This document shows positions 1 to 45,739 of a stretch of DNA of 45,739 nt, in pieces; the first letter of the stretch is position 1, and each line of letters starts with the position of its first letter. The stretch lies in the IMG/VR virus record IMGVR_UViG_3300031539_000074, positions 1 through 45,739 of that record; one strand, written 5' to 3'. This stretch comes from a virus. The translations under genes and the position numbers were made by a program. The notes beneath the pieces are model-generated. The model was not told the DNA's origin. It searched no databases and saw only the letters and a list, made by a program, of their open reading frames with translations.

Positions 1-462
1 GGCTCTCTTGAGATTTGCTCCCCTGAGGTCGGCCCCAATGAGTTTGGCTCCCCTGAGTATGGCTCCCCTGAGGTTGGCTCCACTGAGGCAGGCTCCACTG
101 AGGTCGGCCCCAATGAGGTTGGCTTCATTGAGGTTGGCTTCATTGAGGTTGGCTCCATAGAGGGTGGCTCTCTTGAGATTTGCTCCATTGAGATTTGCTC
201 CATAGAGGGTGGCTCTCTTGAGATTTGCTCCCCTGAGGTCGGCCCCAATGAGTTTGGCTCCCCTGAGTATGGCTCCCCTGAGGTTGGCTCCACTGAGGCA
301 GGCTCCACTGAGGTCGGCCCCAATGAGGTTGGCTTCACTGAGGTTGGCTCCACTGAGGCAGGCTCCACTGAGGTCGGCCCCAATGAGGTTGGCTTCACTG
401 AGGTCGGCTTCACTGAGGTCGGCTTCACTGAGGTCGGCTCCAATGAGTTTGGCCCCAATGAG
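1..462. repeat. 15-bp tandem codon repeats with a 127-bp perfect direct repeat
   Basis: The DNA is built from 15-bp units, each encoding one pentapeptide. On top of this, positions 1-127 are identical to 211-337, an offset of 210 bp or 14 units. The last 86 bp of the window are a third copy of the start of this block. The array is therefore prone to recombination in the phage and to collapse during assembly. Confidence 0.95.
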
Positions 463-543
463 GTCAATCTCTTCATTAGGATTATCTTTGCGATATTTGT
501 TAAACTCTCGGATGTTTTCTAATTGTTCATGTGTTGGTTTCAT
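1..543 (-). CDS. Pentapeptide-repeat protein, N-terminal part (continues at 45165-45739 across the map junction)
   Basis: The frame starts at ATG 543 and runs open off the left end. After about 27 non-repeat residues it reads as a long series of A(D/N)LSx/LxG pentapeptides, such as [10 protein letters not shown] and ACLSG, about 30 units here. Such repeats fold as a right-handed quadrilateral beta-helix. Joined to the right end through the 86-bp overlap, the protein would be about 343 residues with about 40 repeats and a C-terminal globular domain. The gene starts one base after the stop of the preceding gene (TGA-C-ATG). The DNA itself repeats: 1-127 is identical to 211-337, so the repeat number may be collapsed or variable. 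The role is unknown; some pentapeptide-repeat proteins mimic DNA and bind gyrase, but nothing here shows that. Confidence 0.9.
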
Positions 544-544
544 G

Positions 545-862
545 TCAGATATCCTTTTTTAGCTTGTTCTGTGCTTCTTGTTTAATGAGTATTTCGTAAC
601 CCTTCATGATGATTTTGGTATTCACTGAATTAGAATTCCAGCTACAGACAGCACCGGTTGCATCTAAATAATCAATAAAATTATCTCGGTTTAATAATAT
701 TGCGAGCAACTTCTCAGCCCATGCAAATCTCCTGGTAGTGCATGGTTTCTCTAACACAGTTTTAATGCCAACCCTACCGGTCGGGCAATTTCGTTTAAAC
801 ACATAGAGTGTCGTTTCACATGCATCATGGTCTTTTAGAAATTTAGTCGTTATCATTTTCAT
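545..862 (-). CDS. Small phage protein with N-terminal DHDAC motif
   Basis: 105 residues. I use ATG 862, whose ATG lies one base after the TGA of the upstream regulator, rather than a longer in-frame start inside that gene. The N-terminal stretch KFLKDHDAC, followed by a helical WAEKLLAILL segment, resembles small phage proteins of unknown function that often precede pentapeptide-repeat genes; this is recalled, not searched. It has no membrane segment or signal peptide. It is cotranscribed with the Cro-like gene upstream and the pentapeptide gene downstream, which begins one base after its stop. Confidence 0.7.
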   Translation of the reverse strand: MKMITTKFLKDHDACETTLYVFKRNCPTGRVGIKTVLEKPCTTRRFAWAEKLLAILLNRDNFIDYLDATGAVCSWNSNSVNTKIIMKGYEILIKQEAQNKLKKDI

Positions 863-863
863 G

Positions 864-1055
864 TCATTCCCCAAATAAGTATTCAATACTATAGCCAAGT
901 GCTTTTGACCATTGCGCTTTTTCTCTATCTGTAAGAATCCATCTACCTGTAATAACTCTTGATACTGTTGACTCGGCAATCTTAATTTTCTTGGCGAAAT
1001 CTCCTTGCGAACCATATGCTGATATGATAGCACCTTTTAGCTTATTGTTTGTCAT
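864..1055 (-). CDS. Cro/XRE-like helix-turn-helix regulator
   Basis: 63 residues, close to a bare DNA-binding domain. Residues 17-40 read as an XRE helix-turn-helix: QGDFAKKI, then IAESTVSRVITGR, followed by a WSKALGYSIEYLF helix. This is the size and layout of lambda Cro-type repressors. The start is set by AAGGAAG seven or so bases upstream of the ATG. It is the first gene after promoter 1099-1127, whose -10 is covered by a 14-bp perfect palindrome, so autorepression is likely. No CI-like partner with a peptidase or dimerisation domain is visible elsewhere. Confidence 0.8.
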   Translation of the reverse strand: MTNNKLKGAIISAYGSQGDFAKKIKIAESTVSRVITGRWILTDREKAQWSKALGYSIEYLFGE

Positions 1056-1096
1056 AATGTCTTCCTTGTTTTATGTGTTGGATATTTCAATTACCC

Positions 1097-1110
1097 ACAA
1101 TATATATTGT
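1097..1110. promoter_or_regulatory. Palindromic operator candidate
   Basis: The sequence ACAATATATATTGT is a perfect 14-bp palindrome that covers the -10 hexamer of the promoter at 1099-1127. A dimer bound there would block RNA polymerase. The first gene transcribed is a Cro-like protein, the obvious candidate ligand. None of the other four promoters has this palindrome. Confidence 0.6.
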
Positions 1111-1127
1111 TAATTTGATTTTGTCAA
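1099..1127 (-). promoter_or_regulatory. Sigma70-type promoter of the Cro-like operon
   Basis: On the minus strand TTGACA (1127-1122) is separated by exactly 17 bp from TATATT (1104-1099). The expected start is near 1092, about 37 bases upstream of the Cro-like gene. Hexamers and spacing match the promoters at 27543-27571 and 29528-29556. Confidence 0.85.
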
Positions 1128-1166
1128 GGAAAATATTAATAATTTTGATAATAAATCTTTTCAGGC

Positions 1167-1194
1167 AATAAAAATGCGCCCGTTTAGAGCGCAT
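1167..1194 (-). terminator. Intrinsic terminator of the late operon
   Basis: On the minus strand ATGCGCTC pairs with GGGCGCAT (one T-G wobble) around a five-base TAAAC loop and is followed by TTTTATT. It lies downstream of the last late gene (1252-1572) and just before the next promoter. A second short hairpin, CCTCAT/ATGAGG at 1198-1215, lies immediately upstream of it. Confidence 0.8.
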
Positions 1195-1251
1195 GTGCCT
1201 CATGTTTTAATGAGGGGGGTATGTTTTAAAAAGCAACATAGTAGATATGAG

Positions 1252-1572
1252 CTATTTTATTTTCTCGTCAATGATTGAATTGTCCTGTTTAAGCCCAGAA
1301 ACGAGGCCATCGCACATCGCCAGTATAGTATTCTGGAACAGATCAATGAAATAAGGTTCAATGACTTTATTCCATATTGAGCCGACAATCGGGACGGCGC
1401 ACATTGTCTTACTGATAATTATACCGATACCCCGAAAGAACATCCGAACTCCGGCATATACTTTTTCATTCGGCATAAGTTTCATTACATACACGAATGC
1501 CGTTGGAAGCACTGTAATAAGTACAGCATTAGTAATACCCAACTTTGTAATGATACTAATGATAAAACTCAT
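1252..1572 (-). CDS. Small membrane protein, possible holin
   Basis: 106 residues, strongly hydrophobic. A membrane segment is likely at residues 3-30, a second hydrophobic stretch lies at about 43-65, and the tail is charged. The start is supported by AGGAGG seven bases upstream. The ATG overlaps the stop of the 48-residue gene before it (ATGA), so the two are translationally coupled. It is the last late gene. Being small, hydrophobic and in the same operon as the M15 peptidase (4876-5298) suggests a part in lysis, but I recognise no holin family. Confidence 0.6.
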   Translation of the reverse strand: MSFIISIITKLGITNAVLITVLPTAFVYVMKLMPNEKVYAGVRMFFRGIGIIISKTMCAVPIVGSIWNKVIEPYFIDLFQNTILAMCDGLVSGLKQDNSIIDEKIK

Positions 1573-1715
1573 AACAACCTCCTGATAAATGATTTAACTG
1601 CAGTAAAAACCTTCCATATTGTGCCGATTATCCAAGCCAGTGATATATAAAATGCTATCCTTGACCACGGCGGGAAATTGATTATGCACCTTTTAATGAA
1701 ATGCCAGTTTACCAT
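1569..1715 (-). CDS. 48-residue membrane peptide
   Basis: A short gene of 48 residues with one membrane span (about residues 18-38, beginning RIAFYISLAWIIG) flanked by Lys/Arg on both sides. Its ATG at 1715 overlaps the end of the giant beta-helix gene, whose stop is 1709-1711. Its TGA overlaps the ATG of the next membrane gene. This double coupling supports translation. A role in lysis alongside its neighbours is plausible but unproven. Confidence 0.6.
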   Translation of the reverse strand: MVNWHFIKRCIINFPPWSRIAFYISLAWIIGTIWKVFTAVKSFIRRLL

Positions 1716-4700
1716 GTCGATACTCCGTTCCACCGTCCCTGTCCGTTAAACGGTTCCGAGCCTTCAAATCTGCCCTGTCCGTTGAATCGTGTATCGGTTA
1801 TGGCGCTCACTATCGTAAACACCGAACTGCTTTCATCACTCACACTTCCATCGTCTACATCGGTAATTCTAACCTTGCATGTGGTAGAAGCATCGTTCGG
1901 AATTGTCCAGTTATAAGTTCCAAGCGCAGCAGACAAACTTACAATTACATTGTTATAACTAAGTTCATCCGATGTGTATTCAATCTGAATAGAATCAACT
2001 CCTGTCGATGTCCATGTTATTGGATATGATGTTCCAACAGAGTAAGTTCCTCCTCCAGTGAATGAGGTTAGAGCAAGCAATCTCTGAAACTCCCTCGGTC
2101 CCAAATCCCTTATATACACCTCAAGCCCATCGGTAGTATTTGTTCCGGCATCAATAGTTGTAGAACCGCTGTTAGGAGTATAATCAGCATCCAAATCAGC
2201 ACCGGAGGTTACTACTGATGTGGCTATATCACTCAACGCCCCTTCAACACCGGCTTCGGTATAGTTGTCATTAACCGAATAAAGTTTCAATGCTGTCAGA
2301 CTATCCACAACAGCCACGCTTCCGGCTGTGTCTACGTTAGCGGTGAAGAAGTCATTTGCGATTTCGAGTGAACCGGAAGGCAGGCTGAAGCCTACTGTCA
2401 TTGAATCAAGAAATACATTATGGAGTTTATTCAGTGCTCCGGTGAAAGTGAATCCTATAGTTGCATTCTCAACGGCGATATTCCTAACCAGCATCGAATC
2501 CGTTACGGTAATAGCGGGGGCAAATCCGGTTATGTGGACACCGGTAGTATCGCCAGGGAATATCTTAACCTTTCCGTCATCGTATACCCAGTTAGGGCTT
2601 TCGTCATACAGCGAATCGGTCGTAACCTGTTTAACACCGAGCACACCATTGAGAAAAACCTGTCTCGGTTCAGCAACTGTTTTTCCAGCATAACTGTTAC
2701 CACCACCCTCAGTCCATGTTATATAGAGTTTAGGATAAAGAGTTTCATTATCATATTGATAACTTTCAATATATTTTGTACCGATTGTACCATCATCTAT
2801 CACATATAAGCTTATCCAATTATTAGCAACCCAACTGCCTCTATCGACAATCTCCTGCACTACTGTTTTTATTTCCGGTGATTGTATAAAAGCATCATTA
2901 GTCACATCCCCATCCCAATCTATCTGTGCTGTAGTAAAATTTGCAATACCGGTATTAAAATCAGTAGAATCAGTCAAAACAGCAGCATTATCCTGATCAT
3001 GTGCTCCTATTTTAAGATTTAAAGTTTCTGTGAAAGCTCTATCATTGTATAGTAAAAGGAATGCCTCATCAATAGTTGCACCTTGTGCAATATTCATCTG
3101 GAATTGCATATTGCCATCGCGTGGCGTGTCATTATATCCCATTAACGAACCGGCAGTAAGCAGAAAAAAACCTACACCATGCCGTAAATTGCTATCACGA
3201 TTATCTGCCCCCGAATCGAGTGAATCAGAATACTGTACTTCCCCCGGAACATAGGTAAAGCTACTCAAATCCTGCTCGACCGAAATCTTAAATATACTGT
3301 TAATTTTTGACTGTAGTAATACATCCCCTTCGGGAAAATCAATTGTAGATGTTGTCTTTATATCCTCACCCAGCACTGCTGTATCGCCGGAAAGAATCGA
3401 ATCAGCAATATCCGTTTTGGGAATACTATCAGGGCTCGCTCCAACATAGGAATCCATAACCATGAATATTTTATCCAGATGCGGACGCCCTGCCGGTGGA
3501 GCTTCCCCGCCAAACGCCAATGCTCCAACTGTCCATGAGTCAACTACGAAAAGAGTATCCCTTCTATCAACAGTAAATATAGTATCTTGATTCTTTCCTG
3601 AATTTCGTGGGGGTATTGAGTTAGCCGGTAAACACAATATAAAGTTAGTAAAAGGATTCGAGATAGGCACACCACCGTTCGCCTCATTCTTTATACTATC
3701 GCTCGCTGCGGTATTATTAGTAAAATTGTAATCATGTGAGTTGAATGTTCCAAGATTATCATTAACTCCTGTCTCGAAGAATACATTATTTTCCGCAATA
3801 CACCCGCTCACAGCGTTAGTAACATCAATTCCACCGTTAAGGGATATTGATCCATAGCCGTAGAAAGAGTTATTAATTATACGAACATCTGTACAACTCA
3901 CTACGTCACTTTTATATGCGATACAGTTATTAGTATTGTAAAAGCCTTCCTCGCCAAATTCCGAATATGCATTATTAGTACTTACAAATGTATTTCCTAT
4001 ATAATCAACACCTGAAATTGTAGCTGCTCCAGAGGTAAAGATACAAGCGGTTCCGGCAATATCCTGAAACCTATTATACAATATATCAATATTAGCGGTT
4101 GTATTAGCTCCTGTCAACATATGAATAGCTTCACCATGAGCATTTCCCTGTCTGCGTTTGAAATAATTATAGCGGATAGTAAAATTGCTTTTACCCCCAG
4201 CTAACTGTAAATGATTAGCATCGGTATCGTGTATATAATTGTATTCTATAGTACTTCCTGTTGCTGCGGCGGTTTGAAAAATAATTCCCCCTAAACCTGA
4301 GTCAGTAGTAGTTCCCCATATACCATTTCCTTCGATTTCACAATACCTAACCGTATGATTATTCCCACCACCAAAAAACAAAGCATAGCAAGCGTTGGCT
4401 GTATCAAAATTAGCAAAGGTAAACTTTAAACCGTAACCTGTCGAGTCATCAGTTCGATAGCTACCATCTATAACTATACCATTGCCATCGCCATAAAAAA
4501 TCCCTCTTCCGATAGTAAGTGCATTATTCTCAAATATTGTCGTCCCAGCACCGAGCGAATCTTCCCATCCAGTGGCTGAACCATGATTAGCAACCGTTGC
4601 TCTTTTTACCGTTATCCCTGCCGGTAACATTAATGCGTAATTGTCACTTTTATCGGAGAATCTTCCAGTGCTTACAAATATGGTATCTACACCGGAAATA

Positions 4701-4879
4701 TCCGCCTTCATAGCTGCGTTTGTATTATATGCTGTAGTCCATGTTAGCCCATCAGAATTATCACCTCCACCCCACATATGCCTCACGACTCCCGCATCTG
4801 CATGACCATTTTGACAAACCACGAGCATAACGATAATGAATATTAATCCAAGCAGCCATTTCCATCGTAGAGTTTTCAT
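1709..4879 (-). CDS. Large exported beta-helix surface protein (spike or depolymerase-like)
   Basis: 1056 residues. Residues 1-29 look like a Sec signal peptide: MKTLRWKWLL, a long Leu/Ile/Val core, then a likely cut after GHADA. Residues about 50-430 show the Asn-rich periodic pattern of a right-handed parallel beta-helix (repeated N-N-x-hydrophobic turns). Residues about 545-715 look like a beta-sandwich of the kind near DNRLRE repeats. A second short helix region follows at about 730-900, and residues about 950-1030 form a Kre9/KNH-like Ig domain (GGGTYSVG, ITWTSTGVDSI). The C-terminus repeats FNGQGR twice. It overlaps the M15 peptidase gene by ATGA. Its position fits a tail spike, but a signal peptide on a cytoplasmically assembled virion protein is odd; it may instead be a secreted polysaccharide-active protein. 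Confidence 0.75.
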   Translation of the reverse strand: MKTLRWKWLLGLIFIIVMLVVCQNGHADAGVVRHMWGGGDNSDGLTWTTAYNTNAAMKADISGVDTIFVSTGRFSDKSDNYALMLPAGITVKRATVANHGSATGWEDSLGAGTTIFENNALTIGRGIFYGDGNGIVIDGSYRTDDSTGYGLKFTFANFDTANACYALFFGGGNNHTVRYCEIEGNGIWGTTTDSGLGGIIFQTAAATGSTIEYNYIHDTDANHLQLAGGKSNFTIRYNYFKRRQGNAHGEAIHMLTGANTTANIDILYNRFQDIAGTACIFTSGAATISGVDYIGNTFVSTNNAYSEFGEEGFYNTNNCIAYKSDVVSCTDVRIINNSFYGYGSISLNGGIDVTNAVSGCIAENNVFFETGVNDNLGTFNSHDYNFTNNTAASDSIKNEANGGVPISNPFTNFILCLPANSIPPRNSGKNQDTIFTVDRRDTLFVVDSWTVGALAFGGEAPPAGRPHLDKIFMVMDSYVGASPDSIPKTDIADSILSGDTAVLGEDIKTTSTIDFPEGDVLLQSKINSIFKISVEQDLSSFTYVPGEVQYSDSLDSGADNRDSNLRHGVGFFLLTAGSLMGYNDTPRDGNMQFQMNIAQGATIDEAFLLLYNDRAFTETLNLKIGAHDQDNAAVLTDSTDFNTGIANFTTAQIDWDGDVTNDAFIQSPEIKTVVQEIVDRGSWVANNWISLYVIDDGTIGTKYIESYQYDNETLYPKLYITWTEGGGNSYAGKTVAEPRQVFLNGVLGVKQVTTDSLYDESPNWVYDDGKVKIFPGDTTGVHITGFAPAITVTDSMLVRNIAVENATIGFTFTGALNKLHNVFLDSMTVGFSLPSGSLEIANDFFTANVDTAGSVAVVDSLTALKLYSVNDNYTEAGVEGALSDIATSVVTSGADLDADYTPNSGSTTIDAGTNTTDGLEVYIRDLGPREFQRLLALTSFTGGGTYSVGTSYPITWTSTGVDSIQIEYTSDELSYNNVIVSLSAALGTYNWTIPNDASTTCKVRITDVDDGSVSDESSSVFTIVSAITDTRFNGQGRFEGSEPFNGQGRWNGVSTW

Positions 4880-5298
4880 CGTTTCACCGCCTGTATAGTT
4901 CTATTATCCCAAGTGAACGGATTCGGCCTGCAATCAAGATGTACGAAACTCCAGTACCAACCGACACCGTTGAACAGTTTATGGTCATAATTCATGAGCA
5001 AAATCGTATTTAAAAAATCATTAAATTTTTTAGGGTCTTCTGGTCTGACATCTACTGCGAACCTTAAATGCCAAGAGTTCGGCTGTCCGCCGACTTCCCT
5101 GTTATGCTTCTCACATCTATGCCCTGAATTGATTATCAGAGGTATGCCAATAGCTTCCCTGACACGTTCAAGTTTATTCATAGTCCGATACATCAAATCA
5201 TCTGTAATCAGCCTATTACAGCATTTACAGGATAATTCGTCATATCTGAAATGCGGTGTGATCTGCAAATTTATACGTCTTTTTTCGTAAAAGGTCAT
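4876..5298 (-). CDS. M15 family peptidase, endolysin
   Basis: 140 residues, the usual length of single-domain phage M15 (VanY/D-Ala-D-Ala carboxypeptidase-like) endolysins, which cut peptidoglycan cross-links. Visible motifs are SGHRC (58-62), the zinc motif SWHLRFAVD (75-83, ligands H77 and D83) and FVHLD near 119-122 (third ligand H120). The zinc motif is one residue shorter than the common SxHxxGxAxD, lacking the Gly. There is no signal peptide, so release needs a holin; small membrane proteins are encoded on either side. Its start overlaps the previous stop (TAATG), and its stop overlaps the beta-helix gene. Confidence 0.85.
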   Translation of the reverse strand: MTFYEKRRINLQITPHFRYDELSCKCCNRLITDDLMYRTMNKLERVREAIGIPLIINSGHRCEKHNREVGGQPNSWHLRFAVDVRPEDPKKFNDFLNTILLMNYDHKLFNGVGWYWSFVHLDCRPNPFTWDNRTIQAVKR

Positions 5299-5510
5299 TA
5301 TTTCATTTTCACGTATTTAAGGATTTCCTTCGTATCAGTTTCTATCACTGAAAGACGGCGCTCTGTGTTTTCTATATTGGCTAATAATCCACTATGAGAA
5401 GGGCAAACACCATTATCATTTGATCTACGCTTCGGCACTAATTTAATTATAGCCGTTGTAACAGTTCCGAAGACACCAAATATCACAATCGCATCTCCCA
5501 TTTGTATCAT
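5298..5510 (-). CDS. Small membrane protein with coiled-coil tail, holin or spanin-like
   Basis: 70 residues. An N-terminal membrane segment (about residues 6-24, IVIFGVFGTVTTAIIKLV) is followed by KRR, a CPSH motif and an amphipathic helix (NIENTERRLSVIETD). This one-span layout with a cytoplasmic coiled coil is common in small phage proteins next to endolysins. Which ATG is used, residue 1 or 4, is uncertain because the ribosome site (GGGTGA) is weak. It couples to the M15 gene by TAATG. Holin or antiholin is inferred from context. Confidence 0.6.
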   Translation of the reverse strand: MIQMGDAIVIFGVFGTVTTAIIKLVPKRRSNDNGVCPSHSGLLANIENTERRLSVIETDTKEILKYVKMK

Positions 5511-5525
5511 TATTCACCCGCTTCC

Positions 5526-6035
5526 TTATCTATAGCGCCTGTACCATAATCTGATAGTAGTTGCCTGTGACCATGCGTTACCGTCCTCTGTTCTTACCGA
5601 TATATCAAATACTTTACCACCCGGTATACTTATTGATTGAGGCGGATTAACCGCCTGTGAAGCCGATGTAACTGTAAGCGAATCTACATCAGTCATGACA
5701 TAAGCTTCTGTATATTTGTTATATACACCACTTCGGACAACAAGTTTTAACGTTGTCGAGTCAGTTTCGGCAGTGACAATAACCGGCATGATAAAGTTAT
5801 AACCCAGCGGAAAGACTTTTTTAGTAAATGCGGTGTCCTGAGCGCCTGCGGTAGCATCTAATGTAATAAGCGTACTGTCGGCTCCCTCTGCTTGGACAAC
5901 CTCAAGGAAAAAATCTTCATCCATTACGCTGGCGAAAGGCGCTCTGCTTTCGTGGTTGCCTGTGTAACTCTGAGCGAAACTTACCGCTGAAATTAAGAAC
6001 ATAAACACTGTAAATAATACCGTGATTCTTCTCAT
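5526..6035 (-). CDS. Exported hypothetical beta protein
   Basis: 169 residues. Residues 1-21 are a convincing Sec signal peptide (MRRIT, hydrophobic core, then a cut after SFA). The mature part is Thr/Val-rich and probably all-beta, and ends in WYRRYR. AGGAGG precedes the ATG. It sits between two surface-type proteins upstream of the lysis genes. I do not recognise the family. An exported product points to the cell envelope or outside rather than to the virion interior. Confidence 0.7.
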   Translation of the reverse strand: MRRITVLFTVFMFLISAVSFAQSYTGNHESRAPFASVMDEDFFLEVVQAEGADSTLITLDATAGAQDTAFTKKVFPLGYNFIMPVIVTAETDSTTLKLVVRSGVYNKYTEAYVMTDVDSLTVTSASQAVNPPQSISIPGGKVFDISVRTEDGNAWSQATTIRLWYRRYR

Positions 6036-6053
6036 TACTGCCTCCTTATTGTT

Positions 6054-8030
6054 TTAGTCACCGTCATCTTGACCTTCGGAATACATATAATAATCAAGTG
6101 TTTCACCTGTGTAATTTGGTATATAGATTAATCCGGAATCACTGAATGCAACGATACTGTCGCGTCTTGCCCAACCCCATGTATAGAGCGAATCCACACC
6201 GCCGTTTGACGTTCTTAGTGTGTCCGGTTTCGGGGTAAAATCTACCCATAAAGTATCGCCATCAGAGCCAATAATAGCCATTGCATATGTAGTCGTTACC
6301 GGATTACTGTTTGCCGAGAACGTATAATGTACTGTGTCCTGATGTGCGGGAACTACTGCCAGACCTGTTGGTAATGCCGGATTGGTCGCTTCGCTATCGG
6401 CTGCGGACATGCCATACCAGCCATCGGTATAGTCGATAATTCGAACCTTACAAGCATAGAGTGAATCGGGTGTTAAACCCCCGACAGTGATCGTTTCAAC
6501 GTCTGCCCCAAGTGTATCGCTTATCGCATAGTTTGAATCACTGGCACTTACGATTATATAACCATCCTCATCATTATAAATGTCATTCCATGTAAATGTC
6601 ATTGAATCCGCTACAACCGCCACCATAGTAAACCCGGTCGGCACAATCGAAGTATAAGTGATTGATAAATACGGTTCTTTACCACCTGTCCCAGAACCAG
6701 CGAAAGCAACATTTTCATTACCGGTCGGCGGTGTTATATTGCCTATATCACGATCTGATATTAATGCCACATGAAGTGAATCACCAATATTATCAAAAAC
6801 CGAATCACATCCTGCCGCTGAAAAATCTATCGCATTATATTGACCTACTGTCATATCAGCCGTTGAACCTATTGTATTATAATAAACCGGATAATATACT
6901 CCTGTCGCTTGCCACCCGCTGAAATCATTAAACCAGCCGGGGGAAAGCGTTCCTTTTTTTGTACTTGGCACAAGAGCAACCGTAAAATCTATAGTGCTTT
7001 GATCGCTTAACATCCACAGATTCATACTAACTGCCGTCACCGTTGCAATATTTGTTGACCATGCACCATCGAGAGGAAAACTCGCCTGCCCACGTTGTAC
7101 CATGTATAATGAACCACAAATCTGCCCGCAAAGTATAGAGTTTTGCGTATTCGCTGTTAATGTATCCCTCGCACCCGTACCGGCTCCTCCACTGTATTGA
7201 CCTGAATATGTTTCAAGACTGCCGTCAAGAACGCTCTGCGTTGTTGTCGATGGATCAACCGTTATCGGATAAGTGACTGATTCCGGGATGTCGAGTGTAT
7301 ATTTCAACAAGTCAAAACCAAGTGTCACCGTTATTGGAATATCCTTACCGGTTGCGTCTCTTGCCCAAGGAGCCGGATTCCTGAAAAGGAAATTGCCCTC
7401 TGTATCGGTATAGTAAACTTCACGTCCTCTTAATTCAAATTGTGCCGATGATTCGATTATCCATGACAGTGTGTTCCCGTCCGCAGCATCGTCTAACGTG
7501 ATATACTCTTTCGTGATTTCAGCTTCGTATACCAGCGCAACGTCGATCTTCTGCATGTCGAACAGACAATGATATTTGACGGAATCGCCGCCCGGATGAT
7601 AGAACGTGTAATTGTCAGGCTCACCGTCAAACCATGTTGTCTTCGGCAGTCCGTTACCGGGATCGACATACTTGTCATGCGTTCGGTTCGGATCTGTCTT
7701 CGCTTCTACCGTGATCTCTTTCACTGTCAAATCAGGCTCTTTATAAAGACCGTCCATTGGATCAAGATAATGCTCAGGTTGCATCTTTATTTCAGCTCGG
7801 AACTTGTTATTTGTGATCTTATAATGCTTCGAATTTGCCGTACGTTTCGATACTATTTCATCGCCGGGCTTTGCTTTGATTACTTCTGCACTCTGAATTA
7901 AAAGGCGTTCATGGCCGGACTTATTGATTAAAGTAAATGAATTATTTTGTCTATCAATGCCGACCATGACCGCCACGGTGGAAAGTAAGGCTGTAATTCC
8001 GCCAACCGCTAAAAGTTTCCATTTATCCAT
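6054..8030 (-). CDS. Membrane-anchored multidomain surface protein with fibronectin type III domain
   Basis: 658 residues from ATG 8030, chosen because AGAGGTG lies just upstream; the longer frame would begin with GTG. Residues about 5-25 form one hydrophobic span without a clear cleavage site, so it is probably anchored. Residues about 40-250 resemble repeat-rich bacterial surface proteins ending in TYPITVDPST. Residues about 265-455 form a beta-sandwich containing FNDFSGWQATG. The rest is fibronectin type III-like (PTGFTMV, LTPDSLYACKVRI). The same FNDF(S/T)GWQATG module recurs inside the tail hub protein (9545-12700). A structural or host-surface role is inferred. Confidence 0.65.
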   Translation of the reverse strand: MDKWKLLAVGGITALLSTVAVMVGIDRQNNSFTLINKSGHERLLIQSAEVIKAKPGDEIVSKRTANSKHYKITNNKFRAEIKMQPEHYLDPMDGLYKEPDLTVKEITVEAKTDPNRTHDKYVDPGNGLPKTTWFDGEPDNYTFYHPGGDSVKYHCLFDMQKIDVALVYEAEITKEYITLDDAADGNTLSWIIESSAQFELRGREVYYTDTEGNFLFRNPAPWARDATGKDIPITVTLGFDLLKYTLDIPESVTYPITVDPSTTTQSVLDGSLETYSGQYSGGAGTGARDTLTANTQNSILCGQICGSLYMVQRGQASFPLDGAWSTNIATVTAVSMNLWMLSDQSTIDFTVALVPSTKKGTLSPGWFNDFSGWQATGVYYPVYYNTIGSTADMTVGQYNAIDFSAAGCDSVFDNIGDSLHVALISDRDIGNITPPTGNENVAFAGSGTGGKEPYLSITYTSIVPTGFTMVAVVADSMTFTWNDIYNDEDGYIIVSASDSNYAISDTLGADVETITVGGLTPDSLYACKVRIIDYTDGWYGMSAADSEATNPALPTGLAVVPAHQDTVHYTFSANSNPVTTTYAMAIIGSDGDTLWVDFTPKPDTLRTSNGGVDSLYTWGWARRDSIVAFSDSGLIYIPNYTGETLDYYMYSEGQDDGD

Positions 8031-8106
8031 TAAAAACACCTCTATTCAGATATACGGCTATTATAAATTCTATTATGTCAAATACTACCAAGATTTTAAG
8101 TTTCAT
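8023..8106 (-). CDS. 27-residue hydrophobic peptide, translationally coupled
   Basis: A tiny frame of 27 residues, MKLKILVVF then DIIEFIIAVYL, hydrophobic enough to span a membrane once. Its ATG overlaps the stop of the fibronectin gene (TAATG at 8104-8108). Its stop overlaps the start of the anchored surface protein (ATGGATAA at 8023-8030). It fills an otherwise empty 75-bp gap. It may be a real peptide, or a coupling frame that carries ribosomes to the next gene. Confidence 0.45.
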   Translation of the reverse strand: MKLKILVVFDIIEFIIAVYLNRGVFNG

Positions 8107-9545
8107 TATGTATCCTGTACCTCTCCCATTTCGCCATTGATATAATAAGTATCGGCTGGTAAAGCATCTATTGCCTGCACGGTTATTCGTATCCTGTTTA
8201 CGCCATTCGCTATGCTTCCGGGAATACCGGCGACAGTCATTGTGTTCCAAGAATCTGGAGCGTCTTCATATTCCCACCCGGCGATTGAAAGTATACTATC
8301 GAGCGTCAAAACAAGTATTGAGCCGCCGGAATCCTCAAAGAAGTGTATGCGTGGGAAACCAACGCCGATTCCGCCTCTTAGGTAAGTCATGACCGCCATA
8401 ATTATTGGCGTGGTATCGTCACCCCAAGGGTATGTATCGCCATTTATCCATGTTATTTTCGCCGGTCTATTATTTACTCCGAACACATCCGTAATTTCAT
8501 AATCCGAGGCGTCTCCGCCGCTCTGTGAGGTATCATAAGCCCGAACCCTGAGATATACCGACAAATCAAGTTCGGAGCCGCCTGAATCGGTGTATGAGTC
8601 CCATACGAACGTGTGAGTGACTCCCACCCCGTCCGTTGCCAATGTTATTAAACCATTACCACCTGTTATTACTATTGATTCATCGTCTGCGTTGTCAGTC
8701 CCGGCAATGACTGTTGTGGTTGTCAGTACAGTCGCCGTTGCGGATTCGAGTGTATATGTCCCTTCATTTCCATTCTCTGAGCTGGTGATGGTAATGCTCA
8801 TTCCGGCTGCAAAATTGGCAAACGGCGTTCCGCTCTCGGCTGTTATCACGCCTTTAGATGAACCGTTATTCACATCTATTGCACGGGTATTCGGGGACGC
8901 TCCGGCTGCCGAACTGATTGCATTTGCCGTACTCCAGTCGCCGGTTTCTAAATCGGGATCGTAATTCTCTGAAAACTGAACTTCTACACGGCTCAGTGTT
9001 TCGGTGTTGTTCTGTAATACATACGAGAGAATTATCGCTCCGTAGTAACTGTCCTCATCATCGGTTGCATAATTGCCAGTTACTGTCGGTGTTCCGTAAA
9101 CTCTTGTGTCGCTCGGTGTGATTTCCAGTGTCAGATTATCGGACGTTTCTCCGTAATGCAATCCGGGTGTTGTAGTCATAGTCAGGGAATTAGCTGAAAA
9201 GGCTGTCTCTACGTCTGCCTCGTTTTTCGCTTTGGCTTTAAAAGTGTACGCCGTATAATCAGTAAGCCCGGGAACCGTTATCTCACCATCATTCCATGTT
9301 GAATAATCATTCCAACTTTCGGAAGCGCCGTTACTTGTGCCATCCGGTTTCAGATAATTACCATTCGTGTTATCATAGACGGCATACTGTGCTTTATCAG
9401 AGTTTATTGTGTTAGCTGTTCCGGATGCCGAGAAATTAAATGTTATCGAACCGCTTCCATTCGAGGAAATAGTCGGCACACCCGGCACATACGCCGGTGT
9501 TGTCGCTGTCACTACAGTAGTTGGGCCTCTGCGTTTTTTTGCCAT
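8106..9545 (-). CDS. Fibronectin-like tail fibre or tail surface protein
   Basis: 479 residues without a signal peptide. After a basic MAKKRRG start, residues about 20-125 fit a fibronectin type III fold (PGVPTISSNG, LTDYTAYTFKAKAKN). The middle is Thr/Asp-rich beta sequence, and the C-terminal 120 residues look like a separate beta domain. It overlaps the tail hub stop by TAATG. Its position directly after the hub suggests a tail-tip or fibre component that contacts the host. Confidence 0.65.
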   Translation of the reverse strand: MAKKRRGPTTVVTATTPAYVPGVPTISSNGSGSITFNFSASGTANTINSDKAQYAVYDNTNGNYLKPDGTSNGASESWNDYSTWNDGEITVPGLTDYTAYTFKAKAKNEADVETAFSANSLTMTTTPGLHYGETSDNLTLEITPSDTRVYGTPTVTGNYATDDEDSYYGAIILSYVLQNNTETLSRVEVQFSENYDPDLETGDWSTANAISSAAGASPNTRAIDVNNGSSKGVITAESGTPFANFAAGMSITITSSENGNEGTYTLESATATVLTTTTVIAGTDNADDESIVITGGNGLITLATDGVGVTHTFVWDSYTDSGGSELDLSVYLRVRAYDTSQSGGDASDYEITDVFGVNNRPAKITWINGDTYPWGDDTTPIIMAVMTYLRGGIGVGFPRIHFFEDSGGSILVLTLDSILSIAGWEYEDAPDSWNTMTVAGIPGSIANGVNRIRITVQAIDALPADTYYINGEMGEVQDT

Positions 9546-12500
9546 TATGCCACCAAGTTAACTTCAATCGCTTTTAATAGTATTTGCCCATCTCCGAGGC
9601 TGTGATCGTTTCTGTAAACTAACCATTTCTTTTTCTGCGCTGTCGGGATCCCGCAATATTCATAAATTCGGCGATGTCTTATATTTATCATATCTCCATT
9701 TTCTACCCAGAGCGCCGGGTTTTCCCGTGTCCTGATAGTTGCTACATGCCGTATGGGCGCTCTCGTTTCAATTAAATGCTGAAATAGTTTCACAGCCGTT
9801 GCCCGGTCTCGAATATAATCAGCATCTATCTTCAATGTCTGAGTTGTACTATCACAATTCGTATATGATCCAGCGCACAGCGTTTCCAATCCTATAATAG
9901 TCTGGCTATTCTCCATGTACGCTTCATCGCCTGCTATAAGGGATGTGCCAACGCTCCCGACAGTACCATCGCCGTTATCCATTGTGATCGTACCTTCGTA
10001 TCCGCTTGTTGCATAGTTTTTCTTATAATTCAGCACAAATGAGTTTTTGACATCTGCCGGATTAATCTGTTCAAGAGTAAAATCCATTATCGGGTTACGT
10101 GTCATTATCTCATTGCCGGTACCGTCCGCCGCCGGACTGCAAGATTCCTGAAATATATCGAGATCGCCGGGTGTGTTTGTTCCTGAGTGCGGGAAAAAGT
10201 CTGTCGTATCCCACGCCTTGGCTGTAAGTTTATTCTCTTCGTCACGATAGATAATAGTCCGGCATTGCTCACCTATACCGTCAAGAATGTTATTGACTTC
10301 TTGCTGCTCGGTGAGTTGGAATGCCAGTATCCAACTCGGCAAATCGGTTGCAAGTGTATCCAATGCTGTTGTGTCGATTTCTGCGGCTGCCATGCCGATT
10401 TCGTCACGAGCAAGTGATTCGATGATATGAGAGGGGTTTTCAATGAGTGCAGAATTTTCGCCGGTGATCGTGCCGGAGCCGTCATCTGCAACACCTTGGC
10501 TATCAAGATAAACTGTTGTGATACGTTCAGGCGTGCTAAAATATCGTACCTGTAAACAAGATATTTCATAATCAAGAACCGGGGATGCAAAAGCACTGAC
10601 TTCAATCTGAATAAGTTTTGACGATAAATCCCAATCCATTTTACCTGAGTCAAGGTCTGTAATATTTATTATTCTTGTTCCTGTATTATATATTGATGTT
10701 ACTGTTTTAAGTACTGAACCGGCAGCCAATATATGAAACGTCTGTCCGGTTTCAGCTTCATCTGGTTGCTTTTCTGTTCTTAGATTTGAAGTGTCAGGAA
10801 CAGATTTTATACGGTAACGTCCCTCATTATCGCCGGTTGTGATAACGAGCATATCACCAGCGGTAACGCCTATACCGCCCCAATTTCCTACTGCCCGTGA
10901 AAAATTACTTGTTGATGAATCTATATTGGTTGTTATCCCATCACTGCGCTCAATATCTCTTGACTGTGCAGGTTTTTCTAACACTTTTAATATTAAATCA
11001 ATAGCCGGATCGGTATTATTATCTGTAAGGTAAAATGATACTTCTACTTTTTTTATTTCACCCGATGAACTTATAGATGGGAACGCATATTGTGCCCATG
11101 AGGTTGATTCACTGAACAAAGCCACATCGGCAGCCGAATACGCATTTTCTGGATTAGTAAAATTTACAGACGAGTAAACCGAGGATGGGATAATACTGGT
11201 TCCTTCTCCAAAGAAATCAATGTTATAAGCATTCACTTCCGTTGGATATACATCACTGTTTGATTGATTGGGGTGTGATTTAGGGGTTGCCTCAATATAT
11301 GAATATCCAGAGCCTTTATCAGAACTGATATTTGCCCAGAATCGGGAAAACCCTTTCATGCCACTCGAATAAAACGCCGGGAATCCATTGATAGTGTCTT
11401 TCAATGCTGTTTTTGCTATAAGAATTTTCATCGGTGTATCATGGTCAAAATCACCAAAATCCACTACCGGAAATGGAAAATAGTCACGCACACCGGAAAG
11501 CGGATTAATAGAAGAACCGGAATATTCAGAACCGATACCGATTTTATGAGTTCGTGTGCCTTGCCAAATATCGCCATAAGTTATTGGATATGGTTTACCC
11601 AAGTTTTCTTCCGGGCAATTCGTAAAATCATCATCGGTAATAATATTTTTTGGTATAATGGGATTTTGAACCACATCGCTTTTTACAAGGTCAAGTTCAA
11701 GTTCTTTATTGTCGATACTGAAGTTATCTATCCTGCCCCGGTAAAGTTCCGCCATGCCGGTATAACTTGACGGCTCGGTTCCATAATAACGGTAGACATA
11801 TGCTGTTCGATTTTTAAGTTTCTTTGTATTGTATCTGAGTTCGAGAGTAACCGACTCAGCGTTGAACTGTACAAATTCATTGCCTGTTGGGGCTGTATTT
11901 GTGACATCGTTTTCGCTCAAGAGCATAAACTTGATTGTGCCGCCGGTAGCGGCCACGATTGCAGCCAACCCGGCTGCATTAAGACGTAAATGATTACTCT
12001 GCTCATTTACGGGCAAAGATGCGCTGTAAGTGATAAACTCCGCTGTTGACCATGCAATATTCAACTGAGTGATATAATCGGTATAAGCGCCGGTTGCCTG
12101 CCAGCCGGTGAAATCATTGAATATTGCCGTATTCCCGATTCCGTAACTGCCTAACGATGACCATGTGCCCGCAACAAGAATGAGATTTATATTCGTGCTT
12201 GAAGTGAGATAAGTATTTATCCCTTGCAGAAATATCGTTGCTTCCTCGCAAGAGGTTATTCCAGACGGGACTGAGAACTGCATAAACCCGCGATAATTAT
12301 AATATTTATTAGTACCTGCATCATAGGATTGCCCGACTGTGATTGTCGGCCACATAAATTCATCGGCAGACGTTGCATTTCTCACATCGTTATACGATTC
12401 TGCATAATTCCCTATACTGATAAGTCGTCCGGCTCCCCTGATTGCGCCTTGCGGTTTTGCGTTCAAACTTGCTTCGGTGCAAAATTTCAGTTCTTCTGAA

Positions 12501-12700
12501 AGTTCAAGATTCGATATGCGAAGTGTCGATACCTGTTCTAAACCGCCGAATGGTTTAATCTGTCGTGTGATTGTTCCGGCACTTCCGATGCCTTGATTCA
12601 ATTCAAGTCCGAGGTCGGGAATACGCACATGCAAGCGGGCGTCAATACCCATCTTTTTATAATTATCGTTTATATTCGATACCGCACTAAAATCACGCAT
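9545..12700 (-). CDS. Tail hub / tail-tip protein with inserted beta-sandwich
   Basis: 1051 residues. It follows the tape measure and distal tail genes, where siphophages encode the baseplate hub or tail-tip protein. The segment LYRGRIDNF, then LGKPYPITYGD (about residues 325-400), matches the domain of hub proteins that begin with short loop-and-sheet motifs and a GKP.P..YGD turn. Residues about 95-295 appear to be an inserted beta-sandwich (FNDFTGWQATG, TGNEFVQF) shared with the anchored protein at 6054-8030. The C-terminal 300 residues are typical of hub proteins (IRHRRIYEY, LLKAIEV). Start and stop overlap neighbours by TAATG. Confidence 0.75.
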   Translation of the reverse strand: MRDFSAVSNINDNYKKMGIDARLHVRIPDLGLELNQGIGSAGTITRQIKPFGGLEQVSTLRISNLELSEELKFCTEASLNAKPQGAIRGAGRLISIGNYAESYNDVRNATSADEFMWPTITVGQSYDAGTNKYYNYRGFMQFSVPSGITSCEEATIFLQGINTYLTSSTNINLILVAGTWSSLGSYGIGNTAIFNDFTGWQATGAYTDYITQLNIAWSTAEFITYSASLPVNEQSNHLRLNAAGLAAIVAATGGTIKFMLLSENDVTNTAPTGNEFVQFNAESVTLELRYNTKKLKNRTAYVYRYYGTEPSSYTGMAELYRGRIDNFSIDNKELELDLVKSDVVQNPIIPKNIITDDDFTNCPEENLGKPYPITYGDIWQGTRTHKIGIGSEYSGSSINPLSGVRDYFPFPVVDFGDFDHDTPMKILIAKTALKDTINGFPAFYSSGMKGFSRFWANISSDKGSGYSYIEATPKSHPNQSNSDVYPTEVNAYNIDFFGEGTSIIPSSVYSSVNFTNPENAYSAADVALFSESTSWAQYAFPSISSSGEIKKVEVSFYLTDNNTDPAIDLILKVLEKPAQSRDIERSDGITTNIDSSTSNFSRAVGNWGGIGVTAGDMLVITTGDNEGRYRIKSVPDTSNLRTEKQPDEAETGQTFHILAAGSVLKTVTSIYNTGTRIINITDLDSGKMDWDLSSKLIQIEVSAFASPVLDYEISCLQVRYFSTPERITTVYLDSQGVADDGSGTITGENSALIENPSHIIESLARDEIGMAAAEIDTTALDTLATDLPSWILAFQLTEQQEVNNILDGIGEQCRTIIYRDEENKLTAKAWDTTDFFPHSGTNTPGDLDIFQESCSPAADGTGNEIMTRNPIMDFTLEQINPADVKNSFVLNYKKNYATSGYEGTITMDNGDGTVGSVGTSLIAGDEAYMENSQTIIGLETLCAGSYTNCDSTTQTLKIDADYIRDRATAVKLFQHLIETRAPIRHVATIRTRENPALWVENGDMINIRHRRIYEYCGIPTAQKKKWLVYRNDHSLGDGQILLKAIEVNLVA

Positions 12701-13110
12701 TAATCGACCTCTTGCATTTCAAATCGTAATTCATGATAATTGACATAATCTTCAACTAATATACTGTCTGGATTCATGAGCTTCACTTTAAATGCCGTTG
12801 AACCGTCCCCTGGCGTGTAATAAAAGGCTTTTAACGATCCATTGATCGTTGTATTAATAAATGTTTCAATCTTGGTTATATCGGCGATATTCCCGGATTG
12901 CGTTGCTATCGCTACCCATGCACTGTAATTGAATTTACGGTAGTTCGTGCCATGTGACATTGTCATTATCTCACCGGCTTGTGATTTATCGGTCGTCTGA
13001 TTGAACGTCCGCTGTCCGGTCGGCACATCACCCCTGAAGCCACCCTTTGGAAAGGTGATCGTGGTTGTCGGGCTTGTGGTATCCGGATATTCAAACTGCG
13101 GGTCTGCCAT
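12700..13110 (-). CDS. Distal tail / minor tail protein
   Basis: 136 residues between tape measure and hub, the usual place of the distal tail protein that starts the baseplate. It is mostly beta: FRGDVPTGQRT near the N-terminus, a central FNYSAWVAIA segment and a C-terminal LRFEMQEVD. It has no signal peptide. It is joined to both neighbours by one-base TAATG overlaps. Assignment rests mainly on position and size. Confidence 0.6.
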   Translation of the reverse strand: MADPQFEYPDTTSPTTTITFPKGGFRGDVPTGQRTFNQTTDKSQAGEIMTMSHGTNYRKFNYSAWVAIATQSGNIADITKIETFINTTINGSLKAFYYTPGDGSTAFKVKLMNPDSILVEDYVNYHELRFEMQEVD

Positions 13111-15176
13111 TATGCAACCTTCATTTTTCTAAGATAAACAGCTTTTTCAATCGCATCCGCTACTTGCTGCGGGTCGAGTTCTCTGTTTTGATTTATTACT
13201 GTCACATTGATATTCCCAACCGAATAATCATTGCTTGTCATTTTACTCAAAGGAATAACCTTGCCAGATGTATAGGGCTGAAAGAACTCCGGTTCCCGTT
13301 CATTCACACGATAGAGACCGCCCGCCATAACCGGGCCGCCGGTTGCACGTTTTTCGAGAAATGGAAACATACTTTTGATAGCTATCCCCGCACCCTTTAC
13401 GAATGTCCCACCAGTTATAAGACTAAACAAACCACCCATCGCAGAATAAACAGCCATTTGTTCCATCATATTTTTAAACATACGAGTAATATTATCAAAT
13501 GTATTGCCCGCCTGTGTCTGAGCATTATAGAGCATTGATCCCCATGTCTGAGCAAAAGATGCGACACGATCTTCCATGAACTTAATTTGTACCTTTGATT
13601 GTTCTTCGTCTACTGCGCCAAGTTTCATTGCTAAAATTTGCGCTGCCAAAATACGCCGTTCATCATGCTCTTCTATTAATCCGAATTCAGCATCAAAATG
13701 GAATTTCAGGAGTTCTTTCTGTGTGTCGTATCCCTCGGTTGCTTGTTCTATCATAAGTTCACGGGATTCAATCCATAATGATCGGCGTTCCTTTTCATAC
13801 GATTCGCTTTCTTTGATATTATTTTTTAAAATGTCTTGGTCAATTTCAAAAGGAAGTTTAATTTCTATCCCCTCAAATGGAAGCTCAGTAACTTTAGCTT
13901 CTTTCGATGATCTCGTTTTTATATCTTCTATAAAGGGATATAATATTTCAGCCTTTGGTGTGGTTATATTAGGCATATTAACTATCTTATCAATTCCCGA
14001 TACCAAAGGTGTTCCGTATTCCTTTCTTGCAAGAAGGCCGTACTTCGGGCCAAACTGGAAATCATCAGGCAACCCCAGTTTCTTTCTTAATTCAGCGGCG
14101 TCCTCATTGCTTTTTTCTGCAATATCCGTAATGAATTTATCGGAACTCAAATAGGAAAGACCCCCCAATGCCAGCATTCCCTTTTTCCCGGTAAAAACAG
14201 CAGCGATTACTCCGTATTCTTTTACCCAACCCGGCAGCGAATTAAAGCCTTCAATGGCTGTTCCAAGTGTATTGCCCAATGTTTTTACAATAGGTAACAA
14301 ATCATTAAAGATATTTTTTGCATTGCCCAAACTGCCGACTATATTATCGGAAATATTTTGTGCAAAATCTTCAAATTTCCCCGACTTTTTCATTTCTTCG
14401 ATTTTACTGATAACTCCATCAACTTCTTTTTTTATCCAATCCATAACACCGGAATTCATAACATCAGTCCGAAACTGGAACCATGCATCACTAAGCATCG
14501 ATGTTTTGCCCTTCCATGTTTCGGCAAGTTTATCTGTAGCTCCCCTAAACTGGCTGTCAGCTTTTTGCCATTCATCCATCATCTTTTTGCGGGTTTCTTC
14601 TGCGCTGTAAGAGACGCCAGCTTGGAATCCCATCATTGCAAGAACACCACGCTCACGGAACATATCAGCACTTGCCGCTCCTGCCGAATACATTCTAATG
14701 ACTTGGCTTGTAGTGTCCTGAACTGAAAGTCCGGTCGTTGCCGCAAGGTCTCCTATGAGTGGCATCCATTTAGTCACTTCATTTACGCCGCCCCTCATGA
14801 CACCAGCAAGGTTTGTCGCAGAACCCATGATTTGATCATAGGTGTGAGGTACTTTTGAGGCATACTTCGCCATTTCTTCGAACATGCGGTTGCCTTCATT
14901 TTGAGACCGTAAGAGTACCCCTAACCGGGTTTGGTATTGCTCTGCATTATTGGCCGCTTCCATAAAACTATTTTTTAATTTATTGAGCAGATACATGGAA
15001 CCAGCACCAGCCATAAGAGAATTGAGTTTACCTAAACCTGAGCTTATTTTAGATAAACCCTTTTCGGCCTGACCACCGGCTTTCTCGGTATCCCTGAGTT
15101 CTTTATTGATTGTACGAATGTTTTTAACTGCGCCTTTTTCGTCAATCGTAAATTGTACAACAATTCCTTGAGGCAT
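13110..15176 (-). CDS. Tail tape measure protein
   Basis: 688 residues. The start KGAVKNIRTINKELRDTEKAG and the following helical, Ala/Gly-rich region are typical of tape measure proteins that set tail length. A hydrophobic stretch occurs near residues 580-620 (MMEQMAVYSAMGGLFSLI), followed by the common C-terminal signature GLYRVNEREPEFFQP. At about 1.5 angstrom per residue it predicts a tail near 100 nm. It sits just after the tail assembly chaperones, as in lambda-like phages. Confidence 0.9.
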   Translation of the reverse strand: MPQGIVVQFTIDEKGAVKNIRTINKELRDTEKAGGQAEKGLSKISSGLGKLNSLMAGAGSMYLLNKLKNSFMEAANNAEQYQTRLGVLLRSQNEGNRMFEEMAKYASKVPHTYDQIMGSATNLAGVMRGGVNEVTKWMPLIGDLAATTGLSVQDTTSQVIRMYSAGAASADMFRERGVLAMMGFQAGVSYSAEETRKKMMDEWQKADSQFRGATDKLAETWKGKTSMLSDAWFQFRTDVMNSGVMDWIKKEVDGVISKIEEMKKSGKFEDFAQNISDNIVGSLGNAKNIFNDLLPIVKTLGNTLGTAIEGFNSLPGWVKEYGVIAAVFTGKKGMLALGGLSYLSSDKFITDIAEKSNEDAAELRKKLGLPDDFQFGPKYGLLARKEYGTPLVSGIDKIVNMPNITTPKAEILYPFIEDIKTRSSKEAKVTELPFEGIEIKLPFEIDQDILKNNIKESESYEKERRSLWIESRELMIEQATEGYDTQKELLKFHFDAEFGLIEEHDERRILAAQILAMKLGAVDEEQSKVQIKFMEDRVASFAQTWGSMLYNAQTQAGNTFDNITRMFKNMMEQMAVYSAMGGLFSLITGGTFVKGAGIAIKSMFPFLEKRATGGPVMAGGLYRVNEREPEFFQPYTSGKVIPLSKMTSNDYSVGNINVTVINQNRELDPQQVADAIEKAVYLRKMKVA

Positions 15177-15545
15177 TATGGTTTCTCGCTGATAAAGCGT
15201 TTAGTGTGATCGTGTATCGCAAGCAAGTACTCAAAAAACGTCTCTTTGTCGTCAACCTCGTAATCCTCGTAATTCATAACAAATTCCAATTTGCTCAAAG
15301 TCGGATACCCGTTCATGTCCGAGCCGGAGAGATGTATCGCTTTCCGATAGATAAGCAAGGCAATGAAAAAATCATTATTCCATGCCGGCGTTGCATTCCC
15401 CTGTAATTCAATACATCCATTTCCAGGGATAGCACAGTATGGGTAGCCTTTGCACCCGCTGCACTTGAATGGTGTCCAGTTCCAGACGATAGCCTCGTTA
15501 AGACATTTATCAAGGTCAATTCTCCTGTTTGTCTGTAGTATCGGG
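15176..15545 (-). CDS. Tail assembly chaperone, frameshifted C-terminal part (T-like)
   Basis: This frame carries a protein-like segment: VWNWTPFKCSGC, YPYC, then a helical tail ending SEKP, with its stop overlapping the tape measure ATG (TAATG). There is no usable start until far inside it. It is in the +1 frame relative to the chaperone gene 15516-15911 and overlaps that gene's end. This is the lambda G/GT arrangement, where ribosomal frameshifting fuses the second domain to a fraction of chaperones. A candidate slip site is GCA-CCC-GAT (CCC at 15545-15543), where +1 movement gives CCG-ATA in this frame. The exact site is inferred. Confidence 0.6.
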
Positions 15546-15911
15546 TGCTGAGTCTGTCGAAGTATCGCCGTCCTTATTTTCGGTTGTGGCTTCGACTCCG
15601 GTAGGTTCGAAGTGTTCCATAAACTCAATAATATCATTTTCGTCAAACACATCAGATTTGAGAACAAGAGCATCACGTATCCCGGAAGTAAATGCGATTT
15701 CATTGCCTTTTTCATCAAGCAGATTATCCCATCCTATGAGTGCGAACCTGAAAAGCGAAACCATTAAAGCGCCGTAGTCATATTCCCTCGACAGCGTTGC
15801 ATTGAGTTTCACACGTTTCATAACTGCATCGTCAAGATCGAAATAAAACACCGTGCCATCACGCTCGATAGTAAAGGGCTTCTGTTTTTCGCATTTGAAA
15901 GTTATTGGCAT
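15516..15911 (-). CDS. Tail assembly chaperone (G-like)
   Basis: 131 residues between the major tail protein and tape measure genes, the position of lambda gpG-type chaperones that hold the tape measure before tail polymerisation. The body is small and acidic (KNGREYDYG-like core, GWDNLLDEKG), with a low-complexity Thr/Asp tail (TENKDGDTSTD) where frameshifts usually occur. The product in the overlapping frame, 15176-15545, is the likely extension. Confidence 0.75.
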   Translation of the reverse strand: MPITFKCEKQKPFTIERDGTVFYFDLDDAVMKRVKLNATLSREYDYGALMVSLFRFALIGWDNLLDEKGNEIAFTSGIRDALVLKSDVFDENDIIEFMEHFEPTGVEATTENKDGDTSTDSAPDTTDKQEN

Positions 15912-15920
15912 ATTTCCCTC

Positions 15921-16901
15921 TTAGGTTGCCGTTAAGATTCTGATATCCTCTGTCACTGTTGACATATGAGTGAGGTTGTTAGTATTTTTGAAAGCTTGAA
16001 AGCTCGGCGAAAAGATGAGCGGCGAAGCATCGCCAACCGCCGGATTTGTTCTGGTGTTCGGCGTAGGGTAGAGCTCTGCAAACTGTGCAAGAAAATTGTT
16101 CGTTTCGACGCCATCCGAAATCGTCAAATCAGCCTGTAATATCGAATTTGCTGTCATGGCCGCTCCGATAGCTGCAACTTCATCGGAATCATCATAGCGT
16201 GAGGTTGTAAAATCAAGATATACTTGTCTCGGATTTCCTCGAATCGGTACAATGATGTATGGTGAAGCCGTACCCCACTTAGTTAAGAAATTGTTTTTGA
16301 TTCTGATAGTGAAATTCGTAATCGTAAGTGCATCGGTCGAAGCCAGTGCGTCCGCCGTTGTGCCAATCCTGAATGTAGCATCCTGCATTTTCAAATATGT
16401 CGATGCTGTCGGAGAAGCGGTTGGAATTGCAGCAGCCGCCTTGGTGAGTTTTGCAAAGATGAAATCAGATTCCAACATGACGATTGAAGTATCCGCACTG
16501 CCAATAATACGCACTTCTTCGATCACCCCGCCCGTATACTGCCACCGTTCGACAACTTTGTCGATCACGAGCGAATAAATAAGTGCGTTTTCCGCAACCG
16601 GAGTCATGTCTGCGGCGTCATGACCCGTAACGCCTATTAGAAACTCCACAGAGTTATCATAATCGAAACGGGATACAACCGTTACCCGGTGGATCTCTCT
16701 GTCAGCCTGCCCGTGTACTGACGATGCACCCCAACCTCGTTTTGTCTCATCCTCAATGTCCATATACTCATTGGTTTCACTTGCCGAAACGAATGGAAAT
16801 GCCAGTTGCCCGGATGCTTCAAGCGTTCCAAAAGTCGCTACTACTTCGGGTACAAGTACCGCCTCCGCCATGAATCCTTTTCCTATTACCGGTGCTGCCA
16901 T
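15921..16901 (-). CDS. Major tail (tube) protein
   Basis: 326 residues. It precedes the tail chaperones and follows the head-tail joining genes, where the tail tube protein lies. The sequence is mostly beta with acidic turns (SETNEYMDIEDETKRGWG, FEFLIGVTGHD-like strands) and no signal peptide. A strong ribosome site, AAGGAGG, precedes the ATG, fitting a highly made structural protein. The extra C-terminal length over a minimal tube (about 200 residues) suggests a decorating domain. Confidence 0.75.
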   Translation of the reverse strand: MAAPVIGKGFMAEAVLVPEVVATFGTLEASGQLAFPFVSASETNEYMDIEDETKRGWGASSVHGQADREIHRVTVVSRFDYDNSVEFLIGVTGHDAADMTPVAENALIYSLVIDKVVERWQYTGGVIEEVRIIGSADTSIVMLESDFIFAKLTKAAAAIPTASPTASTYLKMQDATFRIGTTADALASTDALTITNFTIRIKNNFLTKWGTASPYIIVPIRGNPRQVYLDFTTSRYDDSDEVAAIGAAMTANSILQADLTISDGVETNNFLAQFAELYPTPNTRTNPAVGDASPLIFSPSFQAFKNTNNLTHMSTVTEDIRILTAT

Positions 16902-16912
16902 GATGAGCCTCC

Positions 16913-17326
16913 TTAATTATGGTCTACGTCAAATTCTATCGTTAAATAAAACACTAATTTCTGTATACTTCTATCCGGTGATTGAAAAGCGTCTATATTA
17001 TCAACACTCACGTTGTCCGCATGGCTCCAGAGTGTTGAGTTTGTCATTATGGCATCATACGCACTATCATTCCATGCTGCCATATCTGCGGCCGATTCCG
17101 CCTCTGCAAAAAAGTGTATTTCAGGGTGGAAAAACACCTTTGAAACTCTGGTTGCGTGAGGTTGACACTCTTTATTGCCATCAGTGACTATAAATACAGG
17201 GAAGTCGGTAAAGTCAATAAACTCATCAGGCAATATCTGATACATCCTTGCAACCGTATTGCTTGACGATGAATAGGTTATGCCGCTTAAATCGGTTAAT
17301 ATTTGCGCTGTTGTGCTGAAACTCAT
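16913..17326 (-). CDS. Tail terminator-like protein
   Basis: 137 residues from ATG 17326, which overlaps the previous stop (ATGA). A longer in-frame start 12 codons upstream has no ribosome site. The mixed alpha/beta sequence (VARMYQILPDEF, HFFAEAES, FYLTIEFDV) and position just before the major tail protein fit a tail terminator that caps the tube for head joining. The function is inferred from order. Confidence 0.55.
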   Translation of the reverse strand: MSFSTTAQILTDLSGITYSSSSNTVARMYQILPDEFIDFTDFPVFIVTDGNKECQPHATRVSKVFFHPEIHFFAEAESAADMAAWNDSAYDAIMTNSTLWSHADNVSVDNIDAFQSPDRSIQKLVFYLTIEFDVDHN

Positions 17327-17955
17327 GATGGTTTTACCGTCACTTTCCAGTTTACAGACCACATACGTCGTTGCTTTTCGTCAAGTCCGAGATTGAAAAC
17401 TCCATCACTTGCGGTCGATGAATCGCATAACTCACCCGGTATCGGGTTCTGAGTAATGTTTTTCACTTCGTCATTATCGCTGTGTGCCGCAATAGTTGTT
17501 CCCAACTGTGCCCGTGCCGCCGTGATCGTAGTGCTTGCTACTGTCACTTTAAGAATTTCCGAACCGATAAGGATATAATCATTCACCGTGAAGGTACTTG
17601 CTTTCGTTGTTCCGCTTCCGTTGTCGGGCGTGAAAGTTATCGGATTCGTTACTGCGCTCATTGATGCAGTCAAATAACAGCCGTCGTATGTTTCCCGATT
17701 ATGGAGTGATCTCACTCGGTCGAGCAATGTCCGTGCCCGTGCTTCCCCGACTGTATCGGCTGTGTCTTCAGCTATCCTGATTATTGCCTGATATTGAGCA
17801 ATCATTATCGTGTTATGAACTATCACCTGTTCAGGAGCGTCATCATATACCGTTACGAGTGCATTCGGCGTATCGTGCATGTTATTATAGACAACAGACC
17901 CGCCGCTCAGTTCGAGCGTTGCCATGACAAAGTATCTGACCTCATCAACTCTCAT
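17323..17955 (-). CDS. Hypothetical head-tail region protein
   Basis: 210 residues of no family I recognise. An N-terminal part (residues 1-95) is mixed; residues about 100-165 form beta strands with an ITVNDYILIGSEILKV-type small barrel, probably an inserted domain. It overlaps both neighbours by ATGA, so it belongs to the joining cluster between the HK97 gp10-like protein and the terminator-like protein. Confidence 0.6.
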   Translation of the reverse strand: MRVDEVRYFVMATLELSGGSVVYNNMHDTPNALVTVYDDAPEQVIVHNTIMIAQYQAIIRIAEDTADTVGEARARTLLDRVRSLHNRETYDGCYLTASMSAVTNPITFTPDNGSGTTKASTFTVNDYILIGSEILKVTVASTTITAARAQLGTTIAAHSDNDEVKNITQNPIPGELCDSSTASDGVFNLGLDEKQRRMWSVNWKVTVKPS

Positions 17956-18440
17956 AATGGTTTTTCCAAGTTTTTGATATATCTTTGTTTGTTCGCATCG
18001 AGCGCCCTCGTTAAAAACTTTCTACCGACCATGTTGCCCTTTGAATCGTAATAGTAACCGCCCGTTAGCTTTGATATACTCATTGCAACCGCGCCGTGAA
18101 CAGAAGTCCGTTTACCGCCTTTACCGATTCGTATAAACTCACTTGTACCATGCGGCGGATGTGCCCGATAGCGTCCTTCATGCAACCAAAGAGAATACGG
18201 GGTGTCACCGCCTGAAACCTCGATAATAAAGCCGTTGCCATAGCCAAGATCGGTAACCTCTCCTGACATTGATGCTCTGTGAGTTCCCTCGTCGACCGGC
18301 GCGTTATCCCTTGCTTTCCTGAGTAAATCCGCTTGAACACGATTACACCGCCCCTTGACTATTAGCCGTTTCTTTGTAAACGCTTGGCGTGTCTGATTTA
18401 TCGTTCTCTGGACACCTTTTATTATTATTCCTCGTGCCAT
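17952..18440 (-). CDS. HK97 gp10-like head-tail joining protein
   Basis: 162 residues. The central LRKARDNAPVDEGTHRASM and YSLWLHEG, followed by a C-terminal GRKFLTRALD, match the HK97 gp10 family, which joins completed heads to tails. The length fits the family. It lies directly after the head-closure-like protein, as expected. It acts in the cytoplasm during assembly. Confidence 0.75.
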   Translation of the reverse strand: MARGIIIKGVQRTINQTRQAFTKKRLIVKGRCNRVQADLLRKARDNAPVDEGTHRASMSGEVTDLGYGNGFIIEVSGGDTPYSLWLHEGRYRAHPPHGTSEFIRIGKGGKRTSVHGAVAMSISKLTGGYYYDSKGNMVGRKFLTRALDANKQRYIKNLEKPL

Positions 18441-18761
18441 TTATAAACCTAACTGTTTGACAAACGCCTCGTAATGGTGTAGTGTTCCGTGTAAAGTAAA
18501 AGGATCGCATTTAATAACACGGTAGCTCACACCCCCAATTACAACCTTATACCCATAGTCAACCGTTGCATCCGAGTCAAATACTATCAGGCCGTCACTT
18601 AGTTCGATTTGCCCCTTGCCGTTATTTACCTCTGTGATCTTGCGCTCGAAATAACATGCCTCTCCTGATGTCTCAGCGGTTGTATACCCGTCTTTACCGT
18701 TCGCCTGCAGTGTCGGAGCGTAAAGATCGCATGTCTGTTCAAGCTGGGCTGTGAGGCTCAT
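18441..18761 (-). CDS. Head closure / stopper-like protein
   Basis: 106 residues, mostly beta (CDLYAPTLQANG, VDYGYKVVIGGVSYRV, LHHYEAFVKQL). This length and pattern resemble head-tail adaptors that plug the connector after DNA packaging. It lies between the minor head protein and the gp10-like protein. The assignment is by position and size. Confidence 0.55.
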   Translation of the reverse strand: MSLTAQLEQTCDLYAPTLQANGKDGYTTAETSGEACYFERKITEVNNGKGQIELSDGLIVFDSDATVDYGYKVVIGGVSYRVIKCDPFTLHGTLHHYEAFVKQLGL

Positions 18762-19676
18762 TTACGCCACCTGCTTTAATGGTTTATATTTCCGCGCCAT
18801 TTCTTTTGATGACAAATCAGAATCAGCTTTATCGAACTGTGAACCGATCTCAACCTCACCCTCGTCGGCAAATTCGGAAATGAATGGCGATAGATTATGA
18901 GTGCAATTCGGGTGATACGGAGGTCGATAAGTCAGTTTCGGAAATCGCTTGCTATTTCCTGAAATACTGAATATCTGGTTTTCATACATTCGGCAAAAAT
19001 CCACCGCTCCCGTATCCGTAATTATTACAAGATCGACCCCGTCCTGCTTGCATCGATTAACCGTACCTTCAGTATGAGCCGCCCTTGAGAGTGTTCGTGC
19101 CAGTAAGTCTGAATAGGCCTTTGCATTCATCGTGACTTTACCGACCGTTATCATGCCATCTACAGTGTTATTTCTCAGGTTATCAAGTATATTCTTTGAC
19201 ACTTGAGGTCTTGACTGTCCCTCAATAATACCTTTGCCGATGCTTGCTGCTATTCGTTGCTTGTTCCCGGTAAACTGAGAGAATTTAATGAAACCTACAT
19301 AAGTCTGTTCCAAAGCATCTGCAATTATATTGAAGTCCGCCATGACTCCCTGAGCAGTCAACATGGCTGCATCTCTTTGCAACCGTGAGAATGTTGCCGT
19401 GTATTCGTTTCCGAGATATTTCTTCAACAGTTCCCGGTCTTGATGAAACCCGTTCTTGTAAGCCTTCGGGATGTATCGTTCCGCCCATATTGCATTATCC
19501 CGTTTAAGAGCCGTGATATGCTTCTCAATTTCTCGTATTTTTTGGGTTGCTCGTGTTTTCGCCACAGTCGTAAAATCAACGCCAATTAATATCGCTTTCA
19601 GGTCTGCAAGGGCTTCGGCATAGATGTCTACTATAGCCTGCCGTCCGGGCGTATTCGGTATCGGGTCTAATGTCAT
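18762..19676 (-). CDS. Mu gpF-like / minor capsid protein
   Basis: 304 residues. The N-terminal 120 residues are helical. The C-terminal part has LSRAAHTEGTVNRC, then DFCRMYENQIFSISG and PPYHPNCTHNLSPF, the Cys/His pattern of Mu gpF-like and phage minor capsid 2 proteins. These are usually encoded beside the portal; here the gene lies downstream of the major capsid and connector genes. Its start overlaps the connector stop by ATGA. It is probably a head component that binds near the portal and may be injected. Confidence 0.75.
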   Translation of the reverse strand: MTLDPIPNTPGRQAIVDIYAEALADLKAILIGVDFTTVAKTRATQKIREIEKHITALKRDNAIWAERYIPKAYKNGFHQDRELLKKYLGNEYTATFSRLQRDAAMLTAQGVMADFNIIADALEQTYVGFIKFSQFTGNKQRIAASIGKGIIEGQSRPQVSKNILDNLRNNTVDGMITVGKVTMNAKAYSDLLARTLSRAAHTEGTVNRCKQDGVDLVIITDTGAVDFCRMYENQIFSISGNSKRFPKLTYRPPYHPNCTHNLSPFISEFADEGEVEIGSQFDKADSDLSSKEMARKYKPLKQVA

Positions 19677-20263
19677 ACAAGGCCTACCCTCATCCAGGGA
19701 GAAAACTCAGACAATAGCGATTGTGGAAATTCTGTATTAGCAAAACCATCACTGTATGTTTCCTCAAATTCACCTATCCGAACACTTTTTATATCTTTAT
19801 CAGTCGCCAGAATAGAGTTTGTTTCAATGTAATATTTAATCAACTTCGCAACTGCTAACTTAATACCGACAGGGAATACGACACGAGTGATCGTAACCGT
19901 AGTTAAGCCCTCGACCTCATCAATAAGCTCATTTGTACTTGTAAGTGTCAATGTTCCGGCTGCGACTGTTGCAATCACTTTAATGCTGTTATTGTTGAGC
20001 GTATCCTGAATATCAATGTCCATTCCAGCGGCGAAATATGCCTCCACAAACTTACTATTACTGTCGGCTATCGTATCCGGGGCGCCTTTCACACAAGCAA
20101 TCGAAGAAGCTGATATATATACGGTTTTCTGATGAAACCGGTTATTGCATAAATTCATAACAAATTCTTGCACATCCGGGATAATAGCACTCAGATAAGT
20201 ATTATAATCCGATCCCGTGATCCGCAGTCTGGTTACGACTTCAGCCGTTGTAATTATCGGCAT
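19673..20263 (-). CDS. Head-tail connector (gp6-like)
   Basis: 196 residues. The start TTAEVVTRLRITGSDYNTYLSAIIPDVQEFVMNLC is typical of HK97 gp6-type connectors, which ring the portal. Residues about 55-115 form an extra beta insert (DIDIQDTLNNNSIKVIATV). The C-terminal helical part AVAKLIKYYIET and the end PWMRVGLV also fit. Its stop overlaps the minor head gene. Confidence 0.7.
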   Translation of the reverse strand: MPIITTAEVVTRLRITGSDYNTYLSAIIPDVQEFVMNLCNNRFHQKTVYISASSIACVKGAPDTIADSNSKFVEAYFAAGMDIDIQDTLNNNSIKVIATVAAGTLTLTSTNELIDEVEGLTTVTITRVVFPVGIKLAVAKLIKYYIETNSILATDKDIKSVRIGEFEETYSDGFANTEFPQSLLSEFSPWMRVGLV

Positions 20264-20266
20264 TGG

Positions 20267-20491
20267 TTAATCTTTCCCTGCCATTTTTGCAGTAGTTTTC
20301 TTTGTCGGTTTTGTCAGTTCTTCGAGTTGTGATTCAAGTTCCGCAATTCGCTCTTCTGCTGCGATAAGTTTTTCTTGCGTTTCGATAAGCAATTTCTGTT
20401 CTGAACCGCTGAGTTTCTTTTGCGCTGCCAGTCCCTTTTTGATAACCGCTGCTCTGTTTTTATCAGCTATTTGCTGCCTTACTGTAATCAT
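20267..20491 (-). CDS. Small coiled-coil protein
   Basis: 74 residues, highly charged. Residues about 25-60 form a heptad coiled coil (ETQEKLIAAEERIAELESQLEEL), followed by a Lys/Thr-rich tail. It lies between the exported beta-helix gene and the connector gene. The ribosome site is weak (GAGGCGAATA). The function is unknown; a small head-associated protein is possible. Confidence 0.65.
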   Translation of the reverse strand: MITVRQQIADKNRAAVIKKGLAAQKKLSGSEQKLLIETQEKLIAAEERIAELESQLEELTKPTKKTTAKMAGKD

Positions 20492-20520
20492 TATTCGCCT
20501 CGATGAAAGAGTTAATTTAT

Positions 20521-20542
20521 GAGCGGGCTTTTACACCCGCTC
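20521..20542 (-). terminator. Hairpin between capsid genes, possible partial terminator
   Basis: GAGCGGG pairs perfectly with CCCGCTC around an eight-base loop, in the 64-bp gap between the beta-helix gene and the coiled-coil gene. The minus-strand transcript continues with ATAAATT rather than a T run. It may therefore reduce read-through from the highly expressed capsid genes, or protect the upstream mRNA end, rather than stop transcription. Confidence 0.5.
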
Positions 20543-20555
20543 AAGTTTAAAGTGA

Positions 20556-21647
20556 TTATGGAGCTGTAGCTATACCACCGGCACCTGATGCTGTTGCATC
20601 GGAAGAGCCAATAAACACAACATCATTACCAGCCTCACTATCCCATGCCGCATAACCTGCCATCGAGCAGCTGTGCATGAGTATACCTTCATTATTCGGG
20701 TTTGTGCCAATAAAGAGTGAAGTTAAATCAGCACCTTTGTTGACATTGAAATTTACAAACGTACAATCACGGAATATAATCCACCCGCTTATAGCCGTTG
20801 CATCATACGATTTGATAGCTCCGTGCGTTAATGTTGCGGAGTAAGAAAGGATATGACATCCATTGAAAAAGCACTGACCCACCGGGCCATCCAATACGAT
20901 GTTGGCATTTGTACCAGCCCTAATAGTCGAGTTTGTTCCGAATGTACATCGGTCAAAGGTATTTTCAGAACCTGTCAAGTACAGATCGTTTGCACCGGTA
21001 GCGGCTGCGGGTGTTGCATTACCGCATCCTGATACATGTACATTAACAAAATGATTCCTTGCGCCGGACACTATTAGAGCCCCAACTGCGACAACAGAAT
21101 CACCATAATTCACTATCGACATATTAGCAAATACATTATTGTTCCCAGTGACATTGATCAGTGAAGCGAGCGCATGAGGAAATATCAGCGTCCCCGGAAC
21201 GAATGTTGCATTCGATACTCTTGCCCGCTGGTTATACATCGAACCGGAACATAGGCCAACTGTAGTTATGCCATGCTTAGACCAGACTAATGTAGTGTCA
21301 AAATATGATGTTGTATTTGCGCCCGTGGTGCCCGATGACATTAGAACTATACCATCACCGTCCCCGGTAGTGCAAAGCCCATACGCAGTCACAATACTTG
21401 CCACAGCCTGATCTTTCGATCTTCCGTTGTTTGTAGATGCCCCATTCTCAGGATCGACAAAATACCAATCACCCAATATTTGAGGTAGCCCGGACGGCAG
21501 TTCATTTTCGAGCTTATCATACAAAGGGTCGAGTGTATGCCTGAGCGGTAATGTCGACCGTGATCCCAGCCAGCCATCCGAAAATACAGCCGTACTCAAC
21601 ACAACGATAAGCAGTAGAACTGTTATAGAAATTCTTTTAAATAACAT
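20556..21647 (-). CDS. Exported beta-helix protein next to the major capsid gene
   Basis: 363 residues. Residues 1-23 look like a Sec signal peptide (MLFKRIS, a run of Leu/Val/Ile, then VFSDG). The mature part starts DWYFVDPENGAS and shows the short repeated turns of a right-handed beta-helix (NNVFANMSIVN, NHFVNVHVSGC, NTFDRCTF, CFFNGCHIL). Its place one gene after the major capsid protein is where decoration or auxiliary head proteins sit, but a signal peptide is incompatible with ordinary cytoplasmic head assembly. It could be a secreted enzyme or surface protein expressed at capsid levels. Confidence 0.75.
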   Translation of the reverse strand: MLFKRISITVLLLIVVLSTAVFSDGWLGSRSTLPLRHTLDPLYDKLENELPSGLPQILGDWYFVDPENGASTNNGRSKDQAVASIVTAYGLCTTGDGDGIVLMSSGTTGANTTSYFDTTLVWSKHGITTVGLCSGSMYNQRARVSNATFVPGTLIFPHALASLINVTGNNNVFANMSIVNYGDSVVAVGALIVSGARNHFVNVHVSGCGNATPAAATGANDLYLTGSENTFDRCTFGTNSTIRAGTNANIVLDGPVGQCFFNGCHILSYSATLTHGAIKSYDATAISGWIIFRDCTFVNFNVNKGADLTSLFIGTNPNNEGILMHSCSMAGYAAWDSEAGNDVVFIGSSDATASGAGGIATAP

Positions 21648-21664
21648 TTTCTTTTCCTCTCTGT

Positions 21665-22678
21665 TTATCCATTGGTGACGAGTTTAGCTACACGGATATT
21701 TTTCTGGAGCCATACACGAGACCAGTTAGTACCCACGATAAGCTGTGCATTAGTCGGCGAGAAGTTCCCCGTTGTGACCGAGGTCGTCGAGCTTAATCCC
21801 TGCGGATGCAGAAGCAATGCCAGCCTTGATACGGTTTCATACTGAACGCCGCCGAGACCCTGTAAAGGTTCACGCACTGTCTCGATCAATGGCTCGTCGA
21901 TAGGCACGGGAGCTCTTGCAAATGCACCGGTTCCGAATACGAATGTATCGTATTTATACCCAGATGTACTTCCTGCGGTTGCGGTCATATCATCATCTAC
22001 CAGCACACGCCGTCCCTTGTAATAGGGTATTTCAGGGCTTTGCGCTGATTCTCTGATATTGTCTATCAGATCGAGTCCCTGTAACCGCCTGAAAGGCACG
22101 GAATGCATACAAATTGCAGCAAACATATCCCAGCGATCACCTTGAAGATGGAACGTGTCCAGAATCGCATCTCCATCAATGAGGTTCGCATCCTGAGCAT
22201 TGTCACCATCTTCGATTGATATGTCATTGAGCAGCACAGCCATAGAAGCGGCTTCGAACATGCCGGTAAGTTTTGCCAGCATGATGGTCTGCTCTTCACG
22301 TACCCAGTAATCGACAAATCTGTCAAGAAACACCCTGACAGGATCACTGCCTGCTGTGACCTTTATCAATGCAGAAGATTTGAATGATTTTGCGCGGTAG
22401 TCTTTTTGCGCATACGAAATATCTGAGGTGATTTGCCCGGATGTGATTTCTGTCTCACTATCCGTAACCACCGAGGAATCACCGGAAAGGTCATCCCATA
22501 ACGGCATATCGACAGTCCTGCCAGGTGCATTGGCTGCAGCTACGATAGCCGGTGTTGATTGTGCGATACCGCTCTGAACCAGCAAGCTTTTACTTGCTGA
22601 TTGCTCGACAAAATACTGTTCTGCAATTTCGGGTTCAAGGCTAAGATCCGCTATTTCTACATAAGTTGCATCAGCCAC
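21665..22678 (-). CDS. Major capsid protein
   Basis: 337 residues, starting at GTG 22678 with GGAG ten bases upstream. It follows the scaffold gene. The sequence fits an HK97-fold coat protein of the kind without a fused protease: an N-terminal arm, RFVDYWVREEQTIMLAKLTGM backbone helix, then a P-domain and the strand VPIDEPLIETVREP, and a C-terminal LLLHPQG. No prohead protease gene is visible, and the separate scaffold agrees with that. Confidence 0.85.
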   Translation of the reverse strand: MADATYVEIADLSLEPEIAEQYFVEQSASKSLLVQSGIAQSTPAIVAAANAPGRTVDMPLWDDLSGDSSVVTDSETEITSGQITSDISYAQKDYRAKSFKSSALIKVTAGSDPVRVFLDRFVDYWVREEQTIMLAKLTGMFEAASMAVLLNDISIEDGDNAQDANLIDGDAILDTFHLQGDRWDMFAAICMHSVPFRRLQGLDLIDNIRESAQSPEIPYYKGRRVLVDDDMTATAGSTSGYKYDTFVFGTGAFARAPVPIDEPLIETVREPLQGLGGVQYETVSRLALLLHPQGLSSTTSVTTGNFSPTNAQLIVGTNWSRVWLQKNIRVAKLVTNG

Positions 22679-22692
22679 TTTTTACTCCATTC

Positions 22693-23340
22693 TTAATATC
22701 CGGCCGCTTTCTTGTACTTGTTATAAAGTTCCGGATTATTCTTTTTTAATATGAGCTGTTGAGTCATATTGTAATATTCAGGTTTAAACGGATTCTTTCC
22801 GCCCTCAATCATTAAATTCACATCATGAGGATTACGAGTGTTATCCGCCAACCTCTTTTCCACTTCAGCCGTAACCGCCGCCTCAAACTCAGTTTTCAAA
22901 TTGCCCATGTTTCTGTTAGTTGAATCTTCATCGTCGCCGATGAAATATTTCACCAGTTTCACGGGCAGCCCAACTTCATTAGCAGAAGTAACCGCAAGGG
23001 CAGTCAACTCAGATTTAAGTGTTTTCTTCTCTGCCGATTCGACACGAAGCCTCAACTCTCTGAGTTCTTTTTTCTCTTCAGTTTCAGGCGGATGGTCGGT
23101 GTTATATTTTTCAAGTATAAGCCCAGGTAACTTTTCTGATTTGAACTTCTCTTCAAAACTCGTCATTGCCTTTGTTGCGTGAGCGTCCCGGTAACTCTTT
23201 AATACAGGATTATTTTCAACAAATGAATGCACATTATCAGTCGACAGTCCCACAAGTGGATTCATCCCCTCAAGGTACTTTTTGACATCTGCACTTTCTT
23301 TGTTTTCGTCGATAAATGTTTTTACGTCTGTAAATTCCAT
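22693..23340 (-). CDS. Scaffolding protein
   Basis: 215 residues, highly charged and helical. It lies between portal and major capsid genes, as expected. Residues about 80-120 are a coiled coil (EEKKELRELRLRVESAEKK), typical of DUF4355-like phage scaffolds. The C-terminus is basic (LYNKYKKAAGY), as is common where scaffold binds coat. AAGGAG precedes the ATG. Confidence 0.75.
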   Translation of the reverse strand: MEFTDVKTFIDENKESADVKKYLEGMNPLVGLSTDNVHSFVENNPVLKSYRDAHATKAMTSFEEKFKSEKLPGLILEKYNTDHPPETEEKKELRELRLRVESAEKKTLKSELTALAVTSANEVGLPVKLVKYFIGDDEDSTNRNMGNLKTEFEAAVTAEVEKRLADNTRNPHDVNLMIEGGKNPFKPEYYNMTQQLILKKNNPELYNKYKKAAGY

Positions 23341-23382
23341 GATTTACTCCTTTTCGCTTAGGTACGTGCCCCAAGTGCAAGG

Positions 23383-24867
23383 TTAAGTGTTTTGATTTGT
23401 ATTATTTTCCTGATTTATATTCTCTTGATTCACGTTCATATTCTCGAACGGATCTGCTGGTGCCTCCTCTTCTATACGTGCCATTTCGGCCTCTACGTCA
23501 TCAATAAACGGCATAAGGCTTAATATCGTTCTCATGCTTATCGTGCCTTTGAGCGCTGCCGCCACATCTGCGTATAACGAAAGTTCTATCGGCAGGTTAC
23601 GTGTAAACTGTATTGTTATATTCAGCCAATCAAGTTTCTGCCCTTTTATCGAAGTCAGTGTATTTAAAACTTCGAACATATGCCGTGTCGCTGCCGTAAA
23701 TTTCCGCTCTTTTGTGATACTCTTGTTTTCAAGTCCCATGAGTTTATATTTGCGGCTTTCCCCCGACTGTGCACCGCCTGAGAACTTTTCGTCATTCAGG
23801 TTCGGTATACGTGCAAACCGATAAATATTGTCTTCTAAACGGGCGAGATGATGCTCTAAGAAAGCGTCTTTAATATCCTTCGTTAAATATGCAGCCTCAC
23901 CTCCCTTTGGTAGGCTCATAACTCGTGAGTTTGCTATTTCCTCGGCCTGCTCTTTGTCAAGCGATGTTCCGGTAACTTTGAGATATGCATTCCTGAATGC
24001 CTCAAACTCATCTTGATTGAAAGAGATGCACTTATCATAAGCATCAATCAAAGCCTTTGTCTTTTCAAAGTCACCTTGCTTCTCATTGTTATTTATATAT
24101 TCAAGCAACGGAATTAGTTTGAAATTATGAGGAAGTGGATTGATAGTCTCGGTGTCATCAGTCATAAACGTGCCATCGGCTACCTCTATCCAAAACGTGA
24201 CATGAGTATTATCATACCATTCGACACGATACCGCTCGCTGGCCGTACCGTTCTGCACAACTGCCACTTTATAATATCGCATTGCAGCCTGATTATCTTT
24301 AGTGCTCATGTCTTTTATGAATATACATTCCCATGGCGGAATACTCATCACGCGCTCAGAAACACCAGATTCATCCTTGCCCTGATATAGCAACCGACAG
24401 GCACGGCCACATATAGATTGGAATTTACCCGTCTCTGAATCGAGGTCTTCAATGTTGTTTACCTTATTAAACTCCATTATGTATTCATCTTGCTTATCAT
24501 CGGCTGCTTTATTTTCGTTTTCATCGCCTCCTGAATCAGTTTCGTATACTATCGGATTGCCGTAAATGTACCCGGTGAACGTATCGACTATCTCACCCCT
24601 GAAATCATGAGGAAGCTTATTGCAGATACCGTCTTGTGATTTGTCTTCTCTGCCAAGTATCGGCACATCGCCTTTGTATTCTGCGTAAGCGGTAATCTCT
24701 GCCGTGCGCCGCTCCTCATTCGCTTTAATCAGGTCTTTAATGATGTCAGAGTTTATTTCACCATTCATTTCTTTAATTTTGAAAAGTGCAGCTGCAAGGG
24801 CATCAGTCATAATCGCTGGGATGGTTGTCTTCCCAACTATTGCGCCTGTTATCGTTCGTGGACTCAT
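23383..24867 (-). CDS. Portal protein, SPP1 gp6 family
   Basis: 494 residues, the family's usual length. Signatures include ADIxAY-type EITAYAEYKGDVPIL near residue 60, FTGYIYGNPIVYE near 98, the wing and stem region with PPWECIFIKD, and FEAFRNAYLKVTG. The C-terminal tail is Asn/Gln-rich. The portal forms the dodecameric DNA channel at one head vertex. It overlaps the large terminase stop by ATGA. Confidence 0.85.
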   Translation of the reverse strand: MSPRTITGAIVGKTTIPAIMTDALAAALFKIKEMNGEINSDIIKDLIKANEERRTAEITAYAEYKGDVPILGREDKSQDGICNKLPHDFRGEIVDTFTGYIYGNPIVYETDSGGDENENKAADDKQDEYIMEFNKVNNIEDLDSETGKFQSICGRACRLLYQGKDESGVSERVMSIPPWECIFIKDMSTKDNQAAMRYYKVAVVQNGTASERYRVEWYDNTHVTFWIEVADGTFMTDDTETINPLPHNFKLIPLLEYINNNEKQGDFEKTKALIDAYDKCISFNQDEFEAFRNAYLKVTGTSLDKEQAEEIANSRVMSLPKGGEAAYLTKDIKDAFLEHHLARLEDNIYRFARIPNLNDEKFSGGAQSGESRKYKLMGLENKSITKERKFTAATRHMFEVLNTLTSIKGQKLDWLNITIQFTRNLPIELSLYADVAAALKGTISMRTILSLMPFIDDVEAEMARIEEEAPADPFENMNVNQENINQENNTNQNT

Positions 24868-26240
24868 CCTGATACCCTTCGTATAGATGCCCCGGCTGTA
24901 ATCTTTTGAGGTTCGACAAGCATGTCATAGCCACCTGCCGCCGAATCCGGCTGGTCATCGTGAGTGGCTTCCGGGAAGTTCTCGCATTCCGTGATAAACG
25001 CATCATTCCACGGCGCTTTGAGAACCTTGACATTCCCAGCCTCGCATTGAGCAGACAGAGGCGAAAAACGAGTTACTTTATCCTTTTGCGATAACGATGC
25101 ACTGGCGTTAAACCCCGCCAGTGTCCTTATAAGCGATTGCACTTCTGATTTACCCGAGGCTCCAGGCTCTTGTTCCAGTCCGATTATAACGCCCTTGCCG
25201 TCCTGCGATGCTGTATTTTTGATTGCATCGACAACTTTCTTTGGTGATCCTTGAAAGCGAACAACATTCAAGATATACACATACCCTGCTTTATCCATAC
25301 CCATCTTTACGCCCACTGTCCAGTCAGGATCGTTATCGGCTGTCTTTTCTGTTGCCGCTCTATCCCAGTAGCGTACAGTTTTTTCACACACCGGAGCTGC
25401 ATCGACAACCTCTACCCATCGGCGCTGAAAGTATAAGCCTGCTGCCGGCCGTATTTTCCAGTTGTTTTTGAGTAATTGTTCACGTTCTACATGGCCGAGC
25501 GCATTAAGATTAGCAAGATATCCGGGGTCTTTTTTGAGCAATATTGGATTATCATATATATTTGCAGGGATGAATGTAAACGATTTCGGCAATGAATCAC
25601 TACCATACTTCTCTTTCAATTCGGCCTCGGTTGCCGCCCAGCGGAGCTCATCATTGATATGCAGAAAATAACGTACAACACCGCCACGTTCCTCAATTGG
25701 ATATCCTGTGTCGTGATCTATCCACCATTCTATCATTTCGGCGATAAACGAATCAGGATCGGGATTGCATGTCGCTCGAATATATGGCCTTACACCACAC
25801 AAAGAACGATTACGGGAAAGCATGTAAAAGAATATTTTTTTGCTAAAATGTGTTATTTCATCAAAAGCCATATAGGTAATTTGAGCGCCCTGGTATGCTA
25901 AGCGATCCTTGTCGTATTCCATGTGAGCGAATGTCATCTTTGCGCCGCTTGGGAATATCCATTCAAGCGTTGTTTGCTTAGGTCGTGCCCCGGCAAAAGG
26001 GTATATTTCTTCTGATTCATCCCACAGTCCGCCCTCGGTTCGAATCTGTGTGGACTGCTGCCTGAATATCACACCGCCGAAACCCGGATTATTGACGTGC
26101 CTCACAGGTTCAAGCAGTTCCCCAAATGTCTTTCCACCGCCAGCCGCACCGCCGTAAATGACAATATCGGCCGCCGAAGACAGAAACATCATCTGCTTAC
26201 CCGGTTGCGGTCTGATTATCCTCTGTGGTGTCTGTTCCAT
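24864..26240 (-). CDS. Terminase large subunit
   Basis: 458 residues from ATG 26240. A longer frame reaches 26336, and its extra 32 residues look like a signal peptide, but that segment lies inside the small terminase gene, and packaging ATPases are cytoplasmic. AGGAG lies two bases before ATG 26240, closer than usual. The Walker A motif is GGAAGGGKT at residues 30-38, Walker B is ITYMAFDE at 121-128, and the nuclease domain starts near VRYWDRAATE with acidic residues in DNDPDW and GLEQEPGASGKSE. It cuts and pumps DNA through the portal. Confidence 0.9.
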   Translation of the reverse strand: MEQTPQRIIRPQPGKQMMFLSSAADIVIYGGAAGGGKTFGELLEPVRHVNNPGFGGVIFRQQSTQIRTEGGLWDESEEIYPFAGARPKQTTLEWIFPSGAKMTFAHMEYDKDRLAYQGAQITYMAFDEITHFSKKIFFYMLSRNRSLCGVRPYIRATCNPDPDSFIAEMIEWWIDHDTGYPIEERGGVVRYFLHINDELRWAATEAELKEKYGSDSLPKSFTFIPANIYDNPILLKKDPGYLANLNALGHVEREQLLKNNWKIRPAAGLYFQRRWVEVVDAAPVCEKTVRYWDRAATEKTADNDPDWTVGVKMGMDKAGYVYILNVVRFQGSPKKVVDAIKNTASQDGKGVIIGLEQEPGASGKSEVQSLIRTLAGFNASASLSQKDKVTRFSPLSAQCEAGNVKVLKAPWNDAFITECENFPEATHDDQPDSAAGGYDMLVEPQKITAGASIRRVSG

Positions 26241-26661
26241 CGCTCCTGCCGTTGTCGGGAAGCTCAAAGATAGTAATATTAGACCCGACATTAATATTGA
26301 CAAGCGGGTCTTTTGCTTTAATCCCAAGTAATTCATGCCGCTCCTTTTGCACTGCCAAACATGCCTTGTAATCTTGTATTGATATTGATCGCTTGTAGAG
26401 GTCTTCCAGTCTCGTTAAACCGAGTCCTATTTCATAATCTTTTTTGTAGTCTGATATTTTTTCAATTTCCTTTCGTGCCCTTTGCATATATGCGTCAATA
26501 GTGCGCTCGCTGACATTCCATGTCCATCCCGGGTCTTCTTTTTCCGCCTGTTTTGATATATATTGAAGCATTTCTTTTCGGGTGAGGCCCATGATTATTA
26601 AGCTGACAATGGCCTCGACACGAATGATTAATTCTGCTTTTGATGTTTTTTCACCGGGCAT
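26197..26661 (-). CDS. Terminase small subunit
   Basis: 154 residues from ATG 26661, which has GGAAGAG seven bases upstream and overlaps the PLD-like gene's end by 11 bases. Residues about 8-70 are a helix-turn-helix-like domain (AELIIRVEAIVSLIIMG, WNVSERTIDAYMQRARKE), as in DNA-recognising small terminases. Residues about 75-120 are helical and suited to oligomer contacts. It lies directly before the large subunit, whose start it overlaps by 44 bases. Confidence 0.8.
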   Translation of the reverse strand: MPGEKTSKAELIIRVEAIVSLIIMGLTRKEMLQYISKQAEKEDPGWTWNVSERTIDAYMQRARKEIEKISDYKKDYEIGLGLTRLEDLYKRSISIQDYKACLAVQKERHELLGIKAKDPLVNINVGSNITIFELPDNGRSDGTDTTEDNQTATG

Positions 26662-27304
26662 TGTACATCTCTTCCATCCATGACTTATGAAATTCATATA
26701 AGGCTTTGTCGTTAGTGAGGATAAACTGTTCTGCTCGTGGATTCGCAGTCAGGTTGGCACTGCCTTCTATGACAAAGTAATCCGGGTATTTTTCAAGTAG
26801 CATTATTTTAGTGTGATTCATAAAGGCAATATACCTCATGCCTCGTTTCAATAGGCCTTGTAAAATCATGGCATATACGGCTGTTTCACGGCGTTTGAAG
26901 TATAAGCCGGTCATTAATGACATCTTTTTGACTTGTTTTGAGTCTATTAATTCAAGCATTTCTTCTGCAACGGTGCGATTCATAGTCGATGTTGATACAT
27001 AAAAGTCATTGATACCGCCTGCAAGATTAATGATGTGCGGGACGTATGTCCAAAAATCGAAATTACCGCTTGATATAACATGCAATGAATAACCAGTTTC
27101 CGGTAATATCGGCATGAGTTCGGCTAAGTGTTCAAGTTTTATTTCATTGCGTTTTTTTGCTTTCAGGTGTATCCGAGATGTCTTATGTTGTGATTTATTT
27201 AGAATAGTTGACTGTATTGGCATATTTGTTATTTCAAGTTTCTTATCCATGAAGTCTAATGGATTGAATATTTCTATACGTGGGGCTTCTGGTATATCTA
27301 TCAT
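26651..27304 (-). CDS. Phospholipase D-like (PLDc) protein upstream of terminase
   Basis: 217 residues. The C-terminal half has NHTKIMLLE and, after a short gap, DYFVIEGSANLTANPRAEQF, the HxK plus SANL(T)xNPR signature of PLD-fold phage and mobile-element proteins. Only one HxK motif is present, so two copies would be needed for a full active site. PLD-fold proteins include nucleases and lipid hydrolases. It is coupled to neighbours by ATGA upstream and an 11-base overlap downstream. A role in genome end processing or packaging is a guess from position. Confidence 0.7.
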   Translation of the reverse strand: MIDIPEAPRIEIFNPLDFMDKKLEITNMPIQSTILNKSQHKTSRIHLKAKKRNEIKLEHLAELMPILPETGYSLHVISSGNFDFWTYVPHIINLAGGINDFYVSTSTMNRTVAEEMLELIDSKQVKKMSLMTGLYFKRRETAVYAMILQGLLKRGMRYIAFMNHTKIMLLEKYPDYFVIEGSANLTANPRAEQFILTNDKALYEFHKSWMEEMYNAR

Positions 27305-27435
27305 TTATCACTTCCGGTCTTAGAACGGACAAAAGCGCCTTGTGAGCGCCTTATATTCATTTTGCGTATTATCTTTTTAGTATTATATGCCTTGCGTTTC
27401 TCGGTTTTAGAAAGTTCATATTGTTCTTTAGTCAT
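27301..27435 (-). CDS. Small basic protein, first gene of the late operon
   Basis: 44 residues from ATG 27435, with GAGGG four bases upstream. A longer frame to 27534 covers a leader hairpin and is less likely. The sequence is rich in Lys/Arg (TEKRKAYNTKKIIRKMNIRRSQ), so it probably binds nucleic acid. Its stop overlaps the PLD-like gene start (ATGA). The function is unknown. Confidence 0.55.
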   Translation of the reverse strand: MTKEQYELSKTEKRKAYNTKKIIRKMNIRRSQGAFVRSKTGSDK

Positions 27436-27453
27436 AATACCCTCAAAATTATA

Positions 27454-27490
27454 TGAGCGGTTTAACGACGACACGGCATCAAACCGCTCA
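27454..27490 (-). promoter_or_regulatory. Leader hairpin of the late transcript
   Basis: TGAGCGGTTT pairs over ten perfect base pairs with AAACCGCTCA around a 17-base loop. It lies about 45 bases downstream of the expected late start site and just before the first late ribosome site. The following bases are TATAATTTT, so weak termination or an antitermination site are both possible. Confidence 0.5.
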
Positions 27491-27542
27491 ATCCTCTGGG
27501 GGAGAAGAAAAGTCAGCGTTTCAAAATGCATCATTTATTGGG

Positions 27543-27571
27543 AATATATGTATTTATTGGAGGTTTGTCAA
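27543..27571 (-). promoter_or_regulatory. Late operon promoter
   Basis: Minus-strand TTGACA (27571-27566), 17 bp, then TATATT (27548-27543), a near-consensus sigma70 promoter. The start is expected near 27536. It precedes the terminase-to-lysis gene block, which ends at the terminator 1167-1194. Late phage promoters often need activators; this one does not look as though it would. Confidence 0.8.
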
Positions 27572-27614
27572 GTGGTGTTTATTATTGGAGACTACAAATT
27601 GATTTGCTCGTCAA

Positions 27615-27992
27615 TCATTTACCACCCTTCTTGTTAAATTCTTCTTCTGTTATAACGATTATTTTCTTTGTTTTATACTTAATTATTATTTGCAGGCAGA
27701 ATGTTTCTTTACAATTATTGCATTGGCAAAGTAAAACTATCCGTTTTGTAAGTGTTTCACGTTCACCAATTTCTTGATAATCACCAAATTTATGACAATA
27801 TGGGCATGTAACAAAAACTCTATCATAAAAAATTGCGTTGTCTCTTGATTCCATCATTCGCCTCCGTATTGTTTCATCATCATGCGTTTCCTCATCAATA
27901 ATCTTAGCATATATACCCGCTGTTGTTCCTGGTGCATCGGGTATCCAAGAATTTTGTGAGAGAATAATACGTTTTGCACCTGAAAATAGCAT
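27615..27992 (-). CDS. Zinc-ribbon protein
   Basis: Up to 125 residues. CPYC and CQCNNC (about residues 63 and 89) form a Cys4 zinc ribbon, with a basic C-terminal tail. ATG 27992 has no ribosome site. An internal ATG at 27857 (80-residue product) has GGAGG three bases upstream, and either may be used. The upstream segment reads like real protein in this frame but overlaps the gene at 27904-28044 in another frame, which suggests a frameshift between the two. The function is unknown. Confidence 0.55.
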   Translation of the reverse strand: MLFSGAKRIILSQNSWIPDAPGTTAGIYAKIIDEETHDDETIRRRMMESRDNAIFYDRVFVTCPYCHKFGDYQEIGERETLTKRIVLLCQCNNCKETFCLQIIIKYKTKKIIVITEEEFNKKGGK

Positions 27993-28044
27993 ATTGTTTG
28001 CCGTTAATAGGGTAAATATAAGTTCTTACATCTGGTATATCCAT
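27904..28044 (-). CDS. Short reading frame with strong ribosome site, possible frameshifted 5' end of the zinc-ribbon gene
   Basis: 46 residues, starting MDIPDVRTYIYP. A GGAGG six bases before the ATG is one of the best in the window. The frame then overlaps, out of frame, the N-terminal part of the zinc-ribbon frame 27615-27992, which has no ribosome site at its own first ATG. One base of shift near codon 10 would fuse the two into a protein of about 140 residues. It could be a separate small gene, a sequencing error or a decayed gene. Confidence 0.4.
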   Translation of the reverse strand: MDIPDVRTYIYPINGKQYAIFRCKTYYSLTKFLDTRCTRNNSGYIC

Positions 28045-28077
28045 GACTTACCTCCGTTGTGATTGCCTTGTTAAATT

Positions 28078-28130
28078 GTGAGACTTCGGACTCACTCTGT
28101 CCTTTAACGGCCCGTAGGCCGTCCGTCAGG
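28078..28130 (-). repeat. Intergenic double-hairpin repeat, copy A
   Basis: On the minus strand ACGGCC/GGCCGT (loop TACG) is followed by GTGAG/CTCAC with an inner C-G pair. The 53-bp unit matches 29224-29276 with one difference, in a loop. It lies right after the stop of the gene 28126-28308. Confidence 0.8.
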
Positions 28131-28308
28131 AATTAATAAAATTAGTACATTCAACTACTTTACAAGTTTCGGTGTAACTATCAAATATATCAAATATATC
28201 TAATACTTCTTCGCATACCTTCTGTACTGCTGACGTGTGACTATTAGATAGAACAAAATATACTTTATTCTGTTTGCACGGTGGCATAGTGACTTTGTAG
28301 AGTTCCAT
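28126..28308 (-). CDS. Small hypothetical protein
   Basis: 60 residues, of no recognised family. It begins MELYKVTMPPCKQ, and a helix follows (SAVQKVCEEVLDIFDIF). GGGGAGAAG lies five bases before the ATG within the repeated leader described at 28310-28348. Being short, Cys-containing and in an accessory cluster gives no clue to function. Confidence 0.55.
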   Translation of the reverse strand: MELYKVTMPPCKQNKVYFVLSNSHTSAVQKVCEEVLDIFDIFDSYTETCKVVECTNFINS

Positions 28309-28309
28309 T

Positions 28310-28348
28310 GTACTTCTCCCCTATTATTGTGTGAGACTTCGGACTCAC
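28310..28348 (-). repeat. Repeated leader, copy B (hairpin plus ribosome site)
   Basis: GTGAG/CTCAC hairpin (28331-28348) followed by a spacer and GGGGAGAAG. This 39-bp block is nearly identical to that before the gene 28761-29201. It delivers the same 5' leader to two unrelated genes. Confidence 0.75.
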
Positions 28349-28536
28349 TATATGCGATCGATAATCTGTCCTGAATCAGGATATTCAGGGCTTCCCTTTA
28401 ATACTTGAGTCCACCTGACAAATGGATTGTGTTGTTCTTTTCTTTCGCACAGTTCCCTTGCTTCTTCCTCTGTGGAAAAGAGATATTCCCACGGGATCGC
28501 GTTTCTTGATATCTTAATTTGCGCAACAAACATCAT
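28348..28536 (-). CDS. Small hypothetical protein
   Basis: 62 residues starting MMFVAQIKISRNAIPWEY, probably a small alpha/beta fold; residues 21-35 form an acidic helix (STEEEARELCERKEQ). AGGAGGG lies five bases before the ATG. It is in the accessory cluster between zinc-ribbon genes. No family is recognised. Confidence 0.6.
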   Translation of the reverse strand: MMFVAQIKISRNAIPWEYLFSTEEEARELCERKEQHNPFVRWTQVLKGSPEYPDSGQIIDRI

Positions 28537-28568
28537 GATACCCTCCTGTGATTGTGAATAATCTGTTT

Positions 28569-28736
28569 TTACTGCTTTATATCCCTTTTCGGTTTCCGCC
28601 CCGGTTCATTGCCTGTTCGTGGTGTATCCCACTTTGTCGATCCGCAATGGGGACACTTGCCGGGTCGCTCTTCACCTCTCGGCCACCATGACCAAGTACA
28701 ACGCAGACAGTGTTTTTTGAAATCGTTAATGTTCAT
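28569..28736 (-). CDS. 55-residue zinc-ribbon protein
   Basis: A short gene starting at ATG 28736 with GGAGG seven bases upstream. CLRC at residues 10-13 and CPHC at 28-31 form a Cys4 zinc ribbon, separated by a Trp-rich WSWWPRG, and a basic tail follows (RKPKRDIK). Similar single zinc ribbons are common phage accessory proteins and may bind nucleic acid or proteins. The strong ribosome site and conserved Cys pattern support it despite its size. Confidence 0.65.
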   Translation of the reverse strand: MNINDFKKHCLRCTWSWWPRGEERPGKCPHCGSTKWDTPRTGNEPGRKPKRDIKQ

Positions 28737-28760
28737 AATCAAACCTCCAGTTTTAAATTA

Positions 28761-29201
28761 TTATTCTGTGCCCTTAAGCAGTAATGCATATTTTCGTGAC
28801 CAATCAGTATAGCCGCATTTGTGACAGTATAAGGGTTTTGATAATCCGCATTTATAATTCTGTTTTAAAAATTCGTGATCGCAATCTGCTTGACGTTCAA
28901 GTTGTTTTCGGTGGGCTTCGGTCCTTAATTCTTCCTCTGCTATATCCTCAGCGTTTTCCTCTTCTCCATATTTGATTAAATCAATGGCTTTTTTTGTGTC
29001 ATAATAATAGGTGACGTTATATTTTTTTGATGTATGATGCCATTCACAATGTCCGATTTCTTCAAGAGCTTTGCGAGCCTCTTTCTGTATACATCCGGCT
29101 TCCTGTGCTACGATTTTAACCGCCGTCGTCATTGGATAACGCCCACAGTCTTCCGCTTCAACCGCGTTGTTTGATTTTGAGTATCCATTGTATCCTGACA
29201 T
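28761..29201 (-). CDS. Hypothetical protein with C-terminal zinc ribbon
   Basis: 146 residues. Residues about 25-75 resemble a winged-helix-like fold (MTTAVKIVAQEAGC, ARKALEEIGH, then a YYYDTKKAIDLI strand). A charged helix lies at 85-105, and a C-terminal metal site includes CDHEF and CHKCGYTDW. It is preceded by the repeated leader with GGGGAGAAG five bases before ATG. DNA binding is plausible but not shown. Confidence 0.6.
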   Translation of the reverse strand: MSGYNGYSKSNNAVEAEDCGRYPMTTAVKIVAQEAGCIQKEARKALEEIGHCEWHHTSKKYNVTYYYDTKKAIDLIKYGEEENAEDIAEEELRTEAHRKQLERQADCDHEFLKQNYKCGLSKPLYCHKCGYTDWSRKYALLLKGTE

Positions 29202-29276
29202 TGTTCTTCTCCCCTATTATTGTGTGAGACTTCGGACTCACTCTGTCCTTTAACGGCCCGGAGGCCGTCCGTCAGG
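29202..29276 (-). repeat. Intergenic double-hairpin repeat and leader, copy C
   Basis: This is the full version of the element: ACGGCC/GGCCGT hairpin (loop TCCG), GTGAG/CTCAC hairpin (29224-29241) and the GGGGAGAAG leader. Its first half matches copy A (28078-28130) and its second half matches copy B (28310-28348), so it looks like the parent arrangement. Confidence 0.75.
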
Positions 29277-29480
29277 TTAGTGGAATTTAATTTCTGCCAA
29301 CCTATAGCCTTTGAGAAAAGCAGTGATTTCTTTTGCTGTGCCTTCAAACATACAAACATTAACATCTACTTGAATAAGTCTGTATGTATCCTCAATATAC
29401 CCTTCAAGCTCAAAACCCATCTCACATGCTGCTTGTGATGTTTCGGTAAGATATTTTTCATATGCGGTTGCGGTTTTCAT
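29277..29480 (-). CDS. Small hypothetical protein, first gene after promoter 29528-29556
   Basis: 67 residues, acidic, starting MKTATAYEKYL; probably alpha/beta (YRLIQVDVNVCMFEG, then a helix KEITAFLKGY). GGGAGAG precedes the ATG. It is the first gene of the accessory transcript. No family is recognised. Confidence 0.6.
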   Translation of the reverse strand: MKTATAYEKYLTETSQAACEMGFELEGYIEDTYRLIQVDVNVCMFEGTAKEITAFLKGYRLAEIKFH

Positions 29481-29527
29481 CGTTCTCTCCCGGTTTGTGG
29501 TCGTTAACTTCTCTTCATCTGGTATAT

Positions 29528-29556
29528 AATATACTATATAAAGCGCATTATGTCAA
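29528..29556 (-). promoter_or_regulatory. Promoter of the accessory operon
   Basis: Minus-strand TTGACA (29556-29551), 17 bp, TATATT (29533-29528). The expected start is near 29521, about 40 bases before the gene 29277-29480. It follows directly after a strong terminator, so it opens a new transcript. Confidence 0.85.
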
Positions 29557-29575
29557 GTATTAATTTTATTGTTAC

Positions 29576-29626
29576 AAAAAAAAGACCGCCCGAAAGCCCT
29601 TTATTCATGGGCTTCTGCAGACGGTC
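29576..29626 (-). terminator. Strong intrinsic terminator of the replication operon
   Basis: Outer arms GACCG/CGGTC and inner AAGCCC/GGGCTT form a long hairpin at 29584-29626, followed on the minus strand by eight T (29583-29576). A plus-strand T run is absent beyond the hairpin, so it mainly serves minus-strand transcription from the glycosyltransferase gene. Confidence 0.9.
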
Positions 29627-29725
29627 AAAAAATAATTATTAATTTTGGCTTTTTTTATTTCTTTTTCTTCTGAAATTCGCTCATTTTTTTACAAAAGTGC
29701 GCACTTCTCATTGCGTATTATGCCG

Positions 29726-30691
29726 TTATTTCATCCTTTCCATTAATCCGATTGCATACGGTTTGCCTTGCTGACCTCGTATTGCCAATATCTCATGATC
29801 ACTCGGAAGTCTCGGATACTTGCCATCAGGTGTAATCGTGTCGGCGATATATTTTGCATCACCGGGATTAGCCTCTGCTGTCAACCCTATCATGTCAATA
29901 AACTTATGATTGATCGCTGTGTATGCAATCATGCCGATGTCGCCAGAGATTATTCGCTCGGCCACAGGGATTTGCTCTCGAACTATTTTGCCTATTTTTT
30001 GCCGCGCTTCCTGTATCGGTCGATAGTCGATAAAAAACGGTCTGAATTTCTCAATTGACATATATGTGTTAAGGGCAAAGATAATAAGGAACGCATAAAT
30101 AAGACGTTTACTGCGCTGTTTATTTGAGAAGTGTATGAATAGAATCACCATTAAGGGGAGTAAATGAACGCTGTATCGAACAAGATCGGCACGAATACCA
30201 AATGAATAAACTAAGTACGCTATGAGACTGTATAGACAGAGCGAATCTTTTTTGAAGATTACCGCTATCCCAAACAGTACTGCCGACCCATATAACATCC
30301 AGTATTGAAGCATTTCATGAGGATTGCCTTGGTAGTAAGGATTTATATTCTTTATCTGCATAACGTGAGGAATGATGTCACCATAGTAAGCGTAACGGGC
30401 AAGATAATAAATGTTTATGATCCCCATTATCGTTCCTATATATTTCCAATTTCCCCGCTCATGCCATAGATACACCGGCAGCAGTAACAACCCGTCATGT
30501 CGAGTAAGGATAATTGCTACAATCAATACAGTGAGTATCCGTGATTCTGATTTATTCAGCACACAGTACACAAACAGACTAACCAGCATCGCAAAAAATA
30601 CGGTTTCCATGCCGCTGACAGCCCAACCGGACATGAAGCCATGCAAACATACCAGAGCCGCTATAACGTAGCCTATCCATGATTTATTCAT
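29726..30691 (-). CDS. GT-C glycosyltransferase-like membrane protein, C-terminal part
   Basis: 321 residues from ATG 30691, with GGAG seven bases upstream; the longer frame starts at GTG. Eight or so membrane segments are followed by a soluble C-terminal part. Motifs SGMETVFFAML, TRHDGLLLLPVYLW and YYLARYAYYGDIIPH match AftB/DPY19-like GT-C enzymes that use polyprenyl-phosphate sugars. The N-terminal catalytic loop of that family is missing here and is found instead in the separate gene 30902-31210. It probably modifies host surface glycan, possibly to exclude other phages. Confidence 0.7.
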   Translation of the reverse strand: MNKSWIGYVIAALVCLHGFMSGWAVSGMETVFFAMLVSLFVYCVLNKSESRILTVLIVAIILTRHDGLLLLPVYLWHERGNWKYIGTIMGIINIYYLARYAYYGDIIPHVMQIKNINPYYQGNPHEMLQYWMLYGSAVLFGIAVIFKKDSLCLYSLIAYLVYSFGIRADLVRYSVHLLPLMVILFIHFSNKQRSKRLIYAFLIIFALNTYMSIEKFRPFFIDYRPIQEARQKIGKIVREQIPVAERIISGDIGMIAYTAINHKFIDMIGLTAEANPGDAKYIADTITPDGKYPRLPSDHEILAIRGQQGKPYAIGLMERMK

Positions 30692-30899
30692 GGTCACGCT
30701 CCAGACTATTTAAATATATCTTAGTGTGATGACTTCTCCAGTTTTTAATCTCCATAACACTATAATAAATAGTTAGTCCTGTCCAACATACAAAAACTAT
30801 TGTCATAGATATACGATCACCCAACCCATAGATTGGATCACTATACATACCAATGGTTCCGCCTGCTGCAACCAACCACCAAAATATTACTAAAAACAT
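30684..30899 (-). CDS. Small membrane protein between glycosyltransferase halves
   Basis: 71 residues with two likely membrane spans (about 2-20 and 31-50) and a basic tail (KNWRSHHTK). AAAGGGG lies six bases before the ATG, two bases after the upstream stop. It overlaps the next gene by 8 bases. Its place between two halves of one enzyme suggests it is part of the same complex, or that its insertion split the enzyme. Confidence 0.6.
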   Translation of the reverse strand: MFLVIFWWLVAAGGTIGMYSDPIYGLGDRISMTIVFVCWTGLTIYYSVMEIKNWRSHHTKIYLNSLERDHE

Positions 30900-30901
30900 C
30901 T

Positions 30902-31210
30902 CTAACCCCTTTCAGTTGTCTTGATTATTAACACGGCGATAACGAACAAACTTGCCAGTGACAATAGAATCGACATTATCTCAGGCGGTATTCCGATCTT
31001 GTAAAACATAGCAAGAATGACTGTGAACAGGAAAGAGCTTGCCGCGTCCACATGCTCACCGGCATTAAATACCATACCGTCACCATTCGCTAAATTCACC
31101 GCATATCGATACGTGATATAGCTATCATCATATTGGTTAGTCAATATACCAGTTCCGCCATAAATGAATACTATTACACAAATAATACAGAGTGCAAATA
31201 GATATTTCAT
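30902..31210 (-). CDS. GT-C glycosyltransferase-like protein, N-terminal part
   Basis: 102 residues: one membrane span, then YDDSYITYRYAVNLANGDG (residues about 27-45), then FNAGEHVDAASSF and two more spans. The DD motif in the first outer loop is the catalytic site of GT-C enzymes. In known relatives this continues directly into the part encoded at 29726-30691. AGGAGGAG precedes the ATG. The catalytic half is therefore made as a separate polypeptide. Confidence 0.7.
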   Translation of the reverse strand: MKYLFALCIICVIVFIYGGTGILTNQYDDSYITYRYAVNLANGDGMVFNAGEHVDAASSFLFTVILAMFYKIGIPPEIMSILLSLASLFVIAVLIIKTTERG

Positions 31211-31213
31211 TCC

Positions 31214-32155
31214 TTACTCCTCCTCTGGTTTTATCGGAATTTGAGCTATTTCGCAGAACGCCTTGATTTTATCCTCGTGAACGGTGAGAGAGCTTACAAA
31301 CATAAATCCATTGCAATACAGATGGAGTATGCCATGTGCGTAATTGGCCAACCATTTGAAGCCCTTAGGAATCTCGACAGCCCAATCCTCGGCGGTTGCA
31401 AGACGGATATATTCTTTATCTCTGCACACTTCCCTACCTTCCTCATCAATAAACCAACAAACATCATATTCTACTTCTGTAATCTGCTTTGGAAAAGTGT
31501 TTTGATAGTCACGCTTAACCTCACCTCCAGACATTATTCGGCATATCCAATCCCCAACCTTGAACTCCGGCTCAGGCTCTTTCTTGTCAACAGGAACAGC
31601 ATCACAGCTTCGGTAGTACTTAGCACCATCCAATAACTCATAATCATACCATTTTCTTTTATGAGCAGAATGTATCCATATTTCATCCGGTAGTTCTTTT
31701 TTCTCCGACTCCGGTTCTTTATCGTAAATGATGTGTTCACTGCCCTTCAATAATCGAGAACAGGTAAGGGGACATAAATTTTTAAAAGCCTTTCTGATTT
31801 TATTGATATCAAAATTAGGCTCCGGCTCAGGCTCTTTCTCCAGAAGGGTGTCTTCGGCTACCCATCTTTCATGTCCGTTATCAAGCACTATTAGATAGGG
31901 CGTTTCTGGTGTAATTTCAGTATTAATTCCTTTAATATCAACCCACTGAGTATGACAAATAGCATCACCTTTAAACCATAGATGCCGTCCGGCGCTGTAT
32001 TTGAGTACAGGAGCGGCAGGCTCGGTTAAAGAGTCGATGATTTCACACACATCCTGTATTCTTTGTGTACTATCAGATAAACGAGTTTTAAAGTTATTAT
32101 TTATTTTGGCCTCGATCGCATCTGCCGCTTCCTTCGATATTTTTACATCAGTCAT
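31214..32155 (-). CDS. Phage hypothetical protein with KVGDW domains
   Basis: 313 residues from ATG 32155, overlapping the upstream stop (TGATG). It is modular: an N-terminal helix, then several small beta domains joined by acidic linkers (KEPEPEP, EPESEKKE, KKEPEPE). FKVGDWICRI followed by YIRLATAEDW is a known phage module in which short KVGDW units end in IRLAT. The linkers look like the result of repeated module duplication. The function is unknown. Confidence 0.6.
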   Translation of the reverse strand: MTDVKISKEAADAIEAKINNNFKTRLSDSTQRIQDVCEIIDSLTEPAAPVLKYSAGRHLWFKGDAICHTQWVDIKGINTEITPETPYLIVLDNGHERWVAEDTLLEKEPEPEPNFDINKIRKAFKNLCPLTCSRLLKGSEHIIYDKEPESEKKELPDEIWIHSAHKRKWYDYELLDGAKYYRSCDAVPVDKKEPEPEFKVGDWICRIMSGGEVKRDYQNTFPKQITEVEYDVCWFIDEEGREVCRDKEYIRLATAEDWAVEIPKGFKWLANYAHGILHLYCNGFMFVSSLTVHEDKIKAFCEIAQIPIKPEEE

Positions 32156-32544
32156 CACTCACCGTCCTTTCCCGGGCGGTATATCGAGCCGATTTTCTTG
32201 CTCGCCGCCCATAAATGCCATTTATCATTACCCCGTTTTAATTCAAATAATCCATCATTCTGGTTAAATACAAGTGTAGCGGTTATAAATCTGGTAATCC
32301 CTGTGCGTGGGTCTGTGTCTTCAATTTCAAACACATCCCCAGTGAAGTACCCCCTAAAACCTTTATTAACAGAGGTATATTTGATGTAATGCAGATATTC
32401 ATTGAATGGCTGTAATTTAAGGGATTGTCTATAGGTAACATTCCCTTCTTCGTTTCTATATAATTTTCTATATCCAACAATCGTCCCATCACATATCAGC
32501 CGTAACATTTCCTCTTCTCCAAATTCAATTCCTATCCTGTCCAT
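32155..32544 (-). CDS. YopX-like hypothetical protein
   Basis: 129 residues. GYFTGDVFEIEDTDPRTG in the middle, followed by a second strand pair and the ending KKIGSIYRPGK, resemble the YopX family of small phage proteins (which usually end GNIYENPELL). The match is weak and the C-terminus is short. GAGGCTGACA precedes the ATG, a leader also used at 32807. Confidence 0.45.
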   Translation of the reverse strand: MDRIGIEFGEEEMLRLICDGTIVGYRKLYRNEEGNVTYRQSLKLQPFNEYLHYIKYTSVNKGFRGYFTGDVFEIEDTDPRTGITRFITATLVFNQNDGLFELKRGNDKWHLWAASKKIGSIYRPGKDGE

Positions 32545-32546
32545 TG

Positions 32547-32807
32547 TCAGCCTCTTTTGTTATATGATTTATTGAAAAAATCCATATCTCCTATTTCAAA
32601 ATCAGCCGTCGAGATTGTTTTTCTCAATTTCCATATATATCCACATTTGCATGTTGCTATAACTTTAGTATAATATGCATCATACGGGCTTACCGGATAC
32701 CCATCTATATAACCATTAGGCGATACCTCTACACTCATGATTTCTTCTTCATATTGATCTAATTTATATGGAAAATTTCCGCATACAGGGCATTTTGGTA
32801 CTTTCAT
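32547..32807 (-). CDS. Zinc-ribbon protein
   Basis: 86 residues from ATG 32807, chosen because GAGGCTGACA lies just upstream; a longer frame extends seven codons. CPVC (residues 6-9) and CKCGY near 57 form a Cys4 zinc ribbon with a long loop between them containing GYIDGYPVSPYDAYY. It is a typical phage accessory protein. The function is unknown. Confidence 0.6.
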   Translation of the reverse strand: MKVPKCPVCGNFPYKLDQYEEEIMSVEVSPNGYIDGYPVSPYDAYYTKVIATCKCGYIWKLRKTISTADFEIGDMDFFNKSYNKRG

Positions 32808-32834
32808 TGTCAGCCTCAAATTCGTCAAGGGTTA
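32801..32834. repeat. 34-bp direct repeat with ribosome site, copy 1
   Basis: This 34-bp sequence is identical to 33185-33218. On the minus strand it carries the GAGGCTGACA ribosome site and an ATG. Here the ATG is the start of the zinc-ribbon gene. Confidence 0.9.
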
Positions 32835-33175
32835 ATACCAAGTTCATTCATGCAAAATCGTAAGAGTGCATACGCATCCCTGAGTTCTTCAGCGATTTCT
32901 TCGGGAGGATTTCCGGCAAGACCCGCAACTATAAGTCGTTCTGATTCACGAAATTCATTACAATCAAGCGCAAGTGATGCTGCACTACGATACAAAATTG
33001 AACGAGATGGCTCAGAAGAAACCTCATCATTCACAAGCCTGGCCGCTTTGGATTCATTTTCAAAGGCTTTAAGTAATAATTTATTTGCTTCTACCTTATC
33101 ATTTTTAAGTTTTGCAATAAAAGCCATTTCAGCAAAACTCATAGCATTATTATGTAATTCTTGGATACTACTCAT
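32825..33175 (-). CDS. Conserved helical (TPR-like) hypothetical protein
   Basis: 116 residues, all helical. The pattern SSEPSRSILYRSAASLALDC, then FRESERLIVAGLAG and PPEEIAEELRDAY recalls a widespread bacterial family of TPR-like proteins with the same SxLYRSAASLAL core (recalled, not searched). It is probably a cellular gene carried by the phage. Its ribosome site is moderate (GGTAGAA). The function is unknown. Confidence 0.65.
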   Translation of the reverse strand: MSSIQELHNNAMSFAEMAFIAKLKNDKVEANKLLLKAFENESKAARLVNDEVSSEPSRSILYRSAASLALDCNEFRESERLIVAGLAGNPPEEIAEELRDAYALLRFCMNELGINP

Positions 33176-33184
33176 TTCTACCAG

Positions 33185-33218
33185 CTTTCATTGTCAGCCT
33201 CAAATTCGTCAAGGGTTA
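33185..33218. repeat. 34-bp direct repeat with ribosome site, copy 2
   Basis: It is identical to 32801-32834. Here the ATG it carries opens a seven-codon frame (MKAGRNE) that overlaps the start of the TPR-like gene. The copy therefore looks like a leftover of a leader duplication or a small coupling frame. Confidence 0.85.
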
Positions 33219-33256
33219 GCTCCGTTATTTTGAATGAGTTAAATACATAGTATAAG

Positions 33257-33634
33257 TCAAGTGATTTCTCCTAATATATCAAGTGTTATTGGTGTTATCC
33301 GGGGCGACCACCGCATCGCCTTACCACCCATTTTGACTTTTAGTTTACGCCAGCACCATACTTCGAGTATCCCCCCCGGTGTTTGTAACCAATCAATACA
33401 TTCAGTGGTATGTTCTTCTCTCATTTTCCGAAGATGTGATGCGCTTGATTGACTACATGCCTGTATTCCGACAAACCCACGTGCCGGGTCTAAGCAGAGA
33501 ATGTCAACGATTCCAAAAAGGTCTTGCCTTACTCCATGGGGCCCAGCATAGGCATTCCATTTTTCCACTACAGCACAGATATTGCCCTGACCTCTGAGGT
33601 ATCTCATAGTTCTCTGTGTTGGAGAATCAGCCAT
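33257..33634 (-). CDS. PD-(D/E)XK nuclease-like protein
   Basis: 125 residues. VRQDLFGIVDILCLD supplies the first acidic residue, and FVGIQACSQSSASHLRKM follows where an E-x-K would be expected; here Gln replaces Glu. Phage and bacterial relatives of VRR-NUC-like proteins share this D...Q pattern with WNAYAG upstream (recalled). It may be a junction-resolving nuclease in replication or repair. The ATG overlaps the upstream stop, with GAGGCGACC as ribosome site. Confidence 0.6.
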   Translation of the reverse strand: MADSPTQRTMRYLRGQGNICAVVEKWNAYAGPHGVRQDLFGIVDILCLDPARGFVGIQACSQSSASHLRKMREEHTTECIDWLQTPGGILEVWCWRKLKVKMGGKAMRWSPRITPITLDILGEIT

Positions 33635-33908
33635 CGGTCGCCTCGCTTTCTGGTTTAACCGTTGTTATATGCCATTCACAACCTTGATCGTGATATTCAC
33701 ATTCTTCTGTACATGGCACTTTATATCCGGGTTCGCAATCCAGACCATCCCCACCGCATGCCATAAGATCATTTAACTCACAGCCGCAGTTATCACCTGC
33801 TAATCCCTCATAGCCATCATCTTCCAAATACTCGCGCAGAGCGGCTTTAAGTTCTGCGTTTATACCATCACGCTCAATGAGGTCTAAGATTATTTCTTTA
33901 ACATTCAT
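33627..33908 (-). CDS. Cys-rich small phage protein
   Basis: 93 residues. REYLEDDGYEGL, NCGCELNDLM, CEPGYKVPC and CEWHI follow the order seen in a common phage hypothetical family with several Cys pairs that probably bind zinc. It is acidic overall. It overlaps both neighbours. The function is unknown. Confidence 0.65.
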   Translation of the reverse strand: MNVKEIILDLIERDGINAELKAALREYLEDDGYEGLAGDNCGCELNDLMACGGDGLDCEPGYKVPCTEECEYHDQGCEWHITTVKPESEATDG

Positions 33909-34077
33909 TCTCTACCTCTCTCGTTATTGTGGCTTTTTCTATCGCAGCACGGAGTAATTTCAGACAGTCGTGCTCTTTTCCGTATTCCCTTTTTAATATT
34001 TCAAAATATTCCTTCGCTACTAGACATGCCTCATATAAATCAGGAGCGGCAAATAAATCAACTTTCATATTTTTCAT
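33898..34077 (-). CDS. Small helical hypothetical protein
   Basis: 59 residues from ATG 34077 (GTGGAGA upstream; the longer frame starts with GTG). The segment APDLYEACLVAKEYF, ending LLRAAIEKA, is typical of small phage proteins of unknown role. Its stop overlaps the following gene's start. Confidence 0.6.
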   Translation of the reverse strand: MKNMKVDLFAAPDLYEACLVAKEYFEILKREYGKEHDCLKLLRAAIEKATITREVENEC

Positions 34078-34092
34078 TCTCCACCTCACTCG

Positions 34093-34305
34093 TTATTGTG
34101 ACCGGTCGGGTTTACCTTCATAAAACAACTCCGTTCCCATGATAATTGTCACCGCTCCGGTTTCTTTCAGCGTTTTGCGGATGTCAGGCCATTCGACCTT
34201 TTTCACATTCTCGGAAGGCTGGCTTGCTTTCCATTCATCAAAACTCTCAACGATACTTTTCATCGCTTCCGGCAGGATCTCTTTTATGTGTTTTGGCTCG
34301 CTCAT
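34093..34305 (-). CDS. Small acidic hypothetical protein after DnaB
   Basis: 70 residues. The first half is helical (HIKEILPEAMKSIVESFDEW), the second half contains DIRKTLKETGAVTIIMG. It overlaps the DnaB stop by ATGA with GGGGGAAC upstream. Its tight coupling to the helicase gene suggests a replication-related role, but nothing identifies it. Confidence 0.6.
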   Translation of the reverse strand: MSEPKHIKEILPEAMKSIVESFDEWKASQPSENVKKVEWPDIRKTLKETGAVTIIMGTELFYEGKPDRSQ

Positions 34306-35597
34306 TCCAGTTCCCCCATGTGAGAAAATTCACCTTTAAAATATATCGGTATTCCACCAGTTGGGCCGTTCCTATTAGCGTCAATTATCAGTTCCCTTAC
34401 ATTATCCCATTCAATGAAGTTTGGAACCTTCACAAGCTCCTCTTTCCTTTCTTGTGATGGATTATAAACCAGCATTACAACGGTTGCATCGGCTTCCAGC
34501 ATCCCCGAATCTCTCAGGTCTGTCATTTTCGGTGCTGCATCTTCTCTGCCCTTTGCGGGTCTTGATAACTGAGAAATAATAATTATTGGTATGTTTAAAC
34601 GCTTTGCCAGCCCTTTGAGTTCATGGCTTATTTTTTCTATTTCTCGCTGCCGTCCTTCATTTCCCATGCTTGGCATAAGTTGTAAATAATCCACAATGAT
34701 TAATTTTACGCCATATAGGGATTTCATCCGTTTGGCCTTTATAAGCAGATTATCAATGTTAGATGCGCTATTATCGTCAAATATTATCTGATTGTATTTA
34801 TAAAGCGTGTCACAGGCATTTGATAAATCGGTATTGTTTTTATCTGTTAGTTTCTTCCAATGTACCGCCTGAACATCCACTTTTGCCATGCTCGCAACAA
34901 ATCTCTCTGTTATCGCCATTGCAGACATTTCAAAACTGAATATTCCCACTGGGAATCCTTTGCATGCCGCTTCCATAGCAAACTTTATTCCGAGTATACT
35001 TTTCCCGGCTTTCTTCGGGGCGCCGATTATGTATGTGTCGCCGGACTGCCAGCCATTCGTATATTTATCAAGTTTGGGTAAGCCTGTTGGTATGCCGATT
35101 ATCATTTTAGAATCATTGCGTTTGTGAATGTTTTCTAATGCCGGAAAAAGCATGTCTTGTAAAGATACAAATTCTCGTTTGTTTTCTTCGCTGCTTAGAT
35201 TTTCAAGTGCTGTAATAGTTTTGTTGATAATGTTTGCCGGGTTATCATCCTTGTTATCTGCTTTGCTTATCATGGACTGCATGATTAATTTCATTGTACG
35301 TCTTTGATATGCTTCGATAATAGCGTCACAGGTGAGGTCATTCATTGCGTCTGTATCGGTTTCTCCCTGAATACCCATGACATACAATTCGTTTATGTGA
35401 TCTTGCTGCCCAAGTTGTTTCATCACGGTCATACTGTTTATGGGCGTTCCCTGTTTGTATAGTTCTCTCATGGCCGAAAATATCAAACGATACTTAGGCT
35501 TATCAAACATTACAGCATTGAGCTTACCACAACTGTATGCTAATGCACTACCCGGTAACATCATTTCACAGAGAACCTTTCGCTCGTATTCGCTCAT
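34302..35597 (-). CDS. dnaB: Replicative DNA helicase, DnaB-like
   Basis: 431 residues. An N-terminal helical domain (residues 1-105) binds primase in this family. The RecA-like ATPase domain has Walker A GAPKKAGKS (192-200), FSFEMS (220-225), Walker B LIIVDYLQL (299-307) and the IISQLSRPAKGR motif. The C-terminal ANRNGPTGG is the usual arginine-finger region. It unwinds the fork. It is coupled to the O-like initiator by ATGA, so this phage loads its own helicase and uses host polymerase. Confidence 0.95.
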   Translation of the reverse strand: MSEYERKVLCEMMLPGSALAYSCGKLNAVMFDKPKYRLIFSAMRELYKQGTPINSMTVMKQLGQQDHINELYVMGIQGETDTDAMNDLTCDAIIEAYQRRTMKLIMQSMISKADNKDDNPANIINKTITALENLSSEENKREFVSLQDMLFPALENIHKRNDSKMIIGIPTGLPKLDKYTNGWQSGDTYIIGAPKKAGKSILGIKFAMEAACKGFPVGIFSFEMSAMAITERFVASMAKVDVQAVHWKKLTDKNNTDLSNACDTLYKYNQIIFDDNSASNIDNLLIKAKRMKSLYGVKLIIVDYLQLMPSMGNEGRQREIEKISHELKGLAKRLNIPIIIISQLSRPAKGREDAAPKMTDLRDSGMLEADATVVMLVYNPSQERKEELVKVPNFIEWDNVRELIIDANRNGPTGGIPIYFKGEFSHMGELE

Positions 35598-36361
35598 TCG
35601 TCTTCCTCTCCAAGTATTTTTAAACCTATTCTTAAATCTGCTTTTGTCATGCCGTTCATATCTGTAAAGTTAGTTAATGGAGTTGCCTCGTCTACAAACT
35701 TTGACAATCCTCTTTGTAGAAAATCCTCCATTGGCCATTTATGAGAAAAATAATGGCCTGATGAGTTTACAACATATGCGTAATTATCCATAGCCTTAAT
35801 TATTTCTTCTTTTGTGTAATCCTTGATTGCTGCTCTTATTTTTGTCTTTTGCTTCTCTGTGAGTTTTTTGTGAATGATAATTTTAAGAGAGTTCCAATGT
35901 TCATACAAAGGGGTATATATATTTTCTTTTGTAATAGTTTCTTTTGTTAAGTTTCTTTTGTGTGCCCCTGTACAGGTTACTTTATAACCTGAATTGGTTA
36001 CTTTGTTACCAGTAGAGGTTACTGTAACCTGTTTAGGTAACTCCCTCCATTGCGTGTATGTCTTATTAAAAGCTATTTTGTAACCTGAATTGGTTACTAT
36101 ATTTCTTTCCTTTAATTCTTTTAGTGTTCTATTTACGTGTTGTTTTCTAAGTCCTGTTAATTCAACAAATTGCTTATTGCTTATCCAATCTTCTTTTTTG
36201 TGCCAGCCGTATGTTTTACGCCATATAGCCCATAATATTCGTGATTGATATGAAGATAGATTTGTTCTCATTAAAGCCTCTGCTATTTCATTTGCAATGT
36301 CGATATGTCCGTTCTCCGCCTGAGGTGACACTCCCCCTTGTATCCCCGTCCCGTTATCCAT
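35594..36361 (-). CDS. Replication initiator, phage O-like with winged helix
   Basis: 255 residues. Residues about 20-105 form a winged-helix domain of the Phage_rep_O type (NEIAEALMRTNLSSYQSRILWAI, RKTYGWHKK, ISNKQFVELTG). The C-terminal part contains helices that would contact helicase. Its gene holds a cluster of GGTTAC/GTAACC repeats at 35975-36097, as lambda O carries its own origin. It is the first gene after the leader RNA 36376-36482. Confidence 0.8.
   Translation of the reverse strand: MDNGTGIQGGVSPQAENGHIDIANEIAEALMRTNLSSYQSRILWAIWRKTYGWHKKEDWISNKQFVELTGLRKQHVNRTLKELKERNIVTNSGYKIAFNKTYTQWRELPKQVTVTSTGNKVTNSGYKVTCTGAHKRNLTKETITKENIYTPLYEHWNSLKIIIHKKLTEKQKTKIRAAIKDYTKEEIIKAMDNYAYVVNSSGHYFSHKWPMEDFLQRGLSKFVDEATPLTNFTDMNGMTKADLRIGLKILGEEDE
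35975..36097. other. Candidate replication origin: iteron cluster inside the initiator gene
   Basis: GGTTAC or its complement occurs at 35975-35980, 35996-36001, 36005-36010 (GTTACC), 36017-36022, 36024-36029, 36036-36041 (GGTAAC), 36080-36085 and 36092-36097. Several pair as palindromes, for example GGTTAC-T-GTAACC. A T-rich tract at 35905-35965 lies beside it and could be the unwinding site. In lambda, O binds such repeats within its own gene. Confidence 0.6.
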
Positions 36362-36375
36362 TACTCACCAGCTCC

Positions 36376-36482
36376 TGACATAAAAAAATGGCTGAATACC
36401 GGAGCGTAAACCCTGCGAAGGACTTTAAACCGATAAACAGCCATTATAATTGTCATATTGAACATCCTTCGCAGTCTACGCT
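36376..36482 (-). ncRNA. Pseudoknotted leader RNA, copy 1 (upstream of the O-like initiator)
   Basis: On the minus strand stem P1 AGCGTA (36482-36477) pairs with TACGCT (36408-36403), and P2 CTGCGAAGGA (36474-36465) pairs with TCCTTCGCAG (36422-36413). Interleaved with these, TGACA (36455-36451) pairs with TGTCA (36380-36376), AATGGCTG (36445-36438) with CAGCCATT (36394-36387), and TATCGG (36435-36430) with CCGGTA (36402-36397). The P1 3' arm abuts the TATCGG partner without a gap. A run of T follows the CAGCCAT arm and a ribosome site follows TGTCA. The predicted transcript start is at 36482. Confidence 0.75.
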
Positions 36483-36488
36483 TTAACT

Positions 36489-36517
36489 AAGATAGTGATA
36501 AAAGCGAAAATTGTCAA
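36489..36517 (-). promoter_or_regulatory. Promoter of the replication operon
   Basis: Minus-strand TTGACA (36517-36512), 17 bp, TATCTT (36494-36489). The -35 overlaps the stop of the small HTH gene. The expected start, about seven bases past the -10, coincides with the first base of the leader RNA stem. Confidence 0.85.
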
Positions 36518-36693
36518 CTGTTATTATCAATTTCTTTCTGCTGGTTTTTCCGTTTAAATATAAAGTGTGAGATTGTTTGACGGCTAACGCTGAAACGCTC
36601 TGCTATGTACCTTCGTTTAACGCCCTGAGTATGTAGTAGCCATATCTTATCTTTTTCTCTGTCAGTCAACTTGTAAGATGTTTGGTAACTCAT
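36514..36693 (-). CDS. Small helix-turn-helix protein
   Basis: 59 residues from ATG 36693. LTDREKDKIWLLHTQGVKRRYIAERFSVS RQTISHFIF is a resolvase or Hin-type helix-turn-helix: GVKRRYIAE, a turn, then VSRQTISHF as the recognition helix. AGGAGCGC precedes the ATG. It is the last gene before the replication promoter, and its stop overlaps the -35, so it may regulate that promoter. Confidence 0.65.
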   Translation of the reverse strand: MSYQTSYKLTDREKDKIWLLHTQGVKRRYIAERFSVSRQTISHFIFKRKNQQKEIDNNS

Positions 36694-36729
36694 TTTGCGC
36701 TCCTTTCAAACATATTTACCTCTGGAAAC

Positions 36730-36942
36730 TCAAGCATCGTTCATCCTCTTTTTCTGATGGTTCTTCCACTCTACCGGGCTGTTTACGTGCGTGAAATATT
36801 TGCAGGTATCCTGATCCTTCACAAAATGATCGATATATGCCTGCTTCTCCTCGAAACATTTCATGTCCTTAAATATACAGTGCGGACAATACTTTTCCCT
36901 TTCACGCAGGGCTGCAATTATTTGTTTAGGCCGGAATTGCAT
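36730..36942 (-). CDS. Cys-rich small protein
   Basis: 70 residues from the ATG overlapping the methyltransferase stop (TAATG); six upstream codons without a ribosome site are excluded. CPHCIFKDMKC and a further Cys near residue 47 suggest a zinc site. It follows the methyltransferase gene directly. No family is recognised. Confidence 0.55.
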   Translation of the reverse strand: MQFRPKQIIAALREREKYCPHCIFKDMKCFEEKQAYIDHFVKDQDTCKYFTHVNSPVEWKNHQKKRMNDA

Positions 36943-38075
36943 TATAAAAACCTTATCCATTCTTTGATTCTCGTGCCTATCGCCTGTACAACAGGTACAC
37001 TCACGGCGTTACCTATCATCTTGTATCTCTGTGTGTCGGATATTTCTTTTACCTCTCCATCGAACATACCGTATTTAGTCCATCCATGTTTTATAATAAA
37101 CTCAACACGCAATATAGGTGTATTCAGTATTTGCTTTGGAATGTATCCAATTATGGCATTTATTACAGACAAGAACAAGATTGTCAATTTCTGTTCTGGT
37201 TTCTCTGTGTTCAAATGGTTTAACATGGTGGACTTCAAATGTTTTTTGAGTGTGATTAAATCTTTCTCCGCAAACTGAGCAAGTTGCATTATCTCTTTTC
37301 CATACATCCTTACGAGCCTGTTTCCATTCTTTTGATGTGTCAAACAATGCTCTTTCTGATGTAATGCCGCCTTTCCAGAATGGATTATTCTCTCCGCTAT
37401 TTGCTTTATAGAAACAATCAGGAGAGCAATATTCTCTACTTGCATAAGCTGGTGATACACGTTTTTGTTTTCCACACAACTTACATGCAATAATAATTTT
37501 CCTTGACTGTGTATTTCTGCTAAGTTTTCCTCGCAGTATATACGCACATCCGGTTGAGCATGTTTGTTTGTTGGTAGATTGCTTATACTTAAACTCTGTC
37601 CCACAAATAACACATTTTCTTGTGCGCTGTCTTTTTCTGCATTCCCAACAGGTTTTTGCGACCTGTGATTTTTCTCTTCCGCACTCGCATTTATCTTTGC
37701 TTGGTCTAAGCATATTTCAAATAATATCCTTTCGTTAATTTCGGGAAATCCTTGTAAGCGTTCCCATTCAATAGGTGTTAATTGTCTTATTATCCCGTCT
37801 TCTTGTAATACCAATTCATTAAGCCAACCGTATGATGAGCGTAGACAGAGAATATTTTTTATTCCGCCTTTATTGAATCCATGCGGTCTTGTAATAACAT
37901 AAGTGCCATTCCTTTGTGACCCATATCCACGAGCCGTACAGCAGACCGAAAAAGCCTTTGTATCCAGCCGGTTTGTCGGGGGGATAGGAAATATTTTCGG
38001 TCTGGATTTTCCTCTAAAATATCGCTTAGTGTTTGTCGCCATCTTCCCACCTCTTGGATATATATTTTTGTCCAA
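36942..38075 (-). CDS. C5-cytosine DNA methyltransferase, C-terminal part, carrying HNH insert 2
   Basis: From about 37983 downward this frame is methyltransferase: TNRLDTKAFSVCCTARGYG, LTPIEWERLQGFPE (motif IX region), then, after an insertion, GWTKYGMFDGEVKEISDTQRYKMIGNAVSVPVV (motif X). The part upstream of 37983, including the first ATG, is a shadow of the other frame. It joins 37859-39109 by a -1 shift at a six-C tract (37978-37983). Between GFPE and GWT lies about 630 bp that holds an HNH gene in another frame (37102-37713), yet this frame stays open throughout. Confidence 0.75.
   Translation of the reverse strand: MDKNIYPRGGKMATNTKRYFRGKSRPKIFPIPPTNRLDTKAFSVCCTARGYGSQRNGTYVITRPHGFNKGGIKNILCLRSSYGWLNELVLQEDGIIRQLTPIEWERLQGFPEINERILFEICLDQAKINASAEEKNHRSQKPVGNAEKDSAQENVLFVGQSLSISNLPTNKHAQPDVRIYCEENLAEIHSQGKLLLHVSCVENKNVYHQLMQVENIALLIVSIKQIAERIIHSGKAALHQKEHCLTHQKNGNRLVRMYGKEIMQLAQFAEKDLITLKKHLKSTMLNHLNTEKPEQKLTILFLSVINAIIGYIPKQILNTPILRVEFIIKHGWTKYGMFDGEVKEISDTQRYKMIGNAVSVPVVQAIGTRIKEWIRFL
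37102..37713 (-). CDS. HNH homing endonuclease 2, nested out of frame in the methyltransferase gene
   Basis: 203 residues. Five Cys pairs in the first 130 residues (CECG, CWEC, CVICG, CKLCG) form zinc fingers. GENNPFWKGG is a NUMOD3-type DNA-binding motif, and the C-terminal CSVCGERF, VHHVKPFEH and LVCNKCHNWIH form the HNH nuclease core. It interrupts the conserved GFP-D-GWT coding site, typical of homing endonucleases that target conserved gene segments. Its only ribosome site is a weak GAAAGGAT. Confidence 0.8.
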   Translation of the reverse strand: MLRPSKDKCECGREKSQVAKTCWECRKRQRTRKCVICGTEFKYKQSTNKQTCSTGCAYILRGKLSRNTQSRKIIIACKLCGKQKRVSPAYASREYCSPDCFYKANSGENNPFWKGGITSERALFDTSKEWKQARKDVWKRDNATCSVCGERFNHTQKTFEVHHVKPFEHRETRTEIDNLVLVCNKCHNWIHSKANTEYTYIAC

Positions 38076-39109
38076 TTTCTACCATCTCCGAGGGAGTAAA
38101 AAAGTTTCCCTTTATAGAATTGCACCGATAACAACAAAGTGCCAAATTCCCCTTTTCGTATCCTTTCTGAGAATTCATTCTGTCTATCGTCAAACGTGCA
38201 GTCCTCCGGTTGTATGAATCTGAATCTATAGGAAGACGTGCTTCCTCTATCCCACAATAGCAACATTTCCGTGGTTGGGATTTGTACCACATTATAAAGT
38301 CTTCCTGAGTTATCGTTACCAGAAGCGCACGAGACGATTGTTTCAGCCTCAGATAAGCCCTCTTTTCCGAATTGTCGTATTTCCTCTGTCTCTCTTTCGA
38401 TTTCCGGGGATGCTTTTTGCTCCACGCTCTTTGATATTCGTTTGAACAATTCCTGCACCATCTTGTAAGATTGCCCTTGAACCTTTTGTCTTTCAAAAAA
38501 TGCTTTAAAGACTCTGGATAATTCTTCTGACACTTCGTACACTTTCTCATACTGTACCTCCCTATGAATGTATTTATCAGGTATTATAGGGAAAATACTT
38601 TTGAATGGCAAGTCTTTTCTGATTCCGATAATGTATATCCGCTCTCTATTTTGGGGGAGAAACCCGCCTGTATTAAGAACTTGCCATTGACAGTCATACC
38701 CAATGTCGGTGAACAGTCTAATTGCTTCGTAGAAGTCGTAACCTCCATTAACCGAAAACAATCCTGGCACGTTCTCAGCAATGAAATATTTGGGCTTTTG
38801 AGCCCCAATGATTCGTACTGCCTCAGTAAGCAGATTGCTTCGTGTACCGTCTCGATGTCCTTTGCGTTTTCCAGCAATTGAATTATCTTGACAAGGCCAT
38901 CCGAAAGTGATAATGTCTGTGTTGGGCAGTTCGGAAGTTTTAATTTTAGTTGCGTCACCGTAATTCCTCATGTCGAAGTAGTGATATTCATGTACTGCCG
39001 ATGCGTATTTATCTATCTCGGCGTGCCATATCGTTTTACATAATCCGGACAGTTCTAATCCCAGACCGAAACCCTCTATTCCCGAAAACAAATTGCCGCA
39101 TGTCATCAT
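37859..39109 (-). CDS. C5-cytosine DNA methyltransferase, N-terminal part, carrying HNH insert 1
   Basis: 416 residues as an open frame from ATG 39109, which overlaps the stop of a small membrane gene (TAATG). Motifs: NLFSGIEGFG (I, SAM binding, residues 6-15), GWPCQDNS (IV, catalytic Cys 73), AENVPGLF (VI), and QNRERIYIIG (VIII, 153-162). After IIPDKYIH (near 182) about 510 bp are inserted that encode HNH 1 in another frame. Host sequence resumes with TLSDILEENPDRKYFLSP and then runs into the wrong frame at a six-C tract. The enzyme would methylate phage or host DNA against restriction. Confidence 0.8.
   Translation of the reverse strand: MMTCGNLFSGIEGFGLGLELSGLCKTIWHAEIDKYASAVHEYHYFDMRNYGDATKIKTSELPNTDIITFGWPCQDNSIAGKRKGHRDGTRSNLLTEAVRIIGAQKPKYFIAENVPGLFSVNGGYDFYEAIRLFTDIGYDCQWQVLNTGGFLPQNRERIYIIGIRKDLPFKSIFPIIPDKYIHREVQYEKVYEVSEELSRVFKAFFERQKVQGQSYKMVQELFKRISKSVEQKASPEIERETEEIRQFGKEGLSEAETIVSCASGNDNSGRLYNVVQIPTTEMLLLWDRGSTSSYRFRFIQPEDCTFDDRQNEFSERIRKGEFGTLLLSVQFYKGKLFYSLGDGRNWTKIYIQEVGRWRQTLSDILEENPDRKYFLSPRQTGWIQRLFRSAVRLVDMGHKGMALMLLQDRMDSIKAE
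38026..38550 (-). CDS. HNH homing endonuclease 1, nested out of frame in the methyltransferase gene
   Basis: 174 residues, with AGGGAGG five bases before the ATG, so it is translated on its own. The N-terminus has a Cys4 finger (CTKCQKNYP, CRNC). The nuclease core is CCYCGIEE, then LTIDRMNSQKGYEKGNLALCC and CNSIKGN. The gene lies wholly inside the methyltransferase reading frame, in a different frame, and its stop overlaps resumed host sequence. The host frame contains no stop across the insert. Confidence 0.85.
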   Translation of the reverse strand: MRKCTKCQKNYPESLKHFLKDKRFKGNLTRWCRNCSNEYQRAWSKKHPRKSKERQRKYDNSEKRAYLRLKQSSRALLVTITQEDFIMWYKSQPRKCCYCGIEEARLPIDSDSYNRRTARLTIDRMNSQKGYEKGNLALCCYRCNSIKGNFFTPSEMVEIGQKYISKRWEDGDKH

Positions 39110-39216
39110 TAGAATAACCTTATCACAGCGGAAATCACCAGTGCATCGAATATCAGGCAGACAATAAGAGTTAATATCAGGCATCGAAGCCCGGTTATGT
39201 CAAATTCATCTTTCAT
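39109..39216 (-). CDS. 35-residue membrane peptide coupled to the methyltransferase
   Basis: A short gene, MKDEFDITGLRC followed by a single hydrophobic span (LILTLIVCLIFDALVISAVI). Its stop overlaps the methyltransferase ATG (TAATG). The ribosome site is modest (AAAGAGAAA). It may mainly serve to couple translation. No homologue is recognised. Confidence 0.45.
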   Translation of the reverse strand: MKDEFDITGLRCLILTLIVCLIFDALVISAVIRLF

Positions 39217-39236
39217 GATATTTCTCTTTCTTTAAA

Positions 39237-39425
39237 TCACCATCCCGTTAATTCTGATAGTTTTTCATATTCATCATCGGTCATTTCAACTACAGATATT
39301 TCTAATATTTCACCTATTTCTGCATCATTTAGCATATCAATCAGATTATTACAACCATATTCAATTGATTCCTCGGTATATGAACCGAAACCCCTGACGC
39401 TTACTTTCATTCTTTTCTTTTTCAT
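39237..39425 (-). CDS. Small hypothetical protein
   Basis: 62 residues, beginning MKKKRMKVSVRGFGSYTEE. It looks alpha/beta, with an acidic C-terminal helix (EMTDDEYEKLSEL). GGAGG lies four bases before the ATG. No family is recognised. Confidence 0.6.
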   Translation of the reverse strand: MKKKRMKVSVRGFGSYTEESIEYGCNNLIDMLNDAEIGEILEISVVEMTDDEYEKLSELTGW

Positions 39426-39442
39426 TTTGCCTCCGGCAACTT

Positions 39443-39955
39443 CTAAAATTCAAGTACCCACACTAATGGGTTTACAGCCCACCCGTAGCCACGTTTTTCA
39501 TTAATTGAATTCCATAAATCAATATAGGCGTGGCGGTGCATTGAATAAAATCTCCCATCCTGATCCGGCCCAACCTTTTTAGGCTTTACACCCTCATCCC
39601 TCGCATCCTCTTCGGCTATATCCTTTACTTTCTCAAGGCGCACATTGATTATTTCGAGGTCGATTCTTGAAGCCCAGCGAGGCATGAAGATTGAAGGTCG
39701 CCATAAAAGACCGCTTGGGCCGGGCTCTGTCGACCGGTAATGAATTACACTACCTTTTGATATTTCTCGCGGCTTATGGCCATCAAAGAGATGTTGTGCC
39801 GCCCATGTTTCCCGTGCCCAAAGACGGTCACCGGGCAAACCGTAAGGACACAGCCACCCATCTTTGGGCTTCACAATCCGCCGTGTTTGCGTTTTGCTAC
39901 CGTCAAGAATTGCACGTATCATATCACCATTAAACAAAATCGGTCGCTCTTTCAT
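39443..39955 (-). CDS. ASCH-domain phage protein
   Basis: 170 residues. RPILFNGDMIRAILDGSKTQTRR, then GDRLWARETWA and WRPSIFMPRWASRIDLEI, are the signature of a large family of phage proteins with an ASCH (PUA-like) domain, thought to bind RNA or modified nucleotides. The length is typical. GGAGG precedes the ATG. Such genes occur in many phages next to DNA metabolism genes. The molecular role is unknown. Confidence 0.8.
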   Translation of the reverse strand: MKERPILFNGDMIRAILDGSKTQTRRIVKPKDGWLCPYGLPGDRLWARETWAAQHLFDGHKPREISKGSVIHYRSTEPGPSGLLWRPSIFMPRWASRIDLEIINVRLEKVKDIAEEDARDEGVKPKKVGPDQDGRFYSMHRHAYIDLWNSINEKRGYGWAVNPLVWVLEF

Positions 39956-40194
39956 TTCACCTCCGGCAGTTTCTCATAAAACATGGTGCATTTATCACAA
40001 AAAATACCGTCTTCTCTCATCGGTATGAGTATGTGCAAAATACTGTCTTTATTATTACACTCATCAGATGCATGTACCCAATGAGCTAACATTACGGAAC
40101 AACCATGACCGGCTGAGTCTTCTTGGTGAACGCATCTATCGCACCATTCGCCTTCATAATCCATCTGTTCTGAACCGTTAGAGAAGTATCCCAT
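39952..40194 (-). CDS. Small Cys/His-rich phage protein
   Basis: 80 residues. MGYFSNGSE, then CDRCVHQ, GCSVMLAHW and a C-terminal FCDKCTMF belong to a common phage hypothetical family with a probable zinc site. It is coupled by ATGA to the ASCH gene. The function is unknown. Confidence 0.65.
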   Translation of the reverse strand: MGYFSNGSEQMDYEGEWCDRCVHQEDSAGHGCSVMLAHWVHASDECNNKDSILHILIPMREDGIFCDKCTMFYEKLPEVK

Positions 40195-40451
40195 TATTCA
40201 ACCCTCGAATAAAGTGCGATGCGAAAGTTTTCAAGCTTCCAGCTCTTATTTATATTTTTTGTATATTTGTATGCTTTACGTTTTAATTCAACTGCTTCTT
40301 TATAAGAATTGGAGGCATACATTATTCCTTCACGAGAACCAAATAAGAACCATTCATATTCATCATTTATCCATGTAGAACTAAGTTGCCATTCCACAAC
40401 ATAGATACTCCTGATACCGTCCTTATCCCAAATATCCTTACGTGTTTTCAT
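40194..40451 (-). CDS. Small hypothetical protein
   Basis: 85 residues, rich in aromatics (WQLSSTWINDEYEWFLFGS) with a basic helix (AVELKRKAYKYTKNI). GGAGG with a nine-base spacer precedes the ATG. It overlaps the next gene by one base. No family is recognised. Confidence 0.6.
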   Translation of the reverse strand: MKTRKDIWDKDGIRSIYVVEWQLSSTWINDEYEWFLFGSREGIMYASNSYKEAVELKRKAYKYTKNINKSWKLENFRIALYSRVE

Positions 40452-40484
40452 CGCTTACACCTCCATGCATTCGTTGTGGTGGTC

Positions 40485-40730
40485 TTATTCGTTTGGTATT
40501 TCTTCAATATGATTCTGCGGATTCAATTTTTTATCCAGAGCGGCAAACGCCTCTTCCCATGTATTCCCTTTTATGAATCCGCTATGATATTGTCCCTCGA
40601 GATTAGCAATATATATTGTGCATTGTGTTTTAATATGTCCGTCATGATGGTATGTTTTTTCATAGTCTAAAGAACGATAACGATCTTTATACATACTCAT
40701 TAGCTTTTTCTCTGCATCCCGAAATTTCAT
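40485..40730 (-). CDS. Small hypothetical protein
   Basis: 81 residues. The N-terminal half is basic and helical (RDAEKKLMSMYKDRY); the second half has TWEEAFAALDKKL, a pattern seen in small phage proteins that may form a beta-beta-alpha unit. GGGGGG precedes the ATG. The function is unknown. Confidence 0.6.
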   Translation of the reverse strand: MKFRDAEKKLMSMYKDRYRSLDYEKTYHHDGHIKTQCTIYIANLEGQYHSGFIKGNTWEEAFAALDKKLNPQNHIEEIPNE

Positions 40731-40748
40731 GGTATTCCCCCCTATTGG

Positions 40749-41093
40749 TTAGTGATTATTCAAATCATTAAAGACTTCATCAATCCTATCCCGAAACGAA
40801 AGAATCTCATTGACAATAGCCATTTCTTTGTCAGCGACTACAAGAGGTGGCAAGGTGATGTTGCCTTTTTCAAATATCGCTTTTAGTGATTGTCTTAATT
40901 TCTCATCAGACTTATCACCACATGATTCATTCTGAACGGTTATAAACTGTCTGAAAGAGTGGAATTTTATAGAAACACCGGATAACTCTTCAATAGCCGC
41001 CGAAATGATTCTCGATGCCCTGGTTACCGCTTCTTCTGTCTCATACTCAGCCTTTTTAGCTATGGCTGCTTGCAATGTTTCTGTCGTTTCCAT
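40749..41093 (-). CDS. Hypothetical helical protein
   Basis: 114 residues, mostly helical, with ASRIISAAIEEL and KEMAIVNEILSF and a more beta middle (SIKFHSFRQFITVQN). GGGGAG precedes the ATG. It belongs to the recombination operon. No family is recognised. Confidence 0.6.
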   Translation of the reverse strand: METTETLQAAIAKKAEYETEEAVTRASRIISAAIEELSGVSIKFHSFRQFITVQNESCGDKSDEKLRQSLKAIFEKGNITLPPLVVADKEMAIVNEILSFRDRIDEVFNDLNNH

Positions 41094-41110
41094 TGTACTC
41101 CCCTTATTGG

Positions 41111-41416
41111 TTATGTCGTTATTTCACCATTTAATCTGATAGATGTCACCATCCAATCATATCCACAAAAACCCCGTGATTTACGGCGTATTTTGCCTGC
41201 CTCTTTTGCATCAACTTCATGTACCGAAACATCAGCAAACCAGCCATCTCCAAAAGAATAGCCATAACTCTTTTTACTGAGAATATTCTTTGCTTTTTCT
41301 GTTGCTTTCTTTGTCTTGCCAAAATTGTGTATCTTCGCATATAGCTTTCCGTCGCCGCTCCATTTACCATTCCATGAAGCCACACCCGGCATTGACAGCG
41401 TAAAACAGAGTATCAT
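41111..41416 (-). CDS. Conserved phage protein (SWNGKWSG family)
   Basis: 101 residues. FTLSMPGVASWNGKWSG, then YGYSFGDGWFADVSV and RKSRGFCGYDWMV, match a small conserved phage family often encoded near recombination genes (recalled). It is mainly beta. The ribosome site is AAGGAG. The function is unknown. Confidence 0.65.
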   Translation of the reverse strand: MILCFTLSMPGVASWNGKWSGDGKLYAKIHNFGKTKKATEKAKNILSKKSYGYSFGDGWFADVSVHEVDAKEAGKIRRKSRGFCGYDWMVTSIRLNGEITT

Positions 41417-41426
41417 GGTACTCTCC

Positions 41427-42359
41427 TTATTGGTTATGTCGTTTTTCTGCGGCTATACGATCAGCTTCTAACGATTCTCGATCAAATAATCCGGGCTGGG
41501 TAACGCTGTCGCCGGGGTCTGACATGACCATACCATCGGTCTTTGTATTACAATGAGTTACATCATTTTCTGTGTCTAAATCGGCCATACAAGGACCGTC
41601 GCCCGTTGTGGTATCTGTAGTCTCTTCATCTGCCGGTGTCTTATTTTCAAGCTCTTGCATTTTGATTTCCATTGCCTTGTCGAGAGGAATATAAGGTTGT
41701 TCTAATTCTGTGTGTTTGTCTAACGATTCGATGGTGTTAGAAAGCTCCTCTGACATCGGGAATAGCTTACACAGCCTGCGGACGGCTGACTTCATAGCCA
41801 TCTGGTCAGGCCATTTCTTCCATACATAATCCTGTTTTGCACATCCTTTTATTTTCTCGATGTCATCCGAATATAGAATTACATTACGTTCACCGCCCGC
41901 TTTATAGATTGCCTTTGCATAAGCACCTATCATCTTGCCCCGTTCTTTATTAAGCGGGCATGGACTATGAGTAATCTTATCGCTATTGAGATCAATGTTA
42001 TCGTTTGCATATATAGCTTTTGCATCAACAAAGGCAATGTCGTCATTATTTCTCAGAATAACATCTACAAAGCCTCTGTATTCAACACATAATTCAGCTT
42101 TATTACCATAGGCAATTATACACAACTGACCCTTTGATTTTGTAAAATCGAGTTTGAGTATTACCGCTTCCAATAAGCACTTGACAAGGCTATTCGGTGA
42201 ACATTTTAAAAGTTCTGAATTTAACGAAAGATATATTAGATATGAATCAATTACTTGTGGAGCTTGCGGGTATTTATCAAAGCGTTCCTGTTGCAATTCT
42301 ATCTCATTTTTAACCTCTATTATATCTTCTTTATAGCGTTTAACGATCTGCTCATTCAT
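41427..42359 (-). CDS. recT: RecT-like single-strand annealing protein
   Basis: 310 residues. Conserved RecT features: LLKCSPNSLVKCLLEAVILKLDF near residue 55, LCIIAYGNKAELCVEYRGFVDVILR, and KWPDQMAMKSAVRRLCKLFP near 200. The C-terminal 90 residues are low-complexity Asp/Thr. The protein pairs with the exonuclease (43387-44223) for recombination. It is the first gene after the leader RNA 42409-42511. GGGGGAG precedes the ATG. Confidence 0.9.
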   Translation of the reverse strand: MNEQIVKRYKEDIIEVKNEIELQQERFDKYPQAPQVIDSYLIYLSLNSELLKCSPNSLVKCLLEAVILKLDFTKSKGQLCIIAYGNKAELCVEYRGFVDVILRNNDDIAFVDAKAIYANDNIDLNSDKITHSPCPLNKERGKMIGAYAKAIYKAGGERNVILYSDDIEKIKGCAKQDYVWKKWPDQMAMKSAVRRLCKLFPMSEELSNTIESLDKHTELEQPYIPLDKAMEIKMQELENKTPADEETTDTTTGDGPCMADLDTENDVTHCNTKTDGMVMSDPGDSVTQPGLFDRESLEADRIAAEKRHNQ

Positions 42360-42374
42360 TTCTCCCCCTTAAAT

Positions 42375-42398
42375 TTACGTGTTTTGCCTCGGTTTCAT
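42375..42398 (-). CDS. Seven-codon leader frame before recT
   Basis: ATG-AAA-CCG and four more sense codons (MKPRQNT), then TAA. It lies between leader RNA copy 2 and the recT ribosome site, with GGCGG five bases upstream. It might be a translated leader peptide, but its size makes chance quite likely. Confidence 0.25.
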   Translation of the reverse strand: MKPRQNT

Positions 42399-42408
42399 AT
42401 TAACCGCC

Positions 42409-42511
42409 TGACATAAAAAAGCAGCACATCGGGTGCGATAGACTCAGAGAGGTCTGTCCGATATACTGCTTTGTGAATGTCATAAAAATCCTCTCTGTTT
42501 ATCTATCGCAC
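42409..42511 (-). ncRNA. Pseudoknotted leader RNA, copy 2 (upstream of recT)
   Basis: On the minus strand P1 GTGCGATAG (42511-42503) pairs with CTATCGCAC (42441-42433), and P2 CAGAGAGG (42497-42490) pairs with CCTCTCTG (42452-42445). Interleaved, TGACAT (42482-42477) pairs with ATGTCA (42414-42409), AAAGCAG (42472-42466) with CTGCTTT (42424-42418), and ATCGG (42462-42458) with CCGAT (42432-42428). Between the last two, TAT and GTG pair with two G-U wobbles. As in copy 1, P1 abuts CCGAT directly, and a T run leads into the ATGTCA arm. The predicted start is about 42509-42511. Confidence 0.75.
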
Positions 42512-42515
42512 TTAT

Positions 42516-42544
42516 AAAATACAACATTTATTCCGTTATGTCAA
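42516..42544 (-). promoter_or_regulatory. Promoter of the recombination/modification operon
   Basis: Minus-strand TTGACA (42544-42539), 17 bp, TATTTT (42521-42516). The -35 lies inside the last codons of the upstream gene. The start is expected at about 42509, the base of the leader RNA stem. Confidence 0.8.
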
Positions 42545-43364
42545 GCATTTGTTTAGTCACGGAGAACACATAACCACAACTTGGACATTTTATTGTATTT
42601 TCTAACTTTTCTTGTAGCTGTGTTATTTCTTCTTCGGCAGCTTCACGTTCGGCCTGAGCTTTTGCCCGCTCTTCGGCATATAATTTATCCTGCCGGTCCC
42701 GTTCTTCACGAGCCTTGCGTTCTATTTCTTCACGCTCTTTCCGGGCTTTTTCTTCGGCAGCAATGCGTTCTTTTTCAGCCTTCTCACGTTCGGCTTTCAT
42801 CGCAGCTTCACGTTCTTCAGCTTCTTTCCTGAGCTGTTCGTTTTCCTTACGGATGCGCTCACGTTCTTTTCTCGCCGCTGCTTCCTGCTCCAGACGGACT
42901 TTCTCGGTTTCGGCGGCCTCTTTCTCCTCTTGTTCCCTTAAATGCGCCTCAGCCTTGATTCTGCGTTCTTCGGCTTCACGTTCCTCTTTGATCTTAACAA
43001 AGTCCTTTTGTGCCTTAAGGTGTTCTTCAATCGGCGCAATAAGTTCTTTCAGTTCATTTGCCACGCCGTCAATAAAACGACCTTCATTCAATGCCCGTTC
43101 TTTGAGCGTCTTTCGTGTGTTCTCGGCATCGATACGCATCCGCTGAACGATCTTGAAACCTTTCTCCGCATCTTGGATTTGAAGAATCTGAGAAGCGTCC
43201 GTTACGACTATCTCTTCGGCTTTAGTCTGCCATTCGGCGGCAATCATTCGATATTCCCTGAATTTATCAAGAACCATAATTGCGTGTTCTGCGGTTAGCC
43301 CTGTCTTTATAACCAGCGCATTGATGTTGTCATTGTCTGAAGCTACTCTCTGTACGTCTGTCAT
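42528..43364 (-). CDS. Coiled-coil protein with C-terminal zinc ribbon, between exonuclease and RecT
   Basis: 278 residues from ATG 43364, where AAAGGAG gives a good ribosome site; a longer frame adds 25 codons. Residues about 15-110 are a helical domain seen in phage recombination loci (AEHAIMVLDKFREYRMIA). Residues about 110-250 are a long Glu/Lys/Arg coiled coil (EAEERRIKAEAHLREQ). The C-terminal CPSCGYVF is half of a zinc knuckle. It may couple the exonuclease and annealing protein. Confidence 0.7.
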   Translation of the reverse strand: MTDVQRVASDNDNINALVIKTGLTAEHAIMVLDKFREYRMIAAEWQTKAEEIVVTDASQILQIQDAEKGFKIVQRMRIDAENTRKTLKERALNEGRFIDGVANELKELIAPIEEHLKAQKDFVKIKEEREAEERRIKAEAHLREQEEKEAAETEKVRLEQEAAARKERERIRKENEQLRKEAEEREAAMKAEREKAEKERIAAEEKARKEREEIERKAREERDRQDKLYAEERAKAQAEREAAEEEITQLQEKLENTIKCPSCGYVFSVTKQMLDITE

Positions 43365-43386
43365 CTTTCTTCTCCTTTTATCAAGT

Positions 43387-44223
43387 TTATTCTGTTGCTT
43401 TATAAACTCTATAAGCATTATTTTTTCCCGAAGGCCCATAGTAACGACCGTCCGGCAGCCTCAATGCCTGAGCGTCTCCCATTGCTGCGCGTACCTTGCT
43501 CATTGCGGCGTCTTTCGCTTTCCCTGCTAATCTCTCAGCCTCTTTCGCATCATCGAACTCTTTCCATGCTTCTGAACTTATATCGACGATCTTTCCGGTG
43601 ACTTTCGGTATTCGACTAAATGTCTTTGGAATAGGTAGCGGGCAGTTTTCTGGTGATACTTTCGGTATAACAAATTTGTTCCACCAATATGTGTCATATT
43701 TAATAATCCGGTCTATCATATTCTGGTTACGTTTGATAACGTAATGTCGGCGGTCAATGCCGTAGGAAGCAATCCAAACTCCGACAATGATGTAGTCAAA
43801 GCCCGTGCAAAGCATTTGATGCTGAACCTGAAGCATGAAGTGATCGGGAATTTCTTCATTGTCTTCACGTCCCCACTCTTCGGGAAGACCGGTGTATTTT
43901 GCTTCGATTGCTGTCTTATATTCACCTGTTATAATGGCATCGAGGTTGCAGGCAAATAATGGGTGTTCTTTGGAATTTTTCCACAGGGCTTCTGGATTGG
44001 TTATACAGTCAACTTTGTATTTTTTCGCCACCCAATCAACAATATCGTCCTCAAGATAATTGCCGATTTCTGCGGCTTCCCCAGGATCGTAGTCCTCTAA
44101 TTCATACATTTTTGACAGCCAGCATTCGTATCCTGACATAAACGGATGCACTCCGAATATAGCGGGTGAATCGGTAGAGCCGATATAGTTCCGGCGTTGT
44201 TGTCTTTGTTGTTCCGTTATCAC
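43387..44223 (-). CDS. YqaJ / lambda exonuclease-like recombinase
   Basis: 278 residues, GTG start overlapping the previous stop (GTGA), with AAGGAAA upstream. Signatures: GSTDSPAIFGVHPF (15-28), GYECWLSK, the catalytic NLDAII (D95) and IEAKYT (E107, K109). These are the PD-(D/E)XK motifs of YqaJ-type exonucleases. It degrades one strand of linear DNA to feed the RecT-like protein. Confidence 0.9.
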   Translation of the reverse strand: MITEQQRQQRRNYIGSTDSPAIFGVHPFMSGYECWLSKMYELEDYDPGEAAEIGNYLEDDIVDWVAKKYKVDCITNPEALWKNSKEHPLFACNLDAIITGEYKTAIEAKYTGLPEEWGREDNEEIPDHFMLQVQHQMLCTGFDYIIVGVWIASYGIDRRHYVIKRNQNMIDRIIKYDTYWWNKFVIPKVSPENCPLPIPKTFSRIPKVTGKIVDISSEAWKEFDDAKEAERLAGKAKDAAMSKVRAAMGDAQALRLPDGRYYGPSGKNNAYRVYKATE

Positions 44224-44531
44224 AGTTTCCTTGCCATTTCTGCGGCTTCGCCGAGTCCTTGTTTCAATTCTTCAATAATCAGATTTTTTAGTGCAAGCTG
44301 ACGATTGAGTTTGATATTCTCTGCTTCAAGGATTTTATTATTTTCTTCGAGTTCTTTGTCCTTGTCCTCAAACGACCTCTTCATTGTATCATAAAACGCT
44401 GTTTGGAGTTCTCTCACTCCGCAAGTTTCCTTGTAATCTTTCCGTAGCTCCTCGAATGTAGCCCAGAGTTTGATGTATTCAGATTTCCAATAATCCCGGT
44501 CTGCTTTCAGCCGGTCGATTTCATTTTCCAT
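44220..44531 (-). CDS. Coiled-coil hypothetical protein
   Basis: 103 residues from ATG 44531 (GGAGAG seven or so bases upstream; the longer frame would start at TTG). Residues about 55-85 form a coiled coil (KDKELEENNKILEAENIKLN). It is coupled to the exonuclease. The function is unknown; it may be an accessory recombination factor. Confidence 0.6.
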   Translation of the reverse strand: MENEIDRLKADRDYWKSEYIKLWATFEELRKDYKETCGVRELQTAFYDTMKRSFEDKDKELEENNKILEAENIKLNRQLALKNLIIEELKQGLGEAAEMARKL

Positions 44532-44543
44532 TGTACTCTCCAA

Positions 44544-44786
44544 TTATAGATTATCTACGAAATTTATAAATACATTAACCCCTTCTCGTAGTTCTACCAG
44601 TGTAAGATTGCTGTTTGCGAGTTTTACCCTTAAATCATTTATTTCTATCATTAGTTCTTCATTTTCTTCTTTCAGTTTGTCGATCTCGTTTCCAGGTGGT
44701 GTATTCATTGTGTCCTGCTTTTTAATTGTATTATTATTACAGTAAATAACATCGTTTCCTATCTGTATTGTATCTTGTACAGTCAT
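44544..44786 (-). CDS. Small coiled-coil protein
   Basis: 80 residues. Residues about 32-60 form an acidic coiled coil (NEIDKLKEENEELMIEI). AAAGGAGAGG precedes the ATG, directly after a GC-rich hairpin. It lies in the operon of the Cro-like regulator and exonuclease. No family is recognised. Confidence 0.55.
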   Translation of the reverse strand: MTVQDTIQIGNDVIYCNNNTIKKQDTMNTPPGNEIDKLKEENEELMIEINDLRVKLANSNLTLVELREGVNVFINFVDNL

Positions 44787-44934
44787 AGTCCTCTCCTTTT
44801 TTACGGGGCGGCAGGAAACCGCCCCTATCCAACATCATGTAATATTTCGGTTAAAACTATAGAGTAGTTTACCCTCATTTCGGAGATGTGATAAATATTA
44901 CATAGGCAACTCCTTTCTGTTTCTTTGGAAGGGA
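44787..44934 (-). promoter_or_regulatory. Structured 148-bp leader with no gene
   Basis: GTAATATTT and AAATATTAC (at about 44840 and 44895) close a region holding AAACTA/TAGTTT, flanked by GGT and ACC. Downstream, GGGGCGG/CCGCCCC forms a strong hairpin just before the next ribosome site, without a T run. A ribosome site (AAAGGAG) is followed six bases later by ATG-TAA, a start directly followed by a stop. It is probably a regulatory leader. No promoter hexamers are evident. Confidence 0.5.
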
Positions 44935-45153
44935 TTACTCAACTTCAAAACCTATCCTTTCTTCAAATTGGCTGGGCGTGAATTCGGAAAACAACTGAGT
45001 CTGACAACATGGAGTAATCACCTCGGTTATACTATCCCAACGTACACGCCCCCAAAATTCGCTATGCACCTCACCAACATGGACATGCTTCATTTGTATT
45101 TCATTGCCGTAGTTTTCGCACGCCGGATTATCACAAATAAAGACGTTCATCAT
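44935..45153 (-). CDS. Small zinc-binding hypothetical protein
   Basis: 72 residues, starting MMNVFICDNPACENYG. Cys at about 7, 12, 49 and 50 could form a zinc site (CDNPAC, then PCCQT). It follows the pentapeptide-repeat gene by 11 bases with GGATAGGG upstream. No family is recognised. Confidence 0.6.
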   Translation of the reverse strand: MMNVFICDNPACENYGNEIQMKHVHVGEVHSEFWGRVRWDSITEVITPCCQTQLFSEFTPSQFEERIGFEVE

Positions 45154-45164
45154 TCACCCTATCC

Positions 45165-45739
45165 TCAATATTCTAATGCTTCTTTTTTTGTTACAAAATA
45201 ATGTATGCCATGCGAGCACTCTATTTTATAATCGGGGTCATACGAATCGGGTATAACTGTTTTGCCAACTTGGTACACAAAATCAGATTGATGTTGTCCA
45301 TAACACATATCAATATTAATGCCTTCCTTATTCCATATAGCCAATATTTTAGCTTCCGATGCTCGGCATTTGCGCCCAACTATTGATGATGTGCGTTTGG
45401 CTGATTTGGGTATAAAAAGTTTTATCAGACAATTATTGCTACCTTTTTTCCATGCAATAAACTTACCTTCTTCCGGGCAAATAAAGAAATTAGGCCATTT
45501 TGTGTATTCATCTTCTTTGGCTCCCCTGAGGTCGGCTCCATAGAGATTTGCTCCATTGAGATCGGCTCCAATGAGGGTGGCTCTCTTGAGATTTGCTCCA
45601 TTGAGATTTGCTTCATTGAGGGTGGCTTCATTGAGGTTGGCTCCATAGAGGGTGGCTCTCTTGAGATTTGCTCCCCTGAGGTCGGCCCCAATGAGTTTGG
45701 CTCCCCTGAGTATGGCTCCCCTGAGGTTGGCTCCACTGA
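45165..45739 (-). CDS. Pentapeptide-repeat protein, C-terminal part (continues from 1-543)
   Basis: Read in the frame set by 1-543, this part holds the last pentapeptides ([15 protein letters not shown]), then about 116 residues of globular domain. That domain contains [50 protein letters not shown] and [15 protein letters not shown]. This is the layout of the DUF5758-type domain found C-terminal to pentapeptide repeats in other phages. The stop is TGA at 45165-45167. The domain's role is unknown. Confidence 0.85.
45654..45739. repeat. 86-bp terminal direct repeat identical to 1-86
   Basis: The last 86 bases equal the first 86 exactly, and merging them keeps the pentapeptide frame. It most likely marks an assembly overlap of a circular or circularly permuted genome. 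The same sequence also occurs internally at 211-296, so the closure could be off by one repeat block. Confidence 0.9.

Follow-up and report, generated by a model that had tools for sequence, protein, structure and literature searches.

Interleaved, ORF-bearing leader RNAs upstream of phage repO-like genes as possible translation-gated attenuators

The window analyzed here, a 45.7-kb viral record with its main genes on the minus strand, carries two copies of a predicted interleaved RNA fold, copy 1 before a repO-like replication initiator gene and copy 2 before a RecT-like gene. Other viral contigs and an Omnitrophota genome show the same topology, made of wholly different bases, ahead of their repO-like genes. 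We propose, at a probability of about 0.45, that each copy is a promoter-proximal, translation-gated pseudoknot attenuator with a translated leader, which would belong to repO and have been duplicated in the window before recT. Such an element would probably be an RNA gate of a new kind for phage DNA replication, bringing together three controls (promoter, leader translation, and terminator-like pseudoknot) at the gene that initiates it. It would also constitute a structured RNA class invisible to sequence-based RNA family searches, which miss it because only the topology, the phasing with the +1, and the open reading frame (ORF) are kept. More than a dozen natural variants are available for testing control of a terminator from the 5′ end.

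Structure of the two leaders

Copy 1 (36376-36482) and copy 2 (42409-42511) form the same interleaved fold of about 105 nt on the transcribed (minus) strand, on which all leader features described below lie. The promoter of copy 1, TTGACA-17-TATCTT (−35 hexamer at 36512-36517, −10 hexamer at 36489-36494), ends 6 nt before helix P, and the chance of a promoter this near P is 0.003 in shuffles. The 5′ arm of P (36465-36482) is composed of P1 (36474-36482) and P2 (36465-36473), the latter containing the Shine-Dalgarno sequence GAAGGA of the leader ORF, and the 3′ arm (36403-36422) of P2′ (36414-36422), a GG bulge (36412-36413), and P1′ (36403-36411). The helix is thus AGCGUAGAC/GUUUACGCU (9 bp), the GG bulge, and UGCGAAGGA/UCCUUCGCA (9 bp). 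Helix A, AAUGGCUGUUUAUCGG/CCGGUAUUCAGCCAUU with two U·U mismatches, has its 5′ arm (36430-36445, AAUGGCUGUUUAUCGG) inside the loop of P and its 3′ arm (36387-36402) directly abutting P1′. A U7 run (36382-36388) forms a terminator-like end of A and also encodes Phe-Phe of the leader ORF.

In copy 2, the promoter TTGACA-17-TATTTT (−35 hexamer at 42539-42544; −10 hexamer at 42516-42521) ends 4 nt before P. Here the 5′ arm (42490-42511) contains P1 (42501-42511) and P2 (42490-42497, with the leader-ORF Shine-Dalgarno sequence GAGAGGA), and the 3′ arm (42433-42452) contains P2′ (42445-42452) and P1′ (42433-42443), giving GUGCGAUAGAU/GUCUAUCGCAC (11 bp) and CAGAGAGG/CCUCUCUG (8 bp). Helix A, AAAGCAGUAUAUCGG/CCGAUGUGCUGCUUU, has 15 contiguous pairs; its 5′ arm (42458-42472, AAAGCAGUAUAUCGG) again lies within the P loop, its 3′ arm (42418-42432) again abuts P1′, and the helix runs into U6 (42415-42420).

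These features bear out much of what a sequence-only reading of this DNA had proposed, namely a pseudoknotted leader on the minus strand at the +1 of two promoters, extending from the predicted start to a T run, with a gapless junction between the 3′ arms of P and A; the junction is 0 nt in both copies. That reading also confined the G-U wobbles to the minus strand, and the non-Watson-Crick pairs in the helices of that strand are indeed three G-U and no A-C in each copy. Its claim of covariation between the copies holds in part. The P and A arms differ in their bases between the copies and still pair in each, while the outermost “A1” pairing (UGACA/UGUCA) is identical in both, therefore supplies no covariation, and is perhaps not a real helix. 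Evaluated without the pseudoknot, the folds have z-scores of −3.35 (copy 1) and −3.42 (copy 2); under the pseudoknot constraint, the observed score was reached by 2 of 2000 dinucleotide shuffles for copy 1 and by 0 of 2000 for copy 2.

The earlier reading had further placed P1, P2, and all of A in a single pseudoknot. The combined P1 and P2 helix of the window copies (18-19 bp) and the full A helix are probably unable to coexist, because a loop of 5-7 nt would need to span 18-19 bp. By the same geometry, P1 (about 10 bp) and A could coexist, with 14-17 nt left as loop. P2, where the leader ORF has its ribosome site in each copy, should compete with the inner part of A, since the 5-7-nt loop cannot span a P helix extended by P2. 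Across the members of the class described below, P1 mostly has 8-13 bp, the loop spanning it is mostly 12-26 nt long, and P and A are joined by 0-3 nt, dimensions that would permit a stacked P1/A pseudoknot. At 25-33 nt, the loop of A exceeds that of typical intrinsic terminators, and a simple terminator scan of the window made no call at the A helix and its U6-7; runs of U5-8 are found in several relatives.

The gene downstream of copy 1 (35594-36361, minus strand) matches replication initiator profiles (phrog_277, 9.3e-31; PF04492, 5.8e-31), and the next gene after this O-like initiator encodes a DnaB-like helicase. Copy 2 precedes a gene for a RecT-like annealing protein (41427-42359, minus strand; phrog_148, 5.4e-42; PF03837), with a YqaJ/RecE-like exonuclease gene upstream.

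A search of the window against Rfam release 15 gave no matches at gathering scores, and its low-threshold matches were unrelated eukaryotic families. Among 32 related loci, no leader matched; four loci have matches away from the leaders, to HEARO (L224) and c-di-GMP-I (L280, L282, and L294). This agrees with the earlier statement that the RNA belongs to no recognized class. The riboswitch that had been offered as one explanation finds no conserved sequence in these leaders able to form an aptamer.

Recurrence of the fold upstream of repO-like genes

The sequence-only reading had named a search for homologues as one means of refuting the fold, and the topology does recur upstream of related repO genes. 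A RepO protein profile yielded 80 viral loci, later extended to a set of 108 (viral and genomic) that was analyzed with an improved stem finder. The loci are metagenomic, with repO starts set by alignment, and the fold scores come from a simple purpose-written pairing model with thresholds calibrated on shuffles rather than on known pseudoknots. Scores of at least 50 were obtained for 12 of all 136 loci against 0.03 expected from shuffles. Within the 108-locus set the counts were 10 at 50 or above (0.03 expected) and 12 at 45 or above (0.30 expected), and in a held-out set of 28 loci, fetched later and unused in setting the rules, four reached at least 45 (0.08 expected). When A-C pairs were allowed and G-U pairs forbidden, the loci at or above 50 in the 108-locus set fell from 10 to 4, as expected for an RNA of the leader strand. 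Choosing members by score biases some counts, such as that of G-U pairs, and for this reason the A-C rule and a held-out set were applied.

The leaders have no alignable positions across members. Helix P is, for example, UGGACACAGU/GCUGUGUCCA in L157 and GCCAUGCAAGA/UCUUGCAUGGC in L178, where A ends in GGGGGG, and helix A of L197 is CGGUCGCCC-UUUUUG. Most members have U-rich sequence after A, including U8 in L273 and U5 in L197, and the U-run is weak or displaced in L157, L204, and L180. The total length from P to A is nearly constant (94-116 nt in most members). Of 15 leaders, 9 have a sigma70 promoter that matches the consensus at 9 or more of 12 positions and lies 2-9 nt ahead of P, compared with 0.22 expected from shuffles. 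Given this phasing, what defines the class is its start, where transcription opens with the bases of the first arm.

In a blind scan of both strands of 16 whole viral records and the window, the repO leaders and both window copies take most of the top ranks for fold plus promoter, interspersed with unrelated repeats; high scores also occur at some repeat-rich places that lack a promoter. The scan of the 16 records found no second leader copy and no free-standing copy away from repO, and a copy ahead of recT is known to date from the window only; a search for RecT in the same records, run without a positive control, gave no matches. The repO genes of Lambda, Firmicutes, and Acinetobacter lie close behind another gene and have no comparable leader. 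When either copy was compared by DNA similarity with 50,697 phage records, only unrelated fragments were returned. The letters shared by the two copies, ATGACA...TTTTTATGTCAG(G), were considered as a conserved core, and pattern scans of viral and genome contigs gave chance matches with no second structure; judged by these scans, the shared letters are not the conserved feature. Control by an antisense RNA was likewise considered and set aside. Of 15 leader regions, 7 have antisense promoter-like sites, whose position varies from leader to leader, in a promoter scan that cannot itself exclude an antisense RNA.

Leader ORFs

In copy 1, GAAGGA in the 5′ arm of P is followed by an ATG and 31 codons that cross the whole fold (MTIIMAVYRFKVLRRVYAPVFSHFFMSGAGE; 36361-36456) and end in a TAA that overlaps the start codon of repO (TAATG). 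The ORF of copy 2, opened by GAGAGGA-ATG, has 27 codons across the fold (MTFTKQYIGQTSLSLSHPMCCFFMSGG; 42400-42483), and its TAA is followed after 1 nt by the ATG of a 7-codon ORF and then by recT. Neither the leader ORFs nor the wider class figured in the sequence-only reading. An ATG or GTG ORF crosses the entire fold in 12 of 17 leaders, which had been pre-chosen for their fold, against 3.3 expected from shuffles of the same leaders. L204 and L203 also have fold-crossing ORFs that fall outside the limits of this test, the latter judged by eye. The leader ORFs are 27-43 codons long and stop at or near the start of the next gene; besides the overlap in copy 1, the stop lies within 15 nt of the rep start in L204, L157, L181, L180, and L189.

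In five members the start codon falls exactly at the +1, 6 nt after the −10 hexamer (ATG in L178, L181, L197, and L204; GTG in L186), and the pattern looks similar in L157 (ATG, weak −10), L059, and L366. The ORF that begins at the +1 ends early in L197, L186, and L273, where an ORF crossing the fold needs a second, weaker start. The same five members (L178, L181, L197, L204, and L186) provide predicted examples of small ORFs that are leaderless within a phage leader.

No sequence is common to the leader peptides of the different members, and it is therefore likely that the act of translation, rather than the peptide product, is what matters. The leader may also be translated without regulating anything. 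Assignment of the leader peptide to a known family was tried and had no support from Pfam, NCBIfam, or tblastn, and PF10554 did not match the window in a search that was equally silent in control genomes.

A possible translation-gated attenuator

If the leaders act as attenuators, the ribosome site of the leader ORF would still be free while the polymerase is within the first ~70 nt. A ribosome loading in time would trail the polymerase and hold P and A open, transcription would pass the U-run, and the ribosome, on reaching the leader stop on top of the repO start, could re-initiate on repO. With no ribosome, the 5′ end would pair with the freshly made 3′ arm of P and hide the ribosome site; after P had closed, A would shut behind it and transcription would end at the U-run. 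The replication gene, and the recombination gene by way of the second copy, would be expressed only when translation keeps up. What the sequence supplies for such a gate is a predicted +1 at the 5′ arm of P, helices P and then A that can fold, a U-run, and an ORF that stops at or next to the following start; from these we infer termination, translation, and the link between them.

Attenuation was one of four guesses made in the sequence-only reading, and it fits best, since A leads into a U-run shortly ahead of the gene and other terminator-bearing leaders are found at related repO genes. In particular, the different leader of related Omnitrophota repO genes, with its promoter and strong terminator, makes repO attenuation plausible in this group. 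A more specific version, which we put forward tentatively, is a kinetic gate on ribosome availability. The 5′ arm, often with a leaderless start codon at the +1, would close a pseudoknot with the loop of the terminator, and transcription of the replication gene would require that a ribosome capture the 5′ end by the time the polymerase is ~70 nt along, with the fold kept and the sequence free to vary across phages of little-known bacteria.

In the trp and his attenuators a translated leader and a terminator precede the gene, and in pT181 the Rep leader has a terminator before the gene in a countertranscript-driven attenuator. The phage leaders would resemble the trp/his type in having a leader ORF that is probably translated, and pT181 in leading a rep gene, if their terminator-like end acts as a terminator. 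Unlike these systems, they lack a mutually exclusive terminator and antiterminator that share one arm, and the alternative pairing is instead a helix with the loop of the terminator. Also unlike the trp/his type, no run of regulatory codons is seen in the phage leader peptides.

Alternative explanations

The near-constant length of the fold, the kept structure with unkept sequence, and the 5′ and 3′ ends locked in P and in A with its U-run would all suit a stable, stand-alone small RNA of ~100 nt, possibly acting in trans, for example on a replication or host factor, with repO and recT merely downstream and expressed by read-through or from other promoters. We consider this unlikely, as an ORF crossing the fold and stopping at the repO start would be unexpected for a non-coding RNA, there is no common sequence for a shared target, and the leader is always right before repO in the records scanned. 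A purely translational switch, slightly less likely again, would have the pseudoknot activate or block the downstream start, with leader-peptide translation setting the fold and no termination involved, as for RepZ/RepA of I-complex plasmids. In such plasmid Rep systems the switch is set by an antisense RNA, leader translation is coupled to the rep start, and the pseudoknot lies beside the rep ribosome site. Control by leader peptide and pseudoknot is described for IncI-alpha ColIb-P9 RepY/RepZ, IncB, and R1 tap-repA (PMC10286972), and a passage of PMC10724649 cites Asano and Mizobuchi (1998) for control of the RepY/RepZ type. The phage leaders share with them a short leader ORF (needed there for initiator synthesis) whose stop lies on or near the rep start, a leader pseudoknot, and a replication initiator as the downstream gene. 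They differ in having no consistent antisense promoter in the promoter scan, in using the transcript’s own 5′ end as the first arm, and in a second helix that ends in a U-run, and the two groups have no sequence relation. The U5-8 that follows A in many members would be needless for a switch of this type.

Placement of P at the predicted +1 in most members, and conservation of shape rather than sequence, could also reflect a protector that shields the mRNA from 5′-dependent decay. This is improbable given that a simple 5′ hairpin would suffice, and a protector would give no account of the U-run, of the ORF, or of a second helix that abuts the first. Antitermination by HK022 put RNAs acts through the zinc-binding domain of the RNA polymerase beta′ subunit. 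A put-like RNA, which would bind RNA polymerase and allow passage of downstream terminators, had been suggested earlier, and the window does resemble HK022 in having two structured RNAs, each just 3′ of an early promoter (PMC9378689). The architecture does not agree with this, and we regard the suggestion as highly improbable: putL and putR are ~70 nt, form two stem-loops, act on RNA polymerase, and have similar sequences (PMC9378689), whereas the window leaders are ~105 nt, with interleaved helices, an ORF, a terminator-like U-run end, and arm sequences that vary freely between copies and phages. It would be just as surprising if the helices were chance pairings or DNA elements, such as interleaved inverted repeats serving as origin or protein sites. 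Inverted repeats do occur near origins and the region precedes repO, but G-U pairs on one strand, phasing with the +1, the leader ORF, the additional copy ahead of recT, and near-zero shuffle expectations are difficult to reconcile with either.

Host group and other features of the loci

Of 193 genomes sampled from the phylum of an Omnitrophota bacterium, 17 matched the RepO profile at E ≤ 0.001, with a best value of 1e-50. Matches at E ≤ 1e-10 were found in 6 of 132 genomes of a Zixibacteria sample and 1 of 201 of a Chloroflexota sample, and 5 of 297 genomes in the Desulfatirhabdium phylum matched at E ≤ 0.001. The Omnitrophota locus L273 has the full arrangement, with TTGACA-17-TAGCAT, P at the +1, and a GC-rich A followed by U8. 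Omnitrophota, an almost uncultured phylum, is indicated as a likely host group of this phage family.

Eight other Omnitrophota loci carry a different, sequence-conserved repO leader with its own promoter and strong terminator. This second leader is present upstream of the repO-like gene in L276, L279, L280, L282, L293, and L294, and less clearly in L278 and L298. Its layout is a promoter, ACAGTCCTATTGGAAAAACC, then GGGGCTGGT...GCCAGCCCC and U5-7, in which CAGYCC is able to pair with GGGGCTG of the terminator stem in the style of an antiterminator and terminator. It has no match in Rfam. The c-di-GMP-I riboswitches of L280, L282, and L294 lie ~1 kb or less from the repO-like genes.

Several other features of the window were observed. 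Its first and last 86 bases (1-86 and 45654-45739) are identical and lie within a pentapeptide-repeat gene that spans both ends. A circular or circularly permuted record is the probable reason, and an artefact of repeat-driven assembly a possible one. An intergenic repeat of up to 65 nt and ~90% identity occurs directly upstream of small genes at 28066-28130, 28295-28349, and 29188-29276. It contains the hairpins ACGGCC...GGCCGT and GTGAG...CTCAC, does not match Rfam, and is possibly another leader element. A TTGACA-17-TATATT promoter without a pseudoknot leader follows a strong canonical intrinsic terminator at 29576-29640 (minus strand), where the early block of genes is separated from the late one. 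Finally, an ORF of ~57 aa resembling a helix-turn-helix protein (36518-36691, minus strand) ends on the −35 hexamer of copy 1 and is a candidate regulator.

Follow-up and report, generated by a model that had tools for sequence, protein, structure and literature searches.

How can a complete nuclease gene reside within a DNA methyltransferase gene whose own reading frame stays open across it? The question is raised by a 45.7 kb phage record in IMG/VR (45,739 nucleotides, analysed as a whole and termed here the window), in which a C5 cytosine methyltransferase gene (PF00145, Pfam) on the minus strand is broken up twice by HNH genes in other frames. These insertions, insert 1 with HNH1 and insert 2 with HNH2, are delineated in Table 1 together with the methylase segments that they separate. 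The explanation judged probable here is that insert 1 is a homing gene, tolerated because the host methylase is translated straight through it. According to this model, a homing-type mobile element made of almost nothing but an endonuclease VII-like HNH gene would have entered a phage C5 DNA methyltransferase gene past motif VIII and ahead of the target-recognition region. HNH1 would be produced by internal initiation at its own Shine-Dalgarno sequence, and ribosomes engaged on the methylase would read through insert 1 in another frame, yielding a methylase with about 200 extra residues, probably retained in the protein as a loop. Host-frame stops would have been removed by selection, the sequence of the loop itself not being detectably preserved.

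Table 1. Features of the interrupted methylase locus in the window and of the HNH_3 genes nested in other methylases.
Feature	Positions	Strand	Basis
C5 methylase N-terminal part, motifs I-VIII (FSGIEGF..PCQ..ENV..QNRERIYIIG), frame m1	38624..39130	-	PF00145 E 3e-49; alignment with empty relatives L001-L003, L084
Methylase N-terminal ORF, 441 aa, holding the HNH1 ORF in another frame	37859-39184	-	
Insert 1, 602 nt by comparison with the empty site, no stop in host frame m1	38022..38623	-	DNA comparison with empty methylases; stop counts
Leader at the 5' end of insert 1, IRKDLPFKSIFPIIPDKYIH in the host frame	38551..38623	-	Alignment with L001
Shine-Dalgarno AGGGAGG, 6 nt before the HNH1 ATG	38557..38563	-	Sequence
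HNH1 (174 aa), HNH endonuclease of endonuclease VII type; host frame +2 relative to HNH1	38026..38550	-	PHROG 1035 E 3e-24
Methylase middle part after insert 1 (YFRGKSRPKIFPI..AFSVCCTARGYGSQRNGTYV..LTPIEWERLQGFPE), frame m0	37740..38021	-	L003/L084 homology
Insert 2, about 654 nt (divisible by three), no stop in host frame m0	37086..37739	-	Empty relatives (GFPD/GWT)
HNH2, HNH with Cys pairs, 203 aa; host frame +1 relative to HNH2	37102..37713	-	PF01844 E 1e-10
Methylase C-terminal end (GWTKYGMFDG..SDTQRYKMIGNAVSVPVV), motif X, frame m0	36945..37085	-	PF00145 positions 297-323
HNH_3 nested in C5 methylase, host frame open	L021 3606-4226; Constella (MH399772) 61759-62376		

A sequence-only reading of the locus had proposed a complete HNH gene with its own ribosome site in a frame other than that of the methylase, and this is borne out by the PHROG 1035 match and by the AGGGAGG preceding the HNH1 ATG. 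HNH1 also matches PHROGs 3322 and 3118 (endonuclease VII / HNH families); Pfam gave no match. Its Zn-binding cysteine pairs (C4 C7 C32 C35 C96 C99 C140 C143) are conserved, an HNH-type core is present, and relatives include L063 (38% identity) and proteins of Shewanella phage 1/41 and Enterobacter phage phiT5282EW. HNH1 is a putative active nuclease, and mobility of the element is suggested by its nuclease family and by analogy. A single-sequence search of IMG/VR with HNH1 gave no confirmed match, an alignment query recovered free-standing relatives only (L063 being the best) and found no in-methylase relative, and a DNA search of phages with the whole region gave no match.

Insert-free methyltransferases, by which that reading had proposed to fix the borders, do exist (L001-L003 and L084, in which a GGA codon is followed directly by CAT after motif VIII), and they move the borders it had drawn. 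The insert is not about 510 bp and a multiple of three; it comprises a 73-nt leader, the HNH gene (525 of the 602 nt) and 4 nt. TLSDILE, previously taken as the point where the methylase resumes, was dropped, as it is the +1-frame shadow of host DNA that is read as GHFRGKPRPQVFPV in relatives. The window DNA encoding TLSDILEENPDRKYFLS matches the empty methylase L003 at 33 of 38 bases (z 22), and in empty methylases this DNA is read one frame over, as GHFRGKPRPQVFPV. In L003, the counterpart of this window DNA, ATTTTAGAGGAAAATCCAGACCG..TATTTCCTATC, is read as HFRGKPRPQVFPV within one continuous methylase ORF. As 602 cannot be divided by three, the methylase sequence continues in frame m0, shifted by one base; this change from m1 to m0 was absent from the earlier reading. 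Frame m1 leaves insert 1 into a shadow frame of 57 codons that ends with a stop at 37859, and the C-terminal half of the methylase, the middle part of which is matched by phage methylases at 36-39% identity, lies in m0. In m0, the conserved junction glycine is replaced by arginine, consistent with either a recent change of one base or an error in the sequence at this point. Either a base was missed in the sequence, or a frameshift operates, or full-length methylase translation is currently lost here.

At the other border of insert 1, IRKDLPFKSIFPIIPDKYIH can be read from the sequence as a divergent version of the host segment that now lies beyond the element, FRGKSRPKIFPI. It keeps the spacing G-x10-[VI]FPI found in GHLRGTRRPEVFPI of L001, and the 5' stretch of the insert with its flank aligns with L001 without gaps over 61 nt. 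Direct DNA comparison of the upstream and downstream stretches within the window gave no significant duplication. Two common motifs of C5 methylases, GHLRG..VFPI and DILEE..KYFLS, correspond to one DNA read in two frames (L003, L016, L021, L084; 38045-37960 in the window), and each is real protein in different C5 methylases, for example in L001 versus L024. This suggests that one methylase class may be of old frameshift origin.

Across insert 1, the host frame m1 contains 0 stops. With the HNH1 protein held fixed, synonymous codon shuffling predicts 13.8 +/- 2.3 stops in m1, and 0 of 5000 shuffles reach zero. An exact calculation for m1 across HNH1 gives 14.1-17.5 expected stops, the probability of finding none being 7e-9 with the codon usage of HNH1 itself or 5e-11 with that of the other genes of the window. 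The third frame, which serves as an internal control, holds 15 stops, as expected. In HNH1, 64 codons would give rise to a host stop if their third base were T. These have no T and 16 C at that position, in contrast to 46 T and 7 C in the remaining codons (Fisher 1.3e-10). Given the absence of stops against both nulls and this third-base bias, host-frame stops have been selected against in insert 1. The absence of stops noted in the sequence-only reading is therefore confirmed, and it lies far below chance (0 versus ~14-18).

Insert 2 offers a family in which the same arrangement can be followed. HNH2 is unrelated to HNH1 and lies further on in the same methylase gene, whose host frame resumes in register after the insertion. 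It has 14 further distinct in-methylase copies, in other phages (IMG/VR) and one Bacteroidetes MAG; the 15 distinct copies, that of the window included, mostly share 45-75% amino-acid identity. All of the in-gene copies are found between C5 methylase motifs IX (ERLQG/T.P) and X (G[WY]T..RYK..GN). The scan of genome contigs for HNH2 gave one relevant match, and a Bacteroidetes-wide genome search yielded no further full-length HNH2. The host methylases are single ORFs of 432-892 aa, most of them with all C5 motifs; L023, cut by the contig end, and L026 are without the N-terminal part. It had been proposed that relatives with many stops in the host frame would reduce the openness to chance. In the HNH2 family, all 15 distinct full-length in-gene copies have 0 host-frame stops, against about 48 expected over 16 counted entries, whereas the free-standing relatives L044-L056 have 4-16 stops in the corresponding frame, as under the null. 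The third frame of the in-gene copies, with 16-33 stops, also agrees with the null. In each of the 91 HNH2 pairs compared, the nucleases are more similar to each other than their hosts are, and the two identities are correlated (0.85).

Fourfold sites of HNH2 at which a host stop cannot arise show no more conservation than those of plain methylase bodies. As these stop-neutral synonymous sites carry no extra conservation, openness alone, and not the inserted sequence, appears to be under selection, and the inserted residues would form a tolerated loop. An apparent excess of host-frame amino-acid constraint on HNH2 was rejected, as it came with the inclusion of the stop-avoidance codons and disappeared without them. 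A TATAAT-like hexamer, often TGnTATAAT, ends 6 nt before the ATG in most HNH2 copies; it is seen at 37720-37726 in the window and, 7-12 nt upstream of the HNH2 start codon, in copies such as those of L018, L020, L021 and L031. It is compatible with a possible internal promoter and a leaderless HNH2 message.

Nested nucleases of other families have been found as well. L021, from an IMG/VR phage, harbors a third one, HNH_3, at the motif VIII site, which is that of insert 1. Relatives of this element occur in isolated Omegavirus mycobacteriophages, where the locus is annotated inconsistently, as nested genes in Constella (104/105) and as split in Thibault; the annotators of Schatzie were "unable to determine intron boundaries". 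In L054, an endonuclease VII gene (388-924) lies within a helicase/N6-N4 methylase ORF, the host frame being +2, with 0 host-frame stops versus 6.2 expected (P 0.0004). ShiLan gp65, a nuclease of another family in a DPPY-type methylase, was examined directly and has 0 host-frame stops versus 2.3 expected. In uninterrupted methylases, the number of stops in alternate frames agrees with the null within error; the alternate-frame "DILEE" ORFs of empty methylases are also near it, those of L002, L016 and L073 being somewhat low. Free-standing HNH/endonuclease VII relatives, unlike the nested copies, show alternate-frame stops as chance predicts. From these cases it seems likely that, in addition to introns and inteins, there is a third general way of carrying a mobile nuclease gene inside a coding gene, the frame-transparent homing gene, unrelated nuclease families in several host enzymes each being kept stop-free in the phase of the host, with openness alone selected.

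That the host frame is open across insert 1 by mere chance is scarcely credible: apart from the fact that some alternate frames are known to have few stops, nothing speaks for it, and it is rejected by the shuffle and exact tests with the probabilities given above, by the third-base bias, and by the related families and controls. Insert 1 is very unlikely to be a self-splicing intron or an unusual intein that is lost from the RNA or the protein, even if group I introns often carry HNH genes, the interrupted gene is a conserved one, and the Schatzie annotators suspected an intron in a related case. However, the Rfam search gave no intron at E<5 in the window region and none in 14 related loci, the Pfam hits include no protein-splicing (Hint) domain, and the host-frame ORFs match methylase only. 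Furthermore, the HNH gene takes up nearly the whole insert, and an intron would gain nothing from selection that keeps the host frame open. The published study of ShiLan (PMC11855218) came to the same conclusion.

A more serious possibility, if still a doubtful one, is that the element was once frame-transparent and that the methylase is now broken by a one-base register change, leaving the open frame as a relic. The end of m1 after its shadow frame, with the C-terminal half in m0, speaks for such a break, and the Omegavirus relatives of the HNH_3 element likewise have downstream frame breaks. The change could be located at the 3' junction of insert 1 or within 38075-37859. Yet both inserts are still stop-free in their host frames, so that any break would be recent, and an error of one base in sequencing or assembly is just as possible; a pattern scan for a near-identical contig or for length variants of the C6 run returned none. 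A programmed -1 frameshift at this run (about 37975) could instead join m1 to m0, the methylase then reading TLSDILEENPDRKYFLS. The run TCCCCCCG does allow a -1 slip into m0, and DILE..KYxLS is a genuine in-frame motif of other methylases, as in L024 and L057, but all close relatives (L001-L003, L084) use the other frame for the TLSDILEENPDRKYFLS DNA and TCCCCCCG is not a canonical slippery heptamer, making this mechanism unlikely. The idea that insert 1 is both of a mobile type and translated through, already put forward from the sequence, is supported by the selection on stops, the many related cases and the lack of intron or intein signatures.

The arrangement, called unusual in the sequence-only reading, has precedents. 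An out-of-frame HNH in a mycobacteriophage methylase, the ShiLan domain, was described by Arsenault, Gosselin and Gogarten in 2025, with a second hidden out-of-frame HNH in Pacc40 gp60 (PMC11855218), and a 2025 genome report adds another such case in Applejack (PMC12613952). HNH1 and HNH2 are new examples of this arrangement. In the parts of PMC11855218 consulted, no test of chance or selection was found, and the present stop-avoidance test is the first known to us to indicate that the openness of an element of this kind is not due to chance. Insert 1 may be said to work like the ShiLan type: it has empty relatives, an HNH gene filling most of the insert, and a stop-free host frame. An in-register exit is seen for insert 2 and not for insert 1 as sequenced (602 nt).

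The likeness to ShiLan, as described in PMC11855218, extends to an HNH in another frame that fills an insertion in a phage DNA methylase, with no host-frame stop and neither intron nor intein, and to an insertion start resembling the host sequence just past the site, comparable to the leader of insert 1. In contrast, the ShiLan HNH is reported there in a DPPY-type (N6/N4) methylase, belongs to another family, and has a GTG start and no ribosome site; insert 1 combines a C5 methylase with an endonuclease VII-like HNH in the opposite phase, a clear Shine-Dalgarno sequence and a one-base fault at its exit. Pacc40 gp60, from the same paper, shares the out-of-frame HNH insertion, and its helicase and methylase host resembles L054; this host architecture differs from those of HNH1 and HNH2, and the likeness to them is one of arrangement. 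The HNH_3 genes of Omegavirus (cluster J), such as Constella gp104/gp105, resemble insert 1 in being nested at the motif VIII site of a C5 methylase with an open frame, but belong to a different nuclease family, and their relative phase is +1. HNH/endonuclease VII homing genes that are free-standing or encoded by group I introns share the nuclease family and presumed homing, but sit in spliced introns or between genes.

What was a curiosity of a few mycobacteriophages thereby becomes a testable general strategy, for which the isolated phages Constella, Thibault, KashFlow and ShiLan provide direct material. The stop-avoidance statistic needs no more than sequence to show present or recent translation of host genes through the element, and it could serve for genome searches. 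Gene callers will misread such loci as split genes, introns or pseudogenes.

Elsewhere in the window, two overlapping ORFs (15176-15911, minus strand) precede a tape-measure-like gene and are arranged like a frameshifted tail assembly chaperone pair. Repeat-rich coding sequence (E-P-x repeats) is present at both contig ends (209-562 and 45425-45736), perhaps a single gene of a circular genome that the contig ends have divided.

Follow-up and report, generated by a model that had tools for sequence, protein, structure and literature searches.

Organization of the methyltransferase locus

The window analyzed here is a 45.7-kb IMG/VR virus record (IMGVR_UViG_3300031539_000074; 45,739 nt), in which the gene for a C5 cytosine methyltransferase carries two HNH endonuclease genes, HNH1 and HNH2, nested out of frame within its coding sequence. 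The features of the gene are as follows:

37859..39184, minus strand: N-terminal part of the methyltransferase (frame A), open across HNH1; PF00145 E 3.4e-49, TIGR00675 E 3e-52
38026..38550, minus strand: HNH1, an out-of-frame HNH/endonuclease VII-like gene of 174 amino acids; phrog_1035 (endonuclease VII) E 3e-24
37978..37983, minus strand: run of six C near the change from frame A to frame B
36942..38000, minus strand: C-terminal part of the methyltransferase (frame B), open across HNH2; TIGR00675 residues 343-370, E 7.2e-10
37086..37739, minus strand: insert 2, 654 nt (218 codons), between ..ERLQGFPE and GWTKYG.., a site that is empty in relatives
37102..37713, minus strand: HNH2, an out-of-frame zinc-finger HNH endonuclease gene of 203 amino acids; Pfam HNH PF01844 E 1.1e-10
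36942..37085, minus strand: C-terminus of the methyltransferase after insert 2 (GWTKYG .. SDTQRYKMIGNAV ..)

The hallmarks of a C5 cytosine methyltransferase are all present in the host, namely PCQ, ENV, QxRxR, and motif X in the usual nomenclature of these enzymes, and the protein probably starts at about 39109. The ORF of frame B, in which the downstream methyltransferase motif lies, extends without a stop from 38075 to 36942 on the minus strand. Between HNH1 and HNH2 (about 38000 to 37945), the methyltransferase reading shifts by one base from frame A to frame B, so that the recorded gene is not one ORF and a single intact reading frame is lacking in the window (shift near 37980). This change near the six-C run could be due to mutation, assembly error, or recoding; an exact-pattern scan found no second copy of the six-C stretch, and the phage collection held no DNA resembling the region. 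Because of the frame change, the full methyltransferase may not be made from the window gene. Elsewhere in the record, a terminase large subunit-like ORF (24864..26336, minus strand) has its best phage matches in Rhizobium phages (54%) and Methanoculleus viruses (52%).

Only 42 nt of the 654-nt insert 2 fall outside the HNH2 ORF, whose zinc-finger cysteines are invariant across the HNH2 family; a Foldseek search with HNH2 returned nothing at E ≤ 0.001, the top phage HNH match being 5h0m (E 5.3e-3). HNH1 lies upstream in the same gene. An earlier note had placed an HNH gene between GFPE and GWTKYG, at the conserved GFP-D-GWT coding site, and had described the host frame as open for about 210 codons; the gene is indeed there (insert from 37739 to 37086), and the host frame crosses the insert for 218 codons with 0 stops. 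The note had also held that both inserts are nested in the same way in the same methyltransferase. The host frame is, however, +1 relative to HNH2 and +2 relative to HNH1 (0 stops in either case), and the one-base change described above does not support a single unbroken host frame for the two.

Stop avoidance in the host frame

Synonymous resampling of HNH1 gave a mean of 17.3 host-frame stops and never fewer than 5 in 20,000 draws, against the 0 observed, and resampling with the gene's own codons gave a mean of 13.8 and a minimum of 4. Among HNH1 codons able to end in T, those ending in T number 0/41 before AA, AG, or GA and 46/83 elsewhere (P 2.4e-11). A stop-free host frame over HNH1 by chance is essentially impossible. 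A pattern scan of viral contigs found no HNH1 relatives, and of 34 phage records that are ∼25–30% identical to HNH1, the five fetched are each annotated as a gene of its own, with 7–18 stops in the +1 frame and 13–63 in the +2 frame; the HNH1 case thus rests on a single sequence.

For HNH2 of the window, resampling with phage codon usage gave a mean of 5.4 host-frame stops and none in a fraction of 0.0006 (5,000 draws) or 0.00105 (20,000 draws), and with its own codons a mean of 2.8 stops and a probability of none of 0.012 by permutation and 0.037 by resampling. The codon-context test on this gene alone compares 0/13 with 4/12 (P 0.04), so that, taken by itself, the open frame over HNH2 is modestly unlikely by chance.

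Relative scans identified 9 and then 30 viral loci, together with one Bacteroidetes MAG locus, that encode HNH2 relatives. All 18 full-length loci (L028–L045) have the gene at the same site in a C5 methyltransferase, with 0 stops in the host frame and 16–33 stops in the remaining frame. Removal of the duplicates or near-duplicates L034, L037, and L043 left 15 distinct members, 45–68% identical to HNH2 of the window, which together with the window form the set of 16 used below. Each of the 16 has 0 host-frame stops, where 1.8–11.1 are expected from local codon usage (rough values for L028, L038, L039, L040, and L042, which have scant flanking coding DNA of 630–2,000 bases) and 1.3–4.4 from their own codons, although some members are stop-free in up to 19% of own-codon draws. 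In the pooled family, A-ending leucine, isoleucine, and valine codons number 0/181 before A or G and 74/225 before C or T (P 1.7e-22), and the same test on eight members no more than 62% identical gave 0/88 versus 35/119 (P 3.6e-10). The free-standing controls, 12 of 13 partial relatives (L046–L058, with L048 a duplicate of L049), showed no significant difference (86/272 versus 54/196). Ordinary genes of the window have a mild bias of the same kind (405/1,280 versus 253/611, P 3.6e-5), which is far too weak to account for the HNH2 result.

Since the 15 further distinct relatives are all stop-free, chance is excluded, and the codon statistics show that the HNH2 insert has been kept free of host-frame stops, which we read as the work of selection. 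In distant pairs (∼40% identity), third positions agree at 0.57 compared with 0.53 expected from composition, and this near saturation argues that the open frame is maintained, not just inherited, while the host-frame residues drift. The earlier note had suggested selection for a readable host frame and had named synonymous shuffling and a comparison of homologous inserts as checks on it; both bear it out, with stop-free frames uncommon after shuffling (probabilities of 0.0006 to 0.037 for HNH2, and 0 stops against a mean of 17.3 for HNH1) and with none of the 18 full-length homologous inserts interrupting the host frame.

A third HNH family and the ShiLan domain

A further nested gene was found in the host-relative survey, on a jumbo-sized viral contig of 223,879 bases (L082:3262-3801), where an HNH_3 gene (PF13392) is nested in a C5 methyltransferase just after TVPDDYTK of the host. 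Its host frame contains 0 stops compared with 6.3 expected from the codon usage of the locus (0 of 10,000 draws stop-free), while its own codons lead to an expectation of 2.0 stops and a probability of none of 0.077. Three HNH_3 relatives (L190, L191, and L192; 36–55% identical) are nested likewise with the host frame open, so that the frame is open in 4/4 of this family (L082/L189 and L190–L192), and the pooled context test gives 0/80 versus 17/37. As with HNH2, these genes are out of frame in C5 methyltransferases with the host frame at +1 and open; their site differs, being just after PDxxT and a few codons downstream of the HNH2 site, as does the HNH type. The family resembles the HNH of the ShiLan domain (36% identity over 107 aligned positions).

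The ShiLan domain, an HNH gene inserted out of frame in a DNA methylase of mycobacteriophages (Arsenault, Gosselin and Gogarten 2025, PMC11855218), is the nearest published case, and its description was the one paper on such an arrangement found within the open-licence PMC literature; a forerunner paper describes the transfer of the domain between divergent methylases (PMC9957025). According to the available text, the two systems share a zinc-finger HNH gene that lies out of frame within the DNA methyltransferase gene of a phage, a stop-free host frame at +1 relative to the HNH, a position between conserved codons, the lack of a detected intron or intein, and a host-frame product that is disordered (PMC11855218); in HNH2, as in ShiLan, the host resumes in frame after the insert. 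Measured in the same way as the genes above, the ShiLan HNH has 0 host-frame stops over 195 codons, with 2.7 expected and a probability of none of 0.031. The host of ShiLan is, however, an amino-methyltransferase (PF01555 in ShiLan gp65) and that of HNH2 a C5 enzyme (PF00145), the HNH types differ (HNH_3, PF13392, versus PF01844), and so do the insertion sites. HNH2 and the ShiLan HNH give a remote profile match (probability 93) that includes the shared zinc-finger stretch. With another host family, another HNH type, and only this remote match, HNH2 has the ShiLan arrangement but is a separate element, homology and a common enzyme and site not having been found. The available text of PMC11855218 and PMC9957025 does not compare the lack of stops statistically with what codon use would give, and within the open-licence PMC literature, no report of the present C5-methyltransferase families or of the TATAAT placement described below was found. 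What is new here is the selection test, the further families in C5 methyltransferases, and the candidate expression signals.

Empty sites and probable mobility

The survey covered 140 methyltransferase loci gathered by similarity to three invaded hosts. A motif search read 91 of them: the site is empty in 89 and occupied in 2 (L082, and L065, which is the L030 contig again). The remaining 49 were inspected by eye; in most, the motif is a variant one and the site is again empty. The sequences of L012, L104, L140, L151, L175, and L184 stop at the end of the contig or short of the site, and L013–L016 lack the motif. No HNH insert with a broken host frame was seen among the 140 loci, a set chosen for similarity to the three invaded hosts. 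In one of them (L068, at ∼2836), the methyltransferase ORF has in-frame stops just after ENVKGLV and again further down; motif X is intact downstream of these, and an HNH ORF was not seen. Two tRNA genes lie directly downstream of the invaded methyltransferase in L031 (3744-3889).

In many pairs, the hosts are more diverged than the inserts (L028/L044: HNH 58%, host 21%; L029/L044: 50% and 23%); the window was omitted from this upstream-host comparison, and L038, whose host is truncated by the contig end, was omitted from it and from both trees. In the host tree, the window and L032 group with empty-site hosts on a branch with full SH-aLRT support, and the tree, which comes from a quick search and contains a very long L044 branch, requires only 2 state changes; it hints weakly at movement. 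No two nearly identical methyltransferases turned up of which one carries the insert and the other does not. We regard homing of the HNH2 insert as likely.

Probable use of the host frame and candidate expression signals

The C-terminus of the methyltransferase is conserved in all 16 HNH2 members, and in 11 of these the stretch from the HNH stop to the SDTQRY motif contains no host-frame ATG, GTG, TTG, or CTG. Such a codon occurs there only in the window (ATG, 13 codons into the C-terminal methyltransferase piece), L028 (TTG), L032 (ATG), L038 (CTG), and L045 (GTG). In the 11 members without a start codon, the conserved C-terminus is therefore attainable only by read-through. An AlphaFold2 model of the L002 host including the insert, built from an alignment of 22 sequences, has a mean pLDDT of 56, with the catalytic core mostly at 75–95 on both sides and with insert residues 279-471 and a variable stretch (199-250) below 50; it aligns with M.HhaI over 1..532 (Z 26.5, rmsd 3.0, 236 residues). 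The predicted disorder of the insert is compatible with a tolerated loop, although it is not proof of one. Beyond what HNH coding accounts for, no clear conservation is seen among the residues that the insert encodes in the host frame, and the only domain matches of the host-frame peptide, DUF5948 and DUF3836, are below the curated cut-off. Because third positions are near saturation in distant pairs and no match reaches the cut-off, the host-frame peptide is not favoured as a functional overprinted domain.

The candidate signals for the HNH genes in the window are as follows:

37721..37726, minus strand: TATTAT, 7 nt before the HNH2 ATG, a possible degenerate TATAAT
38556..38561, minus strand: Shine-Dalgarno-like GGAGGT, 5 nt before the HNH1 ATG
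38583..38611, minus strand: promoter-like TTGCCA-17-TATAAT (11/12), 32 nt upstream of the HNH1 ATG, a consensus match only

A TATAAT-like hexamer (at least 5/6) lies exactly 6 nt before the ATG in 9/16 HNH2 members (L029, L030, L031, L032, L033, L036, L038, L039, and L044) compared with 7/458 other ATG ORF starts (P 4e-11), the members being related and the other starts being those of ORFs in the fetched loci, crudely taken as the first M. In terms of promoter geometry, this position fits a −10 element if the transcript begins at the AUG. The scan gave no Shine-Dalgarno match for any of the nine (0/9), while L040, L041, L042, and L045 have such a match but lack TATAAT; in L028 there is a 4-of-6 hexamer without a Shine-Dalgarno match, and L035 has neither signal. 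HNH2 of the window also has AGGA at 13 nt, and its TATTAT (gap 7) might conceivably act as a −10 element. Promoter-like sites as a class are not enriched over shuffles (3 found versus 6.2 expected at a 9-of-12 threshold). The start signals are consistent with HNH expression in some members possibly from a leaderless transcript driven by an embedded −10 element; leaderless initiation, from a GTG, has been proposed for the ShiLan HNH in the available text of PMC11855218.

Discussion

The open host frame might be attributed to luck arising from the amino acid make-up and codon use of zinc-finger HNH proteins, in which few L, I, V, and M codons would make +1 stops rare. Own-codon draws that are stop-free in 1.2–3.7% of cases for HNH2 of the window, and in up to 19% for some members, lend this some substance, but the frame is open in 16/16 members, in two relative frames, and in three HNH families, and the codon-context tests refute a chance origin, leaving luck hardly any probability. 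Removal of the insert by a self-splicing intron, an intein, or translational bypass would come to mind because group I introns are frequent carriers of HNH genes and some HNH proteins are intein domains. Group I intron genes of the I-HmuI type share the HNH nuclease and the homing logic with HNH2; their intron RNA is absent from the HNH2 insert according to Rfam. The 42 nt outside the HNH2 ORF leave no room for an intron core, and Rfam gave neither an intron family match nor a conserved group I intron RNA core, on which grounds a group I or group II intron is rejected; an intein is rejected because no intein model of Pfam or NCBIfam matched the host-frame ORF (36942..38075). None of these routes would need stop avoidance, and we regard them as very improbable.

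The insert could alternatively split the methyltransferase into two polypeptides that assemble, as the intron-less HNH homing gene mobE does in nrdA of Aeromonas phage Aeh1, where the function of the invaded enzyme survives as two polypeptides (PMC2988022, available text). The ATG 13 codons into the C-terminal piece of the window would suit such an arrangement; HNH2, unlike mobE, keeps the host frame open, which would be needless in a split gene, and genes in pieces are rejected by the 11/16 members without a start codon for the C-terminal piece, so that there is very little to recommend this explanation. A further possibility is that the open frame only spares ribosomes an early stop on the methyltransferase message, with its consequences of polarity, decay, or starved HNH translation, and does not serve a working long enzyme. 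The predicted disorder of the insert and the lack of clear conservation in its host-frame residues beyond HNH coding agree with this. The C-terminus, however, is conserved in 16/16 members and lacks a start in 11/16, which argues for selection on this part and for its translation by way of the insert, and sparing an early stop is accordingly an unlikely explanation on its own.

With fair confidence, we favour a mobile HNH gene without intron or intein that lies in the GFPD|GWT codons, with a host frame selected to remain readable, a host that is read through, an HNH that is started internally, and homing. Ribosomes would read the methyltransferase straight through the insert, and the product would be the enzyme enlarged by ∼218 unstructured residues, placed in a loop that precedes the last helix of the catalytic domain. 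The HNH protein would be made separately from an internal start in the other frame, by way of a Shine-Dalgarno site in some members and possibly of a leaderless transcript from the embedded −10 element in others. It would nick or cut uninvaded methyltransferase genes at the site, and repair would then copy the insert in; the element would be cheap to carry because the host enzyme would keep working. Two more HNH families, HNH1 and the HNH_3 family, would have arrived at the same solution.

It seems somewhat more probable than otherwise that such "frame-transparent" homing genes form a distinct and recurrent mobile class, in which unrelated HNH families have independently come to encode both a nuclease and a stop-free linker, and part of which would be self-sufficient through its own −10 element for a leaderless AUG mRNA. 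What was a mycobacteriophage curiosity becomes a testable rule with a clear statistic, with new C5 methyltransferase families in other phages and with hints at how the hidden HNH gene is expressed. For annotators, long stop-free inserts in methyltransferases may conceal a nuclease in another frame. Mobile genes in coding sequence have been thought to need splicing, by introns or inteins, or a split host; synonymous codon choice that keeps the host frame readable would be a third way. If this is true, an element that does not splice can persist within a functional enzyme, and the arrangement points to a route by which selfish genes could invade a functional gene and leave it intact.
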